64,000 nt of DNA, from positions 1 to 64,000 of the forward strand of contig CABZTD010000004.1 in the NCBI GenBank assembly GCA_902528515.1, read 5' to 3'. Numbering within the stretch: the first letter of the stretch is position 1; each line of letters begins with the position of its first letter. The DNA is from K189A clade bacterium. Its GTDB lineage: Bacteria > Pseudomonadota > Gammaproteobacteria > Pseudomonadales > Azotimanducaceae. Both the position numbers and the translations under genes were made by a program. Positions 1 to 64,000 of the stretch are shown piece after piece. The notes below the pieces were generated by a model. It worked only from the letters and a program-made list of their open reading frames with translations. It ran no database searches and had not been told where the DNA came from.

Positions 1-1
1 T

Positions 2-241
2 AAGGGTAGGGGCATGCGCTCCGTGCTTGAGGGATCTACGCAGAACTTACTCGGTCAACGTCAAGATCTTTCTTTTCGTGAAGTCGCAGACGGAGAGGCC
101 GTTTACTACTTGGCCACCATTAGACACGCTGACGAGGAAGTGCATCGAATCAACATAGATGCGCAAGTAATGGCGGATCAAGGCGCAAAGGCAGCAAAGA
201 CCACCCTACAGATCACCCAAAAGCTGTATTGGTCCGATTGA
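2..241 (+). CDS. DUF4426-like protein, C-terminal part (5' end outside window)
   Basis: The reading frame is open from base 2 of the window to a TGA at 239-241, so only about the last 79 residues are present and the start lies upstream. The tail (ending QKLYWSD) and the position directly before rdgB and hemW fit the DUF4426 periplasmic proteins found between metW and rdgB in many Gammaproteobacteria; this is a context-based call. The stop codon overlaps the rdgB start by one base, so the two are very probably co-transcribed and translationally coupled. The function of the family is not established. Confidence 0.6.
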   Translation, partial: KGRGMRSVLEGSTQNLLGQRQDLSFREVADGEAVYYLATIRHADEEVHRINIDAQVMADQGAKAAKTTLQITQKLYWSD

Positions 242-834
242 TGGATCTGGTACTCGCCACACGCAATCCGGGTAAGGTCGAGGAGATGCGGCCGATGCTG
301 GCGGGAATCGGATACAGCTTAATCAATCAAACAGATACGCGGATTCCTAGCGCCGAAGAAAACGGCGCGACCTTTGTAGAGAACGCGCTTATCAAGGCGC
401 GCTCCGTTGCCGAAGCCACGGGCCTTCCATGCATTGCGGATGATAGCGGTCTAGTCGTTCAGGCATTACAAGGAGCGCCGGGCATATACAGTGCGCGCTA
501 TGCTGGCGAGGGGGCCTCCGACGCCGACAACAACCAACGACTTTTGGCGGCCCTTGCCGGACGAACGGATCGTGTCGCTTTTTTTTACTGCTGCATGGTG
601 TTTATGCGCTCAGCCCAGGATCCAACGCCGCTGATTGCCACTGCCCAGTGGCATGGGGAGATACTGAACGAGGCTCGCGGCAAGGGCGGATTCGGCTACG
701 ACCCATTGTTTTGGCTGCCAGAGCTTGCGCAAAGTGCGGCAGAGCTGCCGAAGAAGATGAAGAACCGTATCAGTCATCGGGGCCAAGCCTGTCAGAATTT
801 GATTCAGGCTCTCAGCGCGACCTCTACCACCTAG
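241..834 (+). CDS. rdgB: Non-canonical purine NTP pyrophosphatase RdgB/HAM1
   Basis: Hydrolyses dITP, ITP and XTP to the monophosphates and pyrophosphate, keeping deaminated purines out of DNA and RNA. The 197-residue product begins MDLVLATRNPGK, the family's N-terminal substrate-binding motif, and carries the ADDSGL and APGIYSARYAG signatures and a FGYDPLF segment near the C-terminus. A TTG at 229 in frame would add four residues, but the ATG at 241 fits the family start and overlaps the upstream stop as TGATG. hemW follows after two bases, so this belongs to an operon. Confidence 0.95.
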   Translation: MDLVLATRNPGKVEEMRPMLAGIGYSLINQTDTRIPSAEENGATFVENALIKARSVAEATGLPCIADDSGLVVQALQGAPGIYSARYAGEGASDADNNQRLLAALAGRTDRVAFFYCCMVFMRSAQDPTPLIATAQWHGEILNEARGKGGFGYDPLFWLPELAQSAAELPKKMKNRISHRGQACQNLIQALSATSTT

Positions 835-836
835 GT

Positions 837-1982
837 ATGACCGATTCATGCCCAAACACGAGCGCGCTAGGACTTTACGTGCACTTCCCCTGGTGCGTGA
901 AGAAATGTCCGTATTGTGATTTCAACTCCCACCCCATCAAGGAGAGTACCGATCAGAAGGCCTACCTGAACGCCTTGTTGCTAGACTGGCGACAGCAACA
1001 TGGAACATTTGGTAGAGCGCGCATCGCCGAGTCGGATACCCAGCAAGTCAGCTCCATTTTCTTCGGCGGCGGCACACCCAGTTTATTTGAACCCCAATAC
1101 CTAGCACGTCTACTTGAGGAGGTTCCCCATACGGGGGCCGAAATCACTCTCGAAGTTAATCCTGGTACCGCGGAGTACTTCCGCTTCGAAGACTACAAAG
1201 CCGCTGGTATCAACCGCCTGTCTATTGGCGCTCAAAGCTTTTCGAATAGGCAGCTTGCGCAATTAGGGCGCGTACATCAGCGAGGCGAAATTGTACGCGC
1301 TGTTGCTAAAGCACGCCACGCTGGCTTCAGCAACATCAATCTGGACATTATGTGGGGACTGCCAGGTCAAAGTGTTGAAGGTGCGCTAGATGATTTGCAG
1401 CAAACCATAGACCTAGAGCCAAAGCATATTTCTTGGTATCAGCTAACCATCGAATCCAAGACCGAGTTTGCGGGTAGGCCCCCGATTTTGCCCGTCGACC
1501 CGGTCCTGCAAGAGATTGAGCAGGCTGGGCTTGCGCTGCTTGCCGATGCGGGCTTTCAGCGATACGAGGTCTCAGCGTTTTCCCGGCAAGGCCATCGATG
1601 CCGGCACAACCTGATTTATTGGAGCTTTGGCGATTATCTCGGCATTGGTGCAGGCGCCCATGGAAAGGTCAGCCGAGAGGGTGCAATTTATCGCACCCGA
1701 AGGCCCTCGCAACCCCGTCTGTATCAACAGGACAGTCAGATCACTGAGCTTACGCTGATACCTGATGCCCAGCGTCCCATCGAATTTATGATGAATGCGC
1801 TTCGCCTAGTCGACGGAGTTCCTCTGCAGACGTTTGCGGAGCGCACCCTATTACCCTGGCAATCTGTGAGAGAAGTTTGGAAAGAACTTGTGAGCCTTGA
1901 GCTGGTTCGCCAAGACCGTTGTGCAACAACACCTCTAGGCCTACGCTATCTAGACAGCGTACTGGAGAGATTTCTCAGCTAG
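837..1982 (+). CDS. hemW: Heme chaperone HemW (radical SAM)
   Basis: HemW binds haem and a 4Fe-4S cluster and is thought to deliver haem to respiratory proteins; it was long mislabelled as an oxygen-independent coproporphyrinogen oxidase. The 381-residue product has the radical-SAM motif CVKKCPYC near residues 20-27, a GGGTPS glycine motif, and the C-terminal HemN_C-like domain. The open frame extends to 648 inside rdgB, but the ATG at 837, two bases after the rdgB stop, gives the normal family N-terminus. The gene stops at 1982, abutting the end of convergent trmB with no gap. Confidence 0.93.
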   Translation: MTDSCPNTSALGLYVHFPWCVKKCPYCDFNSHPIKESTDQKAYLNALLLDWRQQHGTFGRARIAESDTQQVSSIFFGGGTPSLFEPQYLARLLEEVPHTGAEITLEVNPGTAEYFRFEDYKAAGINRLSIGAQSFSNRQLAQLGRVHQRGEIVRAVAKARHAGFSNINLDIMWGLPGQSVEGALDDLQQTIDLEPKHISWYQLTIESKTEFAGRPPILPVDPVLQEIEQAGLALLADAGFQRYEVSAFSRQGHRCRHNLIYWSFGDYLGIGAGAHGKVSREGAIYRTRRPSQPRLYQQDSQITELTLIPDAQRPIEFMMNALRLVDGVPLQTFAERTLLPWQSVREVWKELVSLELVRQDRCATTPLGLRYLDSVLERFLS

Positions 1983-2681
1983 CTAGTGCTTGATGCGCTG
2001 ATACTGTAGGTCGCGAATTTCATGCCCCATACGCTCGCCCCGGGCTTCAAATTTTGTCACGCTCCGGATTTCATCAGCCACACTCGAAGGCGGTGTTTGT
2101 GTCGCCGCACGAATATCGTCCCGCAGAAGTTTAAATCCAGGATTTGCGGCGAAGTGTTTTACCATCCACTCGGCGTATTCTGCCCAGTCTGTCGCCAATC
2201 TGACGATTCCGGTAGGCGTCAGTTTTTGGTGAAGTAAGTGCAAAAACTCTGGCTGAATCAATCGCCGTTTGTAATGGCGCTTCTTAGGCCACGGGTCCGG
2301 AAAGAAAATACGTACTTCTCCCAAAGCGTTGTTATCGATCTGCTCCAATATAAGCTGGGCAGGCTGATCGACAAGGCGAACGTTAGAAAGCTTCTTTTTT
2401 TTTAGACGAGACAGCATCGATCCAATGCCGGGCTGATAAAGCTCCACACCCAACAAACGCCACTCAGGCCGTTGCTCGGCCCAAGCAATTAGCTCGAATC
2501 CCATGCCAAAACCGATCTCCATGCCCAAGGGGCGGTAGCGCAGATCGTCAGGCTGCCACCGATATTGGCCGGATAGGGTGTCCAGCGCATTTGTCTGAGC
2601 CTTGGTAAATCTACCGCGTCGGCGAATGTAATTAAACGCCGAATCGGAATTAATGGTTGCTCGCATTTCGCTATCGCTCAT
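1983..2681 (-). CDS. trmB: tRNA (guanine-N7)-methyltransferase TrmB
   Basis: Makes m7G46 in the variable loop of tRNAs using SAM. The 232-residue product has the SAM-binding segment MEIGFGMG and the family signature FPDPWPKKRHYKRRL that contributes to the tRNA-binding and catalytic site. The start at 2681 (MSDSEMRATIN) was preferred over a start at 2711 because the extra ten residues are basic, unlike the family, and overlap the upstream DUF423 gene. Lies downstream of the DUF423 gene on the minus strand and ends against hemW. Confidence 0.93.
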   Translation of the reverse strand: MSDSEMRATINSDSAFNYIRRRGRFTKAQTNALDTLSGQYRWQPDDLRYRPLGMEIGFGMGFELIAWAEQRPEWRLLGVELYQPGIGSMLSRLKKKKLSNVRLVDQPAQLILEQIDNNALGEVRIFFPDPWPKKRHYKRRLIQPEFLHLLHQKLTPTGIVRLATDWAEYAEWMVKHFAANPGFKLLRDDIRAATQTPPSSVADEIRSVTKFEARGERMGHEIRDLQYQRIKH

Positions 2682-2688
2682 ACAAAAA

Positions 2689-3087
2689 CTACGGCTCCTG
2701 CCCCGGCGCAAAACCCTTCACGCGCAAAACGGCCACAACTAAAGATATCCAGCCCGCAATTAGACTTAGCCCACCAAGGGGCGTAACCGGGCCCAACCAG
2801 GAAATTTGTGTTAGCACTAAAAGGTAAATGCTGCCGCTAAACCCAAGCACTCCGGCAGAAAAGAACGCGCCCGCGAATACGAGTACGCGAGGCCCACCCA
2901 ACTGGAGCCATAGTCCGGTAAACAACAGAACTAAAGCATGAGACATTTGATAGGACACGCCTGTTTGCCAACTGGAGAGACTCGCCGAAGAAATCACATC
3001 ACGGAGACTGTGCGCGGCATAAGCCCCAAGTATTACCGAAATGAGGCCATATAGCCCTCCCATCAAAATAATGGCTCTCGCTGGCAA
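2689..3087 (-). CDS. DUF423 small integral membrane protein (YgdD-like)
   Basis: The product has about 132 residues and four predicted membrane helices (roughly residues 5-25, 45-65, 70-92 and 100-125). The N-terminal GAYAAHSL is the family's typical GAFGAHxL motif. The biochemical role of DUF423 proteins is unknown. The start is a TTG at 3087; an ATG at 3063 would remove the first eight residues, but the family alignment favours the longer form. It sits between rpoH and trmB on the same strand, with a 7-base gap to the trmB start chosen here. Confidence 0.8.
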   Translation of the reverse strand: MPARAIILMGGLYGLISVILGAYAAHSLRDVISSASLSSWQTGVSYQMSHALVLLFTGLWLQLGGPRVLVFAGAFFSAGVLGFSGSIYLLVLTQISWLGPVTPLGGLSLIAGWISLVVAVLRVKGFAPGQEP

Positions 3088-3118
3088 GATGGTTTTACGA
3101 ATGACCCAGCTGAGTTTT

Positions 3119-3970
3119 CTAGGCTCCGACGATGGCAGTTTTGAGTTTGTTCATGGCATTCTTTTCAAGCTGCCGAATGCGCTCGGCGGAAACGCCGTAT
3201 TCCTCCGCCAACTCGTGCAGAGTTGATTTGTCATCACTTAACCAACGTTGCTGCAATATGTCGCGACTACGCTCATCGAGTGCTGCCAGCGCACTGGATA
3301 GGCGCATATGCATGTCTTTATCACTACTCGCATCTGCAACCAAATCCGCGGGATCCGGCGCTGAAGAAGGCAAGTAGTGCATTGGTGCAGTTGCGGTTTC
3401 GTCGTCACTGCCGTAACCATCAAAAGCCGTGTCGCTGGCACTAAGCCTACTTTCCATCCGAGTCACCTCAACGCTGGGCACGCCCAATTCATTAGCGATT
3501 GCATCGGTTTCTTCAACACTCAGCCAACTCGACGTCTTCTTGGCACCGCGCAGGTTGAAGAAGAGTTTGCGCTGGGCCTTAGTCGTCGCCACCTTCACGA
3601 TGCGCCAGTTACGCAGGATATACTCGTGCATCTCGGCCTTGATCCAATGAACAGCGAACGAAATCAAACGTACGCCGACGCTTGGATCAAAACGTTTCAC
3701 TGCCTTCATCAGACCGACATTGCCTTCTTGAATCAGGTCAGCCTGGGATAGGCCGTAGCCTTTATAGGAGCGCGCTAGGTGCACGACGAAGCGTAGGTGG
3801 CACATTACCAATTCACGTGCAGCGTTAAGATCACCATGATCTTGCAGTCTCTGAGCCAATGATTTTTCTTGTTCTGAGCTGAGAATGGGGAACCGACTGA
3901 TCGTGCGCAAGTAGGCATCCAGATCAGCTCCAGGGGCCATACTTGGCATCTTCATGACATCTGTCGTCAT
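3119..3970 (-). CDS. rpoH: RNA polymerase heat-shock sigma factor RpoH (sigma-32)
   Basis: Directs RNA polymerase to heat-shock promoters (chaperones, proteases). The 283-residue product has region 2 ([18 protein letters not shown]), the diagnostic RpoH box QRKLFFNLR at about residues 133-141, and a region 4 helix-turn-helix near the C-terminus ([19 protein letters not shown]). The ATG at 3970 gives a normal length. The leader to the upstream ftsX is about 180 bases and contains a perfect CIRCE operator, suggesting HrcA control in addition to the usual post-transcriptional regulation. Order ftsY-ftsE-ftsX-rpoH is conserved in Gammaproteobacteria. Confidence 0.97.
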
Positions 3971-4001
3971 TTTTAAAGCTCTCTTTTAGTTTATCTCAAG
4001 C

Positions 4002-4014
4002 ATCCGTAACGGAT
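4002..4014. repeat. 13-bp palindrome in the rpoH leader
   Basis: ATCCGT and ACGGAT flank a single A, 32-44 bases upstream of the rpoH start codon. As RNA it could only form a hairpin with a strained one-base loop, so a DNA-level operator or chance are both possible. No T-run follows, so it is not a terminator. Confidence 0.4.
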
Positions 4015-4059
4015 AAATTCTAACCGACGGTGCTACTTTGGGTAACATATGCCGATATA

Positions 4060-4086
4060 TTAGCACTCGTGGGGAAGGAGTGCTAA
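4060..4086. promoter_or_regulatory. Perfect CIRCE operator (HrcA binding site) upstream of rpoH
   Basis: The sequence is TTAGCACTC, nine bases, then GAGTGCTAA: an exact match to the CIRCE consensus including the 9-base spacer. It lies 90-116 bases upstream of the rpoH ATG, in the only intergenic space between ftsX and rpoH. HrcA binds CIRCE and represses groESL and dnaK operons in many bacteria, with GroEL modulating its activity. Here it would tie the sigma-32 level to chaperone availability. hrcA itself is not in this window. The match is seen directly; the regulation is inferred. Confidence 0.9.
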
Positions 4087-4149
4087 TTCAATTTTCCTCC
4101 ACGCATTCTGAGCGCGATACAAAGTGATACAGTCATTAAACCAATGGTT

Positions 4150-5148
4150 TTAGCTCGAATTCTTAACCCCAAGTCGTTGAATTAAAGCCAAGAGAGCGCC
4201 CGCAATGCCCAGCACCCAGCCCGCGGTCAGCAGCAATAGAATGATTTGCGGCGTAAAAGCTGACAGCTCGGGATCCCAACCATACGAAACCAGCAGCGAT
4301 TCCAACGGAACCTCAATTTGTTTCAAAAACACCGCAATAAGAAAAATGGCCATCATCCCGCCACCAAGGCCAAAAGCGGAGCCTAGGTAAAGAAACGGGC
4401 GACGCAGCTGGGCTCGGGTTGCGCCGATCAGTGCCAACACTCGCATTTCTGCCAGGCGCGTATCAATGGCGAGACGTATGGTGGCAAAGGAAACCAAAAC
4501 TGCGGCCGCGAGGAGCATGGTAATCAGTGCGCTTCCTCCGCGATTGCCCAACCTTGACAAATCCCGCAGCCTCTCCAGCCATAAAGACTCCACGACTACC
4601 TCTTCTACATCTGATCGACCCGAGAGCTGACGGCTAATCACCTCAAAAGCGAGATAGGACTGTTCACTATCCAGGATTACCCCAAAGGAAGCGGGCAGGG
4701 GATTGGCTTCGATCTCGGCAATAGCTTGCCGAAGAAGGTCTGACTCCGAACTTTGGGCCAACAGCTCTTCGAGCGCCTGTTGCGGTGTGGTTAGCTGAAA
4801 TCTAATCACCGCAGGCTCACGCTCCAGCACAGTAGCGATCTCCTCCAACGACTGCTCGGAAGCTCCTAGAGCCATATAAATCGTCAAGCCGGTGTTGCCT
4901 TGCCACTGTTGACTCAGACCTTGCAAATTGCTTTGCAGCATCCAAAGCAACCCTGGCATTGCCAGTGCAACACCAATCATCAGCCAAACCAGCAAACTGC
5001 CGAAAATGCGGCGGCTGATGGAAAGAGAAGTCTCTAAAGCCACGCGTCGATGGTCCGCCAACCAGGTGCGTAGCCGCCCGCCTCTTGGATGCCAAGCCTT
5101 CGATCGAGTCTTTGCGCCACGTTCGCGATTAACCTTAATTCCAGCCAC
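4150..5148 (-). CDS. ftsX: Cell-division ABC transporter permease-like protein FtsX
   Basis: Inner-membrane partner of FtsE; FtsEX is recruited to the divisome and activates peptidoglycan amidases through EnvC. The 332-residue product has a basic cytoplasmic N-terminus, a first membrane helix near residues 50-72 (SLLVWLMIGVALAMPGLLW), a large periplasmic domain, and three helices in the last 130 residues with the FtsX permease fold. The start is a GTG at 5148, two bases after the ftsE stop, so translation is coupled. rpoH follows but has its own leader with a CIRCE operator. Confidence 0.95.
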   Translation of the reverse strand: MAGIKVNRERGAKTRSKAWHPRGGRLRTWLADHRRVALETSLSISRRIFGSLLVWLMIGVALAMPGLLWMLQSNLQGLSQQWQGNTGLTIYMALGASEQSLEEIATVLEREPAVIRFQLTTPQQALEELLAQSSESDLLRQAIAEIEANPLPASFGVILDSEQSYLAFEVISRQLSGRSDVEEVVVESLWLERLRDLSRLGNRGGSALITMLLAAAVLVSFATIRLAIDTRLAEMRVLALIGATRAQLRRPFLYLGSAFGLGGGMMAIFLIAVFLKQIEVPLESLLVSYGWDPELSAFTPQIILLLLTAGWVLGIAGALLALIQRLGVKNSS

Positions 5149-5150
5149 CC

Positions 5151-5831
5151 TCAGCCTTTAGTTCCGTCAGTGTCCTGCACCAGAGAACCCTGAGACAAGT
5201 GCAATATGCGACAGCCTTGATCCTTAATTAGATCGATATCATGGCTGGCGACCAGCACTGTAGTACCTAGATCTTTAAATTGATGAAACAAAGCAATAAC
5301 CTGACGTGATAAGTAGGGGTCCAAATTACCAGTGGGTTCGTCAGCCAAGATGATTTTCGGTCTGTTCACAACCGCCCGAGCAATACCAACTCGCTGTTGC
5401 TCGCCGGTTGATAGGTGCCGTGGGTACAAATGCCCCCGATCACTTAGATCAACGGTAGCCAGTGCACCTCTAACTCGCCTACCGATCTCTCTCGTCCCAA
5501 GTTGTGTTATCCGCAGCGGCAGTGCGACATTTTCAAAGACTGATCGATCGTCGAGCAAATTATGATCCTGCATTACGATACCTAGCTTCCGCCGATACCA
5601 AGGCAGTGCACGTGGACCTAGTCGGCTGATATCGCTGCCACCTACCACAACTCGACCACTTGTCGGGACCAGTGCGCCAATCAGCACTTTCAACAGGGTG
5701 CTTTTACCGGCACCGGAGTGGCCAGTAAGAAAGACCATGGAGCCTTGCTCGATATCTACCGTCACCTCGGATAAACCCTCGGAGCCATTGTCAAACCGTT
5801 GGGTTACATGCTGAAGCTGCAAATACGTCAC
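5151..5831 (-). CDS. ftsE: Cell-division ATP-binding protein FtsE
   Basis: ATPase of the FtsEX divisome complex. The 226-residue product has Walker A GHSGAGKST (near residue 36), the ABC signature LSTGEQQRVGIARA, Walker B IILADEPTGNLD and the H-loop ASHD. The start is a GTG at 5831 that overlaps the ftsY stop by four bases (GTGA), so ftsY, ftsE and ftsX form one tightly coupled unit. Confidence 0.96.
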   Translation of the reverse strand: MTYLQLQHVTQRFDNGSEGLSEVTVDIEQGSMVFLTGHSGAGKSTLLKVLIGALVPTSGRVVVGGSDISRLGPRALPWYRRKLGIVMQDHNLLDDRSVFENVALPLRITQLGTREIGRRVRGALATVDLSDRGHLYPRHLSTGEQQRVGIARAVVNRPKIILADEPTGNLDPYLSRQVIALFHQFKDLGTTVLVASHDIDLIKDQGCRILHLSQGSLVQDTDGTKG

Positions 5832-6829
5832 GACTCGTCGGCTCGCAGCAGGGCAGACACGAAGGCTTCTGCCTCGAAAGCTCGCAAATCTTCTATCCCT
5901 TCTCCGACGCCAATCAAGCGCACCGGGATACGCTGGGCGCCGAGAGACGGGGATGCCAGCGCAAACAGCACCCCGGCTTTGGCGGTCCCATCCAACTTGG
6001 TCACAACCAGACCTGTGAGGGGTATGGTTTCGTTGAAGAGCTTGACCTGGCTCAGAGCGTTTTGCCCAACCCCGCCGTCGAGTACCAGAATTACTTCGTG
6101 AGGCGCTTGAGCATCGAGGCGTTTTACTGTGCGTTCTATTTTGGCCAACTCATCCATAAGCTGGCTTTTGGCCTGTAGTCGGCCCGCTGTATCCACCAGC
6201 AGTACGTCCACCCCCTTGGCCTGGGCACTTTGCACAGCATCAAAGGCCACGGAAGCACTGTCAGACCCCTGAGGCTGGGCAATAACGGGTATGTCTTCAC
6301 GCTGCCCCCAAGACTGCAGTTGTTCCACTGCCGCCGCACGAAAAGTATCGCCCGCTGCCAACATCACGCTCAAACCTTGGTTTTTAAAATGCTTGGCCAG
6401 CTTGCCTATGGTTGTCGTCTTACCGACACCGTTAACGCCGACAAAGAAAAACACCCTTGGCAGTCCGTTTGCTGCACGCGGCTCGACGACCAAAGGCTGC
6501 GCGACGCCATCTAAGCGCTGTACCAGTAGCTCCTGCAGCGCCTGATAAAGAGCCCCCATGTTCGCCAACTCACGCCGTCCTGCTCGATCCGTCAGTTCAG
6601 CAATAATTGCCTGAGTAGTCTCCATGCCAACATCGGTCATGAGAAGCGCTGCCTCGAGATCCTCGAGAGCAGATTCGTTAATCTCTTTCTCACCCAGCAA
6701 TAAGTTGCCAAGCCCCTGGGCTAGTTGCTCACGGGTCTTAGACAATCCATTGCGCAGCCTGCCTAAGAAGCCCCAATCCGCAGCGGCCTGTGCGTCACCG
6801 GATGTAGGAAGGTCTCTCTGCTCAGTCAT
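5828..6829 (-). CDS. ftsY: Signal recognition particle receptor FtsY
   Basis: GTPase that docks the SRP-ribosome complex at the inner membrane. The 333-residue product has a short acidic N-terminal region, the N domain, and the G domain with GVNGVGKTTTIGKL, DTAGR and TKLDG, plus the GVGEGIEDLRAF closing motif. The start at the ATG 6829 has an upstream AAGAGA; a TTG at 6847 would add six residues. The acidic A domain is short compared with the E. coli protein, as usual outside enterics. Divergent from rsmD, the common arrangement. Confidence 0.96.
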   Translation of the reverse strand: MTEQRDLPTSGDAQAAADWGFLGRLRNGLSKTREQLAQGLGNLLLGEKEINESALEDLEAALLMTDVGMETTQAIIAELTDRAGRRELANMGALYQALQELLVQRLDGVAQPLVVEPRAANGLPRVFFFVGVNGVGKTTTIGKLAKHFKNQGLSVMLAAGDTFRAAAVEQLQSWGQREDIPVIAQPQGSDSASVAFDAVQSAQAKGVDVLLVDTAGRLQAKSQLMDELAKIERTVKRLDAQAPHEVILVLDGGVGQNALSQVKLFNETIPLTGLVVTKLDGTAKAGVLFALASPSLGAQRIPVRLIGVGEGIEDLRAFEAEAFVSALLRADES

Positions 6830-6938
6830 GACTAGATTCTCTTGCAAACTCGACGACGGAATAGCTGGCTGCCCATCGTCTGCGGTGACTCGATTCTATA
6901 GCATTCGCAACCTAAGCTAAGCGCGCGGGTAAGGTGCA

Positions 6939-7538
6939 TTGAAAAAAAAAGTTCGGCAAGGCAACAGTCAGGAGTTACGCATAAATAGCGGCGCGCTGCG
7001 AGGACGCAAACTGCTGTTTCCCAACATCGAAGGATTGCGCCCAACCCTAGGACGCACCAGAGAAACACTCTTCAACTGGATCCGCCCCTCACTCAACAAT
7101 GCTAGATGCCTGGACTTATTCGCTGGCTCGGGTGTTCTAGGCATTGAGGCAGTTTCCATCGGTGCTCAAGCAGCGGTGTTTGTTGAGAACAACCCTACCG
7201 CAGCCGAACATATTAAGGTGGCCCTCGAGACCTTCGAGTTATCCTCGCGCTGCATTCTGCATGAAGGTGACGCCCTGAATTTTCTACACAGCTGCGAAGA
7301 GCCCTTCGACTTTGCGTTTGTCGACCCCCCATTTGCGCAAACTCAGCTGCTGAGCCATGCTGTTACACAGCTAGTTGAACGCAACCTCGTTCAACAGGCA
7401 ATCTATCTAGAATTCGAGCCGCAGCAAGAAGCCACGGTTGCAGCCCTCGTGAAACAGCACAGCCTAGAGCAACTGACATCTACCAAGGCCGGCAAAACCC
7501 GAGCCTGGCTAATTGCGCCAAACCTATCTCAGGGTTAG
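6939..7538 (+). CDS. rsmD: 16S rRNA (guanine966-N2)-methyltransferase RsmD
   Basis: Methylates G966 of 16S rRNA in the 30S subunit. The 199-residue product begins with a basic stretch then RINSGALRGRKL and PTLGRTRETLFNWI, and has the SAM-binding DLFAGSGVLGIEA and the N6/N2-methylase catalytic motif DPPF. The start is a TTG at 6939 with AAGG at 6931 just upstream; no ATG precedes the conserved N-terminus. Divergent from ftsY and followed by coaD. Confidence 0.92.
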   Translation: MKKKVRQGNSQELRINSGALRGRKLLFPNIEGLRPTLGRTRETLFNWIRPSLNNARCLDLFAGSGVLGIEAVSIGAQAAVFVENNPTAAEHIKVALETFELSSRCILHEGDALNFLHSCEEPFDFAFVDPPFAQTQLLSHAVTQLVERNLVQQAIYLEFEPQQEATVAALVKQHSLEQLTSTKAGKTRAWLIAPNLSQG

Positions 7539-7589
7539 CATCCGCTACACTCCTGCGAACACACTGAGGATTGTTAAGGAAATCACGGC

Positions 7590-8069
7590 ATGGCTGAACG
7601 CATCGTCGTCTATCCAGGTTCATTTAATCCGATCACCAACGGCCATACCGACTTAGTCGAGCGGGCACTCACTCTCTTTGACCAGGTAGTCCTCGCTATT
7701 GGCACATCGGCACAAAAAGACCCGTCGGTGGCATTGAAGGATCGAATGGAGCTTTGCCGCGAAGTGCTGGCACCCTACGGTGGCCAGGTATCCGTAGAGG
7801 GCTTTAACAGCTTGCTGGTGGACTTCGTCAAAGCCAAGAACACGCGCTTTGTCCTGCGGGGCCTTCGCACTGTGACAGACTTTGACTACGAGTTTCAGAT
7901 GGCGGAAATGAATCGCTCCCTAGATCCGCAGCTTGAGTACGTCTTTCTGCCGACATCGAGGGATTGCTCGTTTATTTCCTCTACCTTGGTTCGAGAAATA
8001 TCAGCGCTTGGCGGCGATATCTCTCAGTTTGTAGACCCAGCCGTAATAGCGGCGCTGAGCAAAGACTAG
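7590..8069 (+). CDS. coaD: Phosphopantetheine adenylyltransferase CoaD
   Basis: Transfers AMP to 4'-phosphopantetheine, the penultimate step of coenzyme A synthesis. The 159-residue product has the nucleotidyltransferase motif GSFNPITNGH (T/HxGH type) at residues 9-18, RGLRTVTDFDYE, and ISSTLVREI, all typical. The ATG at 7590 has a good AAGGA ribosome site at 7576-7580. The last four bases overlap the 3' end of convergent mutM. Confidence 0.96.
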   Translation: MAERIVVYPGSFNPITNGHTDLVERALTLFDQVVLAIGTSAQKDPSVALKDRMELCREVLAPYGGQVSVEGFNSLLVDFVKAKNTRFVLRGLRTVTDFDYEFQMAEMNRSLDPQLEYVFLPTSRDCSFISSTLVREISALGGDISQFVDPAVIAALSKD

Positions 8070-8902
8070 CAGACAGGGCGTTTCCAGCTAGAAAACCTCT
8101 GACAGGCGGGGCAATAAACCGTACTGCGCTGGCCCAAGATCTGCAGCTTAAGCGGTGATCCACAGGTACGACAGTCCTTGCCCTGACGACCGTAAACATT
8201 GAGGCTTTGCTTGAAATAACCAGGCTGCCCGTCCGAACCAACGAAATCTCGTAGCGTCGTGCCGCCAACGTTGATGGCATTCGCCAATATGTCTCGAATG
8301 GCCGCTGCGAGGAATTGGTACGCGACCCGACTAACCTTGTGGGCTTGGGTCGAGGGCCGGATGCCAGCGCGAAAAAGCGCCTCCGCTGCATAAATGTTGC
8401 CCACACCAACCACTACTTTTCCATCCATAATGTGATTCTTAACCGCCACCTTGCGCCTGCGGGAAGTGGCAAAAAGATAATCACCGGAAAATTCATTACT
8501 CAGCGGCTCTGGCCCCAAATTCTTTAGCAGCCAGTGCTCTGAGCAGGGATGCGGTGCAAAATGGAAGCTGCCAAAGCGACGAGGATCGTTATAGCGAAGC
8601 CACGGACCATTCTTGATCTCAATGTCGATATGATCGTGGAGTCGTGGCGCATCATCGGGTGTCACCACGCGCAAACTACCGGACATCCCCAGGTGAACCA
8701 CTAGCGCACCGGTCTCTGTTCCAATCAGGATGTACTTGCCTCGTCGAGTGACGTTAAGCACCTCACTGCCCGCAAGATGATCGGGCAAAGTTACGGGCCA
8801 TCGAAGGCGCGTTTCGCGGACGTGAATCCGCTCAATAGTCTGTCCGCTTAAAAAGGGTTCGATTCCCCGTCGAGTCGTTTCGACTTCCGGGAGCTCAGGC
8901 AT
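8066..8902 (-). CDS. mutM: Formamidopyrimidine-DNA glycosylase MutM (Fpg)
   Basis: Removes 8-oxoguanine and formamidopyrimidines from DNA and nicks the abasic site. The 278-residue product starts MPELPEVETTRRG (catalytic Pro2 and Glu3), has the helix-two-turn-helix region with VGNIYAAEALFRAG, and ends in a four-cysteine zinc finger (CRTCG ... CPACQ). The finger's last residues continue to SSWKRPVC, slightly longer than usual. It lies downstream of rpmB-rpmG on the minus strand and overlaps coaD by four bases at the 3' ends. Confidence 0.95.
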   Translation of the reverse strand: MPELPEVETTRRGIEPFLSGQTIERIHVRETRLRWPVTLPDHLAGSEVLNVTRRGKYILIGTETGALVVHLGMSGSLRVVTPDDAPRLHDHIDIEIKNGPWLRYNDPRRFGSFHFAPHPCSEHWLLKNLGPEPLSNEFSGDYLFATSRRRKVAVKNHIMDGKVVVGVGNIYAAEALFRAGIRPSTQAHKVSRVAYQFLAAAIRDILANAINVGGTTLRDFVGSDGQPGYFKQSLNVYGRQGKDCRTCGSPLKLQILGQRSTVYCPACQRFSSWKRPVC

Positions 8903-8905
8903 TTT

Positions 8906-9061
8906 CTACTTGATTTTGCCTTCTTTGTAGATCACGTGCTTTCGGACGACAGGATCGTACTTTTTGATCTCCATTTTGTCCGGCGTGTTCTTTTTGTTTT
9001 TGTCTGTGGTGTAGTAATGGCCTGTGCCAGCACTCGAAACCAATTTGATCTTTTCTCGCAT
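8906..9061 (-). CDS. rpmG: 50S ribosomal protein L33
   Basis: The 51-residue product starts [19 protein letters not shown] and ends with a lysine-rich tail (VIYKEGKIK), the standard length and sequence of bacterial L33. It has no CxxC zinc pairs, so it is the zinc-independent form. It lies 39 bases downstream of rpmB on the same strand, the usual rpmB-rpmG pair, and four bases before mutM. Confidence 0.95.
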
Positions 9062-9100
9062 GACTTATCTCCCTGTGTGTGGCGAAGCTAGCTTGGCGAT

Positions 9101-9337
9101 CTAAACTTTGTGCCCGGCAGCGCGAACGTCTTTAAGCACCTCATCGATGCCTTTCTTATCGATAATGCGCATTCCGTTCGAAGAAACGCGCAGCTTCACA
9201 TAGCGTTTCTCTGTCTCCACCCAAAAACGATGGCTGTGCAGGTTCGGCAGAAATCGGCGTCGCGTCTTGTTCACAGCATGGCTGACGTTGTTCCCAGCCA
9301 TTGGGCGTTTGCCTGTTACTTGGCATACTTTGGACAT
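9101..9337 (-). CDS. rpmB: 50S ribosomal protein L28
   Basis: The 78-residue product begins [21 protein letters not shown] and contains [15 protein letters not shown], both typical for L28, at the normal length. Only one cysteine is in the N-terminal motif, so this is the zinc-free form. First gene of an rpmB-rpmG pair, downstream of the radC remnant on the same strand. Confidence 0.96.
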
Positions 9338-9412
9338 ATTCGGCGTCCCAAAAAATTTGAGGCGCGTTTATACCAAAGTGGCCCTATCAGGGCAACAAAG
9401 GTTGTGCTGGGC

Positions 9413-10144
9413 TCAAAGCAAACCCCTCAGCTGAAGCGATACCCTTGTGTTGGCACCCACCACCACATGATCGAGCGGCGGTATTTCCGCCCGTTCGAGA
9501 AGGTCAAAAAGTGAGCGCGTCACCCCAATGTCTGCCTGACTGGGTTCCACGTTCCCAGCCAGGTAATTGTGACAAACAAGCAGCGCAGCTGCGTTTACTT
9601 CGAGCCCACGTTTCAACACTTCGCGGGCGTGCAAATGGGTGCGGTCAATGGATCCTCGAAACAAAATCTCTAGGGCAATATGTTCATATTTGGCGTTGAG
9701 AAACAAACACCCGAACACCTCTTAACCCAAATGCCCCAAACGCTTGCTTGGGAGCCTGGCGACGGCCACAGGCTTGTCGAAGCATTGCTTGCGTTTCGAC
9801 TGGATTTCCGTTTCTTTGACGCTGAGTTCATTTATTGCCTTTAGCCGCGCCGCCTTGGCAGGACCCAAATTACGGACTGCTAGCAGCGACTTGATGGGCG
9901 CGGCCAACAGTGCATGAACGCTCCCAAACTCTTTCTGCATCCGCTGCGAGAGCAAAACCGCATTTTCGCAGGGTAATCCGCTGGCGAGGCATTGGGCTAG
10001 CAGCTCGGCAGTTGACATCTGTGCAGCCCCATAGCGAACCAGTCTGGTTCGCGGCTGCTCGCCCTCCAGCCAGTTAGCAATTACGCTGATCACCGCTTCA
10101 ATGTTACCCTTGCCACGTAAATCATCGGGGTTTTTCGTAGTCAT
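9413..10144 (-). pseudogene. radC: radC pseudogene (nonsense mutation, JAMM motif lost)
   Basis: RadC proteins have an N-terminal helix-hairpin-helix region and a C-terminal JAMM metalloprotease-like domain. Here the N-terminal part (GEQPRTRLVRYGAAQMSTAELLA, then RNLGPAKAARLKA) and the C-terminal part (EVFGCLFLNAKYEH, then EPSQADIGVTRSL) are in the same frame but separated by one TAA at 9722-9724, just before the conserved EVFG. A CAA-to-TAA change would explain it. The zinc-binding HNHPSG has become HNYLAG, so the active site is also lost. Position between rpmB and coaBC is the normal radC place. A start at 10144 was assumed. Confidence 0.85.
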
Positions 10145-10237
10145 ACACTTTCCTTGAGTTAGGTAACGTCGTGAAAAGCGCTCCCTACAGGGACCCGATG
10201 CCGCTTTTTGTTTGTGCATTACACAGAGGTATGGGCA

Positions 10238-11479
10238 ATGCCCGAACAATCGGATCTATCAGGTCAAAATATTCTGTTGGGAATCACTGGCGGAATTGCC
10301 GCCTACAAAACGCCAATGCTTGTGCGCCAACTCGTCGAGGCTGGTGCGAATATTCAGGTATTGATGAGCGAAAATGCCCATCGTTTTGTGACCTCGACGA
10401 CACTTCAAGCCGTCAGCGGCAATCCTGTGCGGGACGACTTGTGGGATCCAGCGGCAGAAGCTGCCATGGGGCATATCGAACTGGCACGATGGGCGGACCA
10501 AATTCTTATCGCTCCCGCGACGGCAAATGCAATCGCGAGACTTGCAGCGGGCGATGCCTCTAATCTGCTGTATACCCTATGTCTGGCGAGCACCGCACCC
10601 ATCAGCCTTGCGCCGGCCATGAACCAGCAGATGTTTCAACATCCAGCCGTGCAGCGAAATCTTGCCACACTGACCGCTGATGGCTGTCGCGTAATTGGCC
10701 CAGAGAGCGGAGATCAGGCCTGCGGTGATCAGGGTCCAGGACGCATGACCGAGCCAGAAGACCTCGTCCTCGCCTTGGCGCAAACCAAACAGACCCGGGC
10801 GGAATCAAGGGGTCCTCTCTCCGGTCGCACTGTGATCGTAACCACAGGCCCTACCCGCGAGGCCATTGACCCAGTACGCTATATCAGCAATCACAGCTCA
10901 GGGCTGCAGGGGATGGCGATCGCCGACGCCGCCAGGCAGGCTGGGGCAGACGTAATTTTGGTAGCGGGCCCAGGGGTGGCTGAGTCATCCCCAGATATGC
11001 AGCGCATTAACGTAATCAGTGCCCAAGAAATGCATGCCAAGGTGCAGGAGCACCTCGCTGCGGCAGATATCTTCATAGGTGTCGCCGCGGTTGCGGACTA
11101 TCGCCCTGCGAACCCAGAGAAGCAAAAGATCAAGCGTCATCTCAAAGCTAACGAAGACGTAAAGCTCTCGCTAATAGAGAATCCCGACATCATCGCCAGC
11201 GTTGTTAGAGCCAAACAGGCCAAAGTCGTCGTTGGCTTTGCGGCTGAGACCCACGACACCTTACAAAGCGCTCGCGACAAACGTATTCGCAAGGGACTAG
11301 ACGCCATTGTGGTGAACGACGTCTCTAATAGAAGCATTGGGTTCAACAGCCGCGACAATGAGGTGACGCTTATTCACGAGGGTGGAGAAATCCACTTTGG
11401 CAAACAGTCGAAAACAGCCATCGCTCAACAGGTTATGGAGCAAGTGGTTGAACTCTTCGCAGCAAAAATCGAACTTTGA
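10238..11479 (+). CDS. coaBC: Bifunctional phosphopantothenoylcysteine decarboxylase/synthetase CoaBC
   Basis: Adds cysteine to 4'-phosphopantothenate (CoaB) and decarboxylates the product (CoaC). The 413-residue product has the FMN-binding GITGGIAAYK, PAMN, and the CoaC cysteine motif ACGDQGPGRM, followed by the CoaB domain with TTGPTREAIDPVRYISN and the lysine motif KIKR. The ATG at 10238 was chosen over a start at 10208 because it begins just before the flavodoxin-like fold. Divergent from the radC remnant; algC follows after 39 bases with no dut gene between. Confidence 0.95.
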   Translation: MPEQSDLSGQNILLGITGGIAAYKTPMLVRQLVEAGANIQVLMSENAHRFVTSTTLQAVSGNPVRDDLWDPAAEAAMGHIELARWADQILIAPATANAIARLAAGDASNLLYTLCLASTAPISLAPAMNQQMFQHPAVQRNLATLTADGCRVIGPESGDQACGDQGPGRMTEPEDLVLALAQTKQTRAESRGPLSGRTVIVTTGPTREAIDPVRYISNHSSGLQGMAIADAARQAGADVILVAGPGVAESSPDMQRINVISAQEMHAKVQEHLAAADIFIGVAAVADYRPANPEKQKIKRHLKANEDVKLSLIENPDIIASVVRAKQAKVVVGFAAETHDTLQSARDKRIRKGLDAIVVNDVSNRSIGFNSRDNEVTLIHEGGEIHFGKQSKTAIAQQVMEQVVELFAAKIEL

Positions 11480-11518
11480 ATTGCACCACTGACAAAAATT
11501 TAAAAGGCTAACAGCACA

Positions 11519-12910
11519 ATGAACGAGACTGCGCCACACGCCACCATTGATACTGGCATTTTTCGCGCTTACGACATTCGAGGCATCACGACTGAAAATC
11601 TGACCGAAAAAGTGGCGTACTGGATTGGCCGCAGCTTTGCGACTGAAGCCCTTGCTCAGCAGCAAAGTACCGCTGTGATCGGTCGAGACGGCAGGCTCTC
11701 CAGCCCGGGTCTTGAAGCGTCGCTCACCCGCGGGCTTTGCGACGGGGGTTTGGACGTAATCAGTGTCGGCTTGGTGCCGACGCCACTTCTGTACTTTGCG
11801 ACTTATGAGCTGCAAACCGGAACCGGCATCATGATCACCGGCAGTCACAACCCGCCCGAATACAACGGCCTAAAAATGATGATTGGCGGTGTGACCTTGG
11901 CCGAGGGGCGAATACAGGCCCTGCTGCGGAATCTGCAGAACAATACGCTGAGCCAGGGCACTGGCAGCGCATCAGAACAGGATGTTATCGCCGCCTATAC
12001 CCAAAAACTGTTGCCCGCCTGCAAGCTTGATCGACAGTTAAATGTGGTGGTCGACTGCGGCAACGGGGTGGCAGGCGTTATCGCGCCTGACATCATTAAA
12101 GCCTTGGGCTGCCAGGTAACGCCCCTCTACTGTGAAGTAGACGGTAATTTTCCGAACCACCACCCGGACCCAGCCGAACCCGAAAACCTCGAAGATGTAA
12201 TCAACCGGGTCAGAGAAGTTAGCGCGGACGTGGGTCTCGCCTTTGACGGTGACGGCGACCGCTTGGGCGTGGTCACGCCAAAAGGAGAGATTATCTGGCC
12301 AGACAAGCTAATGATGCTCTTTGCCGAAGACATTTGCGCCCGACACCCTGCCGAGACCGTGATTTTTGATGTGAAGTGCAGTCGATACCTGCCCAAGGTC
12401 ATCCGCGAAGCTGGCGGCGAACCGCTGATGTGGAAAACCGGGCACTCCCATATCAAGGCCAAGATCAAAGAAACACAGTCACCGTTGGCCGGCGAGTTTA
12501 GCGGCCATCTCTGTATCGTCGAAAACTGGTACGACTTTGATGACGCAATATTCTCTGCTGGGCGACTGCTGCAATTGCTTAGCCAAACTGCTGCCTGTGC
12601 GGACGAGTGCTTTGCCAAATACCCCGTGACCGTGGCTACGCCAGAGATCAAGATTCAGACCAGCGAAGAACACAAATTCGTGGTTATGCAAAAGCTGGCG
12701 GAGGTGGGGGATTTTGGCAGTGGGGAAATGACTCAAATTGACGGGATCCGCGTGGATTTCGACAACGGCTGGGGGCTGATACGTCCCTCGAACACCAGCC
12801 CGGTGCTATCGCTGCGCTTTGAGGCAGACAGCGAGAAGGATCTACAGCAGATTCAGAACCTGTTCCAGACTCAGCTACGCAAAGTAGACAGCTCTCTGGC
12901 ATTTCTATGA
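11519..12910 (+). CDS. algC: Phosphomannomutase/phosphoglucomutase AlgC
   Basis: Interconverts hexose 6- and 1-phosphates, feeding GDP-mannose, LPS core and exopolysaccharide synthesis. The 463-residue product has the substrate motif FRAYDIRG, the phosphoserine loop TGSHNPPEYNG, the metal loop DGDGDR, the sugar-binding GEFSGH and the C-terminal phosphate-binding RPSNTSPVL. Normal length for Pseudomonas-type AlgC. It lies between coaBC and argB. Confidence 0.95.
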   Translation: MNETAPHATIDTGIFRAYDIRGITTENLTEKVAYWIGRSFATEALAQQQSTAVIGRDGRLSSPGLEASLTRGLCDGGLDVISVGLVPTPLLYFATYELQTGTGIMITGSHNPPEYNGLKMMIGGVTLAEGRIQALLRNLQNNTLSQGTGSASEQDVIAAYTQKLLPACKLDRQLNVVVDCGNGVAGVIAPDIIKALGCQVTPLYCEVDGNFPNHHPDPAEPENLEDVINRVREVSADVGLAFDGDGDRLGVVTPKGEIIWPDKLMMLFAEDICARHPAETVIFDVKCSRYLPKVIREAGGEPLMWKTGHSHIKAKIKETQSPLAGEFSGHLCIVENWYDFDDAIFSAGRLLQLLSQTAACADECFAKYPVTVATPEIKIQTSEEHKFVVMQKLAEVGDFGSGEMTQIDGIRVDFDNGWGLIRPSNTSPVLSLRFEADSEKDLQQIQNLFQTQLRKVDSSLAFL

Positions 12911-14468
<1,558 letters not shown>

Positions 14469-14486
14469 ACCTAAGCTATAAAGAAC

Positions 14487-15128
14487 CTATAAAACACAGT
14501 ACTGCCGGGTATAGTCGCGCATCGCCTGTAAAACATCGGACTCGGCATCCATCTTCTGCAGGTAGCCAATCACGTCAGCGACGTTGGCGATGCTGACCAC
14601 GGGGGAAGCCAGCTCCTGTGCTAGGCCCGCCACCGCAGTTTGTCCGGCATCAGCCATCACCTCGGCACGATCTAGCGCAACTACAACACCTGCAATGGCC
14701 GAATCCTGTGAACGAACCAACTCAGCTGCACCGCGTATGGCCTTACCTGAGGTAAGCACGTCATCTAGCATTAGAACCCGACCAGCGACAGGCGCTCCTA
14801 CCAGCGTCCCGCCCTCGCCATGATCCTTGGCCTCCTTGCGGTTGTAAGCCACCCCCACGTCGACACCCCGTCTCGCGAGGGCCAGAGAGGTGGCAACGGC
14901 AATAGGAATGCCTTTGTAGGCAGGCCCGAAAATCAGATCAAATTCAATGCCCGATTGCAGGACCGCGTCAGCGTATGCGGCCCCAAGCCGCGCGTAGGCC
15001 GCACCAGAAGAGACCGAGCCAAGATTGAAGAAGTACGGGCTTTGGCGCCCAGAATTTAATTTGAAAGTGCCGAACTTCAGCACATCTTGGTCGACAAGAA
15101 ACTCAATAAAGCTTTGCTTGTATGTCAT
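14487..15128 (-). CDS. pyrE: Orotate phosphoribosyltransferase PyrE
   Basis: Makes OMP from orotate and PRPP in pyrimidine synthesis. The 213-residue product has the substrate segment LNSGRQSPYFFN, FGPAYKGIPIAV, and the PRPP-binding loop VLMLDDVLTSGKA. The start at ATG 15128 (MTYKQSFIEFL) gives the usual length. It lies 39 bases downstream of rph on the same strand and ends 18 bases from the end of slmA; no terminator hairpin is evident in that short gap. Confidence 0.95.
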   Translation of the reverse strand: MTYKQSFIEFLVDQDVLKFGTFKLNSGRQSPYFFNLGSVSSGAAYARLGAAYADAVLQSGIEFDLIFGPAYKGIPIAVATSLALARRGVDVGVAYNRKEAKDHGEGGTLVGAPVAGRVLMLDDVLTSGKAIRGAAELVRSQDSAIAGVVVALDRAEVMADAGQTAVAGLAQELASPVVSIANVADVIGYLQKMDAESDVLQAMRDYTRQYCVL

Positions 15129-15167
15129 AAAGGTTTCTCTCGATCTTTGCGGTGATTATCGCCAGCG

Positions 15168-15881
15168 TTAATTCCCCAGCATGTATTCTGCCAAGGCCGT
15201 CTGTTGCAGCTGCAATAGCTCCTCGGTGCCTTTTTCTGCTAACTCGATCAGCGACGCCAGTTCTGTCTTGGTGAAGGGAGCGGCTTCCCCGGTGCCCTGT
15301 AGCTCAATAAAACCCTCACCAAGACGCACCACATTCATGTCGGTTTCAGCTTTTGAATCCTCGGCATAGTCGAGGTCGAGTACCGGTGTACCCTGGTAAA
15401 TTCCCACGCTCACCGAAGAAACAAAACCGACCAGAGCATCTCCTGCAGGAATGCTTCGCACTGCATCGGCCAAGGCCAGAGCACCTCCAGTGATCGACGC
15501 TGTGCGAGTTCCCCCGTCTGCTTGAATCACGTCACAGTCAATGCGGATGGTTCGTTCGCCGATTTTTTTCATATCGACCATTGCGCGCAATGATCGGCCA
15601 ATAAGCCGTTGAATTTCCACAGTCCGACCGCTTTGTTTTCCCCGAGCGGCTTCACGATCATTACGGCTATTCGTTGCCCCTGGAAGCATTCCGTATTCTG
15701 CTGTTACCCATCCCTCACCGCGACCGCGTAAGAAACCTGGCACCGAGTTCTCAACAGATGCGGTGCATATCACCTTGGTATCGCCAAACTCTACCAGCAC
15801 CGAACCAGCCGCATGCTTTGTGAACTGGCGGGTAAAGCGAATCTGTCTCAACTCGTCGTTGGCTCGGCCGCTGGGTCTCAT
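15168..15881 (-). CDS. rph: Ribonuclease PH
   Basis: Phosphorolytic 3'-5' exoribonuclease that trims tRNA 3' ends. The 237-residue product begins [18 protein letters not shown] and contains the RNase PH motifs [20 protein letters not shown], and [13 protein letters not shown]. The C-terminus ([11 protein letters not shown]) is intact, unlike the truncated E. coli K-12 gene. Transcribed toward pyrE; the yicC remnant lies divergently upstream, the usual rph/yicC arrangement. Confidence 0.95.
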
Positions 15882-16059
15882 AGGGGCTTCCTTTTTTGTT
15901 GAGTGTCACAGCGAGAGATCTTATAAACCAGATCGAACTGGGACGTATCAAGAGGCTGTATCATTACCTGGACAGCTCCCGCACCGTATGTAAGTTCGCG
16001 TAACGACACAATAGATAAGCCGCAAATTTTTGCTTGTGCGGGCCGCTGCCGGGCGCTGC

Positions 16060-16613
16060 CACCATGATTGAGCCAAAGACGCCAAAAACAGTACCGCTCA
16101 AACAAAATCAGCTCCTGGGATGGCTGAGCTTGCTAAAGCTTTTAGCGACGATGTGAAGCGGCCTAGCGATGGCCACCGCCAGACTCTTTGAGCGAGGTTT
16201 AGACAGGCTTATCGCCGCTCGCGCTGAGAGAAGCAATGAATTGCAGGCTGTCGTGCTCCTAGCATTAGACAATGTGGACGCTCAGATTCAGCAGCCCTAT
16301 TCCCAGCTTAAACCCTATTGGCCAGAAAGCGACAGAAAAATTAGGACCGCGACGACGAAGTTACGATAAAAGTTGAGCTTAAGCGCTTGGCCCAAGCCGT
16401 TGTGCCGCCGGCGCAAAAAGGTGAAATCCGCAAGGAACTTGATCTATCGCGCGTTTTGTCGCTCGGGCGCCGATTAGAATTTCTGACACAATAGCTAAAT
16501 CGCGAGGGGATTACCTTAGGCGAAAAATCGATATGCAAAGAATCATCACTGACTCGATCCAGCTCAGGGTATTAATCGAACAAATCGCCTAGCAGGTACA
16601 AAACATCGAATGA
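16060..16613 (+). pseudogene. yicC: yicC pseudogene (multiple stops and frameshifts)
   Basis: YicC-family endoribonucleases end in a very conserved GRRLDFLMQEFNREANTLGSKS ... LKVLIEQMREQIQNIE. Pieces are found here in three frames: a middle part around 16110-16290 (ARLFERGLDRLIAARAE, then ELQAVVLLALDNVDAQIQ) with a TGA at 16154; then, after a shift near 16369, LGRRLEFLTQ-stop-LNREGITLGEKS with a TAG at 16492; then, after a shift near 16533, LRVLIEQIA-stop-QVQNIE with a TAG at 16590. The N-terminal third is not recognisable. The place between rph and gmk is the normal yicC position, so this is a decayed resident gene. Confidence 0.88.
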
Positions 16614-16780
16614 GATTGGTAACGATCTTCGCACTCACGATGGAGCGACTGGGCATTCCAAGATGGCCTCGATACAATTGGAAGACGCATACGCTCACGC
16701 TCATGCGACTCAACAGTTTTCGCTCCGCGAAAACAGAGGATAAGGCGAATTCGTTAGTCAGAAGAATACTCAAAAACACT

Positions 16781-17398
16781 ATGCACACTGGCAATCTCTT
16801 TCTTGTATCAGCGCCATCAGGTGCCGGCAAAACATCCATCGTTAACGCGGCGCTCACTGCCGATGAACAGCTTGTAGTATCTGTAAGCCACACTACTCGA
16901 CCCGCCAGAGGCGGTGAGGTTGATGGTAAAAACTACCACTTCGTCAGCGACGAGATGTTTTCGCAAATGATCGAAAATGCCGAATTTTTGGAACAAGCGA
17001 ATGTGTTCGACAACCGCTATGGCACCTCCAAAGCCGAAGTCGCCAACAAACGCGATCAGGGCCGAGACGTAATTCTCGAAATTGATTGGCAGGGTGCGCA
17101 GCAAGTTCGCGAAACAATGCCCCAGGCGATAAGCATCTTTATTTTACCGCCCTCTGTAGATGCCCTGGCTGCTAGATTGACTTCTCGGGGCGAGGATACT
17201 AGGGAAAGTATTGAGAAACGTCTTGGCGAAGCTAAGCTCGATATCTCCCAAGCTGAACACTTTGATTATCTGGTGGTCAACGAGGATTTTGACCAAGCAG
17301 TGCAAGACTTTATTGCAATTGTGCGCGCAGCGCGCCTGCAAACAAAAGTGCAGGTGCGGCATCCGTCGATCAAAAGACTAGTGCACGCAGATGAATAA
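16781..17398 (+). CDS. gmk: Guanylate kinase
   Basis: Converts GMP to GDP. The 205-residue product begins MHTGNLFLVSAPSGAGKTSI with the P-loop, has the GMP-binding SHTTRPARGGEVDGKNYHFV and the lid region RGEDTRESIEKRL. The frame is open back to 16610 within the yicC remnant, but the ATG at 16781 matches the family start. rpoZ follows after 74 bases. Confidence 0.95.
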   Translation: MHTGNLFLVSAPSGAGKTSIVNAALTADEQLVVSVSHTTRPARGGEVDGKNYHFVSDEMFSQMIENAEFLEQANVFDNRYGTSKAEVANKRDQGRDVILEIDWQGAQQVRETMPQAISIFILPPSVDALAARLTSRGEDTRESIEKRLGEAKLDISQAEHFDYLVVNEDFDQAVQDFIAIVRAARLQTKVQVRHPSIKRLVHADE

Positions 17399-17472
17399 AG
17401 ATCAGCGATCTTGTACTTGTTTTTGGCTGCCTGTATTCTGGATTCGTTCCCTGTATCTAGTGCGAGTATGCC

Positions 17473-17769
17473 ATGGCACGTATTACCGTTGAAGATTGCT
17501 TAGTTCATGTGGATAACCGGTTTGACTTGGTCATGCTAGCAAGCCGGCGTGCACGAGCGCTGAGAAACTACAATACGCAAGCACTTGTTGACGAGGAAAA
17601 TGACAAGCCAACGGTAATTGCCCTGAGAGAGATTGCAAAAGGCGTGATGAGCCACGAACTGCTGGACAGCCAAGAAATCTCACCAGACGACGAAGAGGTC
17701 AACACAGATTTTAGCGTCTCATATTTGAGCGCTGGTCCGCTTGGAGACGATGAGCCTGCAGCAGACTGA
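17473..17769 (+). CDS. rpoZ: RNA polymerase omega subunit RpoZ
   Basis: Stabilises the beta' subunit and contributes to a ppGpp site on RNA polymerase. The 98-residue product begins [30 protein letters not shown] and contains [15 protein letters not shown], the omega core. The C-terminus is acidic. The spoT start lies inside its last 20 bases, the conserved gmk-rpoZ-spoT cluster. Confidence 0.96.
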
Positions 17770-19948
17770 GGCCCAGCAAGAGTCGTACTTTGTCGCCCAG
17801 CTGGCGGCTGAGGCCAAACGACCTGATGTCGCGGCCCCAGCCACCATTGATTCTTTAATTTCCAAACTGTCCTACCTCAAAGAAGAGGAAATTGACCTCG
17901 TCAGAGCCGCCCACGAATACGCGCGAAAGGCCCATGACGGGCAAACCCGCCGTACCGGCCACGCGTACATCACGCACCCGATGGCCGTGGCAGAGATCTT
18001 GGCTAACATGAATTTGGATCATCAGTCACTAATGGCTGCACTACTGCACGACGTGATCGAGGATAGTGAGGTCAACCGATCTGGGTTAAGTGAGATATTC
18101 GGCTCTTCCGTGGCGGATTTGGTGGATGGAGTTTCCAAGCTAAGCAAAATCTTTGCTAGCCGAGACGAGGCCCAAGCCGAGAATTTTCAGAAAATGGCCA
18201 TGGCCATGGCCAAAGATATTCGCGTAATTATAGTCAAAATGGCAGATCGGCTGCATAACATGCGAACCATCGGTGTTATGTCTGATGCTCAGCGCAAACG
18301 TATCGCACGCGAAACCATTGATTTCTATGCCCCCATCGCCAACCGCCTTGGCGTTCAGATGATCAAAAGCGAACTCGAAGAGTTGGCTTTTCGCGCGCTC
18401 TATCCATTTCGATCTCAACGCATAGCGCAGGCGGTGATCGACGCGCGGGGCAATCGTAAGGCCATGGTGGAAGAGGTACAAACCGCCATTATCGCGGCGT
18501 TAAATCGCGAGGGTATCGTTGCGGAGGTTATTGGTCGGCAAAAAAATGTCTACTCGATTTATCGCAAAATGAAGACCCAACACAAGTCTTTCGCGGAAAT
18601 CATGGATGTCTTCGGATTCCGCATTATTGTGGATCAGGCAGACGCATGTTACCGAGCACTAGGAATCGTGCATGGTCTGTATAGTCCGGTGGTCGCGCGA
18701 TTTAAAGACTATATTGCAATTCCCAAGGTGAACGGGTACCAGTCATTGCACACCACACTTATGGGCCCCCAGGGTGCGCCAATTGAGGTGCAAATTCGCA
18801 CCAAGCAACAGCACGCGGTCGCAGAAAACGGCATTGCCGGTCATTGGCTGTATCACTCGAATACTGAATTTGAATCCAGTCAACAGCGCGCTCGACGATG
18901 GGTTTCCGATCTAATGGAACTGCAGAGTCGCGCGGGCAACCCAATGGAATTTATTGAGAGCCTCAAGATCGATCTATTCCCCGATGAGGTCTATGTTTTT
19001 ACACCCAAAGGGAAAATCCTTGAGCTGCCCCGAGGCGCCAGCGCCGTGGACTTTGCCTACTGCGTGCACACCGACATTGGCAACCAATGCATGAGCTGCC
19101 GAGTCGATGGACAACTCTCGCCTCTGTCTCAACAGCTGCAGAGCGGGCAACAGGTCGAAATCATTACGGCCCCGGACAGCACGCCAAGTCCTGCTTGGCT
19201 GAACTTCGCTGTGACCTCAAAGGCGCGCTCGGCGATTCGCAGCGAATTGAAGCATCAGCAGGCGGGCCAATCGATTACTCTTGGCCGCAAACTTCTCAAT
19301 CGCGTGCTTGGCGCTGCCAATACCAGCATTAATGACTTGGATTTCCGGCGTCTTCGTAGGGTCTTTGGCGAACTTGGCGTACGCAAACTGGATGAGCTAC
19401 TGCAAAGTATTGGGAACGGCAATGTCTCAGCGCACCTTGCGGCGCAGAAACTTTTAGCCGCAGACAATCCCGAGTACCAGGCTATTGCCGTAGAGAGTGC
19501 GGGCGCCGTAACCATCGCAGGAGGCGAAGGCTTGGTGGTCAGCTATGGGCGCTGCTGCGGCCCTATACCCGGTGATCATATTGTTGGCCACATGACTCCT
19601 GGCAAAGGCTTCGTAGTGCATGTAGAAACCTGCAACAACCTAAACGAGGTGCGCCGCCGCACCCCCCACGAGATTACGCCTGCGCGCTGGACCTCCGATG
19701 TAGAGGACGAATTTCAAACCATGTTGCGCGTCAATGTAAAGCGTCGCAAAGGCATCATGGCGGAAATTGCCGCTGAGATATCCTCCTCCGATGCCGGTAT
19801 GGAGAGCATTAACATTGAGGAACGCAGCGCGGATATCAGTACCGTCGACGTGGGCATTACTGTGCGTAATCGCGATCATTTGGCCATGCTCATGCGGCGA
19901 CTTCGGCGCAATGCTACGGTGATCAATGCGGTAAGGCGCTTTAGCTAA
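17750..19948 (+). CDS. spoT: Bifunctional (p)ppGpp synthase/hydrolase SpoT
   Basis: Makes and degrades the alarmone (p)ppGpp. The 732-residue product has an HD hydrolase domain with intact HDVIED, the synthetase domain ([15 protein letters not shown]), a TGS domain ([22 protein letters not shown]), the zinc-finger/helical region with RCCGPIPGD, and a C-terminal ACT domain. The intact HD motif separates it from RelA. The ATG at 17750 was chosen; a TTG at 17741 would add three residues. It overlaps rpoZ by 20 bases, so translation is probably coupled. Confidence 0.95.
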
Positions 19949-20019
19949 GCGACCGCGTAAAATCACACCGATCAAGATCAACCAAACCGTCATTTCAGTG
20001 AGCTGAGGCAATCCTATAC

Positions 20020-20445
20020 ATGATCTTTTCAAAACACTCGGCGAAAACAAGAGAAACGATCCATACGCCCCGGGCACCCAGTGCAATTGGTACCTATTCT
20101 CAGGCGGTAAAGGTCACGACCGGCACCCTGGTTTTCATTTCTGGACAGATCCCGCTCGTACCGAATCCAGATCCGTCACAAATGGCAATGGTAAGCGACG
20201 ACTTCGTCGACCAAGCACATCAGGTTTTTAAGAATCTAGGCGAAGTAGCAGAGGCCGCGGGCGGCGCGCTTAGCGATAGCGCCAAACTCACAATATATCT
20301 CACCGACCTCAACCGATTCGCGACGGTCAACGAGATCATGGCGCAATACATGAGTGAACCTTATCCGGCCAGAGCGGCCGTCGAAGTTTCTGCACTGCCC
20401 AAGGGTGCGCAAATTGAGATCGATGCAATTTTGGTGCTGAACTGA
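20020..20445 (+). CDS. ridA: Reactive enamine/imine deaminase RidA
   Basis: Hydrolyses reactive 2-aminoacrylate and related imines, protecting PLP enzymes. The 141-residue product has TPRAPSAIGTYSQAV, FISGQIPL, the arginine-containing YPARAAVEVSALPKGAQIEIDAIL, the catalytic-site region of the YjgF/RidA family. About ten residues precede the usual N-terminus; no strong ribosome site decides the start. It follows spoT as in many Gammaproteobacteria, with recG next. Confidence 0.92.
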   Translation: MIFSKHSAKTRETIHTPRAPSAIGTYSQAVKVTTGTLVFISGQIPLVPNPDPSQMAMVSDDFVDQAHQVFKNLGEVAEAAGGALSDSAKLTIYLTDLNRFATVNEIMAQYMSEPYPARAAVEVSALPKGAQIEIDAILVLN

Positions 20446-20485
20446 TGGCCACCGCCGCAGCAAGAAACGACTAGTCGCAGAGCAT

Positions 20486-22501
20486 ATGGCGGTTGATCCT
20501 GAAGGCAGCGTTGCCAAACTGAAGGGCATTGGCCCGAAACTGCAGGAAACATTGGGGCGTTTGGGCATTTTTCGTTTGCTCGACCTCCTCATTCACTTGC
20601 CCACCCGCTATCAAGACCGGTCACAGCTCATACCCTTGGGCGAACTGCGCTCGGGCGATGAAGCCTTTGTCGAGGGCGTAATCTTAGGCAGCAAAATTAC
20701 CTTCGGGCGAGGCCGTGGATTAGAAGTGCTGATCGGTGATGGTCAGCGCGAGCTCCGACTTCGCTTTTTTCACTTCAACAAAGGCCAACAGCGCGCGTTC
20801 GAGGACGGTAAACATATACGTGCCTTCGGCAGTGTCACCTTTATTGGACGGCATCTGGCCATGGCTCACCCGGAATACCAAGTGTTTGATGCGCCCCCAG
20901 GACCACCCAAACCAGAGCTGATACCGGTTTATCCAACAACGCAGGGCCTCAGCCAAGCCCGTCTACGCACCTTAACAAAGGCACTGCAGCAGCTCGACTG
21001 GCCAAAGGCTCCGGGCACCCCGTTTGAAAAACTCCTGTACCTGCACAGGCCCGACGACCTGGCTCGAGCGGAGGAAATCAGCGAAGCGCTCGCACTGGAT
21101 GAGTTGTGCGCCTACTACGTGGTCATGAAGCGGCGGGCACTCAAACGGCGCAAACAGCAGGCCATCGCACTACCGCAAAAAGATGGGCTGGACAGAACGC
21201 TAAGAGACAATCTCGCGTTTGAGCTCACCGACGCCCAGCGCCGGGTCATACGCGAAACGCTGACAGATCTTGAAAACGACGTGCCTATGTTGCGACTCGT
21301 ACAGGGCGACGTGGGGTCGGGTAAGACCATCGTCGCTGCGTTTGCTGCAATTCGCGCAATAGAGCACGGCTGCCAGACTGCCGTCATGGCACCCACGGAG
21401 CTATTGGCGGAACAACATCAGCTCAATTTTCAGCAGTGGTTAGAACCGCTGGGTATTCAGGTGGCCTTACTCACAGGACAAATGACCGCCAAATCTCAGC
21501 GCGAAACTTTGCAGCGTATTGCGAGTGGCGAGGTGCAGGTCATCATAGGCACCCACGCTCTATTTCAAGACAAAGTCGTTTTTCACAAATTGGCGTTGGC
21601 CATCATCGACGAACAACATCGGTTCGGCGTTCACCAGCGCATGGCACTGCAGCACAAGGGAGCCTACCCACACCAACTCGTGATGACCGCGACACCCATA
21701 CCTCGCACGCTGACCATGACCCTGTACGCTGACATGGATGTCTCAGCCATTGATGAACTGCCCAAGGGACGTCGACCCATCACGACCCATACCGCGGCTC
21801 AACCTAAACGCCCGGAGTTGATTGAGCGCTTGCGCAAAATACTGGCCCAGGGACAGCAAGCCTACTGGGTATGCACCTTGATCGAACCCAGCGAGGAGAT
21901 AGAGGCACTCTCTGCCGAGGAAGCCTTCGACCTTCTTAGGCGAGATCTGCCAGAGTTTAGGGTTGCCTTACTGCACGGGCGCATGAAGGGCGATGAGAAA
22001 GTAGAGGTCATGCGCGCTTTCAAGGCCGGTGAGTACCAGCTCTTAGTGGCGACCACGGTGGTGGAGGTAGGCGTCGATGTCCCAAACGCCACCCAGATGT
22101 TTATTGAAAATGCAGAACGCCTCGGTCTCGCCCAGCTGCATCAGCTGCGAGGACGAGTGGGGCGCGGTAGTAAGGCCAGCCGCTGCTTCCTGTTGTTCAA
22201 ACCCGGCGTCAGTCAAGCCGGGCAACATCGCCTAAACGCGCTACGACAAAGCCAAGACGGTTTTTATCTGGCGGAGCAAGATCTCAAGCTAAGAGGCCCT
22301 GGAGACATTCTTGGTACACGTCAGTCCGGGGAGCAGAGTTTTAAAATTGCTGACTTGAGTGAGCACGCTCACCTGATGCCGAGGGTCGTGCAGCGTTGCG
22401 AAACGATGATGAACGCCGCTCCGGCCAGTAATGATGGGATTTACCTCACTGGCTTACTGAATACTTGGGCCGCCTCAGACAACGCGCACTTATCTGTTTA
22501 G
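20486..22501 (+). CDS. recG: ATP-dependent DNA helicase RecG
   Basis: Remodels stalled replication forks and branch-migrates Holliday junctions. The 671-residue product has an N-terminal wedge (OB-fold) domain, then helicase motifs: Walker A GDVGSGKT, the DEQH box (IIDEQHRFGVHQR), TATPIPRTLTM, and motif VI QLRGRVGRGS. Slightly shorter than the 693-residue E. coli protein. It overlaps the 3' end of the convergent symporter gene by four bases. Confidence 0.95.
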   Translation: MAVDPEGSVAKLKGIGPKLQETLGRLGIFRLLDLLIHLPTRYQDRSQLIPLGELRSGDEAFVEGVILGSKITFGRGRGLEVLIGDGQRELRLRFFHFNKGQQRAFEDGKHIRAFGSVTFIGRHLAMAHPEYQVFDAPPGPPKPELIPVYPTTQGLSQARLRTLTKALQQLDWPKAPGTPFEKLLYLHRPDDLARAEEISEALALDELCAYYVVMKRRALKRRKQQAIALPQKDGLDRTLRDNLAFELTDAQRRVIRETLTDLENDVPMLRLVQGDVGSGKTIVAAFAAIRAIEHGCQTAVMAPTELLAEQHQLNFQQWLEPLGIQVALLTGQMTAKSQRETLQRIASGEVQVIIGTHALFQDKVVFHKLALAIIDEQHRFGVHQRMALQHKGAYPHQLVMTATPIPRTLTMTLYADMDVSAIDELPKGRRPITTHTAAQPKRPELIERLRKILAQGQQAYWVCTLIEPSEEIEALSAEEAFDLLRRDLPEFRVALLHGRMKGDEKVEVMRAFKAGEYQLLVATTVVEVGVDVPNATQMFIENAERLGLAQLHQLRGRVGRGSKASRCFLLFKPGVSQAGQHRLNALRQSQDGFYLAEQDLKLRGPGDILGTRQSGEQSFKIADLSEHAHLMPRVVQRCETMMNAAPASNDGIYLTGLLNTWAASDNAHLSV

Positions 22502-23769
22502 GCCGCGGCTTGTTGATCCGGTGCGTTAAATACATCGCGGTCTAGTTGATTTTCAGAAGATGCCACGACGGTGGCGACGGTGGCATCACCAGTGACATTC
22601 ACTGCCGTGCGCAGCATGTCCAGCAATCGATCAACACCAATGATCAGGGCAATACCCTCCACAGGCAGTCCAACCTGATCCAGAACCAGGGTGAGTGTGA
22701 TTAGACCTACACCAGGCACCGCCGCGGTGCCTATAGATGCCAAGGTTGCCGTCAATACGACGGTCAACAGAGCCGTAAGCCCTAAATCTATGCCATAAAA
22801 TTGTGCGATAAAGACGGTTGCAACGCCCTGCATGATGGCTGTGCCGTCCATATTGATGGTGGCTCCCAAGGGCACAGCGAAGGAAGCGACGTTATTTGGC
22901 ACACCGAGCCTATGCTCTACCGTGCGCAGGGTAACCGGCAGGGTCGCACCACTGGACGATGTCGAGAATGCTACCAATAGCGGCTCGCGCATTTTGGCGA
23001 GAAATGCCAGGGGGCTCAGGCCCGTAAGCGACTTCAGCAACAGCGGGTAAACCAGGACCGCGTGAGCTAAAAGCGCAATAACAATGGTCGCAAAGTACAT
23101 GGCAACCTTGGCAATCTCGGCCAGGCCCAAGGTCGCTCCAAGCTGGGTCATTAGACAAAACACGCCAATAGGCGTTAGCGCGATGATCATGGTGATCAGC
23201 CGCATCATCACCTCATTCAAGTCCGTGAAAAAAGAGCGCAGCTTTTGACCGCTGGTACCGGCCTTACTTAATGCCAGTCCAAACAGCAGGGCAAACAAAA
23301 TTACCTGCAGCATTTTTCCATCGGCCATGGCGGCGATAGGGTTACCAGGCACAACATTTATAAGCGTGTCTTTGACGCCGGGTGCAGTCTTAGGCTCATA
23401 GGCCGTTGCGGGCTGTATCTGATTGGCGCTCTCTCCACCTAACCCGGGATCTGTCGTCAGAGCGATCAGCATGGCCATGGACACAGCGATAGCCGTGGTC
23501 AGCAGGTACAGGCCAATGGTCTTGCCACCGAGCCGACCAACACTGCCAGTATCACCAAGGCTTGCTGCGCCGCAGACCAAGGAAACGAACACCAAGGGCA
23601 CTACGAGCATCTTGAGAAGAGTAATAAAAATTTTGCCGCCGGCATCAATGACACCGTTTAACACGAAGGCGTTCACGAAATGCTCCCGGGGTAGAGCAAT
23701 CCACTGCAGCAAGGCACCCAAGATAAGGCCCAGCCCCATGGCGATCAAAATGCGCTGCGTTAGGCTCAT
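22498..23769 (-). CDS. Dicarboxylate/amino acid:cation symporter (DAACS family)
   Basis: Inner-membrane symporter of the GltP/DctA family, taking up C4-dicarboxylates or acidic amino acids with protons or sodium. The 423-residue product has about eight membrane helices, the serine-rich re-entrant loop AFSTSSSGATLPVT and the NMDGTAIMQG substrate/cation motif. A start at ATG 23769 (MSLTQRILI) fits the family; a start at 23805 would add 12 residues. The exact substrate cannot be told from sequence. It stands alone between recG and rubredoxin. Confidence 0.9.
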   Translation of the reverse strand: MSLTQRILIAMGLGLILGALLQWIALPREHFVNAFVLNGVIDAGGKIFITLLKMLVVPLVFVSLVCGAASLGDTGSVGRLGGKTIGLYLLTTAIAVSMAMLIALTTDPGLGGESANQIQPATAYEPKTAPGVKDTLINVVPGNPIAAMADGKMLQVILFALLFGLALSKAGTSGQKLRSFFTDLNEVMMRLITMIIALTPIGVFCLMTQLGATLGLAEIAKVAMYFATIVIALLAHAVLVYPLLLKSLTGLSPLAFLAKMREPLLVAFSTSSSGATLPVTLRTVEHRLGVPNNVASFAVPLGATINMDGTAIMQGVATVFIAQFYGIDLGLTALLTVVLTATLASIGTAAVPGVGLITLTLVLDQVGLPVEGIALIIGVDRLLDMLRTAVNVTGDATVATVVASSENQLDRDVFNAPDQQAAA

Positions 23770-23885
23770 GCGTCCCCCAATGTCACTGCTCAGCGTTCGA
23801 GTCACTATAGCCTATGCAAAGTGCGAAAAAACCGGGCTTTTAGGCAGTCCTACAACTTTAGTCAGCCGGTCTCAGCACACTGTGT

Positions 23886-24053
23886 TTAGCCGATTTCAAT
23901 CATCTCGAAGTCTGCCTTACCCACACCGCATTCCGGACAAATGAAGTCTTCATCGACGTCGTTCCACGCTGTTCCAGGAGCAATACCCTCGTCCTCGTAC
24001 CCTTCTGCCTCGTCGTAAATCCAGCCACAGACGATGCACTGCCATTTCTTCAT
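23886..24053 (-). CDS. Rubredoxin
   Basis: Small iron protein carrying one iron on four cysteines. The 55-residue product has CIVCGWIYDEAEG and CPECGVGKADFE, the two CxxCG knuckles, with the usual acidic surface. The ATG at 24053 gives the standard length; a GTG at 24074 would add seven residues. It is divergent from ubiA. Its electron partners (alkane hydroxylase, superoxide reductase or other) are not in the window. Confidence 0.95.
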   Translation of the reverse strand: MKKWQCIVCGWIYDEAEGYEDEGIAPGTAWNDVDEDFICPECGVGKADFEMIEIG

Positions 24054-24166
24054 AGTCTTTTTGTCCTCAGTCACGAGATATCATGTTGCGGGGTTGCGAA
24101 GCCGCGGTACGCTATAGACAGCTTGTGAAAAAATCAACGCCGGCACAGTGACCAACATGGGCGCAG

Positions 24167-25099
24167 GTGGAGGTGCGTTGGCTAAATCAATACACTGCTT
24201 GGCCTGAAAGCCTAGGATTTCTTGACGCTTTGACCACGAATACTTCATCGGCATCCCTGGATGACTATCTGCGTCTGATGCGGTTAGACCGCCCTGTCGG
24301 CACACTATTGCTGCTGTGGCCTACGTTGGCGGCCCTGGTCATGGCCGCCCGTGACTTCCCTCCCCTGGAGCTGATCATCATTTTTACCGTGGGCACCTTT
24401 GTTATGCGGAGCGCGGGATGTGTGATCAATGACTACGCGGATCGCCACGTGGATGGCGCTGTAAAGCGCACCAAGGACCGCCCCTTGGTCACAGGAGCGG
24501 TCAGTGAACGCCAGGCCCTTCAGCTCTTTGCCGGACTGCTCGCCAGCGCTGGGCTGCTGGCTCTCTTTCTTAACACCACAACGAAACTACTGGCGGTCGG
24601 TGGTCTGGCACTCGCCGTCACCTATCCTTTTATGAAGCGCTACACCCATCTGCCTCAAGTGGTGCTGGGAGCCGCCTTTAGCTGGGGCATTTTGATGGCT
24701 TGGTCCGCCCAGGATCTGGGCGTGCCCGCCCAGGCCGTGCTGCTGTTTGTGGGCTCGTTATTTTGGATCGTCGCCTACGATACTCAGTACGCCATGGTCG
24801 ATAGGGACGATGATCTGATTGTCGGAATCAAAAGCACGGCGATTTTATTCGGTGAACTTGATCGCTTCATGATCGCGGTGCTGCAAACCTTGGCCTTAGG
24901 TACCTGGTTTTTGCTGGGTGTGAATCTCAACTATCAGAGTGCCTTCTTTGTTGGCCTGATCATCATTACCGGCCTATTTGCTTATCAACAAACGCTCATA
25001 AGAGATCGCTCAAGGGACGGTTGCTTTGCGGCATTCAAAAACAATGTCTGGGTCGGCGTCACGCTGTTGGCTGCCAGCCTAATCGAAGTGGTCTTATAG
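24167..25099 (+). CDS. ubiA: 4-hydroxybenzoate polyprenyltransferase UbiA
   Basis: Prenylates 4-hydroxybenzoate in ubiquinone synthesis, in the inner membrane. The product has the first Mg-prenyl-diphosphate motif NDYADRHVD and the second DTQYAMVDRDDD, with eight to nine helices. The start is uncertain: a GTG at 24167 gives 310 residues, while a TTG at 24230 would begin just before the conserved LDDYLRLMRLDRPVGTLLL. ubiC, a common neighbour, is not seen upstream. dctQ starts eight bases after its stop. Confidence 0.92.
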   Translation: MEVRWLNQYTAWPESLGFLDALTTNTSSASLDDYLRLMRLDRPVGTLLLLWPTLAALVMAARDFPPLELIIIFTVGTFVMRSAGCVINDYADRHVDGAVKRTKDRPLVTGAVSERQALQLFAGLLASAGLLALFLNTTTKLLAVGGLALAVTYPFMKRYTHLPQVVLGAAFSWGILMAWSAQDLGVPAQAVLLFVGSLFWIVAYDTQYAMVDRDDDLIVGIKSTAILFGELDRFMIAVLQTLALGTWFLLGVNLNYQSAFFVGLIIITGLFAYQQTLIRDRSRDGCFAAFKNNVWVGVTLLAASLIEVVL

Positions 25100-25106
25100 G
25101 TTCGGG

Positions 25107-25607
25107 ATGAAAATACTGCAGCTATTGGCCGGCCTTAGCACCCTGACTCGTGTGATCGTCAGACCCTTGCGATGGCTAGCCTTAATCATGGTGTTAATGA
25201 CCTTTGCCATCGTGATACTGCGCTATGCATTCAACAGCGGCGGCGTACTGCTCCAGGAGAGCGTGATGTACCTACACGGCACGCTATTCATGCTGGCCAT
25301 CGCCCTGGGGGTTAGCGACGATACCCATGTGCGCGTCGACATTCTCTACAGCCGACGCTCCCCTGAGCAAAAGGCTTGGATTAATCTGGTTGGTCACATT
25401 CTATTTTTATTGCCGGTGGCCGGGTTCATGATTTGGGTCTCACTGCCGTACGTGATTGACAGTTGGCAGATCCTTGAGGGTTCCAGCGAGGTAGGCGGCA
25501 TACCGGGCGTCTTCTTACTCAAAACCCTGATTCCGTTAACCGGCGTGCTGTTGTTTTGCCAGGGCATCGCTGGTATTGCAGCTTTTTTGCTTGCGAAACT
25601 GCAATAA
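25107..25607 (+). CDS. dctQ: TRAP transporter small permease subunit DctQ
   Basis: Small membrane subunit of a tripartite ATP-independent periplasmic transporter. The 166-residue product has four membrane helices and the family's LQESVMYLHGTLFMLA and HVRVDIL segments. It is followed at once by dctM; the substrate-binding protein gene is about 2 kb away on the other strand. ubiA lies eight bases upstream, so co-transcription is possible although function is unrelated. Confidence 0.92.
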   Translation: MKILQLLAGLSTLTRVIVRPLRWLALIMVLMTFAIVILRYAFNSGGVLLQESVMYLHGTLFMLAIALGVSDDTHVRVDILYSRRSPEQKAWINLVGHILFLLPVAGFMIWVSLPYVIDSWQILEGSSEVGGIPGVFLLKTLIPLTGVLLFCQGIAGIAAFLLAKLQ

Positions 25608-25623
25608 CGGGCCGCCAACCATC

Positions 25624-26982
25624 ATGAATCTAACACCGCTAGCCCTCTTTGCCGTCACCTTCGCAGTCTTGTTGGCGGGTTATCCGGTTGCTTTAACGCT
25701 GGCTGGGGTGGCCCTGGTCTTCGCCCTCATGGGCACTCTGACCGGCGTATTCAATCCCGCTGATTTAGGGTTCGCCGCTGGCAGGTTATTCGGCATCATC
25801 ACCAATCAGACGTTGATCGCAGTACCCCTATTCGTCTTTATGGGTGTGCTGCTAGAAAAAACCCGTATCGCCGAAGACCTCCTGGCTAATCTCTCGAATT
25901 TGTTAGGACGCTACCGCGGAGGACTTGCCGTTACCGTCATTTTAGTTGGCATGCTAATGGCAGCCAGCACCGGCATCGTCGGCGCAACAGTGGTCACCAT
26001 GGGCCTAATGTCGCTGCCGATTATGCTGCAGCGGGGTTATCCCGCCAGCTTGGCTACCGGCACGATTTGCGCAACGGGAACCTTGGGACAGATTATTCCA
26101 CCCTCAATTGCCCTGGTGCTTCTAGGCGACGTACTGTCGAACGGCTACCAGCAGGCCCAACTCAGCATGGGTATCTTCGCGCCTAAGTCTATTTCCGTCG
26201 GAGATTTATTTGCCGGCGCGATCATCCCCGGATTATGTCTAGTAGGGCTCTATCTGGCTTACGTCTTGATTCGGGTTATCGTCGCCCCTCAATCGATGCC
26301 GCCTGCGGAGCGTACGGAGGATGTGAAACTTATACCGGTATTCGCGGCGCTCGCGCCACCGCTGCTATTGATCGTCGCCGTCCTTGGCTCAATTCTAGGT
26401 GGCTATGCGACTCCGACCGAGGCTGCTGGAGTTGGCGCCTTTGGGGCCCTGGTTCTAGGTCTAGCCTATGGTCGGATCGATAGAGCCGTATTGACCGAGG
26501 TAGGTAGCTCGACGCTTTCTACCACCGGCATGGTGTTCTTTATCTTAGTGGGCGCGTCGATCTTCTCGCTGGTGTTTCGCGGCTATGGCGGCGACGAGAT
26601 GGTGCAGGCACTGTTTGAGCAGATGCCGGGGGGCATGTGGGGAGCCCTTGGCATCGTCATGTTGGTGATCTTTTTACTCGGCTTTATTCTCGACTTTATC
26701 GAGATAACGTTTGTGGTGGTGCCCATCGTCGGGCCAGTGCTTATGGGCATGGGTATCGACCCGATTTGGCTGGGCGTTCTTATTGCCGTAAACCTGCAGA
26801 CATCGTTTCTGACGCCGCCCTTTGGCTTCGCGCTTTTCTATCTGCGCGGCGTCGCGCCAGACCATGTAAAAACGGCGGAGATTTATCGGGGAGCGCTACC
26901 CTTTATTGGATTACAGCTATTGCTACTGGCTGCGCTGCTGGTTTGGCCAAGCCTGGCCACCTGGCTACCTTCCCAGCTTTAA
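25624..26982 (+). CDS. dctM: TRAP transporter large permease subunit DctM
   Basis: Large sodium-coupled transport subunit. The 452-residue product has 12 or so helices, with the family motifs GVLLEKTRIAEDLL, ASTGIVGATVVTMG, GTLGQIIPPSIALVLLGD and a C-terminal FLTPPFGFALFYLRGV. The ATG at 25624 matches the family start. It faces the crotonase and dctP genes, which converge on it from the minus strand. Confidence 0.93.
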   Translation: MNLTPLALFAVTFAVLLAGYPVALTLAGVALVFALMGTLTGVFNPADLGFAAGRLFGIITNQTLIAVPLFVFMGVLLEKTRIAEDLLANLSNLLGRYRGGLAVTVILVGMLMAASTGIVGATVVTMGLMSLPIMLQRGYPASLATGTICATGTLGQIIPPSIALVLLGDVLSNGYQQAQLSMGIFAPKSISVGDLFAGAIIPGLCLVGLYLAYVLIRVIVAPQSMPPAERTEDVKLIPVFAALAPPLLLIVAVLGSILGGYATPTEAAGVGAFGALVLGLAYGRIDRAVLTEVGSSTLSTTGMVFFILVGASIFSLVFRGYGGDEMVQALFEQMPGGMWGALGIVMLVIFLLGFILDFIEITFVVVPIVGPVLMGMGIDPIWLGVLIAVNLQTSFLTPPFGFALFYLRGVAPDHVKTAEIYRGALPFIGLQLLLLAALLVWPSLATWLPSQL

Positions 26983-27003
26983 ACTTACGGTAGAGTAGTT
27001 GCG

Positions 27004-27831
27004 CTATTTTACCGATGGCCAATCGGGGGGGCGTTTTTGCACCAACGCGGCAACCCCCTCTTTAAAGTCCTCTTCCTTAGCCATGTCTTCAATTAAGCGC
27101 TCGGATTCGATCACTGCGCTTGCGACATCTCGGTGTAGGTCTCTGTAAATCTGCCAGCGGGTTTGGCGCAAAGAGTTCGGTGATACGCTGGCAATAAGTT
27201 GATGAGCGTATTCGAGGGTCCGATCGAGAAGCTCTGTTGGCTCAAAAATCTGATTTACAAAGCCCAAGGAAAGGGCTTCATCGCTGGTGAAGACTCGGCT
27301 GGTTAGAAGTAAGTCGTTGGCACGGCCAAGACCGACAATCTTTGGCAGCATCCAAGACAGACCATATTCTGCAGGCAAATTCAGTTTGCCGTGGGCGGTG
27401 GTGAACTTGACGCCTGGCACCGCGAAGCGCAAATCCGCGAAACAGGCCAACGCTAACCCCACCCCGGCCGCAGGCCCATTAATGGCAGCAATGACCGGCT
27501 TATCCAGGCCAAAGTGATAGGCAAAGGAAGCATCAAAATACTCATCGGTGCCAAACCCTGGGTTGGCGATATCTTCGCTAATACCAGAATCATAGGCACC
27601 CCGGTCCACATGCCCGCTCAAGGCTTGGTTATCCCCACCAACGCAGAAGCCTTTGCCGCGGCCAATCACAATAATGACCCGCACTGTCCGGTCGCTATTC
27701 GCCTGATCAAGCAAATGGCGGTATTCCGTATGCAGTCGTCCCGTCCAGGCGTTCATGCGATGGGGTCGATTCAACCAGATGATGGCGACGCCTTGACTGT
27801 CTACCTCGTACTCGGTGTTTTTCAGCTCCAT
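27004..27831 (-). CDS. Enoyl-CoA hydratase/isomerase family protein
   Basis: Crotonase-fold protein of 275 residues acting on an acyl-CoA. It has the oxyanion-hole segments GKGFCVGGDNQAL and AAINGPAAGVGLALACFADLRFA, and the later NLPAEYGLSWMLPKIVG segment that carries one of the usual catalytic acidic positions. The reaction and substrate cannot be fixed from sequence. It lies between dctM and dctP, 13 bases downstream of dctP on the same strand, so it may act on what the TRAP system imports (inference). Confidence 0.85.
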   Translation of the reverse strand: MELKNTEYEVDSQGVAIIWLNRPHRMNAWTGRLHTEYRHLLDQANSDRTVRVIIVIGRGKGFCVGGDNQALSGHVDRGAYDSGISEDIANPGFGTDEYFDASFAYHFGLDKPVIAAINGPAAGVGLALACFADLRFAVPGVKFTTAHGKLNLPAEYGLSWMLPKIVGLGRANDLLLTSRVFTSDEALSLGFVNQIFEPTELLDRTLEYAHQLIASVSPNSLRQTRWQIYRDLHRDVASAVIESERLIEDMAKEEDFKEGVAALVQKRPPDWPSVK

Positions 27832-27844
27832 GAAAGACTCCAGC

Positions 27845-28990
27845 CTAGTCAGCAGACTCGCGAAGGTTCATATAGGCCTGCTCGCTAATCGAGTGATAGC
27901 GACGGACGTCTTCGAGATAAGCCATATAGGAGTCATAAATGCGCCTCGCCAACGGATCTGCATCGGCAATCTCTGCCACCACTTCTGCCGAGGAGGCACG
28001 CAACGCTGCGATTACATCGTCGGGCAGTCGACGCAGCTGCACGCCGTGCTCGTCAATCAGCGTATCGAGGGCTGCGTTGTTACGGGCGGTAAATTCGCTG
28101 AGCATGTCTTCGTTGATAGCTTGAGTGGCTACTTCGATCATAGCCCGAAGATCAGTCGGTAGTGCCTCCCAAGCATCTTTGTTGACGAAGGCTTCCAGCG
28201 TTGGGCCAGGTTCATGCCAGCCGGGGTAGTAATAGTACTTGGCCGCGGTATGCAAAGAGAACGCCAGGTCATTGTATGGGCCTACCCACTCGGTGGCGTC
28301 GATCACGCCAGTTTGCAGGGCCGTGAAAATCTCGCCGCCGGGCAGTATCACCGGCACACCACCAGCCCGCGAAAGCACCTCGCCGCCAATGCCCGGAATG
28401 CGCATCTTCAAACCCTGCAGGTCATCAATAGAGTTAATTTCTTTATTGAACCAGCCAGCCATCTGCACCCCGGAGTTCCCCGCGGCAAAGGGGACAAGAT
28501 TGAACTTGCCGTAAAGCTCTTGCCAAAGCTCCAGCCCGCCGCCATAGCGCAGCCAGCCGTTCATCTCTTGAGCATTCATGCCAAAGGGTACGGTGGCGAA
28601 CATGGCTGCAGCTGGATTCTTACCGCGCCAGTAGTAGGCGGCCCCATGGCCCATTTGCGCCGTGCCCTGAGACACCGCATCAAACACCTCTAGCGCGCCA
28701 ACCAATTCTCCGGCGCCATAAACTTTGATGTCGAGCCGGCCGTTGCTCATGATGCGCAAACGCTCGGCCAACCGCTCAGGTGCAGCGCCAAGTCCGGGCA
28801 AATTTTTTGGCCAGGTGGTAATCATCTTCCACTGATAAACCTTGGCATTGGCACCTGACGCATTGGTAACCGCAGATTCCTCGACCGGAGCGCAGGCCGA
28901 CAATCCCAGTAACGCTCCAGTAGCAAAACCAAGAACCCTCTTCCATGGTTGCCAGCGCGCGCGCTGCCTTAACAGTTGCTGCATGTTCAT
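27845..28990 (-). CDS. dctP: TRAP transporter substrate-binding lipoprotein DctP
   Basis: Solute receptor of a TRAP transporter, about 380 residues. The N-terminus has a basic stretch, a hydrophobic segment and a lipobox LSAC, so it looks like a lipoprotein; the residue after the cysteine is Ala, which in Gammaproteobacteria would favour outer-membrane sorting. The body has WPKNLPGLG, the arginine-containing LQGLKMRIPGIGGEV that binds the carboxylate, and YYYPGWHEPG, resembling the TakP-type 2-oxo-acid receptors. Two ATGs (28990, 28984) compete: a GGGGAG precedes, best spaced for 28984. It is separated from dctQM and on the other strand. Confidence 0.9.
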   Translation of the reverse strand: MNMQQLLRQRARWQPWKRVLGFATGALLGLSACAPVEESAVTNASGANAKVYQWKMITTWPKNLPGLGAAPERLAERLRIMSNGRLDIKVYGAGELVGALEVFDAVSQGTAQMGHGAAYYWRGKNPAAAMFATVPFGMNAQEMNGWLRYGGGLELWQELYGKFNLVPFAAGNSGVQMAGWFNKEINSIDDLQGLKMRIPGIGGEVLSRAGGVPVILPGGEIFTALQTGVIDATEWVGPYNDLAFSLHTAAKYYYYPGWHEPGPTLEAFVNKDAWEALPTDLRAMIEVATQAINEDMLSEFTARNNAALDTLIDEHGVQLRRLPDDVIAALRASSAEVVAEIADADPLARRIYDSYMAYLEDVRRYHSISEQAYMNLRESAD

Positions 28991-29003
28991 CTCCCCAGTC
29001 CTC

Positions 29004-31193
29004 TTAATCCATAACCTGCAGATTGGCATAGCCAACCATGAGCCACTTGGCTCCTTCCGTAAAATTCACCTGTACCTTGGCGCGCTCGCCGCTGCCTTCA
29101 AACTGCAGCACTACGCCCTCGCCATACTTGCCGTGCATTACTCGCTGCCCCATACGCATACCATTAGCCTCTTCCTCAAAACTCCCTCCGCCGGTGCTGG
29201 CATAACCGCTGCCGAATAGGCGTTGGGTGCTGGCTTTCATGCGCACCTCGGACATCAGCTCCTGCGGTATTTCCAGCAAAAAACGGCTAGGACGATTGTA
29301 GCTATCTTGGCCATGCAGGCGCCGGCTTTCAGCATAAGTCAGATATAGCTCCTGCATGGCTCGAGTAATGCCGACATAGGCGAGCCGCCGCTCTTCCTCA
29401 AGACGACCAGGCTCCTCCGCTGACATACGGTGAGGAAATAGTCCCTCTTCCATGCCCCCCAGGAACACCAGCGGAAATTCCAGTCCCTTGGCCGAGTGCA
29501 GGGTCATCATTTGTACGCTGGGGCCTTGGGCGCTTTGGCGATCACCTGCATCCAGACTCATTTGATCCAGAAATTCCTGCAGCACGCTGACTTCTGCTCG
29601 GTCGCCGTCTTCCAACGGAAAGACCAAATCACCACTAAACTGACGGCAGGCAGATACCAATTCCTGCAGGTTTTCTTTCCGAGCTAGCCCGCGCTCACCG
29701 CGCTCTTGGCCATGGAATTCTACTAAGCCGCTACCATCGATGACATACTCTGCCAATTCATCTAATTGCATGGGGGCAACGGCATCGGCAAGGTGATCAA
29801 TTAGCGCAATGAATGTGCCCACGGCGCCGTTAACTCGCGCAGTAAATGCGCCGCCGGCTATACCGTCTTTTGCGGCTTGCCATAGTGAGGTTTGATTAGC
29901 TCTAGCAAGCTGGCGAATGCCTTCTAGAGTTTTATCACCGATGCCCCGGGTGGGAGTATTGACTACCCGCTCGAAGGCCGGATCCGAGTGCCGATCCTCC
30001 ATAAGGCGCATATAGGCGAGGGCGTTTTTGATTTCAGCTCGCTCGAAAAAGCGCTGCCCTCCATAGATCTGGTAGGGAATGTTGAGACGTAGAAGCGCCT
30101 CTTCCAGCACCCGAGATTGCGCGTTGGACCGGTATAAAATCGCAACTTCATTCGGGCTGCCACCGTCCTCCAGCCACTGCTGAATGCGCTCGGCAATGAA
30201 ACGTGCTTCGTCCAGGTCGTTAAAACCTGCGTAAACCTTAAGCAGTTCACCCTTATCACCATTGGACCAAAGCTCCTTACCTAGCCGATTGGCGTTGCGC
30301 TGAATAAGGCCGTTAGCAGCGTGGAGGATGGTTTGCGTGGAGCGGTAATTTTGCTCCAACCGCAGCGTGGCAACTTCAGCAAAATCGCTAGTGAACTGAT
30401 GGATGTTCTCAATCTTAGCGCCGCGCCAGCCGTATATGGACTGATCGTCATCACCCACAGCCATCACCTTCGAAGTTTGGCCTGCAAGCACCCGAAGCCA
30501 AGCATATTGAATGGTATTGGTGTCCTGAAATTCGTCTACAAGCAAGTGCGCAAAGCGCTGTTGATAGTGAGCCAATAGCTGTGAATCGTTCAGCCACAGC
30601 TCATGTGAGCGCAGCAGCAGCTCGGCAAAGTCTACCAAGCCCCCCTGGTCGCAGACCTCCTCATAAGCCTGATAGATTCGCTTATGCGTGATTTGAAAAA
30701 GGTCGTCTCCAGACACTACCTCGTGAGCGCGTTTACCCTCATCTTTTTGACCGTTGATAAACCAGGCCGCTTGCCGCGCAGGCCATTTTTTTTCATCAAT
30801 GTCTTGGGATTTCATGATGCGTTTAATCAAACGCACTTGATCATCACTGTCGATAATCTGAAAGTTTTGCGGCAGTTTGGCTTCAGCCCAGTGCATTCGC
30901 AAAAACCGGTGCGCCAGTCCATGAAAGGTGCCCACCCACATCGCGCGCGCGGAGACATTCAGCAAGGATTCCGTTCGTGCACGAAGCTCAGCCGCGGCTT
31001 TGTTGGTGAATGTCACGGCCAGAATGCCGTGTGGGGAAACACCCTCAACATCAATAAGCCAGGCGATACGATGCACTAAAACTCGTGTTTTACCGCTGCC
31101 GGCACCAGCAACCACCAATGCGTTAGAGAGAGGAGCAGAAACTGCATCGCGCTGAGATTCATTCAGTCCGTCGAGAATATGCGAGATGTCCAA
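29004..31193 (-). CDS. uvrD: DNA helicase II UvrD
   Basis: SF1A 3'-5' helicase for nucleotide excision and mismatch repair. The 729-residue product has Walker A GAGSGKT, FTNKAAAELRAR, DEFQDTNTIQY, DDDQSIYGWRGA, QNYRST, and VFLGGMEEGLFPH. The C-terminal MGQRVMHGKYGEGVVL tail is the Tudor-like UvrD/PcrA tail absent from Rep. The start is a TTG at 31193. It ends 13 bases before the dctP start. Confidence 0.93.
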   Translation of the reverse strand: MDISHILDGLNESQRDAVSAPLSNALVVAGAGSGKTRVLVHRIAWLIDVEGVSPHGILAVTFTNKAAAELRARTESLLNVSARAMWVGTFHGLAHRFLRMHWAEAKLPQNFQIIDSDDQVRLIKRIMKSQDIDEKKWPARQAAWFINGQKDEGKRAHEVVSGDDLFQITHKRIYQAYEEVCDQGGLVDFAELLLRSHELWLNDSQLLAHYQQRFAHLLVDEFQDTNTIQYAWLRVLAGQTSKVMAVGDDDQSIYGWRGAKIENIHQFTSDFAEVATLRLEQNYRSTQTILHAANGLIQRNANRLGKELWSNGDKGELLKVYAGFNDLDEARFIAERIQQWLEDGGSPNEVAILYRSNAQSRVLEEALLRLNIPYQIYGGQRFFERAEIKNALAYMRLMEDRHSDPAFERVVNTPTRGIGDKTLEGIRQLARANQTSLWQAAKDGIAGGAFTARVNGAVGTFIALIDHLADAVAPMQLDELAEYVIDGSGLVEFHGQERGERGLARKENLQELVSACRQFSGDLVFPLEDGDRAEVSVLQEFLDQMSLDAGDRQSAQGPSVQMMTLHSAKGLEFPLVFLGGMEEGLFPHRMSAEEPGRLEEERRLAYVGITRAMQELYLTYAESRRLHGQDSYNRPSRFLLEIPQELMSEVRMKASTQRLFGSGYASTGGGSFEEEANGMRMGQRVMHGKYGEGVVLQFEGSGERAKVQVNFTEGAKWLMVGYANLQVMD

Positions 31194-31289
31194 AAGCGCC
31201 CCAACTACGTTACGACCGCCTTATTCTACCTTAGCTGCATCACGGTCGCTTTGATCAAAACGTAAGTGTATTTTACCCGCCGGTAAAGA

Positions 31290-31961
31290 CTAGGAATGGC
31301 CGTCGTCTGATCCTTCTTGTTGATGCTCAGCAGACACTGCTTCATATTCGTGACCGCGCGCCTGAACGTCAAAATCTAAGGTATGCATGGTAATCAGCTG
31401 ACCAATGCCCTGCCCTTGTTCGCTCATATGAAGCCTGTTGAGAATTTCGCCCACAAGGGCGTGTACCTCGAACCGAAGCTCTGCCAGCTCCTCTGCAGTG
31501 GCCGTCAGCGATTGAATACCCACTCGATAAAAACGCTGAACGTAGGATTGTGGCAGCCAAGACTGAACCTCACCTCGTAGACCTCCAATCGGTGCACTGC
31601 TCTCGGGAACCGATTCTTTGTTGCGCTGGCGATCAAGCTGCCCCTGGTCGATGACAGATTCGATGTGGCGAGCCAATACGAATACGTATCGGCTGCGAAG
31701 CTGATCAATGATCGAAGGATGTTTGCCAGGGTTTTCCAGGGCATCCCAAATGGCCTTACCACGGAATCCAGAAAGGGATCCGCCCTTGGCTGGCGCTGCG
31801 CCACCCTGAGGCGGAGTGCCGCCCAAAGGTTCTTCACCGCCCGTCCGTTGGCCTTCCAGCCATCTCAATCGAAGCAATACGTAGCTCATGACAATGAAGA
31901 GGATGATAAGCAACACGATCGTTAGCGTTATCAATAAGATAGGCACTAAGTTATCGCTCAT
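31290..31961 (-). CDS. Unrecognised membrane-anchored protein, third gene after flhB
   Basis: The 223-residue product has one strong N-terminal membrane helix (residues 6-31, very Leu/Ile-rich), a Gly/Pro-rich linker at about 40-62, then a soluble cytoplasmic-looking helical domain containing GKAIWDALENPGKHPS and a tail ending in acidic and His residues. I do not recognise the family. It lies 198 bases after the 331-residue gene on the same strand, last of three genes downstream of flhB. That placement suggests, but does not prove, a link to the flagellum or cell pole. Confidence 0.7.
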   Translation of the reverse strand: MSDNLVPILLITLTIVLLIILFIVMSYVLLRLRWLEGQRTGGEEPLGGTPPQGGAAPAKGGSLSGFRGKAIWDALENPGKHPSIIDQLRSRYVFVLARHIESVIDQGQLDRQRNKESVPESSAPIGGLRGEVQSWLPQSYVQRFYRVGIQSLTATAEELAELRFEVHALVGEILNRLHMSEQGQGIGQLITMHTLDFDVQARGHEYEAVSAEHQQEGSDDGHS

Positions 31962-32159
31962 ATATCGTTCAACCTCTTGCTGTCAAAGATTTCTGGTGGA
32001 GCCTGAACCCTTATTTCCTTAACGTTCTCTATGATTATCCTTCTAGAAATATCGTTGTTTTTTTTGAAATATCAATCATTAATTAACGACCGACAAGTCT
32101 TTTTGTCCGCGCCAAATAGCTCGCTCTCCGCCGGTGTTAAGTGCCTCATACATTCCGTT

Positions 32160-33155
32160 TTACTGAATAAGCACCTCTTCCCTGGCACCCAGAACCTGTT
32201 TGGCAACTCGCGCGCGCTCGATGATGTAAAGATCGCCAACGGTTGTTTCCACCTGTTGCATACTGGAACGCATAGTAGATAGTTCGCTACGCACACTGCG
32301 CAGGGCAGAAACCTCGGTAGCTTGAACTTCCAACGCCTTTTGCAGGCGATTAAGTTCCTGTCCGAGGGTCTTATTTTCATCTTGGAGTTGTTGTAGCTGA
32401 GCCGCTATGGCCTGCTGCGTTTGTGTTAGTGCATTCGCCGTTGCGCCTGTGACTTCGCCCGGCAGCACGTTGAGCATCGAATTAAGCTCTTCCATCGCAA
32501 TTTCGTTCGCTGCCAGCATTTCTCGCTGAAGTAACTGATTCGCCAAACCCTCTTCGAGACGCATCTCAATGGCACTGAAGGTTTCAATACCTCGCGTCAT
32601 TTGCAGCGTTCGTTTCGCCATGGCACCTAGCATTGAATCGATTTCGCCGACTTTTGACGACAATTGGGCAGCCATCAACACGTAAAAGAGTACAGCCCCC
32701 AGTAGCGCCACACACAAGCCGCCAACCGAGTACATGGTAAATTGTCGTGACCTCTGCAGCTGTTCTGCGATGTCTTCGATCATCGGATGAGCAGTGGATA
32801 TGCGTACGCGCTCTCCGCCCACGCTAATTTGCAGGTTGGGCTCGTCCTCATCAGACGATGATTCCGCCTCTGCGCTCCTTGCCTGTGGTGCCTCCATAAG
32901 CTGCTCAACCGGTGGCATTGCATCGCCAGAGTCCGGGGTATCAGCCTTGACAAGGGCTGATGGCGAGCTGGCATCCCCGAGCACATCTTCTATTTCTGCA
33001 GCACGCTCCTGAACGTTTTTAGTGATGGCTTCAATGGCCTCCTGAGTACCGTCGACAAGATCAGTTGCATCGCCAGACTCTTCAGAAGTATCTATTGCCT
33101 CCGCCTTTGGCTGGTCCGCAGCCTCTTCATTTGTCGGTTTTTCTTCGTCTGCCAT
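32160..33155 (-). CDS. Unrecognised inner-membrane coiled-coil protein, second gene after flhB
   Basis: The 331-residue product has an acidic, disordered N-terminal region (about residues 1-115, rich in Glu, Asp, Ala, Ser), a small folded-looking segment (ISVGGERVRIST), one membrane helix at about 140-163, and a long heptad-rich region to the C-terminus containing QQLQDENKTLGQELNRL. Topology would place the coiled coil in the periplasm. No known family is recognised. The ATG at 33155 (MADEEKPT) is preferred over 33167. It lies between the SPOR-like protein gene and the 223-residue gene, same strand. Confidence 0.75.
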   Translation of the reverse strand: MADEEKPTNEEAADQPKAEAIDTSEESGDATDLVDGTQEAIEAITKNVQERAAEIEDVLGDASSPSALVKADTPDSGDAMPPVEQLMEAPQARSAEAESSSDEDEPNLQISVGGERVRISTAHPMIEDIAEQLQRSRQFTMYSVGGLCVALLGAVLFYVLMAAQLSSKVGEIDSMLGAMAKRTLQMTRGIETFSAIEMRLEEGLANQLLQREMLAANEIAMEELNSMLNVLPGEVTGATANALTQTQQAIAAQLQQLQDENKTLGQELNRLQKALEVQATEVSALRSVRSELSTMRSSMQQVETTVGDLYIIERARVAKQVLGAREEVLIQ

Positions 33156-33188
33156 GTTTTTCTCCAAATATCGTTTGGGCTGGCTTTA

Positions 33189-34700
33189 CTAAATTTGCCC
33201 GCTGCCGCGCAGCATCCCACCGTCAACAAAGTAAGGCTGAGCTGTGATACCAAATTTTGCCAGGTAATCTAGGGCCTGATCCCGATTCAAAAAGGGTCCG
33301 CTCACCGTGACAAAGCGCTCACCTTTAGCCGCTACCTTAACGCCCGGCAGCTCGTTATTGTTGTTGCGCCAAATAAGCGCACTCTGCGGTAACCGAAAGG
33401 ATGCGTGCTGTACGTAGACCCCGGGCTCGAATGCGATCGTATCCATGCGCACGACAGGTGCAGATCGCGTGGGTATCTGAGTGGCATTTGAACCGGTAAT
33501 CGGTGCCGCCACCGGGAATAGCGTTTTCAGTCCATCCTCCGAATCCGCAGCTTGCACCCCGGAGGACAACTGCGGCCACTCAGCGATTGCGGCATTATTA
33601 ATCTGTGAACGCATGGTAGACCTTGAAGCGACAGGAGTCTTTTCAATATCGGCCAGAGCACCTTGGTCATCAATCTTCTCAGGTATTCGCAAAGGGGTAT
33701 TAATTGTATCTGCCGACGAGCCTTGAGTGTCTGTTGCCGCCTCATGCATCGCCGTCTGACTGCCAAACCAATCGTCGGCGCCGCTGCTCAAGTTGCTGCC
33801 CATGGACCCCACCCAGCGAAAAAAGTCTGCGTTCGGGGTTAAGTACAATCCCACGATCAGCAGACAAGCGATACCGGTACTTGTCAAAATGCGGGTATTA
33901 GATACGCCGCTGATTGGCGGTTTGGGTGACTGTACTTTTTGCGCACTGATGGATGCCGGCGCAATACTCTCGGTGCTTACGGATGTTTGGGGCGGGAGTC
34001 GCGAGGGCAAAACCTGCTGCGGTTTCTGTATTAGTCTCGTCAAGCTCGAAGCGTCGTGCAGTTCTGCAAGGTTCACCACTTCGTCGTATTCGACCGTCAC
34101 GCCCAAGGAACGTATCAGCTGCTGAACCTGTCCGGCCTCAGGACGCCCCTTCACGACTTCTGCCAACGCCTCGCATTGGGCTTCATCGGGTGTTTGAAAG
34201 ACCGCGTGATGGGCGCGAAGGCGTTCCGCAAGCCTTTGCAGGTGCGGAGAATCGGGCCTAGCTTGGCGGCTATGCACAATGACTGAAACCCCTGCTGCCT
34301 TGAACTGTCGAACCATATTTGCCGCCATTTGCAGCAATTCAGACTGCGACGGACCGGGCAGTTCGTATAGCCATACCTCCCGAGTTTTCACAATGCGCCT
34401 GGTCTGCAGGGCGGCAATATCCACACTAGCCAAATGTTCGTTAAGGCGCTCCAATAAGCCGTCGCTGCTTTTGGGCATCCTTCTAATCGCGATCTTTGAG
34501 CCGCTGAATCCTGACTCCTGATTAATCTCAGCCAGCATCGTGCGCGTGTAGTGAGCCAATAGATTTTCATGCCGAGCTGACGCTATGACGACATTGCCTG
34601 CATGGGCAAGCGCTGCCTGGCATCGCAGGAGGGTTTGCGCATCTTCTTCACTGAAGCACAGAGCAGCATTGATAGTCGGTTCTTCCTTTAGCGGGATCAT
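33189..34700 (-). CDS. DamX-like protein with C-terminal SPOR-like domain, first gene after flhB
   Basis: The 503-residue product has an N-terminal region of about 220 residues that resembles the degenerate ATPase part of DamX/ExeA-like proteins but shows no clear Walker A motif, a linker, one membrane helix at about 268-286 (STGIACLLIVGLYL), a low-complexity Ser/Thr linker, and a C-terminal SPOR-like domain of about 75 residues (GVYVQHASFRLPQ, then GPFLNRDQALDYLAKFGI). SPOR domains bind denuded peptidoglycan. It follows flhB by 38 bases. Assignment to DamX-like is by architecture; a role in the flagellum is inferred from place only. Confidence 0.65.
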   Translation of the reverse strand: MIPLKEEPTINAALCFSEEDAQTLLRCQAALAHAGNVVIASARHENLLAHYTRTMLAEINQESGFSGSKIAIRRMPKSSDGLLERLNEHLASVDIAALQTRRIVKTREVWLYELPGPSQSELLQMAANMVRQFKAAGVSVIVHSRQARPDSPHLQRLAERLRAHHAVFQTPDEAQCEALAEVVKGRPEAGQVQQLIRSLGVTVEYDEVVNLAELHDASSLTRLIQKPQQVLPSRLPPQTSVSTESIAPASISAQKVQSPKPPISGVSNTRILTSTGIACLLIVGLYLTPNADFFRWVGSMGSNLSSGADDWFGSQTAMHEAATDTQGSSADTINTPLRIPEKIDDQGALADIEKTPVASRSTMRSQINNAAIAEWPQLSSGVQAADSEDGLKTLFPVAAPITGSNATQIPTRSAPVVRMDTIAFEPGVYVQHASFRLPQSALIWRNNNNELPGVKVAAKGERFVTVSGPFLNRDQALDYLAKFGITAQPYFVDGGMLRGSGQI

Positions 34701-34738
34701 CGTTTAGTTCCTTCGCGTTCCGTTAATTTGTTCATTGA

Positions 34739-35905
34739 TCAAGCCTTAGTATTCGAAGGCTCTAGTTGGCGTCGACCGGTCTCATCAAATATCAGGTCCT
34801 CAGGCACCTGGGGTTTAGGTTTGACGAGTCGTTGACCACCTGGGGCCACTGAATTCAGACCATAGACGTAGGCAATCACTTGGGCGACGCAATGGAATAA
34901 GCCAGACGGTATGTACATGCCTACATCGCAGGTGAAGTACAGAGCACGAGCCAACAAAGGAGCCTCAAAGATCTCCACGTCGTTGTCGTTAGCACTCTCA
35001 CGGATGCGCTTGGCCATGAAGTTTTTGCCTTTGGCCACAACACGAGGGGCTTCCTCTTTGTCCATTTCGTAGACAAGTGCCACCGCAAAATGCTGAGGGT
35101 TAGTAATCACGACATCTGCACCGGGCACTTCATCAAGCTGGCGCTGCTGAGCCATTTCACGCTGCTTGGCACGAATACGCTGCTTGACCTCTGGCTGACC
35201 TTCGACTTCTTTCATCTCGTCCTTGATTTCTTGCTTGGTCATTTTGAGCTTTTTGATGAACTCGTAGCGTTGATACGGCACATCAATCATTGCGATAACA
35301 ACAAGCGCAACGGTCGCCACCAACGCACCCAACAAAACAGTTTCAACGCTTTCAGCAATGGCTAAATTGATGGGGCTGTTGCCAATATTTAGGATTGAAT
35401 CGAAATTCAGGTAAAGGAAGCCGCCACCAATAGAGGCAACCAAAGAGAACTTTGCTAAGGCCTTACCGAGCTCTACCAGCGCCTTGAGGCCAAAAATTCG
35501 GCTCATACCCTTGATCGGATTCAGCTTGCTGGCTTTTGGAGCGAAAGCTTTGGCAGAAAATACGAAGCCACCCAATGCGGTGGCTGAACCGATCGCAGCA
35601 ACAATGGCGAGAGCGAAAACGGGAATGACGGTTATGAAGCTGTCCAAAGTGAGGATCGACAAACGATTTGACGCCAAGTTTTCTTCAAAGGCATAGTTGG
35701 GTGGGATCGTTAGCGCTTCGGTGAACGTATTGACGAAGCGTGGCCCCATCCAAAAACCGCCCAAATAAAGGCTCGCTATCACCGAGCAGGTAACTGCCGC
35801 TATTGTCATATCCTGTGACCGAAGCACCTGGCCATCTTCCTTGGCTTTTTCCAGGCGCCGTGCGGTAGGCTCTTCTGTTTTGTCGTCTTGTGATTCTTCA
35901 GCCAT
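34739..35905 (-). CDS. flhB: Flagellar type III export switch protein FlhB
   Basis: Inner-membrane export-gate component that switches substrate from rod/hook to filament type by self-cleavage. The 388-residue product has EEPTARRLEKAKEDGQV near the N-terminus, four membrane helices, and the intact autocleavage site NPQH (residues VVITNPQHFAVAL). Its start overlaps the fliR stop by one base (TAATG). flhA, which follows in Vibrio and Pseudomonas, is absent; three unrelated genes follow instead. Confidence 0.96.
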   Translation of the reverse strand: MAEESQDDKTEEPTARRLEKAKEDGQVLRSQDMTIAAVTCSVIASLYLGGFWMGPRFVNTFTEALTIPPNYAFEENLASNRLSILTLDSFITVIPVFALAIVAAIGSATALGGFVFSAKAFAPKASKLNPIKGMSRIFGLKALVELGKALAKFSLVASIGGGFLYLNFDSILNIGNSPINLAIAESVETVLLGALVATVALVVIAMIDVPYQRYEFIKKLKMTKQEIKDEMKEVEGQPEVKQRIRAKQREMAQQRQLDEVPGADVVITNPQHFAVALVYEMDKEEAPRVVAKGKNFMAKRIRESANDNDVEIFEAPLLARALYFTCDVGMYIPSGLFHCVAQVIAYVYGLNSVAPGGQRLVKPKPQVPEDLIFDETGRRQLEPSNTKA

Positions 35906-36675
35906 TACAAGCCCAACATATTTTCATTGAGAATTTGAAAGGCCTGAAACCAGAGGCCCTCCATCTTGCTGATAATGATTACCATGCTCAGCAACACCAT
36001 GCCGAATCCAATAGGAATCAGCGCGGGGAATCCCACGGCAAACACGTTAAGACTGGGAGATGCTCTGGAGATAACCCCCAAACAGCCATTAATCATGAGC
36101 AGACCCAGCATGATAGGCAGGACCATGATGATGGCGCCGATAAATACTTGAGAGGAAAAGGCGATAAAGCCCGATATTGCCTCAGTGCTGAGCAATCCGC
36201 TGCCCACGGGAATGGCGACATAGCTTTGCACCAGGATACTGATCGCGACGAGATGACCTCCTAAACTCAAAAATACCAGCAGTCCGATGATCAAGAGAAA
36301 TTGCGACAGCGTTGGCACATTCCCTAAATTTGGATCCATCATGTTCGCCATGCCTAGACCCATGCTGGAGGACACTGCGTGACCACTGACGACGATAGCT
36401 GCGCTAACTATTTGCAGCGTAAACCCCATTAGGGCGCCAACGGTTACTTCATTAAAAAGACCATATATGGCGGAGACGCTGAACGGATCAACCTGAGGAA
36501 TATCGACAAAGGGGTAGATCATCCAGGTCAAAACAAAGCCCGTGACAATGCGCGTGCGCAGGTTAAGAGCTCGCTGGGAAAATATGGGCGCCGTGATCAT
36601 CAATGCGGTAATCCGCACGAATGGCCAGACAAAGGTCTGAAACATCTCGACAATTTCAGCGACAAAAAAAGTCAT
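35905..36675 (-). CDS. fliR: Flagellar export protein FliR
   Basis: Component of the FliPQR export-gate core. The 256-residue product has six hydrophobic segments with the family's FVRITALMITAPIFSQRALN near the N-terminus. The ATG at 36675 is four bases after the fliQ stop; a start at 36717 would overlap fliQ by 38 bases and add an unlike N-terminus. It ends in a one-base overlap with flhB. Confidence 0.95.
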   Translation of the reverse strand: MTFFVAEIVEMFQTFVWPFVRITALMITAPIFSQRALNLRTRIVTGFVLTWMIYPFVDIPQVDPFSVSAIYGLFNEVTVGALMGFTLQIVSAAIVVSGHAVSSSMGLGMANMMDPNLGNVPTLSQFLLIIGLLVFLSLGGHLVAISILVQSYVAIPVGSGLLSTEAISGFIAFSSQVFIGAIIMVLPIMLGLLMINGCLGVISRASPSLNVFAVGFPALIPIGFGMVLLSMVIIISKMEGLWFQAFQILNENMLGL

Positions 36676-36679
36676 AACA

Positions 36680-36949
36680 CTAAAGGGTGATCGTTCTGAC
36701 ACGTTCGAAAACGTCATTGAAATATTCAGCCAGCACGGCGATCTGCCACTCGCCGAAAATGACTAGCGAAAGCACCATAACTGCCAACTTTGGAATAAAG
36801 CTCAGGGTCATTTCTTGTATTGAGGTTGCCGCCTGAATAATGCCCACGAGAAGGCCTGATATGAGCGCTGCGGCCAATATGGGGGCTGCCACTAAGATGG
36901 TCACTTTAAGCGAGTCCAAAGCGATATCCATAACGAGTGATGTATCCAT
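36680..36949 (-). CDS. fliQ: Flagellar export protein FliQ
   Basis: Two-helix subunit of the FliPQR core. The 89-residue product contains the family motif GLLVGIIQAATSIQEMTLSF and ends in VFERVRTITL. The gene lies eight bases after fliP and just before fliR. Confidence 0.95.
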   Translation of the reverse strand: MDTSLVMDIALDSLKVTILVAAPILAAALISGLLVGIIQAATSIQEMTLSFIPKLAVMVLSLVIFGEWQIAVLAEYFNDVFERVRTITL

Positions 36950-36957
36950 ATCGCCTC

Positions 36958-37728
36958 CTAAGTCATGTACGTGGCGACAAGCGAGCCGGTAACCAAACCC
37001 CAGCCGTCAACCAGCACGAATAACAGCAGCTTGAATGGCATAGAAATCATCATGGGCGACAACATCATCATGCCCATGGACATAAGAACGCTCGCCACCA
37101 CCAAGTCAATGATGATAAACGGTATGTAGATCAGGAAACCGATGGTGAACGCGGTCTTAAGTTCCGAGGTGATAAAGGCGGGGACCAAGACCGATAAGGG
37201 CAAATCGGCGACGTCGTCTACCGGGTCGGTTTCAGACATCTCCATGAATAGAACCATGTCTTTTTCACGGGTCTGGCCCAACATGAATTGCTGCAAGGGA
37301 ATGCGTGCACGATCTAGACCCTCTTCGAAGGTGATTTCCTCGTTTTGTACCGGCTCCAGCGCATCATCGTAGATGTTCTGCAAAATGGGATTCATGATGA
37401 ATAGGGTGAGAAACAGGGCAATTCCGATCAGTACCTGATTGGGTGGCGTTTGCGCCGTTCCCATGGCCTGTCTTAGCAAAGACAGCACGATAATGATGCG
37501 AGTGAAGGAGGACATTAAGATCAATATGGAAGGCAGCAAGCTTAGCAGGGTCATCACAATAATGAGCTGCAGCGAGAGACTATACTCCGTGCCACCTTCG
37601 TTTCCTTCCAGCACCTTCAACGCTGGGATACCCTCAGCAAAAACTGTCTGAGGCAACAGGCAGCAAAGCCCGATCATTACCAAAGCCATCAGCGTCGGTG
37701 CGCTAAAATTTTTACAAATTGCTTTCAT
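36958..37728 (-). CDS. fliP: Flagellar export protein FliP
   Basis: Main subunit of the export-gate core. The 256-residue product has a cleavable signal peptide (ending about TVFAEG, typical of FliP), four membrane helices, and the family motifs FTRIIIVLSLLRQAMGTAQT and MGMMMLSPMMISMPFKLLLF. It starts a separate transcription unit: an exact sigma-54 promoter lies at 37796-37811, and the upstream fliO gene is cut off by an oppositely oriented gene. Confidence 0.96.
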   Translation of the reverse strand: MKAICKNFSAPTLMALVMIGLCCLLPQTVFAEGIPALKVLEGNEGGTEYSLSLQLIIVMTLLSLLPSILILMSSFTRIIIVLSLLRQAMGTAQTPPNQVLIGIALFLTLFIMNPILQNIYDDALEPVQNEEITFEEGLDRARIPLQQFMLGQTREKDMVLFMEMSETDPVDDVADLPLSVLVPAFITSELKTAFTIGFLIYIPFIIIDLVVASVLMSMGMMMLSPMMISMPFKLLLFVLVDGWGLVTGSLVATYMT

Positions 37729-37795
37729 GCGGCCTTTCGTTAAGTCAGAAAGGGTTCAATAACCCTAGGATTAATCGTTTCATATCATGTGACGA

Positions 37796-37811
37796 AGCAA
37801 GGTACGTGCCA
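37796..37811 (-). promoter_or_regulatory. Sigma-54 promoter of fliPQR-flhB
   Basis: On the minus strand the sequence is TGGCACGTACCTTGCT: an exact match to the sigma-54 consensus TGGCACG-N4-TTGCW with the invariant GG and GC ten bases apart. It lies 67 bases upstream of the fliP ATG and is preceded by an A-rich tract and a palindrome (37850-37864) shared with the flrC promoter. Confidence 0.92.
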
Positions 37812-37849
37812 ATTTTTTTTATTATTAAATACAATGGGTTATGCGAGGA

Positions 37850-37870
37850 TGGCGGCTTTTTGCCGCTCCT
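37850..37870. promoter_or_regulatory. Palindromic upstream element of the fliP promoter
   Basis: GCGGC and GCCGC arms flank TTTTT. On the minus strand it reads GGCAAAAAGCCGCCA, identical over 15 bases to the element upstream of the flrC promoter, and begins 38 bases upstream of the sigma-54 promoter, against 36 at flrC. Likely binding site for the activator FlrA (inference). Confidence 0.6.
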
Positions 37871-38013
37871 GCCCCGAATTTGGCCTTTGGCCGGTTGGTT
37901 TTGTCGGTTTCTCGACAGCGGTTTTCGGTTGGAGCTTTTTGGAGTCGCTTTTGAGCGCGATTTCACTACCATACAATCATCTGCAAAAAAGTAACCGCAA
38001 ATGAGGCTCGCCT

Positions 38014-39426
38014 TTGTACATAAACACTTGGGGTACAAAGACATTGGCAAGGTGCGTAACCGCAGCGACGCGACATGGCGGGTATCGTAGTGCGCGCGTA
38101 TGCTCGGCTGCCCTATTGGTGCTTGTCGCAACAATTAGTATTGCTGCAACTACGGACCCTGTGCCCGGCAATAATCCGCCCAATGAGGTAGGCTCGTCAG
38201 CGGAAGGCTCAGATAGAGAGGAAACGGAGGGGACGGGGCAAAGCGAGGAACCCATAGTGGTCGACCTCGACATACCGCCAGGTCTCGCAGAATTTCTGGA
38301 TGAGAAGTATCCCGAAAAATCCCCCGCTCAAAGGACGGCCGAAAACGTCGTTTCTACAGCTAGTCAAGTTGCAAACGATACTGCGCCAAACACCGCGCCA
38401 GACTCGCCAGATATCGAGCCTACAAGGGATGGTGAAGACGCCGAGAAACCGACCTCTGAAACGCCGGAGGTCGATGCAGACAAGGTCGCTGGGGCGTCCC
38501 AATTGCCCAACCAAGCTTCCCAGAGCCTAAACTCGGTGCTGATTCCCCAGCCTTTCCCAGATTCCATCGAGGAGCCAGTTGGCGAGCTTACCTCAGAACC
38601 CGATGCAAGCGTCTCCGCAAACGTGCAATCACCGACTCCAGCGATTTTGCCCGCTTTACCAACATCGGATCCGCCGACGATGGCTACAGAGAAGATCATC
38701 GAAGATCCAATGGCGGTGTTGCCCTTTGCGGATTGCTTCGCTGCTTCTTCGGATAAGTACAAAATAAAAGAAGCGTTGCTCATGGGTATCGCGATTGTTG
38801 AAAGCAGCATGGATCCCGACGCAATCTCGAATTCCAATGCACTAGGTCTGATGCAAATCAAATGGCCAATCACCGCGAATCACCTGGGCGTTACCGATCG
38901 ACGCGCGTTATTTGATCCTTGTACAAATATCGATGCCGGTGCCAGATACCTTCGCGAGCTGCTCGACGACTTGGCCGGGTTTTCGCCAGAACCTCGTCGC
39001 AGGCTAGCGCTGGCAAGCTATCGTTTAGGCCCGAACGGCTTCGATCCAAATATCCCGCTACCCGCTGACGCGCAAGACTATATAGAAAAAGTAACTGCTC
39101 AAGAGCGCCTGTTAAGCGCTCCAACCCAAGAAAGGATTATCACGACAGCAGGACCAGTACTGCCTTGTCTGGTGCAAAATCTACGTGGCTTAGCAATGAC
39201 TACCCATGACCCGGCCCAAAGAAGCGTCCAAGTCGGCCAATGGTTAAATGCTAGGGGCGAAGGCTGCAGCGCCTTGGCATTGATTCAAATTCGCAACAAT
39301 TTACCGGTCTGGCTAGGAACAGCTTTAACCCCAGAGCGCGCAACCCAAGTCACAGACCTGCTGGAGCAAGTGATCAACACTACGGCCAGCGCGGACACGC
39401 GACCATCACAACGTCGGCCGCAATAG
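38014..39426 (+). CDS. Lytic transglycosylase (SLT domain) with long disordered N-terminal region
   Basis: Predicted to cleave peptidoglycan glycan strands. The 470-residue product has a signal-like hydrophobic segment at about residues 28-46, a long acidic Pro/Ser/Thr-rich low-complexity stretch (about 47-235), then an SLT domain with the catalytic Glu in GIAIVESSMDP, NALGLMQIKWP and the NIDAGARYLRELL motif, and a helical C-terminus. The start is a TTG at 38014 or 38044; neither is firm. It sits on the opposite strand between fliO and fliP, splitting the usual fliNOPQR run, and shares its upstream region with the fliP promoter. Confidence 0.82.
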   Translation: MYINTWGTKTLARCVTAATRHGGYRSARVCSAALLVLVATISIAATTDPVPGNNPPNEVGSSAEGSDREETEGTGQSEEPIVVDLDIPPGLAEFLDEKYPEKSPAQRTAENVVSTASQVANDTAPNTAPDSPDIEPTRDGEDAEKPTSETPEVDADKVAGASQLPNQASQSLNSVLIPQPFPDSIEEPVGELTSEPDASVSANVQSPTPAILPALPTSDPPTMATEKIIEDPMAVLPFADCFAASSDKYKIKEALLMGIAIVESSMDPDAISNSNALGLMQIKWPITANHLGVTDRRALFDPCTNIDAGARYLRELLDDLAGFSPEPRRRLALASYRLGPNGFDPNIPLPADAQDYIEKVTAQERLLSAPTQERIITTAGPVLPCLVQNLRGLAMTTHDPAQRSVQVGQWLNARGEGCSALALIQIRNNLPVWLGTALTPERATQVTDLLEQVINTTASADTRPSQRRPQ

Positions 39427-39443
39427 CCTTCTTTGGTAGATAA

Positions 39444-39818
39444 TTAGTTTTTTTTGGGCTGCATGAGCCGCCGAAGTTGGCCGGCAAAAGAGTCTTGGGA
39501 AGCTTTTAGGTCAGCATCGACTGATGGGTTCGCGGTGATCTTTTCTTGATCAGAGTGGGTGATCTTATCTATCTCTTGACTGTCGAGCAGAGTAATTTGC
39601 TGCGCGGCTACTCCCAAAAGTAGGCGTCTTCCCTCATACTCAATTACTTCCAGACGATGCTTAGGGCCGAGTCGAAGGGAATTCAAGACACGCAGATTAC
39701 TACCCTGCAGCGCACCTATGCCGACGCCGCGCGTGCGCACAAACCAAAGCGTAGCGAGCAGCAATCCCAACACGAAGATGAAGCTGAGAACCGCCGACAG
39801 CAACGGGGAGATCTCCAT
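39444..39818 (-). CDS. fliO: Flagellar protein FliO
   Basis: Assists assembly of the FliPQR gate. The 124-residue product has one N-terminal membrane helix (VLSFIFVLGLLLATLWFV) and a short cytoplasmic domain with LRLGPKHRLEVIEYEGRRLLLGV, typical of FliO. It follows fliN by three bases and is the last gene of this unit; the next gene, the transglycosylase, is oriented the other way. Confidence 0.93.
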   Translation of the reverse strand: MEISPLLSAVLSFIFVLGLLLATLWFVRTRGVGIGALQGSNLRVLNSLRLGPKHRLEVIEYEGRRLLLGVAAQQITLLDSQEIDKITHSDQEKITANPSVDADLKASQDSFAGQLRRLMQPKKN

Positions 39819-39821
39819 TGA

Positions 39822-40169
39822 TTAAGCTGGCTTCACTCGCTCGAGAGGCGCAACGATGTCAACGACGCTGACTCCGAGCTTATCACCCACCGCCACTATC
39901 TCGCCCTTGGCGATCACCTGATCGTTGATCTTGATCATCATGGGTTCACCCACGCCTCTATCCAGCTCCAACACGCTGCCCTGAGATAAACGCATAAGAT
40001 CTCTAAGCTTAAGAGTCGTGCTGCCCACCTCTACCGAAAGCGTAATTGGAATGGCGCGGATCACGTCTTGATTTATGTTGCTTTCGCCTGACTGGTCGCC
40101 AGCTTTTTCAGTGGCTTGTTCTGGCTGCTGTTCAGCGTCTTGCTCGTTATCTTCCGTTTCGCTCATCAC
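39822..40169 (-). CDS. fliN: Flagellar motor switch protein FliN
   Basis: C-ring subunit. The 115-residue product has an acidic N-terminal extension and the SpoA domain (IPITLSVEVGSTTLKLRDLM, KINDQVIAKGEIVAVGDKLGV). It overlaps the fliM stop by four bases (ATGA), so the two are coupled. Confidence 0.95.
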   Translation of the reverse strand: MMSETEDNEQDAEQQPEQATEKAGDQSGESNINQDVIRAIPITLSVEVGSTTLKLRDLMRLSQGSVLELDRGVGEPMMIKINDQVIAKGEIVAVGDKLGVSVVDIVAPLERVKPA

Positions 40170-41161
40170 TCTTCCTCTGACATTACGCTTTCAACGATTT
40201 GCACCGCGATTTGGTTTCCCCGACTGCCGACCTCAACGTTGAAGATTGGAAAACCGTTAACTGAAAACTCGGCGTGTTCTGGCGGACGTATGGGAAGCCA
40301 GTCTCCCTTTTTCAAATTCGATAGCTCATCTATCGATATTGAGATTTCTACCGCCTTGACAACACCCTGTACAGGTACATCTTCCACGCTGTCAGAAAGT
40401 CTGGCGCTCCAGCGCGCATCCGATTCAGCATCGCTGCCGCTGGTCGTAATTCGCGTGCTCAAAACTTCTCGCACCTGTTTTAAGTTGGCATAGGGATAAA
40501 CTACGTCTACGAAACCAAGATCTTCACCATCTCCCTGGGTTTCAAACCGGTTCATGATCACCATCTCATCATCGGCGGCAATGTTGGCAAACACCGCGCT
40601 GATCTCAGATGACGAAAGAGAACATTCCACTTGCATAAAAGGCGCCCAAGCCTCTGACAGAGACTGATAAATGACGCCGCGAATCTTGTTGATTACGGCG
40701 CTTTCCGTCGGCGTAAAAATACGACCTGCGGGCACCAAAGTTAGAGACTTAGGTGAACCACCGAACCAATTATCGAGACAGCTGAACACCACTTGCGAAT
40801 GAATCACGACCAGACACTCCCCGCGCAGCGGATCGATTTTGGTGACGTTAACAGCCAAGGGTGGAGAAGTACCCGAAACATAGTCCGCGTAGCGGACAAT
40901 CTCAGTGCGAGCCGGTTGGAGTCGAGCGTTATAGCGCAACTCCTCCAGCAATCCAATTCGCATAAAGCGGTGCAGCCTGTCATTAATCTGCTCAATGGCA
41001 GTCACATTGACACCAACACTGGTGTCTTGGCGGGTTAAGTCGTGGTTGCTAAATGCGACCCCAACGTTATAGCCCTCGCCGCCTAGGTCGCCCGCGGCCA
41101 CCATTTGCTCGATGGCGGCGAGCTCTTCCTCGGTCAGCAGGTTGTCGTTTTCTTCGGCCAT
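40166..41161 (-). CDS. fliM: Flagellar motor switch protein FliM
   Basis: C-ring subunit that binds phosphorylated CheY. The 331-residue product has an N-terminal acidic helix (LLTEEELAAIEQM) in place of the usual LSQDEIDALL CheY-binding motif, a CheC-like middle domain, and a C-terminal SpoA domain. It lies 48 bases after fliL and overlaps fliN. Confidence 0.95.
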   Translation of the reverse strand: MAEENDNLLTEEELAAIEQMVAAGDLGGEGYNVGVAFSNHDLTRQDTSVGVNVTAIEQINDRLHRFMRIGLLEELRYNARLQPARTEIVRYADYVSGTSPPLAVNVTKIDPLRGECLVVIHSQVVFSCLDNWFGGSPKSLTLVPAGRIFTPTESAVINKIRGVIYQSLSEAWAPFMQVECSLSSSEISAVFANIAADDEMVIMNRFETQGDGEDLGFVDVVYPYANLKQVREVLSTRITTSGSDAESDARWSARLSDSVEDVPVQGVVKAVEISISIDELSNLKKGDWLPIRPPEHAEFSVNGFPIFNVEVGSRGNQIAVQIVESVMSEEE

Positions 41162-41209
41162 ATTGCAATTTTCTATATTAGCCAGTTCCCGTCCCGAAGA
41201 CGCCCTATG

Positions 41210-41779
41210 CTACTGAACTACGAAACCGATGAAATATACCGATTCGATTGCCGCAAAATTATAATTTTCGAATCGCTCGAGGGTCTCGTTCATGATCAGA
41301 GCTAGCTCCTCCTGCAAGTCACGGCGGAAATTCTCTTCTCGCAGCTCCGCCTCGCTGACAAGTCGCAATCGATCTAGCACGGCGGAACGGATGGCAAATT
41401 CATGCTCGTCGACCTTTTCGGTGACTTTTTCGCCATAGTAAGTCATCACTGCAAGGGTAACCTGCATCACCTTGCGAGAGCCGACGATATTCGCAACAAA
41501 GGGCTGCGGGAAGTCTTTGTAAGTAGGCTTGAATTTTTCTTCCTCAACCACGTCCTTCGACACTGTCTCGGGCATTTGCATCGCATCAGTGCCTTCAATC
41601 TCTGCTTCAAGTTCGGCAATTGCCTCCTCTGCCGCATCGGCCTCTTTCTCATCGAAAAAACCCGTAAAAAACAGCGCGCCAAGAGCGGAGCCAACCGCCA
41701 CTAGCAGAACGATGAGAATGATCAAGATGATCTTGATCAATCCGCCCTTCGAGGGCGCGTCTTCTTCTACTTCAGCCAT
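41210..41779 (-). CDS. fliL: Flagellar basal body-associated protein FliL
   Basis: Inner-membrane protein that surrounds or supports the stator. The 189-residue product has a membrane helix at about residues 14-36, an acidic linker, and a periplasmic domain with YKDFPQPFVANIVGSRKVMQVTLAVMTY (a longer motif; first part quoted), ending in VYFIGFVVQ. It lies between fliK and fliM in the usual order. Confidence 0.93.
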   Translation of the reverse strand: MAEVEEDAPSKGGLIKIILIILIVLLVAVGSALGALFFTGFFDEKEADAAEEAIAELEAEIEGTDAMQMPETVSKDVVEEEKFKPTYKDFPQPFVANIVGSRKVMQVTLAVMTYYGEKVTEKVDEHEFAIRSAVLDRLRLVSEAELREENFRRDLQEELALIMNETLERFENYNFAAIESVYFIGFVVQ

Positions 41780-41807
41780 TGTTAACTCCTGTTAGACGTT
41801 GCAAAGT

Positions 41808-43298
41808 TTAAACAAAAACATTCAAGCCATCCCGAAGAATGTTGCCGTTTGCCAGTTCCTGTTCTGACGGAATCAGCTCTTCAGCCAAAAGGTCCATAGA
41901 GAGCTCTAATTCCTGAGAATCTTCTCGTTTCGCTCGACCGTCATTACGGTCGCTAAGTTCGATATTCACTCCAGCGCCCTCGCCCACCAACGCTTCAAGT
42001 GATTGGCGCAGGCGCGGCATGGAATCACCCAAGAGTTGACGGACATTAGCATCATTTGCGGCAATTTGGCCTTCGATACCGCGATCACCAACCTGTAGCT
42101 CGATTCCCACAGGACCAAGGGCTGAGGGGTTGAGGTTTAACTTCACCGTCCAATTACCCTCCTTTACCGCCAGGGCCAGTTTTTGCGCTAGAACTTCGCC
42201 AAAGCGCTGGACCCAAACCTGATAAGGCTGCAGGCGCGATTGCATTTGCGCTGGGTCCGAAGACAGCAAGGCATCGACCAAGCTTACCGGCACATTGGCT
42301 AAAGGGGTCTGTATCAATGTACTGCTCGCATTTTGCACAGGTTGCGCGCTAAGGTTTCCGTGGGCCTGGGACTGAAGATTGGACGAACTTTGTTCCGAGA
42401 ATTGCTCCGTGCCGGCGATTGCGCGGTCAGTAAGGCCTTCAACTTGGCCAGAGAGCATGGTCGATAGTGTTGATTTCGCTCGCGCGAGATCTGGGTTCGT
42501 GCGCTCGTTAGCCTGCTTCATTTGCTGTAACAGTTCTGCCTGCTGTGTCTGGCCTATCTGCGCAAAAGCCTCAGAGCTTTTGGTCATCATCTCATCCGAT
42601 TCAGGTTTTAAATTTGCTGCCTTGGCATCCATATTAGCGAGCATATCGCCAGACATATTCGCCTGCTGCATGAATCGCTGACGAGCATCCAATGCAATGT
42701 GTTGCGCTGTCGCGTCGGCCAACGCGGACGCTTGAATGCCTGCATGGACTGGAACTACGGATAATTCACTTGGTGTGACTTTTTCGCCGATGTTGACCTG
42801 TCCATGCAGCAGGCTATCTGTCGGGGGTATCGGCGAACTAGTCGCCGTTGGTAATGCGTCTAAAGGCTTTAGGTTAGGTATTAACCCACCTTGAGCCCGC
42901 GCAAACTCGCTCAAACTTTCCTCGCTCACCTTTGGGTTGGCCGTGGTTAAGATCACCCTACCAACCTGCAAGGCACGAGAGTGAATAGACAATTCGGGCA
43001 ACGGATTGCCGTTTGTCGCAGCGTCTGGCAAATCAACCGGCGCTTGAGAGTCCTCCTCCAATTGGCTCGGCGAGGTATCGGCATCAACCCCCGGCTCTGT
43101 CGTTGGCACGATAGCAGCCCCAGCAGCTGGCTGCTCCGTCGTCTTCGCGCTTTGCGCCCTAGCCTTCTCTTTGATTAAAATTCTCTTAAAATCAGCATCT
43201 TGTGAGACATCTTGGCCCGGGTCAGCAGGCGCTTCGGCTCCAGCGTCTGCGGCTTTCGGCGAGGCGTTTACAATAAATGACAGAAAATTTTCAGACAT
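41808..43298 (-). CDS. fliK: Flagellar hook-length control protein FliK
   Basis: Secreted molecular ruler that triggers the FlhB switch. The 496-residue product has a long low-complexity Ala/Gln/Ser-rich N-terminal part and the C-terminal Flg_hook domain at about residues 375-460 (LNLNPSALGPVGIELQVGD). Gene order fits fliK. An exact sigma-54 promoter lies 38 bases upstream of the start (43336-43351), so fliK-fliO can be transcribed apart from fliE-fliJ. Confidence 0.9.
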   Translation of the reverse strand: MSENFLSFIVNASPKAADAGAEAPADPGQDVSQDADFKRILIKEKARAQSAKTTEQPAAGAAIVPTTEPGVDADTSPSQLEEDSQAPVDLPDAATNGNPLPELSIHSRALQVGRVILTTANPKVSEESLSEFARAQGGLIPNLKPLDALPTATSSPIPPTDSLLHGQVNIGEKVTPSELSVVPVHAGIQASALADATAQHIALDARQRFMQQANMSGDMLANMDAKAANLKPESDEMMTKSSEAFAQIGQTQQAELLQQMKQANERTNPDLARAKSTLSTMLSGQVEGLTDRAIAGTEQFSEQSSSNLQSQAHGNLSAQPVQNASSTLIQTPLANVPVSLVDALLSSDPAQMQSRLQPYQVWVQRFGEVLAQKLALAVKEGNWTVKLNLNPSALGPVGIELQVGDRGIEGQIAANDANVRQLLGDSMPRLRQSLEALVGEGAGVNIELSDRNDGRAKREDSQELELSMDLLAEELIPSEQELANGNILRDGLNVFV

Positions 43299-43335
43299 TG
43301 TACTGGCTGCTGGGTTACAAACTTACGTGAAGATG

Positions 43336-43351
43336 AGCAATTACCGTGCCA
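43336..43351 (-). promoter_or_regulatory. Sigma-54 promoter of fliK-fliO
   Basis: On the minus strand the sequence is TGGCACGGTAATTGCT, exact to TGGCACG-N4-TTGCW with the correct ten-base spacing. It lies in the 118-base gap between fliJ and fliK. No copy of the palindrome seen at fliP and flrC is near. Confidence 0.92.
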
Positions 43352-43416
43352 GCGTCGTGTAATGTGATGTGATCCCACCCTCGTTCACTGCAAGCAGGCA
43401 TGGGATTCGAGCAATT

Positions 43417-43890
43417 TTAACTGCCGTGATTCCTACGGGTTTTCGCAACATATCGTTGTGCACTAAGCATATCGGCTTCTTTTTGCTCTTTCCGGGCCCT
43501 GGTATGTTTTATCTTTTCCCTAGCCCGGGCCGCTAAGGTTTCAAATTTGATGCGTTCGTCGTTGAGTTCACGAAAGCGTGCGGCAATCGAGCGTTGCTGT
43601 CCTTGCAGCTCCGCCATTTGCTCGGTGATTGCTTGAGACGTTCGATCCAGTTGGCCCATAAAGCGCCGCAAGTGCGTTGATTGCTGCAGATCATCAAGTG
43701 AGGACTCAGCAATTTTAAGCTGTTCTATATACCCCAACTTCATGTAGCGGATTTTCTCCTGCTCCACGCAGAGATCACTGTGCTGGGTGCGAACCTGTAC
43801 GAGCGCTTTTTGTACCTCGCCCGCCTCTTTGCCCACATCATCAGCCATGTTCTGCCAGCGCTCGATGGAGGCTAGTAACTCGTTAGACAC
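43417..43890 (-). CDS. fliJ: Flagellar export chaperone-like protein FliJ
   Basis: Export-apparatus stalk protein that links the FliI ATPase to FlhA. The 157-residue product is almost wholly helical with heptad patterns and a basic C-terminus (RAREKIKHTRARKEQKE), at the right place after fliI. The GTG at 43890 overlaps the fliI stop by eight bases; a TTG at 43914 and an ATG at 43848 are alternatives. The sequence itself is weakly conserved, so the call rests on place, length and coiled-coil form. Confidence 0.8.
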   Translation of the reverse strand: MSNELLASIERWQNMADDVGKEAGEVQKALVQVRTQHSDLCVEQEKIRYMKLGYIEQLKIAESSLDDLQQSTHLRRFMGQLDRTSQAITEQMAELQGQQRSIAARFRELNDERIKFETLAARAREKIKHTRARKEQKEADMLSAQRYVAKTRRNHGS

Positions 43891-45256
43891 GAAGGCTCTC
43901 GTGTAGCTGCGCAATGGCGTCTTCGAAGGTCACCAGTTCGTCCATTGGTTGACGCAAAAACTCCTCCATTACATTACGCAGGGCGATCGCGCGATCCAGG
44001 TCGGGGTTAGTACCCATCTCATAGGCGCCGACTTGAATCAGGTCTACATTTTGCTGGTATAGCGTCCAGAGTCTGCGAAACATATTCGCTGAATTCAAAT
44101 CATCAATGTCCGCAATAGTTGGCATCAATCGCGAAATAGAGCCGGCCAGATCAATGGCCGGATAGTGCGCGGCGTCGGACAGTGCCCTGCTCAGTACGAC
44201 TTGCCCGTCGAGCGAGGCTCTCGCCAGGTCCACCACGGGATCCTGCAAATCGTCGCCCTCTGCAAGCAGGGTATACAAAGCCGTGATACTACCTTGACCG
44301 GCACCACCCGTACCCGTGCGCTCAATCAGATTGGGCAGCAAACTAAACACCGACGGAGGATAGCCCTTGGATGTAGGTGGCTCACCAATAGCCAAACCAA
44401 TCTCCCGCTGCGCATGGGCGACTCTGGACATGCTGTCCAAGAGCAACAGCACATCCTTGCCTTGAGCGCGAAAGTACTCTGCGTAAAGGTGTGCCAAATT
44501 GGTTGCACGAATACGCAGCAAAGGAGAGTTATCGGCTGGAGCCGCGACTACGACAGCATGCCCCATGCCTTCGGGTCCCAATATCTGCTCGATAAATTCT
44601 TTGACCTCGCGGCCGCGCTCTCCAATCAGGCCAATAACCACTACGTCGGCTGAGGTGAACTTGGTCAACATCCCCAGCAGAACGCTTTTCCCGACGCCAG
44701 AACCAGCAATCAGCCCAAGACGTTGTCCACAGCCGATGGTCAGCATGGCGTTAATTGCCTTTACTCCCACATCGAGAATACGATCAATTGGCCTACGCTG
44801 CATAGGATTGATCGGCTTGCCTTGAAGGCTTTGGCGTCGGGCCGTTCGGATCGGCGGGAGACCATCTAATGGCTCACCCAAGGCATCGACAACACGGCCG
44901 AGGAGATGGTCGCCAACCATGGCCGTATCTGCATCGGACACAAGAAAGACTTTTGCGCCCGCATGCAGGCCTGATGCTTCCCAGAGCGGCATCATGAAAA
45001 TAGTACCGCTGCCAAAGCCCACTACCTGAGCATCAACATACTGCGATCGATCAGGTAGATCTAACCCATCGCGCTGACCAGATTTTAATATTCGGCAGAT
45101 TGCTCCAACAGTGGCAGTGAGCCCTCGCGCCTCAATAGTGAGACCAACAATTCGCGTAAGTAGGCCAAAAGTCCGAGGCCGTGGTGCCTGCAGACGATCA
45201 GTTGCATGATTAACATGGCTTTGAAAACTAGCAACTCGTGGATTTAGCCCTGCCAT
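43883..45256 (-). CDS. fliI: Flagellum-specific ATP synthase FliI
   Basis: Export ATPase, related to the F1 beta subunit. The 457-residue product has Walker A GLIAGSGVGKS, IGLIGERGREVKEF, Walker B VLLLLDSMSRVAHAQREIGLA and the PPTSKGYPPSVFSLLPNLIERTG motif (only its core quoted). The ATG at 45256 overlaps the fliH stop by one base (TGATG). Followed by fliJ. Confidence 0.96.
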   Translation of the reverse strand: MAGLNPRVASFQSHVNHATDRLQAPRPRTFGLLTRIVGLTIEARGLTATVGAICRILKSGQRDGLDLPDRSQYVDAQVVGFGSGTIFMMPLWEASGLHAGAKVFLVSDADTAMVGDHLLGRVVDALGEPLDGLPPIRTARRQSLQGKPINPMQRRPIDRILDVGVKAINAMLTIGCGQRLGLIAGSGVGKSVLLGMLTKFTSADVVVIGLIGERGREVKEFIEQILGPEGMGHAVVVAAPADNSPLLRIRATNLAHLYAEYFRAQGKDVLLLLDSMSRVAHAQREIGLAIGEPPTSKGYPPSVFSLLPNLIERTGTGGAGQGSITALYTLLAEGDDLQDPVVDLARASLDGQVVLSRALSDAAHYPAIDLAGSISRLMPTIADIDDLNSANMFRRLWTLYQQNVDLIQVGAYEMGTNPDLDRAIALRNVMEEFLRQPMDELVTFEDAIAQLHESLRV

Positions 45257-46335
45257 CAACACTCATCCTCGTCGGGAGGGCGCTGAAAAAATATGTCTTC
45301 CACTTCAGAGTAATCACCCTGAATGATGGCACCTTGGTCGTCTAACTCACCGGCAAAATAATCAGGCTCTTCGACAGTAGGTATAACCTCTGACGCGCCA
45401 GCTTCTCCGGAGTCCAAAGACTGCGCTTGCGCGCCCATTTGCAGAGCGCTTTTAGACTCGTGATTCTCGGTCGGTACGTCAGTAAGCAATTGATCTGCAA
45501 GCTGCTCGACTCGGTGATCGATCAGGTCGACAATACTGGTGTCCTCAACGGCCAGCCTTACGGACCCGGGCTGCAGTGCGTCGTCGCGACGCAGCGCGTA
45601 AGTGGCAAATATCGCTTCAAGCTCAGGCTGCTGCAAACGCTCATACCAGTCGTGCGAGACATATATGATGACCTCACCCATTTGCATGGGGTCGACTTGC
45701 GACAGTGATTCCTCAATAAATCCCGTCAGGGAAGCATCGCTCAACGTAAGCTCACGACGCGCAATTTGCTCTGCCAGCGCTAACGCGAGTTTTTTCAACG
45801 GGTCAAATAAATCCTGGTGCGCAACCAAGTGGTTTCGCGCTTCGTTGACCAACTCGCCAACAATGTCTCCAAGCTCCGAAACAAGAGCTGCATTGCTTGA
45901 CTCGCTTTCCATTTCGAGCATCTGCTTGGCCTCAAGCTGCCCCTGGGCCTGGCCCTCTGAGAAAGCTTGCGCCCTGACACGCTCGACTTCTCTTTCCTGC
46001 TCGGTATTAAGTTCCATGAGCTTTTGTTCTAGCTCTGCAATGCGATCTAAGTCTGCCCGCCGTGACAATTCCGCCGATTCAAACTCGCGGGGCTCAGCGT
46101 CGCCGGCAAGCTCTTTGAATACTTCATCAGAGGTTTGAGGCATACGGCCAGTTTCAGGATCCAACGCCACGCCAAGCGACTTTGCACCAACGACGCCAAT
46201 AAACCCGTCTGCCTCTTTAAAGCTTGGGTTTGCCAACTCCTTTGAATTCAAAAAAGTTTGGCGCTCACGAGCGGCTTTGAGGACCGGGTCCAAAACGAAC
46301 TTTGGTCCTTGGCTGACGCTAGACAAAACCGCCAC
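45256..46335 (-). CDS. fliH: Flagellar assembly protein FliH
   Basis: Negative regulator and membrane adaptor of the FliI ATPase. The product of about 359 residues has an N-terminal region, a long Glu/Gln-rich coiled coil with an AXXXG-like stretch (AFSEGQAQGQLEAKQM), and the C-terminal domain with LAEQIARRELTLSDASL and the EIIYVSHDWYERL-like strand. The C-terminal tail after about residue 270 is longer and more acidic than usual. Start uncertain: GTG 46335 or TTG 46326, both overlapping fliG. Confidence 0.87.
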   Translation of the reverse strand: MAVLSSVSQGPKFVLDPVLKAARERQTFLNSKELANPSFKEADGFIGVVGAKSLGVALDPETGRMPQTSDEVFKELAGDAEPREFESAELSRRADLDRIAELEQKLMELNTEQEREVERVRAQAFSEGQAQGQLEAKQMLEMESESSNAALVSELGDIVGELVNEARNHLVAHQDLFDPLKKLALALAEQIARRELTLSDASLTGFIEESLSQVDPMQMGEVIIYVSHDWYERLQQPELEAIFATYALRRDDALQPGSVRLAVEDTSIVDLIDHRVEQLADQLLTDVPTENHESKSALQMGAQAQSLDSGEAGASEVIPTVEEPDYFAGELDDQGAIIQGDYSEVEDIFFQRPPDEDEC

Positions 46336-47377
46336 TCTCAGCTGATGCAAGAATAATCTCGCCGGCGTCCTGCAGTTTACGTGCCTGGCGAACAATGTCT
46401 CTCTGGGCATCTTCTGCATCAGTGACTCGCACCATGCCCATCATTTCCATCTCGTCTAGAAACATCGCGCCTTGGCGCTGAGACATGTTGGCCAAGAATT
46501 TTTCAACCACGGGTTCTGGAGCTGCTTTGAGAGCGTAAGCCATCTGCTCTTGCTCCAGCGTGCGCATAAGTATTTGAATGCTGCGATTGTCCAGATCCGC
46601 CAGGTTCTCAAAGAGAAACATGTTGTCCTGAATCCGCATGGCAAGATCTTCATCTTCGTCAGAAACCTCCGTCATTACGGAAGTTTCAATATCCAGCTTC
46701 GTCTTGCCCATAATGTTAGCTGCGGCTTTCACACCACCTACTGCAGCGGATGAGGTGGTCGATGTCGCGAACTGTTTTGCCATCACGGCTTCGAGTTCCG
46801 CCATAGCGTTGGGTTGTACAGTGTCCAGCAAAGCGACTCGGCGAATCACCTGAGGACGGATTGCCGGCGGTAAAAAGGTTAAGACATCGGCGGCCGTCTC
46901 ATCCTCTAGTACCGACAAGATAATGGCGATTACTTGTGGATGTTCATCCACGATCATGTCGCAGATCGCCCGAGGGGTCATCCAAGACAGTATTTCGAGC
47001 CCCTTGCTTGATGAGCTTGGGAGAATTCGACTAAGTACCGAGGAAGCGCGCTCTGGGCCCAATGCTCGGTTCAGCACCCCTTCTATATAGTCAGGTGACC
47101 CAAGCCCCAAATTTGTTTGTTTCTTGAGTTCGCCAATGAACTCATCGAGCACTCTATCTACAGCCTCTTGGCTAACGTCATGAACCCCAACCATGGCGCT
47201 TCCCAACCTTTGGACCTCCTTAGGGCTAAGGTAGCCAACGATCTCGGAAGCCATCTGCTCACCAAGGAGCAGCATAAGAAGGGCCGCGCGATCTGTGGTT
47301 TTTAACGACTCCATTTCAAGCGCCAGTTCTGGCGACATGTTTTCGTCAAAATTTTGGTCTGCGTTTGCTTCAGCCAT
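46319..47377 (-). CDS. fliG: Flagellar motor switch protein FliG
   Basis: C-ring subunit that contacts the stator and the MS ring. The 352-residue product has the N domain (DRAALLMLLLGEQMASEIVGYL), the middle domain with the EHPQ motif (DEHPQVIAIILSVL), and the C-terminal charged torque helix region (LEQEQMAYALKAAPEP and beyond). Usual length is about 335-350. It lies between fliF and fliH. Confidence 0.96.
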   Translation of the reverse strand: MAEANADQNFDENMSPELALEMESLKTTDRAALLMLLLGEQMASEIVGYLSPKEVQRLGSAMVGVHDVSQEAVDRVLDEFIGELKKQTNLGLGSPDYIEGVLNRALGPERASSVLSRILPSSSSKGLEILSWMTPRAICDMIVDEHPQVIAIILSVLEDETAADVLTFLPPAIRPQVIRRVALLDTVQPNAMAELEAVMAKQFATSTTSSAAVGGVKAAANIMGKTKLDIETSVMTEVSDEDEDLAMRIQDNMFLFENLADLDNRSIQILMRTLEQEQMAYALKAAPEPVVEKFLANMSQRQGAMFLDEMEMMGMVRVTDAEDAQRDIVRQARKLQDAGEIILASAESGGFV

Positions 47378-47400
47378 GATACTCGTCCAATAGTGTTGGT

Positions 47401-49203
47401 TTAGACCTCAATGAGGCGCTTGATACTGTTTGCTACGCGACCTGGGTCGTCTGCGGCCAACATACGCAGCACCGCGACTTTATCGTCATAGCTATTTGCA
47501 CTATCTAGCATATCCAGTGGAATTGAAGTTTTCTTGGGCGTCAGCCTTGCCTTAATCTCTTCCAGGGTCTCGCCTTCTCCAAGCTTGATCATCTGCAGGT
47601 CTTGATCTGAAAGCTCTCCGTCTATCGACGCCAATGGTATATCCAGTCCATCGTCTTCAGGCATGTTAGCTCTGATAATCGGTCGCGCAACGAAGATCAA
47701 AATCAGAAGGATCAATATCAAGCTTGAGCCGTACTTAATCAAATCAACAATGCTGCTGTCTTCCCACCAAGGCACCTGTGGCACGATATCCACTGGGACC
47801 GCAAAGCTTGTAGGTACTACTGCGACTGTGTCGCCCCGTCCTTCGCTGAAGCCTACAACGCCTTTGACAACCTCCGTGAGTCGCTCAAGCTCCTCGGCAC
47901 TAATACCACCCGGCTCACCTTCAGCTGGTGCTATATAAGCGTCCTGGTTAATCACGACGGCAACAGAAACTCGCTCAATTGTTCCCACCTGCTGCCTAAC
48001 ATAACGAATCTCTCGATCGAGCTCGTAGTTCCGAGTGGTCGATGAGCTAGACACATTGGAGCCTGTTCCGTCTCCACTTGCCGGTAAGTTGCCTGATGGA
48101 ACAAAGTCTGGTGACGAAGGCGGCTGATTGGAAAAGCTGCCCGGCAGGCCAGCAGCATCAAGGGCCGCTTCCTGTTCAAAGTCCAGAGATTCCGAACGGG
48201 TCCGAGGACCGACACCGGCTTTGTCGAATTCTTCGTAAGTTGTCTCTACCTCTGTAAAGTCCAGGGTTACATCCACTTCTGATCGCACATTACCAAGGCC
48301 TACAATGGTGGCCAGAATCTGTTCGATACGCTGGTTGTAGGACATTTCCAGGGAACGTTTGTGCTCTGCTTGGGCTGTCGTCAACGTCATTGCATTTTCG
48401 CCCTCGGTATCCGTAAGGAGCGATCCGGTATTGTCGACAACCGAAACATTTTCGGCCGGTAAGTAAGGCACGCTCGATGACACTAGATGCACGATGGCGC
48501 GTATTTGTGACTGCGTGACCACTCGACCGGGATGAGTTACTACTACGACAGACGCCTTGGCGGGAACCTGATTTCTAACAAAAACACTTTGTTGGGGTTC
48601 GGCCAGATGCACGCGCGCACCGCGTATTGAGGCAATTTCGGTGATAGACGCTGCTAACTCAGTCTCCATCGCTGCACGATAACTAACCTGCTCCATAAAG
48701 CGGCTAGTCGTCATAGAGCCTTGCTCGAGCAGATTTTCGAATCCGCCGGCGGTTGCGCTGCGCGGAATATCTTGAGACGCCAACAAAATTCTCGCCTCGT
48801 GATAGCGCTCATCCGCGACCTGTAGGGATCCAGTGCTAGCATCTATGCGAGGCGCAAAACCCGCGGCGTCTAGCGCATCCTTAGCTTCCTGCCGGTCTGC
48901 CTCTGACATACCGGGATAAACCGAGCGATAGGTCGGCGCAGAAACCCAAAGATAAAAAAGGACACAAATAGCTAGCGCGATAGTGCCGATGATGTAAGGC
49001 AAAACACGCTGTACGTCTGGGTTGTTCAGAAAGGCGAGCGGGCCGGTATCGTTCTCGATATCGTCCATGCGGTCGACGTCGCCGTTTTCCGAAACCGCAC
49101 CTGTGGTGTTTGTCGTTGCTGGAGTGGCTGGCCTAGCAGCCACCTGGCCGCCCGTTGTTGGTGCTAGCGCCTGTTGATTCGCGTCTAATGTTGCTTCTGC
49201 CAT
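47401..49203 (-). CDS. fliF: Flagellar MS-ring protein FliF
   Basis: Forms the MS ring in the inner membrane. The 600-residue product has two membrane helices (about residues 75-93 and 475-497), ring-building motifs (SYRAAMETELAASITEI, ARVHLAEPQQSVFVR, ASVVVVTHPGR), and a C-terminal FliG-binding tail. An acidic/Thr-rich N-terminal extension of about 60 residues precedes the first helix. Order fliE-fliF-fliG is standard. Confidence 0.96.
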   Translation of the reverse strand: MAEATLDANQQALAPTTGGQVAARPATPATTNTTGAVSENGDVDRMDDIENDTGPLAFLNNPDVQRVLPYIIGTIALAICVLFYLWVSAPTYRSVYPGMSEADRQEAKDALDAAGFAPRIDASTGSLQVADERYHEARILLASQDIPRSATAGGFENLLEQGSMTTSRFMEQVSYRAAMETELAASITEIASIRGARVHLAEPQQSVFVRNQVPAKASVVVVTHPGRVVTQSQIRAIVHLVSSSVPYLPAENVSVVDNTGSLLTDTEGENAMTLTTAQAEHKRSLEMSYNQRIEQILATIVGLGNVRSEVDVTLDFTEVETTYEEFDKAGVGPRTRSESLDFEQEAALDAAGLPGSFSNQPPSSPDFVPSGNLPASGDGTGSNVSSSSTTRNYELDREIRYVRQQVGTIERVSVAVVINQDAYIAPAEGEPGGISAEELERLTEVVKGVVGFSEGRGDTVAVVPTSFAVPVDIVPQVPWWEDSSIVDLIKYGSSLILILLILIFVARPIIRANMPEDDGLDIPLASIDGELSDQDLQMIKLGEGETLEEIKARLTPKKTSIPLDMLDSANSYDDKVAVLRMLAADDPGRVANSIKRLIEV

Positions 49204-49244
49204 GGGATTCTCTTTAATTCGCCCTCACGATCAATATCGGATCA

Positions 49245-49616
49245 TTAAACTGGCATGTTCTTTATGTCTTCGTAAGCTTTCAGCAGTTTGTTACGTACCT
49301 GCAATGTTGCCTCGAAGCCGATAGATGCTTTCTGCATGGAAAGCACCACATCTGTTAGCGGAATGTCTTCACCCCGCTCATAAGCATTCTTTAAATCTGC
49401 ACTGGCCTGCTGAGCGTCATTCACATCATGAAACGCATCGGACATATAGGTTGCAAAGTTACCCTTGCTAGGCGCCTCAGCTCGATTCGTAGGGCCTACG
49501 TCGGCGGTATCGCTATTGATTAGCTCCGCACGATTGCTGGCTTCGCCCTGGTGTGCTCGAATTTGATTGAGCAGATCGGCGACCTGCGCTTGATAGTGGG
49601 TGTTAATGCTTGACAT
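49245..49616 (-). CDS. fliE: Flagellar hook-basal body protein FliE
   Basis: Rod adaptor between the MS ring and the proximal rod. The 123-residue product has the family C-terminus with VVLSMQKASIGFEATLQVRN and KLLKAYEDIKNMPV. It starts three bases after the flrC stop, so it is probably read from the flrC promoter; no separate sigma-54 site was found between them. Confidence 0.95.
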   Translation of the reverse strand: MSSINTHYQAQVADLLNQIRAHQGEASNRAELINSDTADVGPTNRAEAPSKGNFATYMSDAFHDVNDAQQASADLKNAYERGEDIPLTDVVLSMQKASIGFEATLQVRNKLLKAYEDIKNMPV

Positions 49617-49619
49617 AAC

Positions 49620-51179
49620 TTAGGCCGACCGTCGTTTAGGAATTTGAATACCGCGCTCTCTCATGCGTGCAATCTTGTAGCGCAGAGTACGCTGGCTAAT
49701 GCCGAGCATGTCAGCTGCTTCTTGGCGGGTGCGCGTGTTTTTAATCGTATCAACGATGATGCGGAACTCGTTGGCGTCCATAGCTCCTTGAAGCCCCGTG
49801 GTGCTGTCCGACGTCTCCCCCGCTTGGCTTTCAAAGGCACTCTGAGCATCCATATTCGCGCTGAATGGGTTGGTCGGAGTACCTCGCGTATCTCGCCATC
49901 GATCACGCAGACCGTGATCACCATCGAGTGAATGGACATTGTTTGTAGCGCCTCGCATGGCGATTGAGGCGCTTGAGTAACTCTGAGTGTTAGTTGGGTT
50001 CATTAGACTAGCCGGCAAACCCGAGGGTTCGTCAATATACAGCTCGTGATCGGCTGGCTCATCGAACACCAGATGATTCGCTGAGATAACACCATCACCG
50101 CTCAGTACAATTGCCCTTTGAACAACGTTCTCTAGCTCACGCACGTTACCAGGCCACCTGTAGGCCAGCAGTTTAGCGGAGGCCTCTGGTGACAGCTGCA
50201 GCGCACGGTCTTCGCGACCGTGCTTGACTAAGAAGTAATTCGCCAGGGGTAGAATATCGTCCAATCGTGAGGACAAACCCGGAACGTTGATACGAAATGT
50301 GCTAACGCGGAAATAAAGGTCCTCGCGAAAATACCCGGCACGTATACCCGCCCTTAGATCGCGGTTTGTCGCCGCAATGATGCGCACGTCAACCCGCTGA
50401 GTTTCTGAACTGCCCACTGGCAGTACTTCTTTTTCTTGAATGGCTCGGAGCAGCTTCGCCTGAAGCGGCAGCGTCAATTCGCCAATCTCGTCCAAAAACA
50501 AGGTGCCGCCCTGGGCTTGGGAGAAAAAACCCTCTGTGCTTCGCGTCGCGCCAGTAAATGCTCCCTTGGCATGGCCAAATAGAAGGCTTTCGGCCAAGGC
50601 CTCGGGCAGCGCCGCACAGTTCACCGGCACAAAGGGGCCATCTCGTCGCGGCGAAAAGTCATGCGTTAACCGGGCCAAGACCTCCTTGCCCGAACCCGTA
50701 GGTCCGTTCATCAGCGCAGTGACCTCTGCCGCGCCCACTCGCTCTACCAGCGCTAGCAAGTGCTGGCTAGTTTCATCCACAAATACATAAGAATCGTTTT
50801 TAAGAAGACGCAGCTTGGCGAGACCGGCAATTTTTTCCCATTTGGACTGCTGGCCTGCGCCGTCGGCAATCACATCGTCAACACCACACTTTATGGCTTC
50901 CACCGTGCTATCCAAATCTGCAGGATCGACCCGCAGCACGAGATAGATTTTCGCGCCGTAATGCTGTTTGAGCGTGCGGATCATTTCGATATCGGGCAGC
51001 TCGCGCCGGTGCATGCACAGTACGCAGGGCCCGAAGCCATTGCTTTTAACGTAGCGTGCAACTTCCGTTGCGCCCATGGATCGAGGACGAAAACCGGCAC
51101 GGGTCAAAATGCCCGACACGTTCGCATCCATTGGTGACGATTCGTCCCATATCAGATCAATCGGGTGTTCTTGGTACAT
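49620..51179 (-). CDS. flrC: Sigma-54 flagellar regulator FlrC/FleR-type, receiver lacking the phosphoacceptor
   Basis: Enhancer-binding activator of late flagellar genes. The 519-residue product has a receiver-like domain (about 1-120), an AAA+ domain with Walker A GPTGSGKE (159-166) and GAFTGA (206-211), and a Fis-type HTH at the C-terminus (EAADMLGISQRTLRYKIARM). In the receiver-like part the strand that should carry the phosphorylated Asp reads VLCMHRREL, with no Asp. No FlrB/FleS kinase gene is next to it. The ATG at 51179 lies downstream of a sigma-54 promoter; the frame is open further upstream, through the promoter, but that part is non-coding. Confidence 0.9.
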   Translation of the reverse strand: MYQEHPIDLIWDESSPMDANVSGILTRAGFRPRSMGATEVARYVKSNGFGPCVLCMHRRELPDIEMIRTLKQHYGAKIYLVLRVDPADLDSTVEAIKCGVDDVIADGAGQQSKWEKIAGLAKLRLLKNDSYVFVDETSQHLLALVERVGAAEVTALMNGPTGSGKEVLARLTHDFSPRRDGPFVPVNCAALPEALAESLLFGHAKGAFTGATRSTEGFFSQAQGGTLFLDEIGELTLPLQAKLLRAIQEKEVLPVGSSETQRVDVRIIAATNRDLRAGIRAGYFREDLYFRVSTFRINVPGLSSRLDDILPLANYFLVKHGREDRALQLSPEASAKLLAYRWPGNVRELENVVQRAIVLSGDGVISANHLVFDEPADHELYIDEPSGLPASLMNPTNTQSYSSASIAMRGATNNVHSLDGDHGLRDRWRDTRGTPTNPFSANMDAQSAFESQAGETSDSTTGLQGAMDANEFRIIVDTIKNTRTRQEAADMLGISQRTLRYKIARMRERGIQIPKRRSA

Positions 51180-51218
51180 AGTCTTCACATCACGTTGTTT
51201 CTTCGATGCAGACGGATA

Positions 51219-51234
51219 AGCAAAAGCTGTGCCA
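51219..51234 (-). promoter_or_regulatory. Sigma-54 promoter of flrC-fliE operon
   Basis: On the minus strand the sequence is TGGCACAGCTTTTGCT, matching TGGCACG-N4-TTGCW at all invariant bases with ten-base spacing. It lies 39 bases upstream of the flrC ATG. Upstream is an A-tract and then a palindrome shared with the fliP promoter. Confidence 0.92.
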
Positions 51235-51270
51235 TTTTTTTTATTCAATAAAAACAATAGGTTATAAATC

Positions 51271-51290
51271 GGTGGCGGCTTTTTGCCACC
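51271..51290. promoter_or_regulatory. Palindromic upstream element of the flrC promoter
   Basis: GGTGGC and GCCACC arms flank GGCTTTTT. On the minus strand it contains GGCAAAAAGCCGCCA, the same 15 bases as the element upstream of fliP, starting 36 bases upstream of the sigma-54 promoter. Likely FlrA enhancer site (inference). Confidence 0.6.
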
Positions 51291-51462
51291 CTCACCACCA
51301 GACTTTGCCGGCCAGGTAGCTAAGGTTGTCGTGTTTTTGACAACAGTCAATTTGAACAAAGAGCGGAAGCGGAAAACCCTAATTATGGGGACGGATGAGC
51401 GCGGGTGTATTTTTTACCGAGGAACTGATGCCTAACGTGCGTAACGCACAACCTTTAACTGG

Positions 51463-52545
51463 CTAGGCTGCGTCCATCTTTAGATTGTATTTCTTGATGC
51501 GCTCAATCAGCGTTGTTCGCTGCATTCGCAGCAACTTCGCGCAGCGCGAGACATTCCCATCGCTTTCTCGCAGCGCCCGTTCGATAAGATCTTGCTCAAT
51601 TTCGCTGAGCATGCCTTTCAGCGATTGCCCTCGCTGGCGGAAGTCTTCAAACCCCTGAGCATGCATGATTATGGACTCAACATCGCTTTCCGACGAAAGG
51701 GACGACTTCCCTAAAGGCTCATCGCTAAAGACGTCGAACAACGATGCTTGCTCATCCGATGGCTCTTCGCAGATCAGCTCAGCCATTCCCGCCGGGAGCA
51801 TCGATGGCGCGACATGGGTCACTTGCAAGGCCTGGCCGGGGTACAGCACCGTCAGGCGGTGGACCATATTTGACAGTTCCCGTACGTTACCAGGCCAGTC
51901 GTAGCGTTGCATGACCGATAGAAAACTTTCTGAAAATTCAATGGCAGGCACACCTGCTGGCGCAAAATGCTTGGCAAAATGACGAATCAGCGCCGGCACC
52001 TCATCTCGTCGGCTGCGTAATGGATGCACATGAAGAGGGACCACGTTCAGCCGGTAATAAAGGTCTGCACGAAAGCGCCCGGCCTTGATTTCGTCCTCCA
52101 GCACGCGGTGGGTAGCGGCTACGACGCGTATATCGACACTTTTCGGCTGGTTAGACCCTACAGGCAGTACGATCTTCTCCTGCAGCACGCGGAGCAGCTT
52201 AACCTGCATGGACATTGGCATATCGCCAATTTCATCCAAAAACAGCGTGCCGCCATCTGCCACCGTAACCTTGCCCTCACGATCGGCAATGGCCCCGGTA
52301 AACGAACCCTTCTTGTGACCAAAGAGCTCGCTCTCCATTAGCTCTCCCGGAATAGCTCCGCAATTCACCGCCACGAAGGCTTGACTCGCACGCTCTGACT
52401 GGTCATGTATGGCCTTAGCAATTAACTCCTTGCCCGCACCGCTCTCACCATTAATCAACACACTGGCGGCAGTCGGCGCAATAGAACGAATCAGCTGCAT
52501 TAGCTGCCGAGTATGTAAACCGTCTCCAACAATGGACTGCGTCAC
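51463..52545 (-). CDS. flrA: Sigma-54 flagellar master regulator FlrA/FleQ-type, lacking the N-terminal domain
   Basis: Activator at the top of the polar flagellar cascade. The 360-residue product begins almost directly with the AAA+ domain ([11 protein letters not shown] Walker A at about residue 32-42; GSFTGA instead of [26 protein letters not shown]) and ends with the FleQ-type HTH ([20 protein letters not shown]). FleQ and FlrA are usually about 480-490 residues with an N-terminal receiver-like domain that is absent here; nothing like it is encoded upstream. Followed by flrC with no flrB. Confidence 0.87.
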
Positions 52546-53003
52546 GGTTGATCCAGCTTAGTTATTCCTTGACCAACTTTAGCGTAACATTTTTTCGTTA
52601 GCGACTGTGCCGTAGGCTCTATGACAGCGTTGGGTAATTGGGCGATAGGTTGCCGTCGAATCGGCACAGTGATGCCGAGGCGCGCCGACCGCGGCAGATA
52701 CAAAACGAGGTTAGCCAACAAATTTGGCTCAAACGTGGCCACAAACCTATGTCTACGTTAAGTTGAAACAGATTCCCCTCCGCAGATTTGCTTGGCATAC
52801 TTATTGCTTAATCTGTTGCAAGAAGTTATCACTGCGCATTCATAGATCAGGCGGTCGCGACGGCCCGGTGCTCAATATCCAGTCGCTCCGACGCCAAGAT
52901 CATCATAGACAAGTGATGTGTTCCGTTTTAGCTCCTAAAGTTTTTGAATAACATACCGATTTTATAGACGAGAACGAGTACTTTCACCGACAAACGACGC
53001 GTT
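52546..53003. other. Intergenic region between flrA and fliD (458 bp)
   Basis: Divergent promoter region. It holds a sigma-54 promoter for fliD at 52793-52808 and an inverted TTGCCG/CGGCA pair at 52650-52666, upstream of both genes. The distance from the fliD promoter to its ATG is about 195 bases, an unusually long leader. The short open frames here have no recognisable product. Confidence 0.7.
52793..52808 (+). promoter_or_regulatory. Sigma-54 promoter of fliD
   Basis: TGGCATACTTATTGCT matches the sigma-54 consensus at the invariant GG and GC with ten-base spacing, differing only in the non-essential part of the -24 element. It points at fliD (start 53004). Confidence 0.88.
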
Positions 53004-54380
53004 ATGTCCAGCATCGATTACGTACAAGCCCTAGGGGCGGGAGCAGGTTTCGACACGAAAAAAATCGTGGAAGCCCTCGTGAACGCGGAGAAAGCCCCCG
53101 CGGAAGCTCGAATTAACTCTAAAATTGCCGAGTCGGAAGCGAAGATTAGTGGTCTGGGAAAAGCCGTATCGATACTCAACGTGGTGAAGGATGCGGCAGA
53201 GCGACTAAACGACGCGAAAGACTTCAATACGTTTACTGTCAGCAACTCCCAGGAGTCAGCCTTTTCGGCGAGTTCAACTTCGTCAGCGAGGGCAGGGTCG
53301 AACAACGTAACGGTGAGCCAAATCGCCCAGGAGCAACGAAGCGTCTCTAACGCCTTCGCATCAGAAACCAATGCATTCAACTCCGACCCTATTACTGTCT
53401 CCATCAGCGTCGGATCTAGCAACCCAGTGACTACTGACATCACCGTCTCTGACGCTAGCCTGCAGGGCACTGTCTCCGCAATAAACGCGGCAAATCTCGG
53501 CGTTACTGCTGAAATCATTGACACCGGAGCGACCAGCGATCGCTACAGAATTCAACTGATCGGCGAGACAGGGGCAGAAAACGTATTTTCGCTTACCTCT
53601 AGCGACAGCTCGCTAAGCTTCTCAAGCGTTCAAACAGCTACAGACGCCCAACTAAACGTAAATGGTATCGATTTTACGCGCTCCTCCAACGTCATCGATG
53701 ACGTTATTACCGGCGTGACGCTATCCTTAAATACCGTCACAAACGGCGCTGCGAACCTCAGCGTTAATCAAGACGATGCTCAGGCGAGAGCCAACATAGT
53801 CGACTTTGTTACCATCTATAACGAAGCGCAGCGTCAGTTGAAGGAGCTCGGAAACTCCAGCATAGGTGGCGAATTGGCCGGGGACAGCATTTTTCGTTCA
53901 TTGACCTCTTCGCTGCGCAGCCTGGTGTTAGGCACATCCTCCTCAGCGTCAGGTAATGTCTCAAATTTATCAGATATGGGAATAAGCGTTAGCCGCACTG
54001 GCGAGTTGAACGTTGACGACGCTAAGCTCGATGACGCGCTGGCCAATGACTATGCCGATGTAGTGATGATGTTCAGTGCAAATACCGATGATCAGTCAGC
54101 ATCTAGCACCGAGGCAGCCGGGCTAGCTGGTGACATCAGTAAACTTATTGCTGACGCCACAGACTCTAATAGCTATCTGACGACTCAACAAGAAGCACTG
54201 GCAGACCTCAATAGCGACCGTCAAGAAGAATTAAGTGATCTGGCTGACCGAATGGAGCGCATTGAGGAGCGATACAACCGCCAATTCTTGGTCATGCAAC
54301 AAATCATTGATCAGATGAATAGCACCCGTGAGAGCATGGAAAGCAGCTTCGAAAACCTGCCTTTCTCAAATAGAGACTGA
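53004..54380 (+). CDS. fliD: Flagellar filament cap protein FliD
   Basis: Caps the growing filament and helps flagellin fold and insert. The 458-residue product has the FliD N-terminal domain (GFDTKKIVEALVNAEKAPAE, then heptads), a Ser/Thr-rich middle part with a flagellin-IN-like stretch (TVSDASLQGTVSAINAAN), and the helical C-terminal domain (RMERIEERYNRQFLVMQQII). It begins a plus-strand unit divergent from flrA, driven by its own sigma-54 promoter. fliS does not follow. Confidence 0.94.
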   Translation: MSSIDYVQALGAGAGFDTKKIVEALVNAEKAPAEARINSKIAESEAKISGLGKAVSILNVVKDAAERLNDAKDFNTFTVSNSQESAFSASSTSSARAGSNNVTVSQIAQEQRSVSNAFASETNAFNSDPITVSISVGSSNPVTTDITVSDASLQGTVSAINAANLGVTAEIIDTGATSDRYRIQLIGETGAENVFSLTSSDSSLSFSSVQTATDAQLNVNGIDFTRSSNVIDDVITGVTLSLNTVTNGAANLSVNQDDAQARANIVDFVTIYNEAQRQLKELGNSSIGGELAGDSIFRSLTSSLRSLVLGTSSSASGNVSNLSDMGISVSRTGELNVDDAKLDDALANDYADVVMMFSANTDDQSASSTEAAGLAGDISKLIADATDSNSYLTTQQEALADLNSDRQEELSDLADRMERIEERYNRQFLVMQQIIDQMNSTRESMESSFENLPFSNRD

Positions 54381-54409
54381 TCTTTCGTTACAGAGCGGCA
54401 GAAATAACT

Positions 54410-54691
54410 ATGACGCAAAGTCAAAAACCAGTTTGCGAGGTTTGCATACGAATCAGATGGTTCATGGCGATCGCCATCCCGCTAGTAGTGCTCGTAGGCA
54501 CACAATCGGACTTACCGTTACCGCAAGTTCCCCTTCACGACATAGCCGCCACCAGTATTGTAATAGCTCTAGCCGCAATCTTTGCTTGGCGATATTACGA
54601 GTACAAACGCGACAAGAAAGCACTTGCCCGCCTGTTAGAGCGCAGAGCAAGCTATGATCAGGAGTCCGCCGAGGACTCCCAGACATCCTAG
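54410..54691 (+). CDS. Unrecognised small membrane protein after fliD
   Basis: The 93-residue product has a CEVC pair near the N-terminus, two predicted membrane helices (about residues 18-34 and 45-62) and a charged C-terminal tail. No family is recognised. It starts 30 bases after fliD on the same strand, in the place where fliS/fliT chaperone genes usually lie, but it does not resemble them. The ribosome site is weak; coding is likely but not certain. Confidence 0.55.
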   Translation: MTQSQKPVCEVCIRIRWFMAIAIPLVVLVGTQSDLPLPQVPLHDIAATSIVIALAAIFAWRYYEYKRDKKALARLLERRASYDQESAEDSQTS

Positions 54692-55445
54692 GAACGCGCG
54701 GAAATTTCCATATAGCCCCGGAATCCTCGTTCTTTGCCCCTTCTTTCATCCCCCCATTCTTTTCTCTAATCCTTTGATCTGGCATTACTTCAAACAAGAA
54801 CTATCCCGCTCACTTCCCAAGCCTTTTGCCGGCCACCGATTTAATATAAGCACCCCTATTCTCTTCGTATACAGCAAACTCACCGATGCCTACCACAACG
54901 GAGCAATCAATATACCGAGTGGCATTTCTGACCCCTGCCCGCCATCTGGGCCCAGGTTATCCGGCTCGCCCGCTCAATTGAGGGGCCCGTTACCAACCTG
55001 AGCATGCAAGGCGGCCAGTAAAGTCAATCAGGTGTCCAAGGGCACGCCTGGGTATTTATCTTCACCTACCTGACCGCCGATGACATATCGTGTATCTACT
55101 GATATTGACCATTTATTGCAGTCACTGGATAAACGGCAACGCTACTCTTTGTTCAAGCAGCTCAAAGCGCATAGATGTGATACTGAATGCTTCAGTGCAT
55201 ACCAGTTGAACCTAGCGTTATGATGATGACTGCGAGGTTTCGAGAAATTTTGCTGATTGAAGCTCTTACTAACGTTTGCTGCTGTTTGTATACCTGTTGA
55301 TGAAAATTTAATCGCCTCTGGGCCGATTCCAGATACAAAAGCGTCCTGTGCTCAAAAATTTTAAATGTATCGACAGGGCCACCAATTTCTTTTTCCATAG
55401 TCAAAAGCGGCATTTAAGAGTGTTGGAAAGTAAAGCGAGGTCACA
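54692..55445. other. Intergenic region between the 93-aa gene and the TPR-sulfotransferase (754 bp)
   Basis: No gene is supported here. A 73-codon minus-strand frame (55192-55413) and a 115-codon plus-strand frame (54654-55001) have no recognisable product or good start signals. A GCCGATGA at about 55077 resembles a sigma-28 -10 element, but the -35 is poor. The base composition is lower in G+C than the housekeeping part. It may be the remnant of lost genes. Confidence 0.5.
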
Positions 55446-58037
55446 TTGAAGCTAAGTGTTGAAGAGGCTTTGGCAAGAGGGATCGCGGCTCAAAAACAAG
55501 GAAGATTGCAGGAAGCCGAGCAAGTTTATAAAGCAGTTTTGCAAGCAGTGCCTGATAACGCCGAAGCAAATTACAACCTAGGTCTATTGGCGGCCTCGGT
55601 ACACAAATTCCATGTTGCCTGTTTTTATTTTAAGGGAGCAATAGATGCGAGCCCCGAGAAACCCGAATATTGGGTAGGCTACATTGAAGCCTTAATTGAT
55701 GACGGGCAGGTTGAGCAAGCAAGGAAAACCATATCTAGCTGTTCAAATAAAGACATCGCACCCTCTGATATGGAGCGCCTGAAATCCCGCTCTTTATCCC
55801 CGTCGAACGGCAAAACCACCTCGGTGCCTCAGCAACGTAAGCTACGTAAGCAATCCAAAAAGAGGAGAAAAGACGGCCGTAAAAAAAATCGTGACAAGGG
55901 CCCTACAGAGGAGGAGGTAAAAGATTTGCTATCGCTATTCGGGACCGGCCAATTAGGCGATGCAGAAACGCTCGCCCGATCAATGAGCGAAAGATTTCCC
56001 CAACACCCCTTTGCGTGGAAAGTATTGGGCGCAGTCCTCAAGCAGACAGGAAAAAATCAAGATGCTTTAGCAGCTATGAAAACAAGCGCGAGGCTTGCGC
56101 CACAAGACGCGGAGGCTCACAACAATTTGGGTAGCACTTTCCTTGCATTGGGGAAGCTCAAAGAGGCCGAGTCCAGCTGCAAGAGAGCCATAGATTTAAA
56201 GCCTGACTATCCCGAGGCTTTTTTTAACCTGGGGATTGTTCTTCAAGAATCACATAGACACGTAAGCGCCGAAAAGTTCTACAAGAAAGCAATTTCGTAT
56301 AAACCTGACTATATAGAAGCGCACTACAACTTGGGCATCACGCAGCAAACCCTGAAGAAATACACTGATGCAGAGACCAGCTACAAAAACGCCCTAGCGA
56401 TAAATCCCAATTTTGCTCGGGCACACAATAATATCGGAGTAATCCGTCAAAAAACTGGATCTCTTAATGATGCGATTTTGAATTATGAGCTGGCCATCGA
56501 AATAGATGATGAATATCCCGAGGCTCACAATAATTTAGGCACAGCACTTAAAGACCTAGGGAGTTTGGAGGAGGCCAAAGCCTGTTACAGAAAAGCAATA
56601 TCACTAAACCCAACTTACTCGGAAAGCTTAAATAACTTAGGCGTCGTACTGCAAGAACTGGGTCGTTTCGAAGAGGCGGAAAAAAACTACAAGCGCGCCA
56701 TTGAATTGGAGCCCGGCTATGTCGAAGCTCGCATCAATAGAGGTAATGCCTTTCACCAAGCAGCAAGGTTTGAAAAGGCAGTTGCTTCCTACGAAGAGGC
56801 TCTAGAATTTGACGAAGCTGATGCCGAGATACACAACTACAAGGGTTCTTCGCTCCTTGCTCTCGGAAAGCTGAGTGAAGCCAAAGAAAGCTATCTTAAG
56901 GCGATAAGCTTGAATACCCATAGTGCAGAGGTCCACAACAATTTAGGCGTGACCTTGCAAGGACTTGGCGAAATAAGAGAGGCTGAAGAGAGATATCGCG
57001 AAGCTATCTCAATAAATCCGCTGTTTGCCGAGGCTCACAGACATCTGGCAACTGTAAAAAAATATAGCTACAGAGACAGCCAATTTTTAAAAATGCAGGA
57101 CCTTAACCAAAGCGATGACATTAGTGCTCAAGAACGTTGTCATATCAATTTCGGACTGGCAAAGGCTCACGAGGATATTGAGGAGATCCAGCAAGCTTTC
57201 ATACATTACAACCAAGGCAACTCGTTACGCAAAGATCTTCTAGGTTACGATATAGCAAAAGACTTAGAGCTGTTTGATCAGATTAAGTGGACCCACCCCC
57301 GCATCGGGGCACTTTCTATCGAAAGTGAGATATGCGAAGAAACGCCCGTCCCTATTTTCATTATTGGGATGCCGCGCTCGGGCACAACGTTAGTAGAACA
57401 AATAATTTCCTCCCATCCACTGGTTGCAGGCGGAGGAGAGCTGCCTTTCGTAGCCCAATTTGGCGGACACATGGCCGCAGGCATGTCTACGGTAAGCGAA
57501 AAAAACTTAAGCGTTTTTCGAAAAAAGTACCTTCAAGAGCTAAAAGTCAAAGCCAAAGGCAAGCGCTACGTCACAGACAAAATGCCTCTCAACTTTCGCT
57601 TTGCAGGGTTAATTACCGCTGCTCTGCCAGAGGCAAAAATAGTTCATGTAAAAAGAGACTCGCGCGCTACCTGTTGGTCAAACTATAAACACTACTTCAC
57701 GTCAAATGATATTGGTTACTGTTACGCACTAGAGGATACCGTTAGTTATTTTCAGAGTTACGATGAACTTATGAAATTCTGGAATCAGTCTCTTCGCAAA
57801 TGCATTTACGATCTTGATTACGACCAGCTCACAGCCGATCAAGAAGGGGAAACGCGGCAGCTAATTGCCTACCTAGGGCTCGAGTGGGATGAAATCTGCT
57901 TGTCGCCTGAAAAAAACGAGAGGGGCGTTGTAACCGCTTCTAATATTCAAGTGCGCCATAAGGTCTACCGCGATAGCTCTCTACAATGGAAAAAATACCT
58001 CCCTTTTCTCAGAGAAGCTTTCGAACATCTACCTTGA
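55446..58037 (+). CDS. TPR-repeat protein fused to a sulfotransferase domain
   Basis: Predicted to transfer sulfate from PAPS to a protein or glycan. The 863-residue product has about two TPRs at the N-terminus, a Lys/Arg-rich linker at about 128-152, then about eleven TPRs of 34 residues (about 155-560; repeated AHNNLG and EAEKxYKRAI patterns), and a C-terminal sulfotransferase domain with the 5'-PAPS loop GMPRSGTT at 641-648 and a 3'-phosphate segment (IVHVKRDSRATCWSNYKHY) near 731-750. The start is a TTG with GCGAGG upstream. It lies between fliD and a large flagellin gene and looks richer in A+T than its neighbours, hinting at transfer. Confidence 0.87.
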   Translation: MKLSVEEALARGIAAQKQGRLQEAEQVYKAVLQAVPDNAEANYNLGLLAASVHKFHVACFYFKGAIDASPEKPEYWVGYIEALIDDGQVEQARKTISSCSNKDIAPSDMERLKSRSLSPSNGKTTSVPQQRKLRKQSKKRRKDGRKKNRDKGPTEEEVKDLLSLFGTGQLGDAETLARSMSERFPQHPFAWKVLGAVLKQTGKNQDALAAMKTSARLAPQDAEAHNNLGSTFLALGKLKEAESSCKRAIDLKPDYPEAFFNLGIVLQESHRHVSAEKFYKKAISYKPDYIEAHYNLGITQQTLKKYTDAETSYKNALAINPNFARAHNNIGVIRQKTGSLNDAILNYELAIEIDDEYPEAHNNLGTALKDLGSLEEAKACYRKAISLNPTYSESLNNLGVVLQELGRFEEAEKNYKRAIELEPGYVEARINRGNAFHQAARFEKAVASYEEALEFDEADAEIHNYKGSSLLALGKLSEAKESYLKAISLNTHSAEVHNNLGVTLQGLGEIREAEERYREAISINPLFAEAHRHLATVKKYSYRDSQFLKMQDLNQSDDISAQERCHINFGLAKAHEDIEEIQQAFIHYNQGNSLRKDLLGYDIAKDLELFDQIKWTHPRIGALSIESEICEETPVPIFIIGMPRSGTTLVEQIISSHPLVAGGGELPFVAQFGGHMAAGMSTVSEKNLSVFRKKYLQELKVKAKGKRYVTDKMPLNFRFAGLITAALPEAKIVHVKRDSRATCWSNYKHYFTSNDIGYCYALEDTVSYFQSYDELMKFWNQSLRKCIYDLDYDQLTADQEGETRQLIAYLGLEWDEICLSPEKNERGVVTASNIQVRHKVYRDSSLQWKKYLPFLREAFEHLP

Positions 58038-58325
58038 AATCTTCTCGGAACCCAAATCCCTTTTCAAAAACGGAAGAACCCATTCCATCGGCGATCGTGT
58101 GACTTTAGGAAACCAAAGCAGACTAGGCTTTTAAACTCGATCTCTCCAGTAAACACCCTTTTTTCGGTCAAGTAGATTCTCAAGTTTCGCTTCTTGCGAT
58201 TCGAGTGCGATGCTTTGAGCCTCCGCGCTATTTCTTTTTTCTTACCTGGACAATCAGACCGCATAGCAGGCGCTACAGGGCGGCCGCCAAGCAGTGTTTT
58301 TTTAGAGCGCATTCAATAATTGACG

Positions 58326-58341
58326 CGGCAACCTTTTACCG
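58326..58341. promoter_or_regulatory. CGGCAA-N4-TTGCCG-type element, copy 1 before large flagellin gene
   Basis: CGGCAA-CCTT-TTACCG: 15 of the 16 positions fit the inverted-repeat pattern found twice, exactly, before the second flagellin gene. Probable activator site, perhaps for FlrC (inference). Confidence 0.5.
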
Positions 58342-58485
58342 TTACGCGGCAAAAACGTATCAGCCAACGGAATAAATCTGCCGACTTGCAAAAAACAAAA
58401 TCACCGTCAGGAAAAAAAAACAAAAAAAAAATTACAGCGGCTTTTGCCGCTTTTTCCCTGTTTTTAGCTCTTTTTTAACAATTTT

Positions 58486-58501
58486 CGGCGACCCGTTGCC
58501 G
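58486..58501. promoter_or_regulatory. CGGCAA-N4-TTGCCG-type element, copy 2 before large flagellin gene
   Basis: CGGCGA-CCCG-TTGCCG: one base off the pattern seen twice before the second flagellin gene. It lies about 80 bases upstream of the putative sigma-28 promoter. Confidence 0.5.
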
Positions 58502-58582
58502 CTTTAATTGATCCTTTATATTCAGACCGGCATCCCGCTTCCGTCATCTAACATTTTTATTAAGCTTGTTTTTTTCGGCTCC

Positions 58583-58610
58583 TAAAGAAGGGATTTCGCA
58601 GCCCGACTAA
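58583..58610 (+). promoter_or_regulatory. Possible sigma-28 (FliA) promoter of the large flagellin gene
   Basis: TAAAG at 58583-58587 and GCCCGACTAA at 58601-58610 resemble TAAA-N15-GCCGATAA, but the -10 has an extra base and a mismatch. A start of transcription just downstream would leave a leader of about 70 bases. Confidence 0.4.
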
Positions 58611-58687
58611 GTCTGTGTCGCAAAAAGCGATCGCGGATGGTTCGCAAGAGCACCGCTTTAGCAAAACTTACTTTTAGGAGAAAGACT

Positions 58688-61177
58688 ATGTCTTTAGTAG
58701 TATCAACCAATGTGAGCTCTTTGACTGCTCAGCGGGCTCTTGCATATGCGGACTCTCTTCAAGGAGAAGCAATGCAAAGACTATCGACTGGCAGCAAGAT
58801 TAATAGTGCATCTGACGACGCTGCGGGTCTCGCGATCGCGCAACGCATGACTGCACAGGTAAACGGCCTGAACATGGCTGTTAAGAACGCGAATGACGGC
58901 ATAAGCCTAACGCAATCTGTGGAAGGCGCACTGGTCGAAGTGGCCGACATGCTGCAAAGACTTCGCGAGCTTTCGGTACAAGCCGCGAACGACACCAACA
59001 CGGATATCGATCGTGCAGCGATTCAAGAAGAAGTGAATCTTCTTGTCGCAGAGATCAGCCGAGTTTCTTCTAACACTCGCTTCAACAACCAGCTTGTACT
59101 GGACGGATCTTTCTCTAACCGGCAAATCCAGGTCGGAACGGAAGGTGGTGAAGAAATTACCATTACGCTCGATTCTACGTCGGCTAACTCGTTGGGAGCA
59201 TACGAGGTAACAGGTGACGTTATCGCTGCTACTGGTGGTGCTGGAAACGGCGTTAAGACAAACGTCACGGACGACGCTGACGACATTATCATTAACGGAA
59301 ACAGTGTTTCTCGTACGATCGCTGTTGCGCTGGGGGATTCTGCAAAGAATGTTGCAGCGAATGTTAATGCTGTTTCTGGCGAAACTGGCGTTAGCGCGAC
59401 CGCAAAAACATACGCTGTCTTGTACAACGAGTACGCATCCGACCAGACTTATAGCCTGAAGATCAACAACGTTACCACGGGTGACTTTGTTATCAGCAGC
59501 ACAAACGTCGCTGATGCCATAGACAAGATCAACGCTATCTCTGGTTCTACTGGTGTAACTGCTTCCGCCACTTCTGACAACAAGGTCCGCCTTTACAGTA
59601 ACGACGGCTCGGACATGACTGTCGAAAACGAGAAGTCACTAACAAACTTGAGGGTCAAAACGATCAAGCACGACGGATTGACTTCGCAAGACCAGGTTTC
59701 TGTCAATGCTATCAAGACGGACGCTAGTGATTTGGCAGATTCCACCACATTCTTCATTCGCAATGCGTCAACGGGTGTCAATACGTCTTATGCTACTGGT
59801 ACAACACATAACCAGCATGAGTACTCTACTCTTATCAACAATGCGCTGGGCACCGTAGAGGGAACTGCGGCAATACGAGTCACAAGCACCGCTGCAGCTA
59901 GCTTTTCTACAGGTATCTACTACTTGAAGCAGGAGTCTACAGGCCACGTTTTTAAGCTGAGTGTAAGCAACGGAAACACCGCCGCCGAATGGCAGACTGC
60001 TCTAACTAACGCTGTTCGTTATGGTGGAGACTTTGATGCTGAAGCTAAAGACCTCACCACAAACAACGACATTACGGCTTCCCTGGTTGGCACTAAGGTC
60101 CAGTTTGTTGGAGATCGCTTATTCGGTGATTTCAACATCTATAGCGATGCTACATTAAACACTAATATCGCTGACCAGACTCACGCCAACCATAAGGTAG
60201 GCGTAGAGGGTACGGGTATCGCTGTTCGAACCGCCGATGGTACGACTAACGCAGATGCCGACTTCATCGCGACAGCAGCTGACAACGCAGCTGGCACTAC
60301 TGACGTCACCTTGGGAGGTAATGCTGGTGTCGCCGCGATTGGTACGGAAGACACCGAGGCAAATGGTGGTGCCACGCTAATCGTAGCACAGCAAATTACG
60401 ATTACCTCTGCTGGAGACGACTCAGGCACCACTGTTCTCGTTGAGGGCACAAACGCCGATGGTTCTGTTATTTCGGAAACGCTAACAGCTGGAGCATCCG
60501 CGGCCGTAACAACAATCAACCGCTTCAAAACCGTAACCGCAGTTACGATGGGTGCAGCAAGCGCAGGTACGGTTACCGTCGGTGTTGAAGGAACCTCTAC
60601 CAACTATACCTATAAAGGTGCTCGGGAGTTTGGTGACTTTGACATCAGCACTGCCGCGTCTGGCGGAACCGTCCAAACGACCAGCGGCACCACTGGAGAT
60701 GCCGATTCCAAGGACTTAGCGCTGGCCGCAACAGCGGGAAATGACACTGCTACAATTCAGGGCACAATAAGCCTGAAGTCTAGCAAGCTGTTTTCGATTA
60801 CCCAGTCTAGCGCCGAGCTAACTGCGAACGATAACTACTTCACGACTCAAGCCTCGAGCCTCAACACGGTATCGAACATCGATTTGAGAAGTCAGTCAGG
60901 AGCATCCCTTGCCATAGCTACGCTGGATGGCGCTATCGAGAAGATATCAAGCATGAGATCTGATCTTGGTGCGATCGAGAATAGACTCGACCATACAGTT
61001 AACAACCTGATGAACGTAGCAGAACAGACTGAGGCAGCCAGATCTAGGATTCAAGACGCGGATTTCGCTTCTGAGTCTGCGAAGCTGGCCAAAGCTCAGG
61101 TGCTGAAACAAGCCGGTGTAGGGATGTTGGCTCAAGCCAATGCTTCTTCACAGCTAGTCCTTCAACTACTTCAGTAA
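58688..61177 (+). CDS. fliC: Flagellin, large form (829 residues)
   Basis: Filament subunit. The conserved N-terminal D0/D1 (MSLVVSTNVSSLTAQRAL through about residue 155) and C-terminal D1/D0 (about 730-829, ending GVGMLAQANASSQLVLQLLQ) enclose a central part of about 570 residues, far longer than in ordinary flagellins of 280-500. That part has two flagellin-IN-like repeats (about 198-245 and 255-315) and Gly/Thr/Ala-rich beta-type sequence. The ATG at 58688 has TAGGAG upstream; the frame is open from 58637 but that part is leader. A strong terminator follows at 61221. Confidence 0.95.
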   Translation: MSLVVSTNVSSLTAQRALAYADSLQGEAMQRLSTGSKINSASDDAAGLAIAQRMTAQVNGLNMAVKNANDGISLTQSVEGALVEVADMLQRLRELSVQAANDTNTDIDRAAIQEEVNLLVAEISRVSSNTRFNNQLVLDGSFSNRQIQVGTEGGEEITITLDSTSANSLGAYEVTGDVIAATGGAGNGVKTNVTDDADDIIINGNSVSRTIAVALGDSAKNVAANVNAVSGETGVSATAKTYAVLYNEYASDQTYSLKINNVTTGDFVISSTNVADAIDKINAISGSTGVTASATSDNKVRLYSNDGSDMTVENEKSLTNLRVKTIKHDGLTSQDQVSVNAIKTDASDLADSTTFFIRNASTGVNTSYATGTTHNQHEYSTLINNALGTVEGTAAIRVTSTAAASFSTGIYYLKQESTGHVFKLSVSNGNTAAEWQTALTNAVRYGGDFDAEAKDLTTNNDITASLVGTKVQFVGDRLFGDFNIYSDATLNTNIADQTHANHKVGVEGTGIAVRTADGTTNADADFIATAADNAAGTTDVTLGGNAGVAAIGTEDTEANGGATLIVAQQITITSAGDDSGTTVLVEGTNADGSVISETLTAGASAAVTTINRFKTVTAVTMGAASAGTVTVGVEGTSTNYTYKGAREFGDFDISTAASGGTVQTTSGTTGDADSKDLALAATAGNDTATIQGTISLKSSKLFSITQSSAELTANDNYFTTQASSLNTVSNIDLRSQSGASLAIATLDGAIEKISSMRSDLGAIENRLDHTVNNLMNVAEQTEAARSRIQDADFASESAKLAKAQVLKQAGVGMLAQANASSQLVLQLLQ

Positions 61178-61220
61178 TAGCTCGCCCCTTTAGCTATCTA
61201 CATACTGAAACCAACCAAAA

Positions 61221-61248
61221 CCGCCGGCTTATGCCGGCGGTTTTTTTT
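61221..61248 (+). terminator. Rho-independent terminator after the large flagellin gene
   Basis: Perfect eight-base-pair stem CCGCCGGC / GCCGGCGG with a TTAT loop, followed by eight T. It lies 44 bases after the flagellin stop. Confidence 0.95.
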
Positions 61249-61356
61249 GGCTGGCCACAATTGTTTGTCCAAAACCCCCTTTTCCAGCATTGAGATTCCA
61301 ATGCTATTTGAGATAAAGCTTTAATCGCGATTTTTAGGCCTCAAAAACAAAATTTT

Positions 61357-62892
61357 TCACGACTCGGATAGCGCTTGAGCAGCCCGTCGCTTCAATTGCT
61401 CTCGGATCTCCGCATGCGCAGTCTTATCTATTCGGTAGCCTAAATAGACTATTCCAGCGATAACGCCCCCTATCATTGCGAAGGGACCGTCTACAACACC
61501 AAGCCTGAAAATAATGTCGGATGACACCTCTCCCGGAACCGATTTTGGTGGTAGCAAGATGTAATATTGAAGCGCAAACCCCGCAACGATATGGCCAACG
61601 GCATTCATTGCTTTGGAAAAAAATGCTCGTGCCGAATAAAAAATACCCTCAAGACGCAGACCTGTGTTGAGCTCATGTTCATCAGCAATATCGGCAAGCG
61701 CCGACATCACACTGATGTTCAGCACCGCGCCGAAAAAAGAGGAAAAGCTACCGAAAAAAATTATAAAAACAACTAGAGGCCAAGAACCGTTCGCTGGCGC
61801 GAACCCTAAAAGCGTCAAGTTAACGCTCATCGACCAAAAAACGCTTAAACCAACAGCGCAAAGAGCAATGGTCCATCGCTTATCGAACCGACCATGTAAT
61901 TTTGCGGCCAAAAAGAAACCTAGGTGCACGCCAATGATGTTATTGATGATCAAAAATCCTATCTGGTTCGGCGATAGCTCCCAAAAAAACGAAACCACGT
62001 AGATACCCAGTGTCTCGTGGGTCCCTATTGTTAAAGAAAGGAAGAACAAGCCCAAAAGCAAGAAAAGATAGTTACGGTTTTGTAACACCAACCAAATATC
62101 GCTATAAAAAGAGCGAAGCGACACTTTTTCTCCCCGCAAATTTTCGTTGCGCTTTAAATTCTCTATCTGGTCGTAAGTCCCAAAAGCAGAAGCAAAAATG
62201 GACGCGATGATGATAAGACAGGCAATCAACGCGACCCACGTGTAAGCCGGTTTGTACAGCTGACCTCCTTGATCGACAAAAATAAAACCGAAAACGGCGA
62301 ACCAAGCTACTGAGTGCATAACAATGCCGCCATACAAACCGAACAAACTGTTAAAAGACATCACACGTGTGCGTTCCAAATAATCTGCGCTCAGCTCAGC
62401 GCCCATTGCAAGATGAGGTACCACGTAAAATGTTTGAAAAGTTCTCTGCAAAATCGTGAATAAGCACAACCACGTAAACAAAAGAGGAGCCGATTCAACA
62501 ACGAACTGGGGCGGATGAAATATCAAGAACACGCAGAGCGCTAAGGGAATCGGTGCGGTAAAGAGGAAGGGGTGCCTGCGACCAAAACGCGAGCGAAAGT
62601 TATCGGAGATTGCGCCAATCAAGGGATCGGTTACGGCATCTGCAATGATCGCCAGAGCCATGGCCGTTGCTGCTAATCCAGCAGGCAAACCCAAAATCTG
62701 TTGGTAGAAAATCAGTGCAAGGGCGTTAAACACCCACATCGAGGCGGCCTCTCCTCCTGCTCCAATGCCAAAGTACATCTTTGTTCGCAGTCTCAGGGAG
62801 TCGCTGGCGGGCGAATTTTGAAAACTATCTGTCCCCTTGGCGCCATCATTTGATAAGCGGTCCGTGCTTTGCGTATCGCTCTGGTCTCTCAC
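61357..62892 (-). CDS. MFS transporter, GPH (glycoside-pentoside-hexuronide):cation symporter-like
   Basis: Inner-membrane symporter, probably for a sugar or glycoside. The 511-residue product has a hydrophilic N-terminal stretch of about 33 residues, then 12 predicted helices and the family motif DPLIGAISDNFRSRFGRRHP between helices 2 and 3. The start is a GTG at 62892 with GGGAGG six bases upstream. It lies alone between two flagellin genes, facing the first one, and no sugar-utilisation genes are near, so the substrate is unknown. Confidence 0.88.
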   Translation of the reverse strand: MRDQSDTQSTDRLSNDGAKGTDSFQNSPASDSLRLRTKMYFGIGAGGEAASMWVFNALALIFYQQILGLPAGLAATAMALAIIADAVTDPLIGAISDNFRSRFGRRHPFLFTAPIPLALCVFLIFHPPQFVVESAPLLFTWLCLFTILQRTFQTFYVVPHLAMGAELSADYLERTRVMSFNSLFGLYGGIVMHSVAWFAVFGFIFVDQGGQLYKPAYTWVALIACLIIIASIFASAFGTYDQIENLKRNENLRGEKVSLRSFYSDIWLVLQNRNYLFLLLGLFFLSLTIGTHETLGIYVVSFFWELSPNQIGFLIINNIIGVHLGFFLAAKLHGRFDKRWTIALCAVGLSVFWSMSVNLTLLGFAPANGSWPLVVFIIFFGSFSSFFGAVLNISVMSALADIADEHELNTGLRLEGIFYSARAFFSKAMNAVGHIVAGFALQYYILLPPKSVPGEVSSDIIFRLGVVDGPFAMIGGVIAGIVYLGYRIDKTAHAEIREQLKRRAAQALSES

Positions 62893-63371
62893 TCATCGCC
62901 TCCCTCGGTCAAATCATCCTTCGACCATAGGGCATATCAGCAAAGAACGGGAATAAAAATCTAGCAAAAGAGAGTTCCGGCCCGGCACAAAGACGGGCGT
63001 GTTTTTTCTTTTGCGGAAGGGAAGGGAAGCGACAACGCTTCTTAAATGAAAAGGTGGTGGTGCTTTTTCAAAAACGTTGCTAGGCACGCTTGAGCGAATT
63101 ATGAAATCGGCTGCAACGTGGCTGATTTGTTCTAATTGTACAGTCCGACCATCGATCGTTTGCGGGCCTCACAAATTGCGACCTTAGGCAACCGCGCTGA
63201 ACGCAATGAGCTAACATCATATGCAGCCTCACTCTTTAAAAAGTCCATGCTGCCTTCGGCCTCAAAGAGATGGCCTGGGCGCCACTTCCAACTTGCCCTA
63301 GAAAAAGACCGCGGTATCCGCGCGTTGCAACGGAATCTTTTATTTCAAGTCGACAAAAAACAACTTTTTTC

Positions 63372-63398
63372 TAAAGCATCGCTAATCCCTGCCGATAA
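63372..63398 (+). promoter_or_regulatory. Sigma-28 (FliA) promoter of the second flagellin gene
   Basis: TAAA, exactly 15 bases, then GCCGATAA: an exact match to the enterobacterial FliA consensus. Transcription from here would give a leader of about 200 bases to the ATG at 63603. Confidence 0.92.
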
Positions 63399-63410
63399 AA
63401 GCCTTGAAAG

Positions 63411-63456
63411 CGGCAAATGTTTGCCGGTTTCGTTGCCATGCGGCAAGCGATTGCCG
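63411..63456. repeat. Two 16-bp palindromes CGGCAA-N4-TTGCCG, 30 bp apart
   Basis: CGGCAA-ATGT-TTGCCG at 63411-63426 and CGGCAA-GCGA-TTGCCG at 63441-63456; both are also preceded by G and followed by G. The centre-to-centre distance is exactly 30 bases, about three helical turns, which suits a protein binding the same DNA face. They lie just downstream of the sigma-28 -10 element. As RNA they would also form two tetraloop hairpins. Confidence 0.7.
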
Positions 63457-63494
63457 GTGTGGCAGCAACTTAATCAGTTGCGAATGCGGTGGGC

Positions 63495-63532
63495 ACCTTT
63501 AGCGGGGTGTCTACGAGGACCTTTAGCGGGGT
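63495..63532. repeat. 14-bp direct repeat in the second flagellin leader
   Basis: ACCTTTAGCGGGGT occurs at 63495-63508 and again at 63519-63532, 24 bases apart, with similar flanks. It lies 70-108 bases before the flagellin ATG. Confidence 0.7.
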
Positions 63533-63602
63533 TCTCGACTAAATGGTTGGGGTCATCAACCGTATGACGCGGCTATCTAAAACAATTTTAGAGGCTGATG
63601 TT

Positions 63603-64000
63603 ATGAGTTTAGTCATAAACACAAATGTTGCATCTTTGAATGCACAAAGGTCTTTAGCGTCCTCCGGGGCGGAACTAAAAACCGCAATGGAACGCCTTTC
63701 TTCTGGAAAGCAAATCAACAGCGCCGCCGACGACGCTGCCGGTTTCGCGATAGCAGAGAGAATGACGGCCCAAATTCGGGGTCTTAACATGGCAACCAAG
63801 AACGCCAATGACGGTCTTTCTATGATTGCCACAGTGGAAAATGCGACGAATGATGTCACTGACATGCTTCATCGTATTCGTGAACTAGCGGTGCAAGCTG
63901 CAAACGACACGAATTCCGCTACAGATCGCGAATATTTGCAAAAGGAAGTAGATTCGTTAATGAACGAAATTAATCGGGTGGCATCTCAAACCGTTTATAA
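63603..64000 (+). CDS. fliC: Flagellin, second copy (3' end outside window)
   Basis: The first 132 residues of a flagellin: MSLVINTNVASLNAQRSL, QINSAADDAAGFAIAERMT, MIATVENATNDVTDMLHRIR, then SLMNEINRVASQTVYN. The sequence is clearly homologous to, but different from, the first flagellin. No central or C-terminal part is visible. It is on the same strand, about 2.4 kb beyond the first flagellin, with its own sigma-28 promoter. Confidence 0.95.
   Translation, partial: MSLVINTNVASLNAQRSLASSGAELKTAMERLSSGKQINSAADDAAGFAIAERMTAQIRGLNMATKNANDGLSMIATVENATNDVTDMLHRIRELAVQAANDTNSATDREYLQKEVDSLMNEINRVASQTVY

Follow-up and report, generated by a model that had tools for sequence, protein, structure and literature searches.

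A predicted HrcA operator in front of rpoH in a K189A clade bacterium and across hrcA-bearing families of its class

The stretch of DNA analysed here (the window, 64,000 nucleotides) carries in front of rpoH a CIRCE element which, from the comparisons below, is very probably an HrcA operator controlling the gene for sigma-32. A pattern scan of the window recovered TTAGCACTC-N9-GAGTGCTAA, a perfect CIRCE with 0 mismatches, exactly as the first-pass annotation had claimed. No other CIRCE with up to 3 mismatches was found in the 64 kb, and a match of any kind within that limit arose in 2 of 100 dinucleotide shuffles of the window. The gap between ftsX and rpoH, both on the minus strand, measures 179 bases, and 89 bases (3971 to 4059) lie between the element and the rpoH start; the earlier figure of 90 was true to within one. 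The element had also been described as standing alone in the gap. This holds in so far as it is the single CIRCE there, but it overlaps promoter-like motifs and adjoins a conserved leader hairpin (Table 1). RpoH, FtsE, FtsY, TrmB and HrcA all score above their NCBIfam cut-offs, and the ftsX call is backed by its place after FtsE, the order ftsE-ftsX-rpoH being found also in E. coli. HrcA control of rpoH is proposed because the site is perfect, the genome has an hrcA with a full frame, the site is conserved, it co-occurs with hrcA and it is placed over promoter-like motifs. The coupling of HrcA to rpoH suggested by the first-pass annotation is thus well supported as an inference.

Table 1. Features in and around the ftsX-rpoH gap of the window.
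Feature	Positions	Strand	Basis
CIRCE (predicted HrcA operator), perfect 9-9-9 inverted repeat before rpoH	4060..4086	-	Pattern scan; 37/37 genus genomes
rpoH, sigma-32	3119..3970	-	TIGR02392, 394.9 bits (cut-off 323.1); NF005143, 418.6 bits
ftsX, upstream same-strand neighbour of rpoH	4150..5148	-	TIGR00439, 206 bits, below cut-off of 255
TGCTAATAT, extended -10-like: rpoH-proximal CIRCE arm and next 3 bases	4057..4065	-	Sequence, class conservation
TTAGCA, weak -35-like hexamer in far CIRCE arm	4081..4086	-	Sequence only
Conserved leader hairpin TGTTAC-CCAAA-GTAGCA, 12 bases after CIRCE	4031..4047	-	Genus comparison

The window's own genome (G000; 2.13 Mb, 89 contigs, 75% complete) was searched for the rest of the regulon. 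An hrcA gene, on which the original reading had been made to depend, is present as a single match on contig C9 (PF01628, E 2.5e-57; TIGR00331, 302 bits, cut-off 197). It has a full open frame, and its product is similar to 1stz, an HrcA homolog of solved structure (E 4e-19). The gene heads an hrcA-grpE-dnaK-dnaJ cluster (G000:C9; L153, 2034-7108), the last three members of which were named and ordered from their translations. Two CIRCE elements with up to 3 mismatches were found in the genome, one before rpoH and one before groES (C18:7595-7621, 1 mismatch), and none stood before hrcA-grpE-dnaK in the 75%-complete assembly. The first-pass annotation had proposed looking for the element before groES and dnaK; it was found before groES and not before dnaK. 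As far as this assembly shows, the CIRCE set here is groESL and rpoH, and further sites are possible because it may lack a quarter of the genome. Some other genomes of the class do have a CIRCE before hrcA (7 fetched and classified).

Conservation of the site was then examined in a set of 40 genomes of the genus, own included. Thirty-six have an rpoH over the cut-off, and the addition of G048, with a partial rpoH plus its upstream, gave 37 readable rpoH upstreams; left out of this count were G022, in which rpoH is truncated, and G020 and G013, in which no rpoH reached the cut-off. All 37 of these genomes, own included, have a CIRCE with up to 3 mismatches before rpoH, and the conservation in close relatives that the initial reading had put at stake is therefore found. 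Mean pairwise identity across 36 of the 37 upstreams (L098 was omitted, its flank being too short) is 0.92 and 0.96 for the two arms, against 0.32 for the spacer, 0.31 for the 40 bases upstream and 0.35 for positions +4 to +40. The second CIRCE of these genomes stands before groES in all 20 loci classified. G043 has an extra 3-mismatch match (L334), with neither rpoH nor groES downstream.

The survey was widened to one genome per family of the class (140 including own; hrcA in 105). An rpoH match was obtained in 129 of the other 139 genomes, over the cut-off in 128 and below it in G215, and one upstream was taken per genome, a second rpoH of G132 falling outside the count. With up to 3 mismatches allowed, CIRCE was found before rpoH in 89 of the 97 genomes with hrcA and in 5 of the 32 without it. 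The association persists at up to 2 mismatches (84/97 vs 4/32; p = 2e-14 by Fisher's test, which ignores shared ancestry between the families) and for perfect elements (46/97 vs 1/32). A reversed-pattern control gave no match before rpoH in the 129 genomes. Given the first of these contrasts and the empty control, the predicted HrcA site before rpoH is a feature of the class at large rather than a peculiarity of this lineage. The first-pass annotation had called it a different wiring from that of enterics, and no CIRCE with up to 3 mismatches was found in 3 kb around E. coli rpoH; the arrangement is nevertheless common in the class rather than rewired locally. Named relatives were also screened. 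Among the best 80 of 593 rpoH loci, 24 carry a CIRCE with up to 3 mismatches before rpoH, and the carriers among these 80 include Haliea, Halioglobus, Luminiphilus, Alcanivorax (L051 and L070 show the same arrangement), Ketobacter and Steroidobacteraceae. hrcA was sought in the genomes of 50 of these best 80 of 593 loci, the other 30 lying outside the count, and the site was present in 21/22 with hrcA vs 2/28 without it.

The exceptions run in both directions. Eight of the 97 hrcA-bearing class genomes have no site before rpoH, and five genomes scored as hrcA-minus have one (G183, G220, G213, G116 and G167). G183 does have an N-terminal piece of hrcA, at a contig end; the hrcA search gave no match in the other four. 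Three of these, G220, G213 and G116, have the site with at most 1 mismatch yet no detectable hrcA, as might be expected if a regulator other than HrcA, with the same specificity, used the rpoH site. However, the loss of hrcA from these genomes may be recent, or the gene may be missing from their assemblies, and the overall association with hrcA is strong, which makes a different regulator exceedingly improbable. A GAACTT box and CIRCE-like remains occur in several hrcA-minus rpoH upstreams, L067 and L226 among them, and L067 also keeps TGCTA in position; such remains are as expected following hrcA loss. In L235, the rpoH upstream of G110, the perfect CIRCE is joined by a second copy that has 1 mismatch and ends 5 bases before it, which suggests a tandem operator.

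Remains of this kind, retained in some hrcA-minus genomes (the G169 and L067 upstreams), also raise the prospect that the window's site is itself a relic, idle in this lineage, with rpoH controlled post-transcriptionally as in E. coli. This is very unlikely: the arms are strongly conserved within the genus and the spacer is not, the site is mostly gone where hrcA was undetected (27/32), and 23 of the 26 rpoE-minus genus genomes have a perfect site. A further alternative is that the palindrome works without HrcA, as a hairpin in an RNA transcribed from an upstream start or by ftsX read-through, and there governs the stability, termination or translation of the rpoH mRNA. A perfect inverted repeat between two same-strand genes, with a conserved hairpin just after it, is compatible with such a role. 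Site presence nevertheless tracks hrcA (89/97 vs 5/32), no terminator-like site was found, and the region 3950-4200 yielded no terminator of the ftsYEX operon. Moreover, of the altered dyad positions in the 94 class sites, 58 are changed on one side only, 3 on both sides with pairing kept and 1 on both sides without. Pairing as such is therefore not conserved, and an RNA element is a very unlikely explanation.

The 94 class rpoH sites were aligned and their flanks compared with the sigma-E promoter consensus. GGAAC starts 17 to 15 bases before CIRCE in 44/94, exactly at -16 in 35; T at spacer position 1 and A at position 3 occur together in 46/94, forming TCTnA with the arm; and T is the third base past CIRCE in 83/94, giving TGCTAAnnT. 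In form and spacing GGAAC and TCTnA correspond to a sigma-E promoter, and TGCTAAnnT to an extended -10. The rpoH operator in the class thus overlaps a sigma-E-like promoter, GGAACTT-N16-TCTnA, as well as the extended -10-like TGCTAAnnT. Controls were taken from among the matches listed: the full set of 33 sites with neither rpoH nor hrcA nearby, and 7 of the 13 close to hrcA. Thirty-two of the 33 stand before groES; the other, close to a contig end, was outside the classification (L295 is outside the site classification). Against these controls among the matches listed, GAAC at -16 to -14 was found in 62/94 rpoH, 0/32 groES and 0/7 hrcA sites; the spacer T and A in 46/94, 0/32 and 1/7; and T at +3 in 83/94, 4/32 and 3/7. 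Because of these contrasts the rpoH operator is, on sequence grounds, considered to have its own geometry, unlike that of groES. The groES operators among the matches listed mostly come just after a -10-like TATTA or similar (read by eye, unscored), whereas the rpoH operator overlaps promoter-like motifs. In both cases the operator, and the repressor gene, would be those of the known HrcA/CIRCE control of groESL.

The window's own site retains part of this pattern. TGCTAATAT is kept after the operator, which spans the -35 to -10 region; GTGGAGGAAAATTGAA stands before CIRCE and the spacer starts with CTT. The window's promoter has neither GGAACTT near -16 of CIRCE nor TCTnA in the left arm and spacer. 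TTAGCA matches TTGACA at 4/6 positions, 18 bases before TAATAT, which is under the scan threshold, and a plain sigma-70 consensus scan at 9/12 found nothing at the window's rpoH operator. The case for a sigma-70 promoter here is therefore made from conservation, because the consensus scan stayed below threshold. Autoregulation by sigma-32 through TTGAA-N12-CCCCAC across CIRCE was considered and rejected because the CCCC part is missing in the close relatives G052 and G007.

The leader hairpin downstream of the operator was looked at separately. Its motif occurs in 26/32 genus loci scanned, with GTTAC 13-15 bases past CIRCE in 25 loci and 35 bases past it in one; an Rfam scan of 3900-4200 with E up to 1 gave no match to it. 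In short-leader relatives the hairpin lies directly against the start codon and contains the Shine-Dalgarno sequence (GTGTTACCGGAAGTATCAC-ATG), and in the window's subgroup about 60-190 further bases lie between hairpin and start codon. A reading of the hairpin as an RNA thermometer is not supported. In two folded short-leader loci (L118 and L099) the Shine-Dalgarno sequence, in or beside the loop, is mostly unpaired (0.6-0.8), and its pairing changes little between 20 and 45 degrees; the hairpin of the window's subgroup lies far from the start codon.

The sigma-E-like box was compared with the distribution of rpoE, called with TIGR02939 at E up to 1e-40. RpoE is found in 11 of the 40 genus genomes, and there was no rpoE match in the 75%-complete assembly of the window's genome. 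Across the 37 genus upstreams GAAC lies at -17 to -12 in 11/11 with rpoE vs 1/26 without it (p = 1.4e-8; 10/10 and 1/23 by scan, plus four rows read separately), a contrast that stands for one evolutionary event in genomes that are not independent, since the rpoE label (9 rows) changes once on the RpoH tree, on a weakly supported branch (82/64). That tree holds 34 of the 37 genus rows, three genus and three intended outgroup rows being absent. Three rpoE-minus genus genomes have GAAC further out, at -21. The operator itself differs along the same line, being perfect in 1/11 rpoE-plus vs 23/26 rpoE-minus genus genomes (p = 8e-6). In the rpoE-plus genomes TTAGCACTC is altered to forms such as TTAGCAGTC, and we read changes of this type as favouring a sigma-E -10. 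In six rpoE-minus genomes (G039, G017, G021, G005, G051 and G023) it is the non-rpoH CIRCE in which one arm reads TTAGCAGTC, with the letter change that rpoE-plus genomes show in their rpoH site; in the two that were fetched (G005 and G023) this changed CIRCE stands before groES. In the class sample, GAAC at -17 to -15 was found in 60/83 genomes with rpoE vs 0/11 without (p = 4e-6), 23 of the 83 having no GAAC box. One of the genomes without GAAC, G214, is below the curated rpoE cut-off, and moving it gives 60/82 vs 0/12. In these counts the sigma-E box goes with rpoE, and in the earlier ones the operator comes and goes with hrcA.

A comparable layout, apart from the operator, is seen upstream of rpoH in E. 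coli (L325), where GAACTT and GGTCTGA are spaced about as in the class sites and AGTGAATGATAA lies roughly where the right CIRCE arm would be. We take this to be P3, the sigma-E promoter of E. coli rpoH. No CIRCE with up to 3 mismatches was found in 3 kb around E. coli rpoH. E. coli is not among the control genomes matching PF01628 (HrcA), which fits the earlier remark that enterics are without HrcA; a loose TIGR00331 search (E 1) matched 12 controls including E. coli, with 6, unspecified, over the cut-off.

HrcA is kept active by GroEL and loses activity when GroEL is occupied. At the window's rpoH, HrcA held active by free GroEL would occupy the site and keep RNA polymerase off the promoter. 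When misfolded protein ties up GroEL, HrcA would become inactive, which would free groESL and rpoH at the same time. Heat-shock genes that have no CIRCE here would then be driven by RpoH, among them dnaK, a putative sigma-32 target. rpoH mRNA could also arise by read-through from ftsYEX. In sigma-E-bearing relatives the operator also lies over the sigma-E-like promoter, and HrcA there would therefore gate or damp the envelope-stress input too. Published expression data from Xylella fastidiosa are less simple. Under nitrogen starvation hrcA mRNA rose four-fold, groESL fell and rpoH rose two-fold (PMC3224663), and the result is repeated in a review (PMC11764788). If Xylella rpoH carries the site, these data misfit simple repression by HrcA, and another input would have to outweigh HrcA there.

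A precedent for the element comes from Geobacter sulfurreducens, for which Rodionov et al. (2004) predicted a perfect CIRCE before rpoH (Table 8 of PMC545781). As in the window, TTAGCACTC-N9-GAGTGCTAA precedes rpoH there and groESL also bears a CIRCE, but the site is placed at -51 rather than 89 bases before the start, and hrcA-grpE-dnaK-dnaJ has a CIRCE, where none was found here. The available part of PMC545781 gives the rpoH site in one studied genome, with no promoter overlap; in the present comparison the site extends across one class and overlaps a sigma-E-like promoter. The available parts of PMC3989490, PMC10490939, PMC11764788, PMC3224663, PMC1978210 and PMC3135505 do not report a CIRCE before rpoH, and, judged by titles and the openings of abstracts, the rest of the literature searched held no further report recognisable as describing HrcA control of rpoH. 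Within the searched literature, the breadth of the arrangement and an HrcA operator over a sigma-E-like promoter look new, and a first report is not claimed. A 2003 survey by Permina and Gelfand, reportedly of beta-, gamma- and epsilon-proteobacteria, may list sites at rpoH.

A broader evolutionary reading is, in our judgement, slightly favoured by these data. HrcA control of sigma-32 would be ancestral in the class (Gammaproteobacteria in the GTDB sense), with the operator laid over sigma-E and sigma-70 promoters in a three-way rpoH promoter where chaperonin shortage meets envelope stress. The E. coli state, in which sigma-32 is checked mainly after transcription, would be derived and would have arisen after hrcA was lost. 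Where rpoE was lost, as in the window's lineage, control would have fallen back to HrcA alone and the perfect operator would have been restored.

Two organisms serve as textbook models of the heat-shock response: E. coli has sigma-32 but lacks HrcA, and the reverse is true of B. subtilis. In most of the sampled hrcA-bearing families of the class the two systems appear to be coupled at the rpoH promoter, through which GroEL status could feed into sigma-32 transcription. This suggests that E. coli, without this wiring, is an exception in its class. A clear prediction follows for many bacteria that can be cultured, and the pairing of operator with hrcA and of sigma-E box with rpoE offers a natural experiment.
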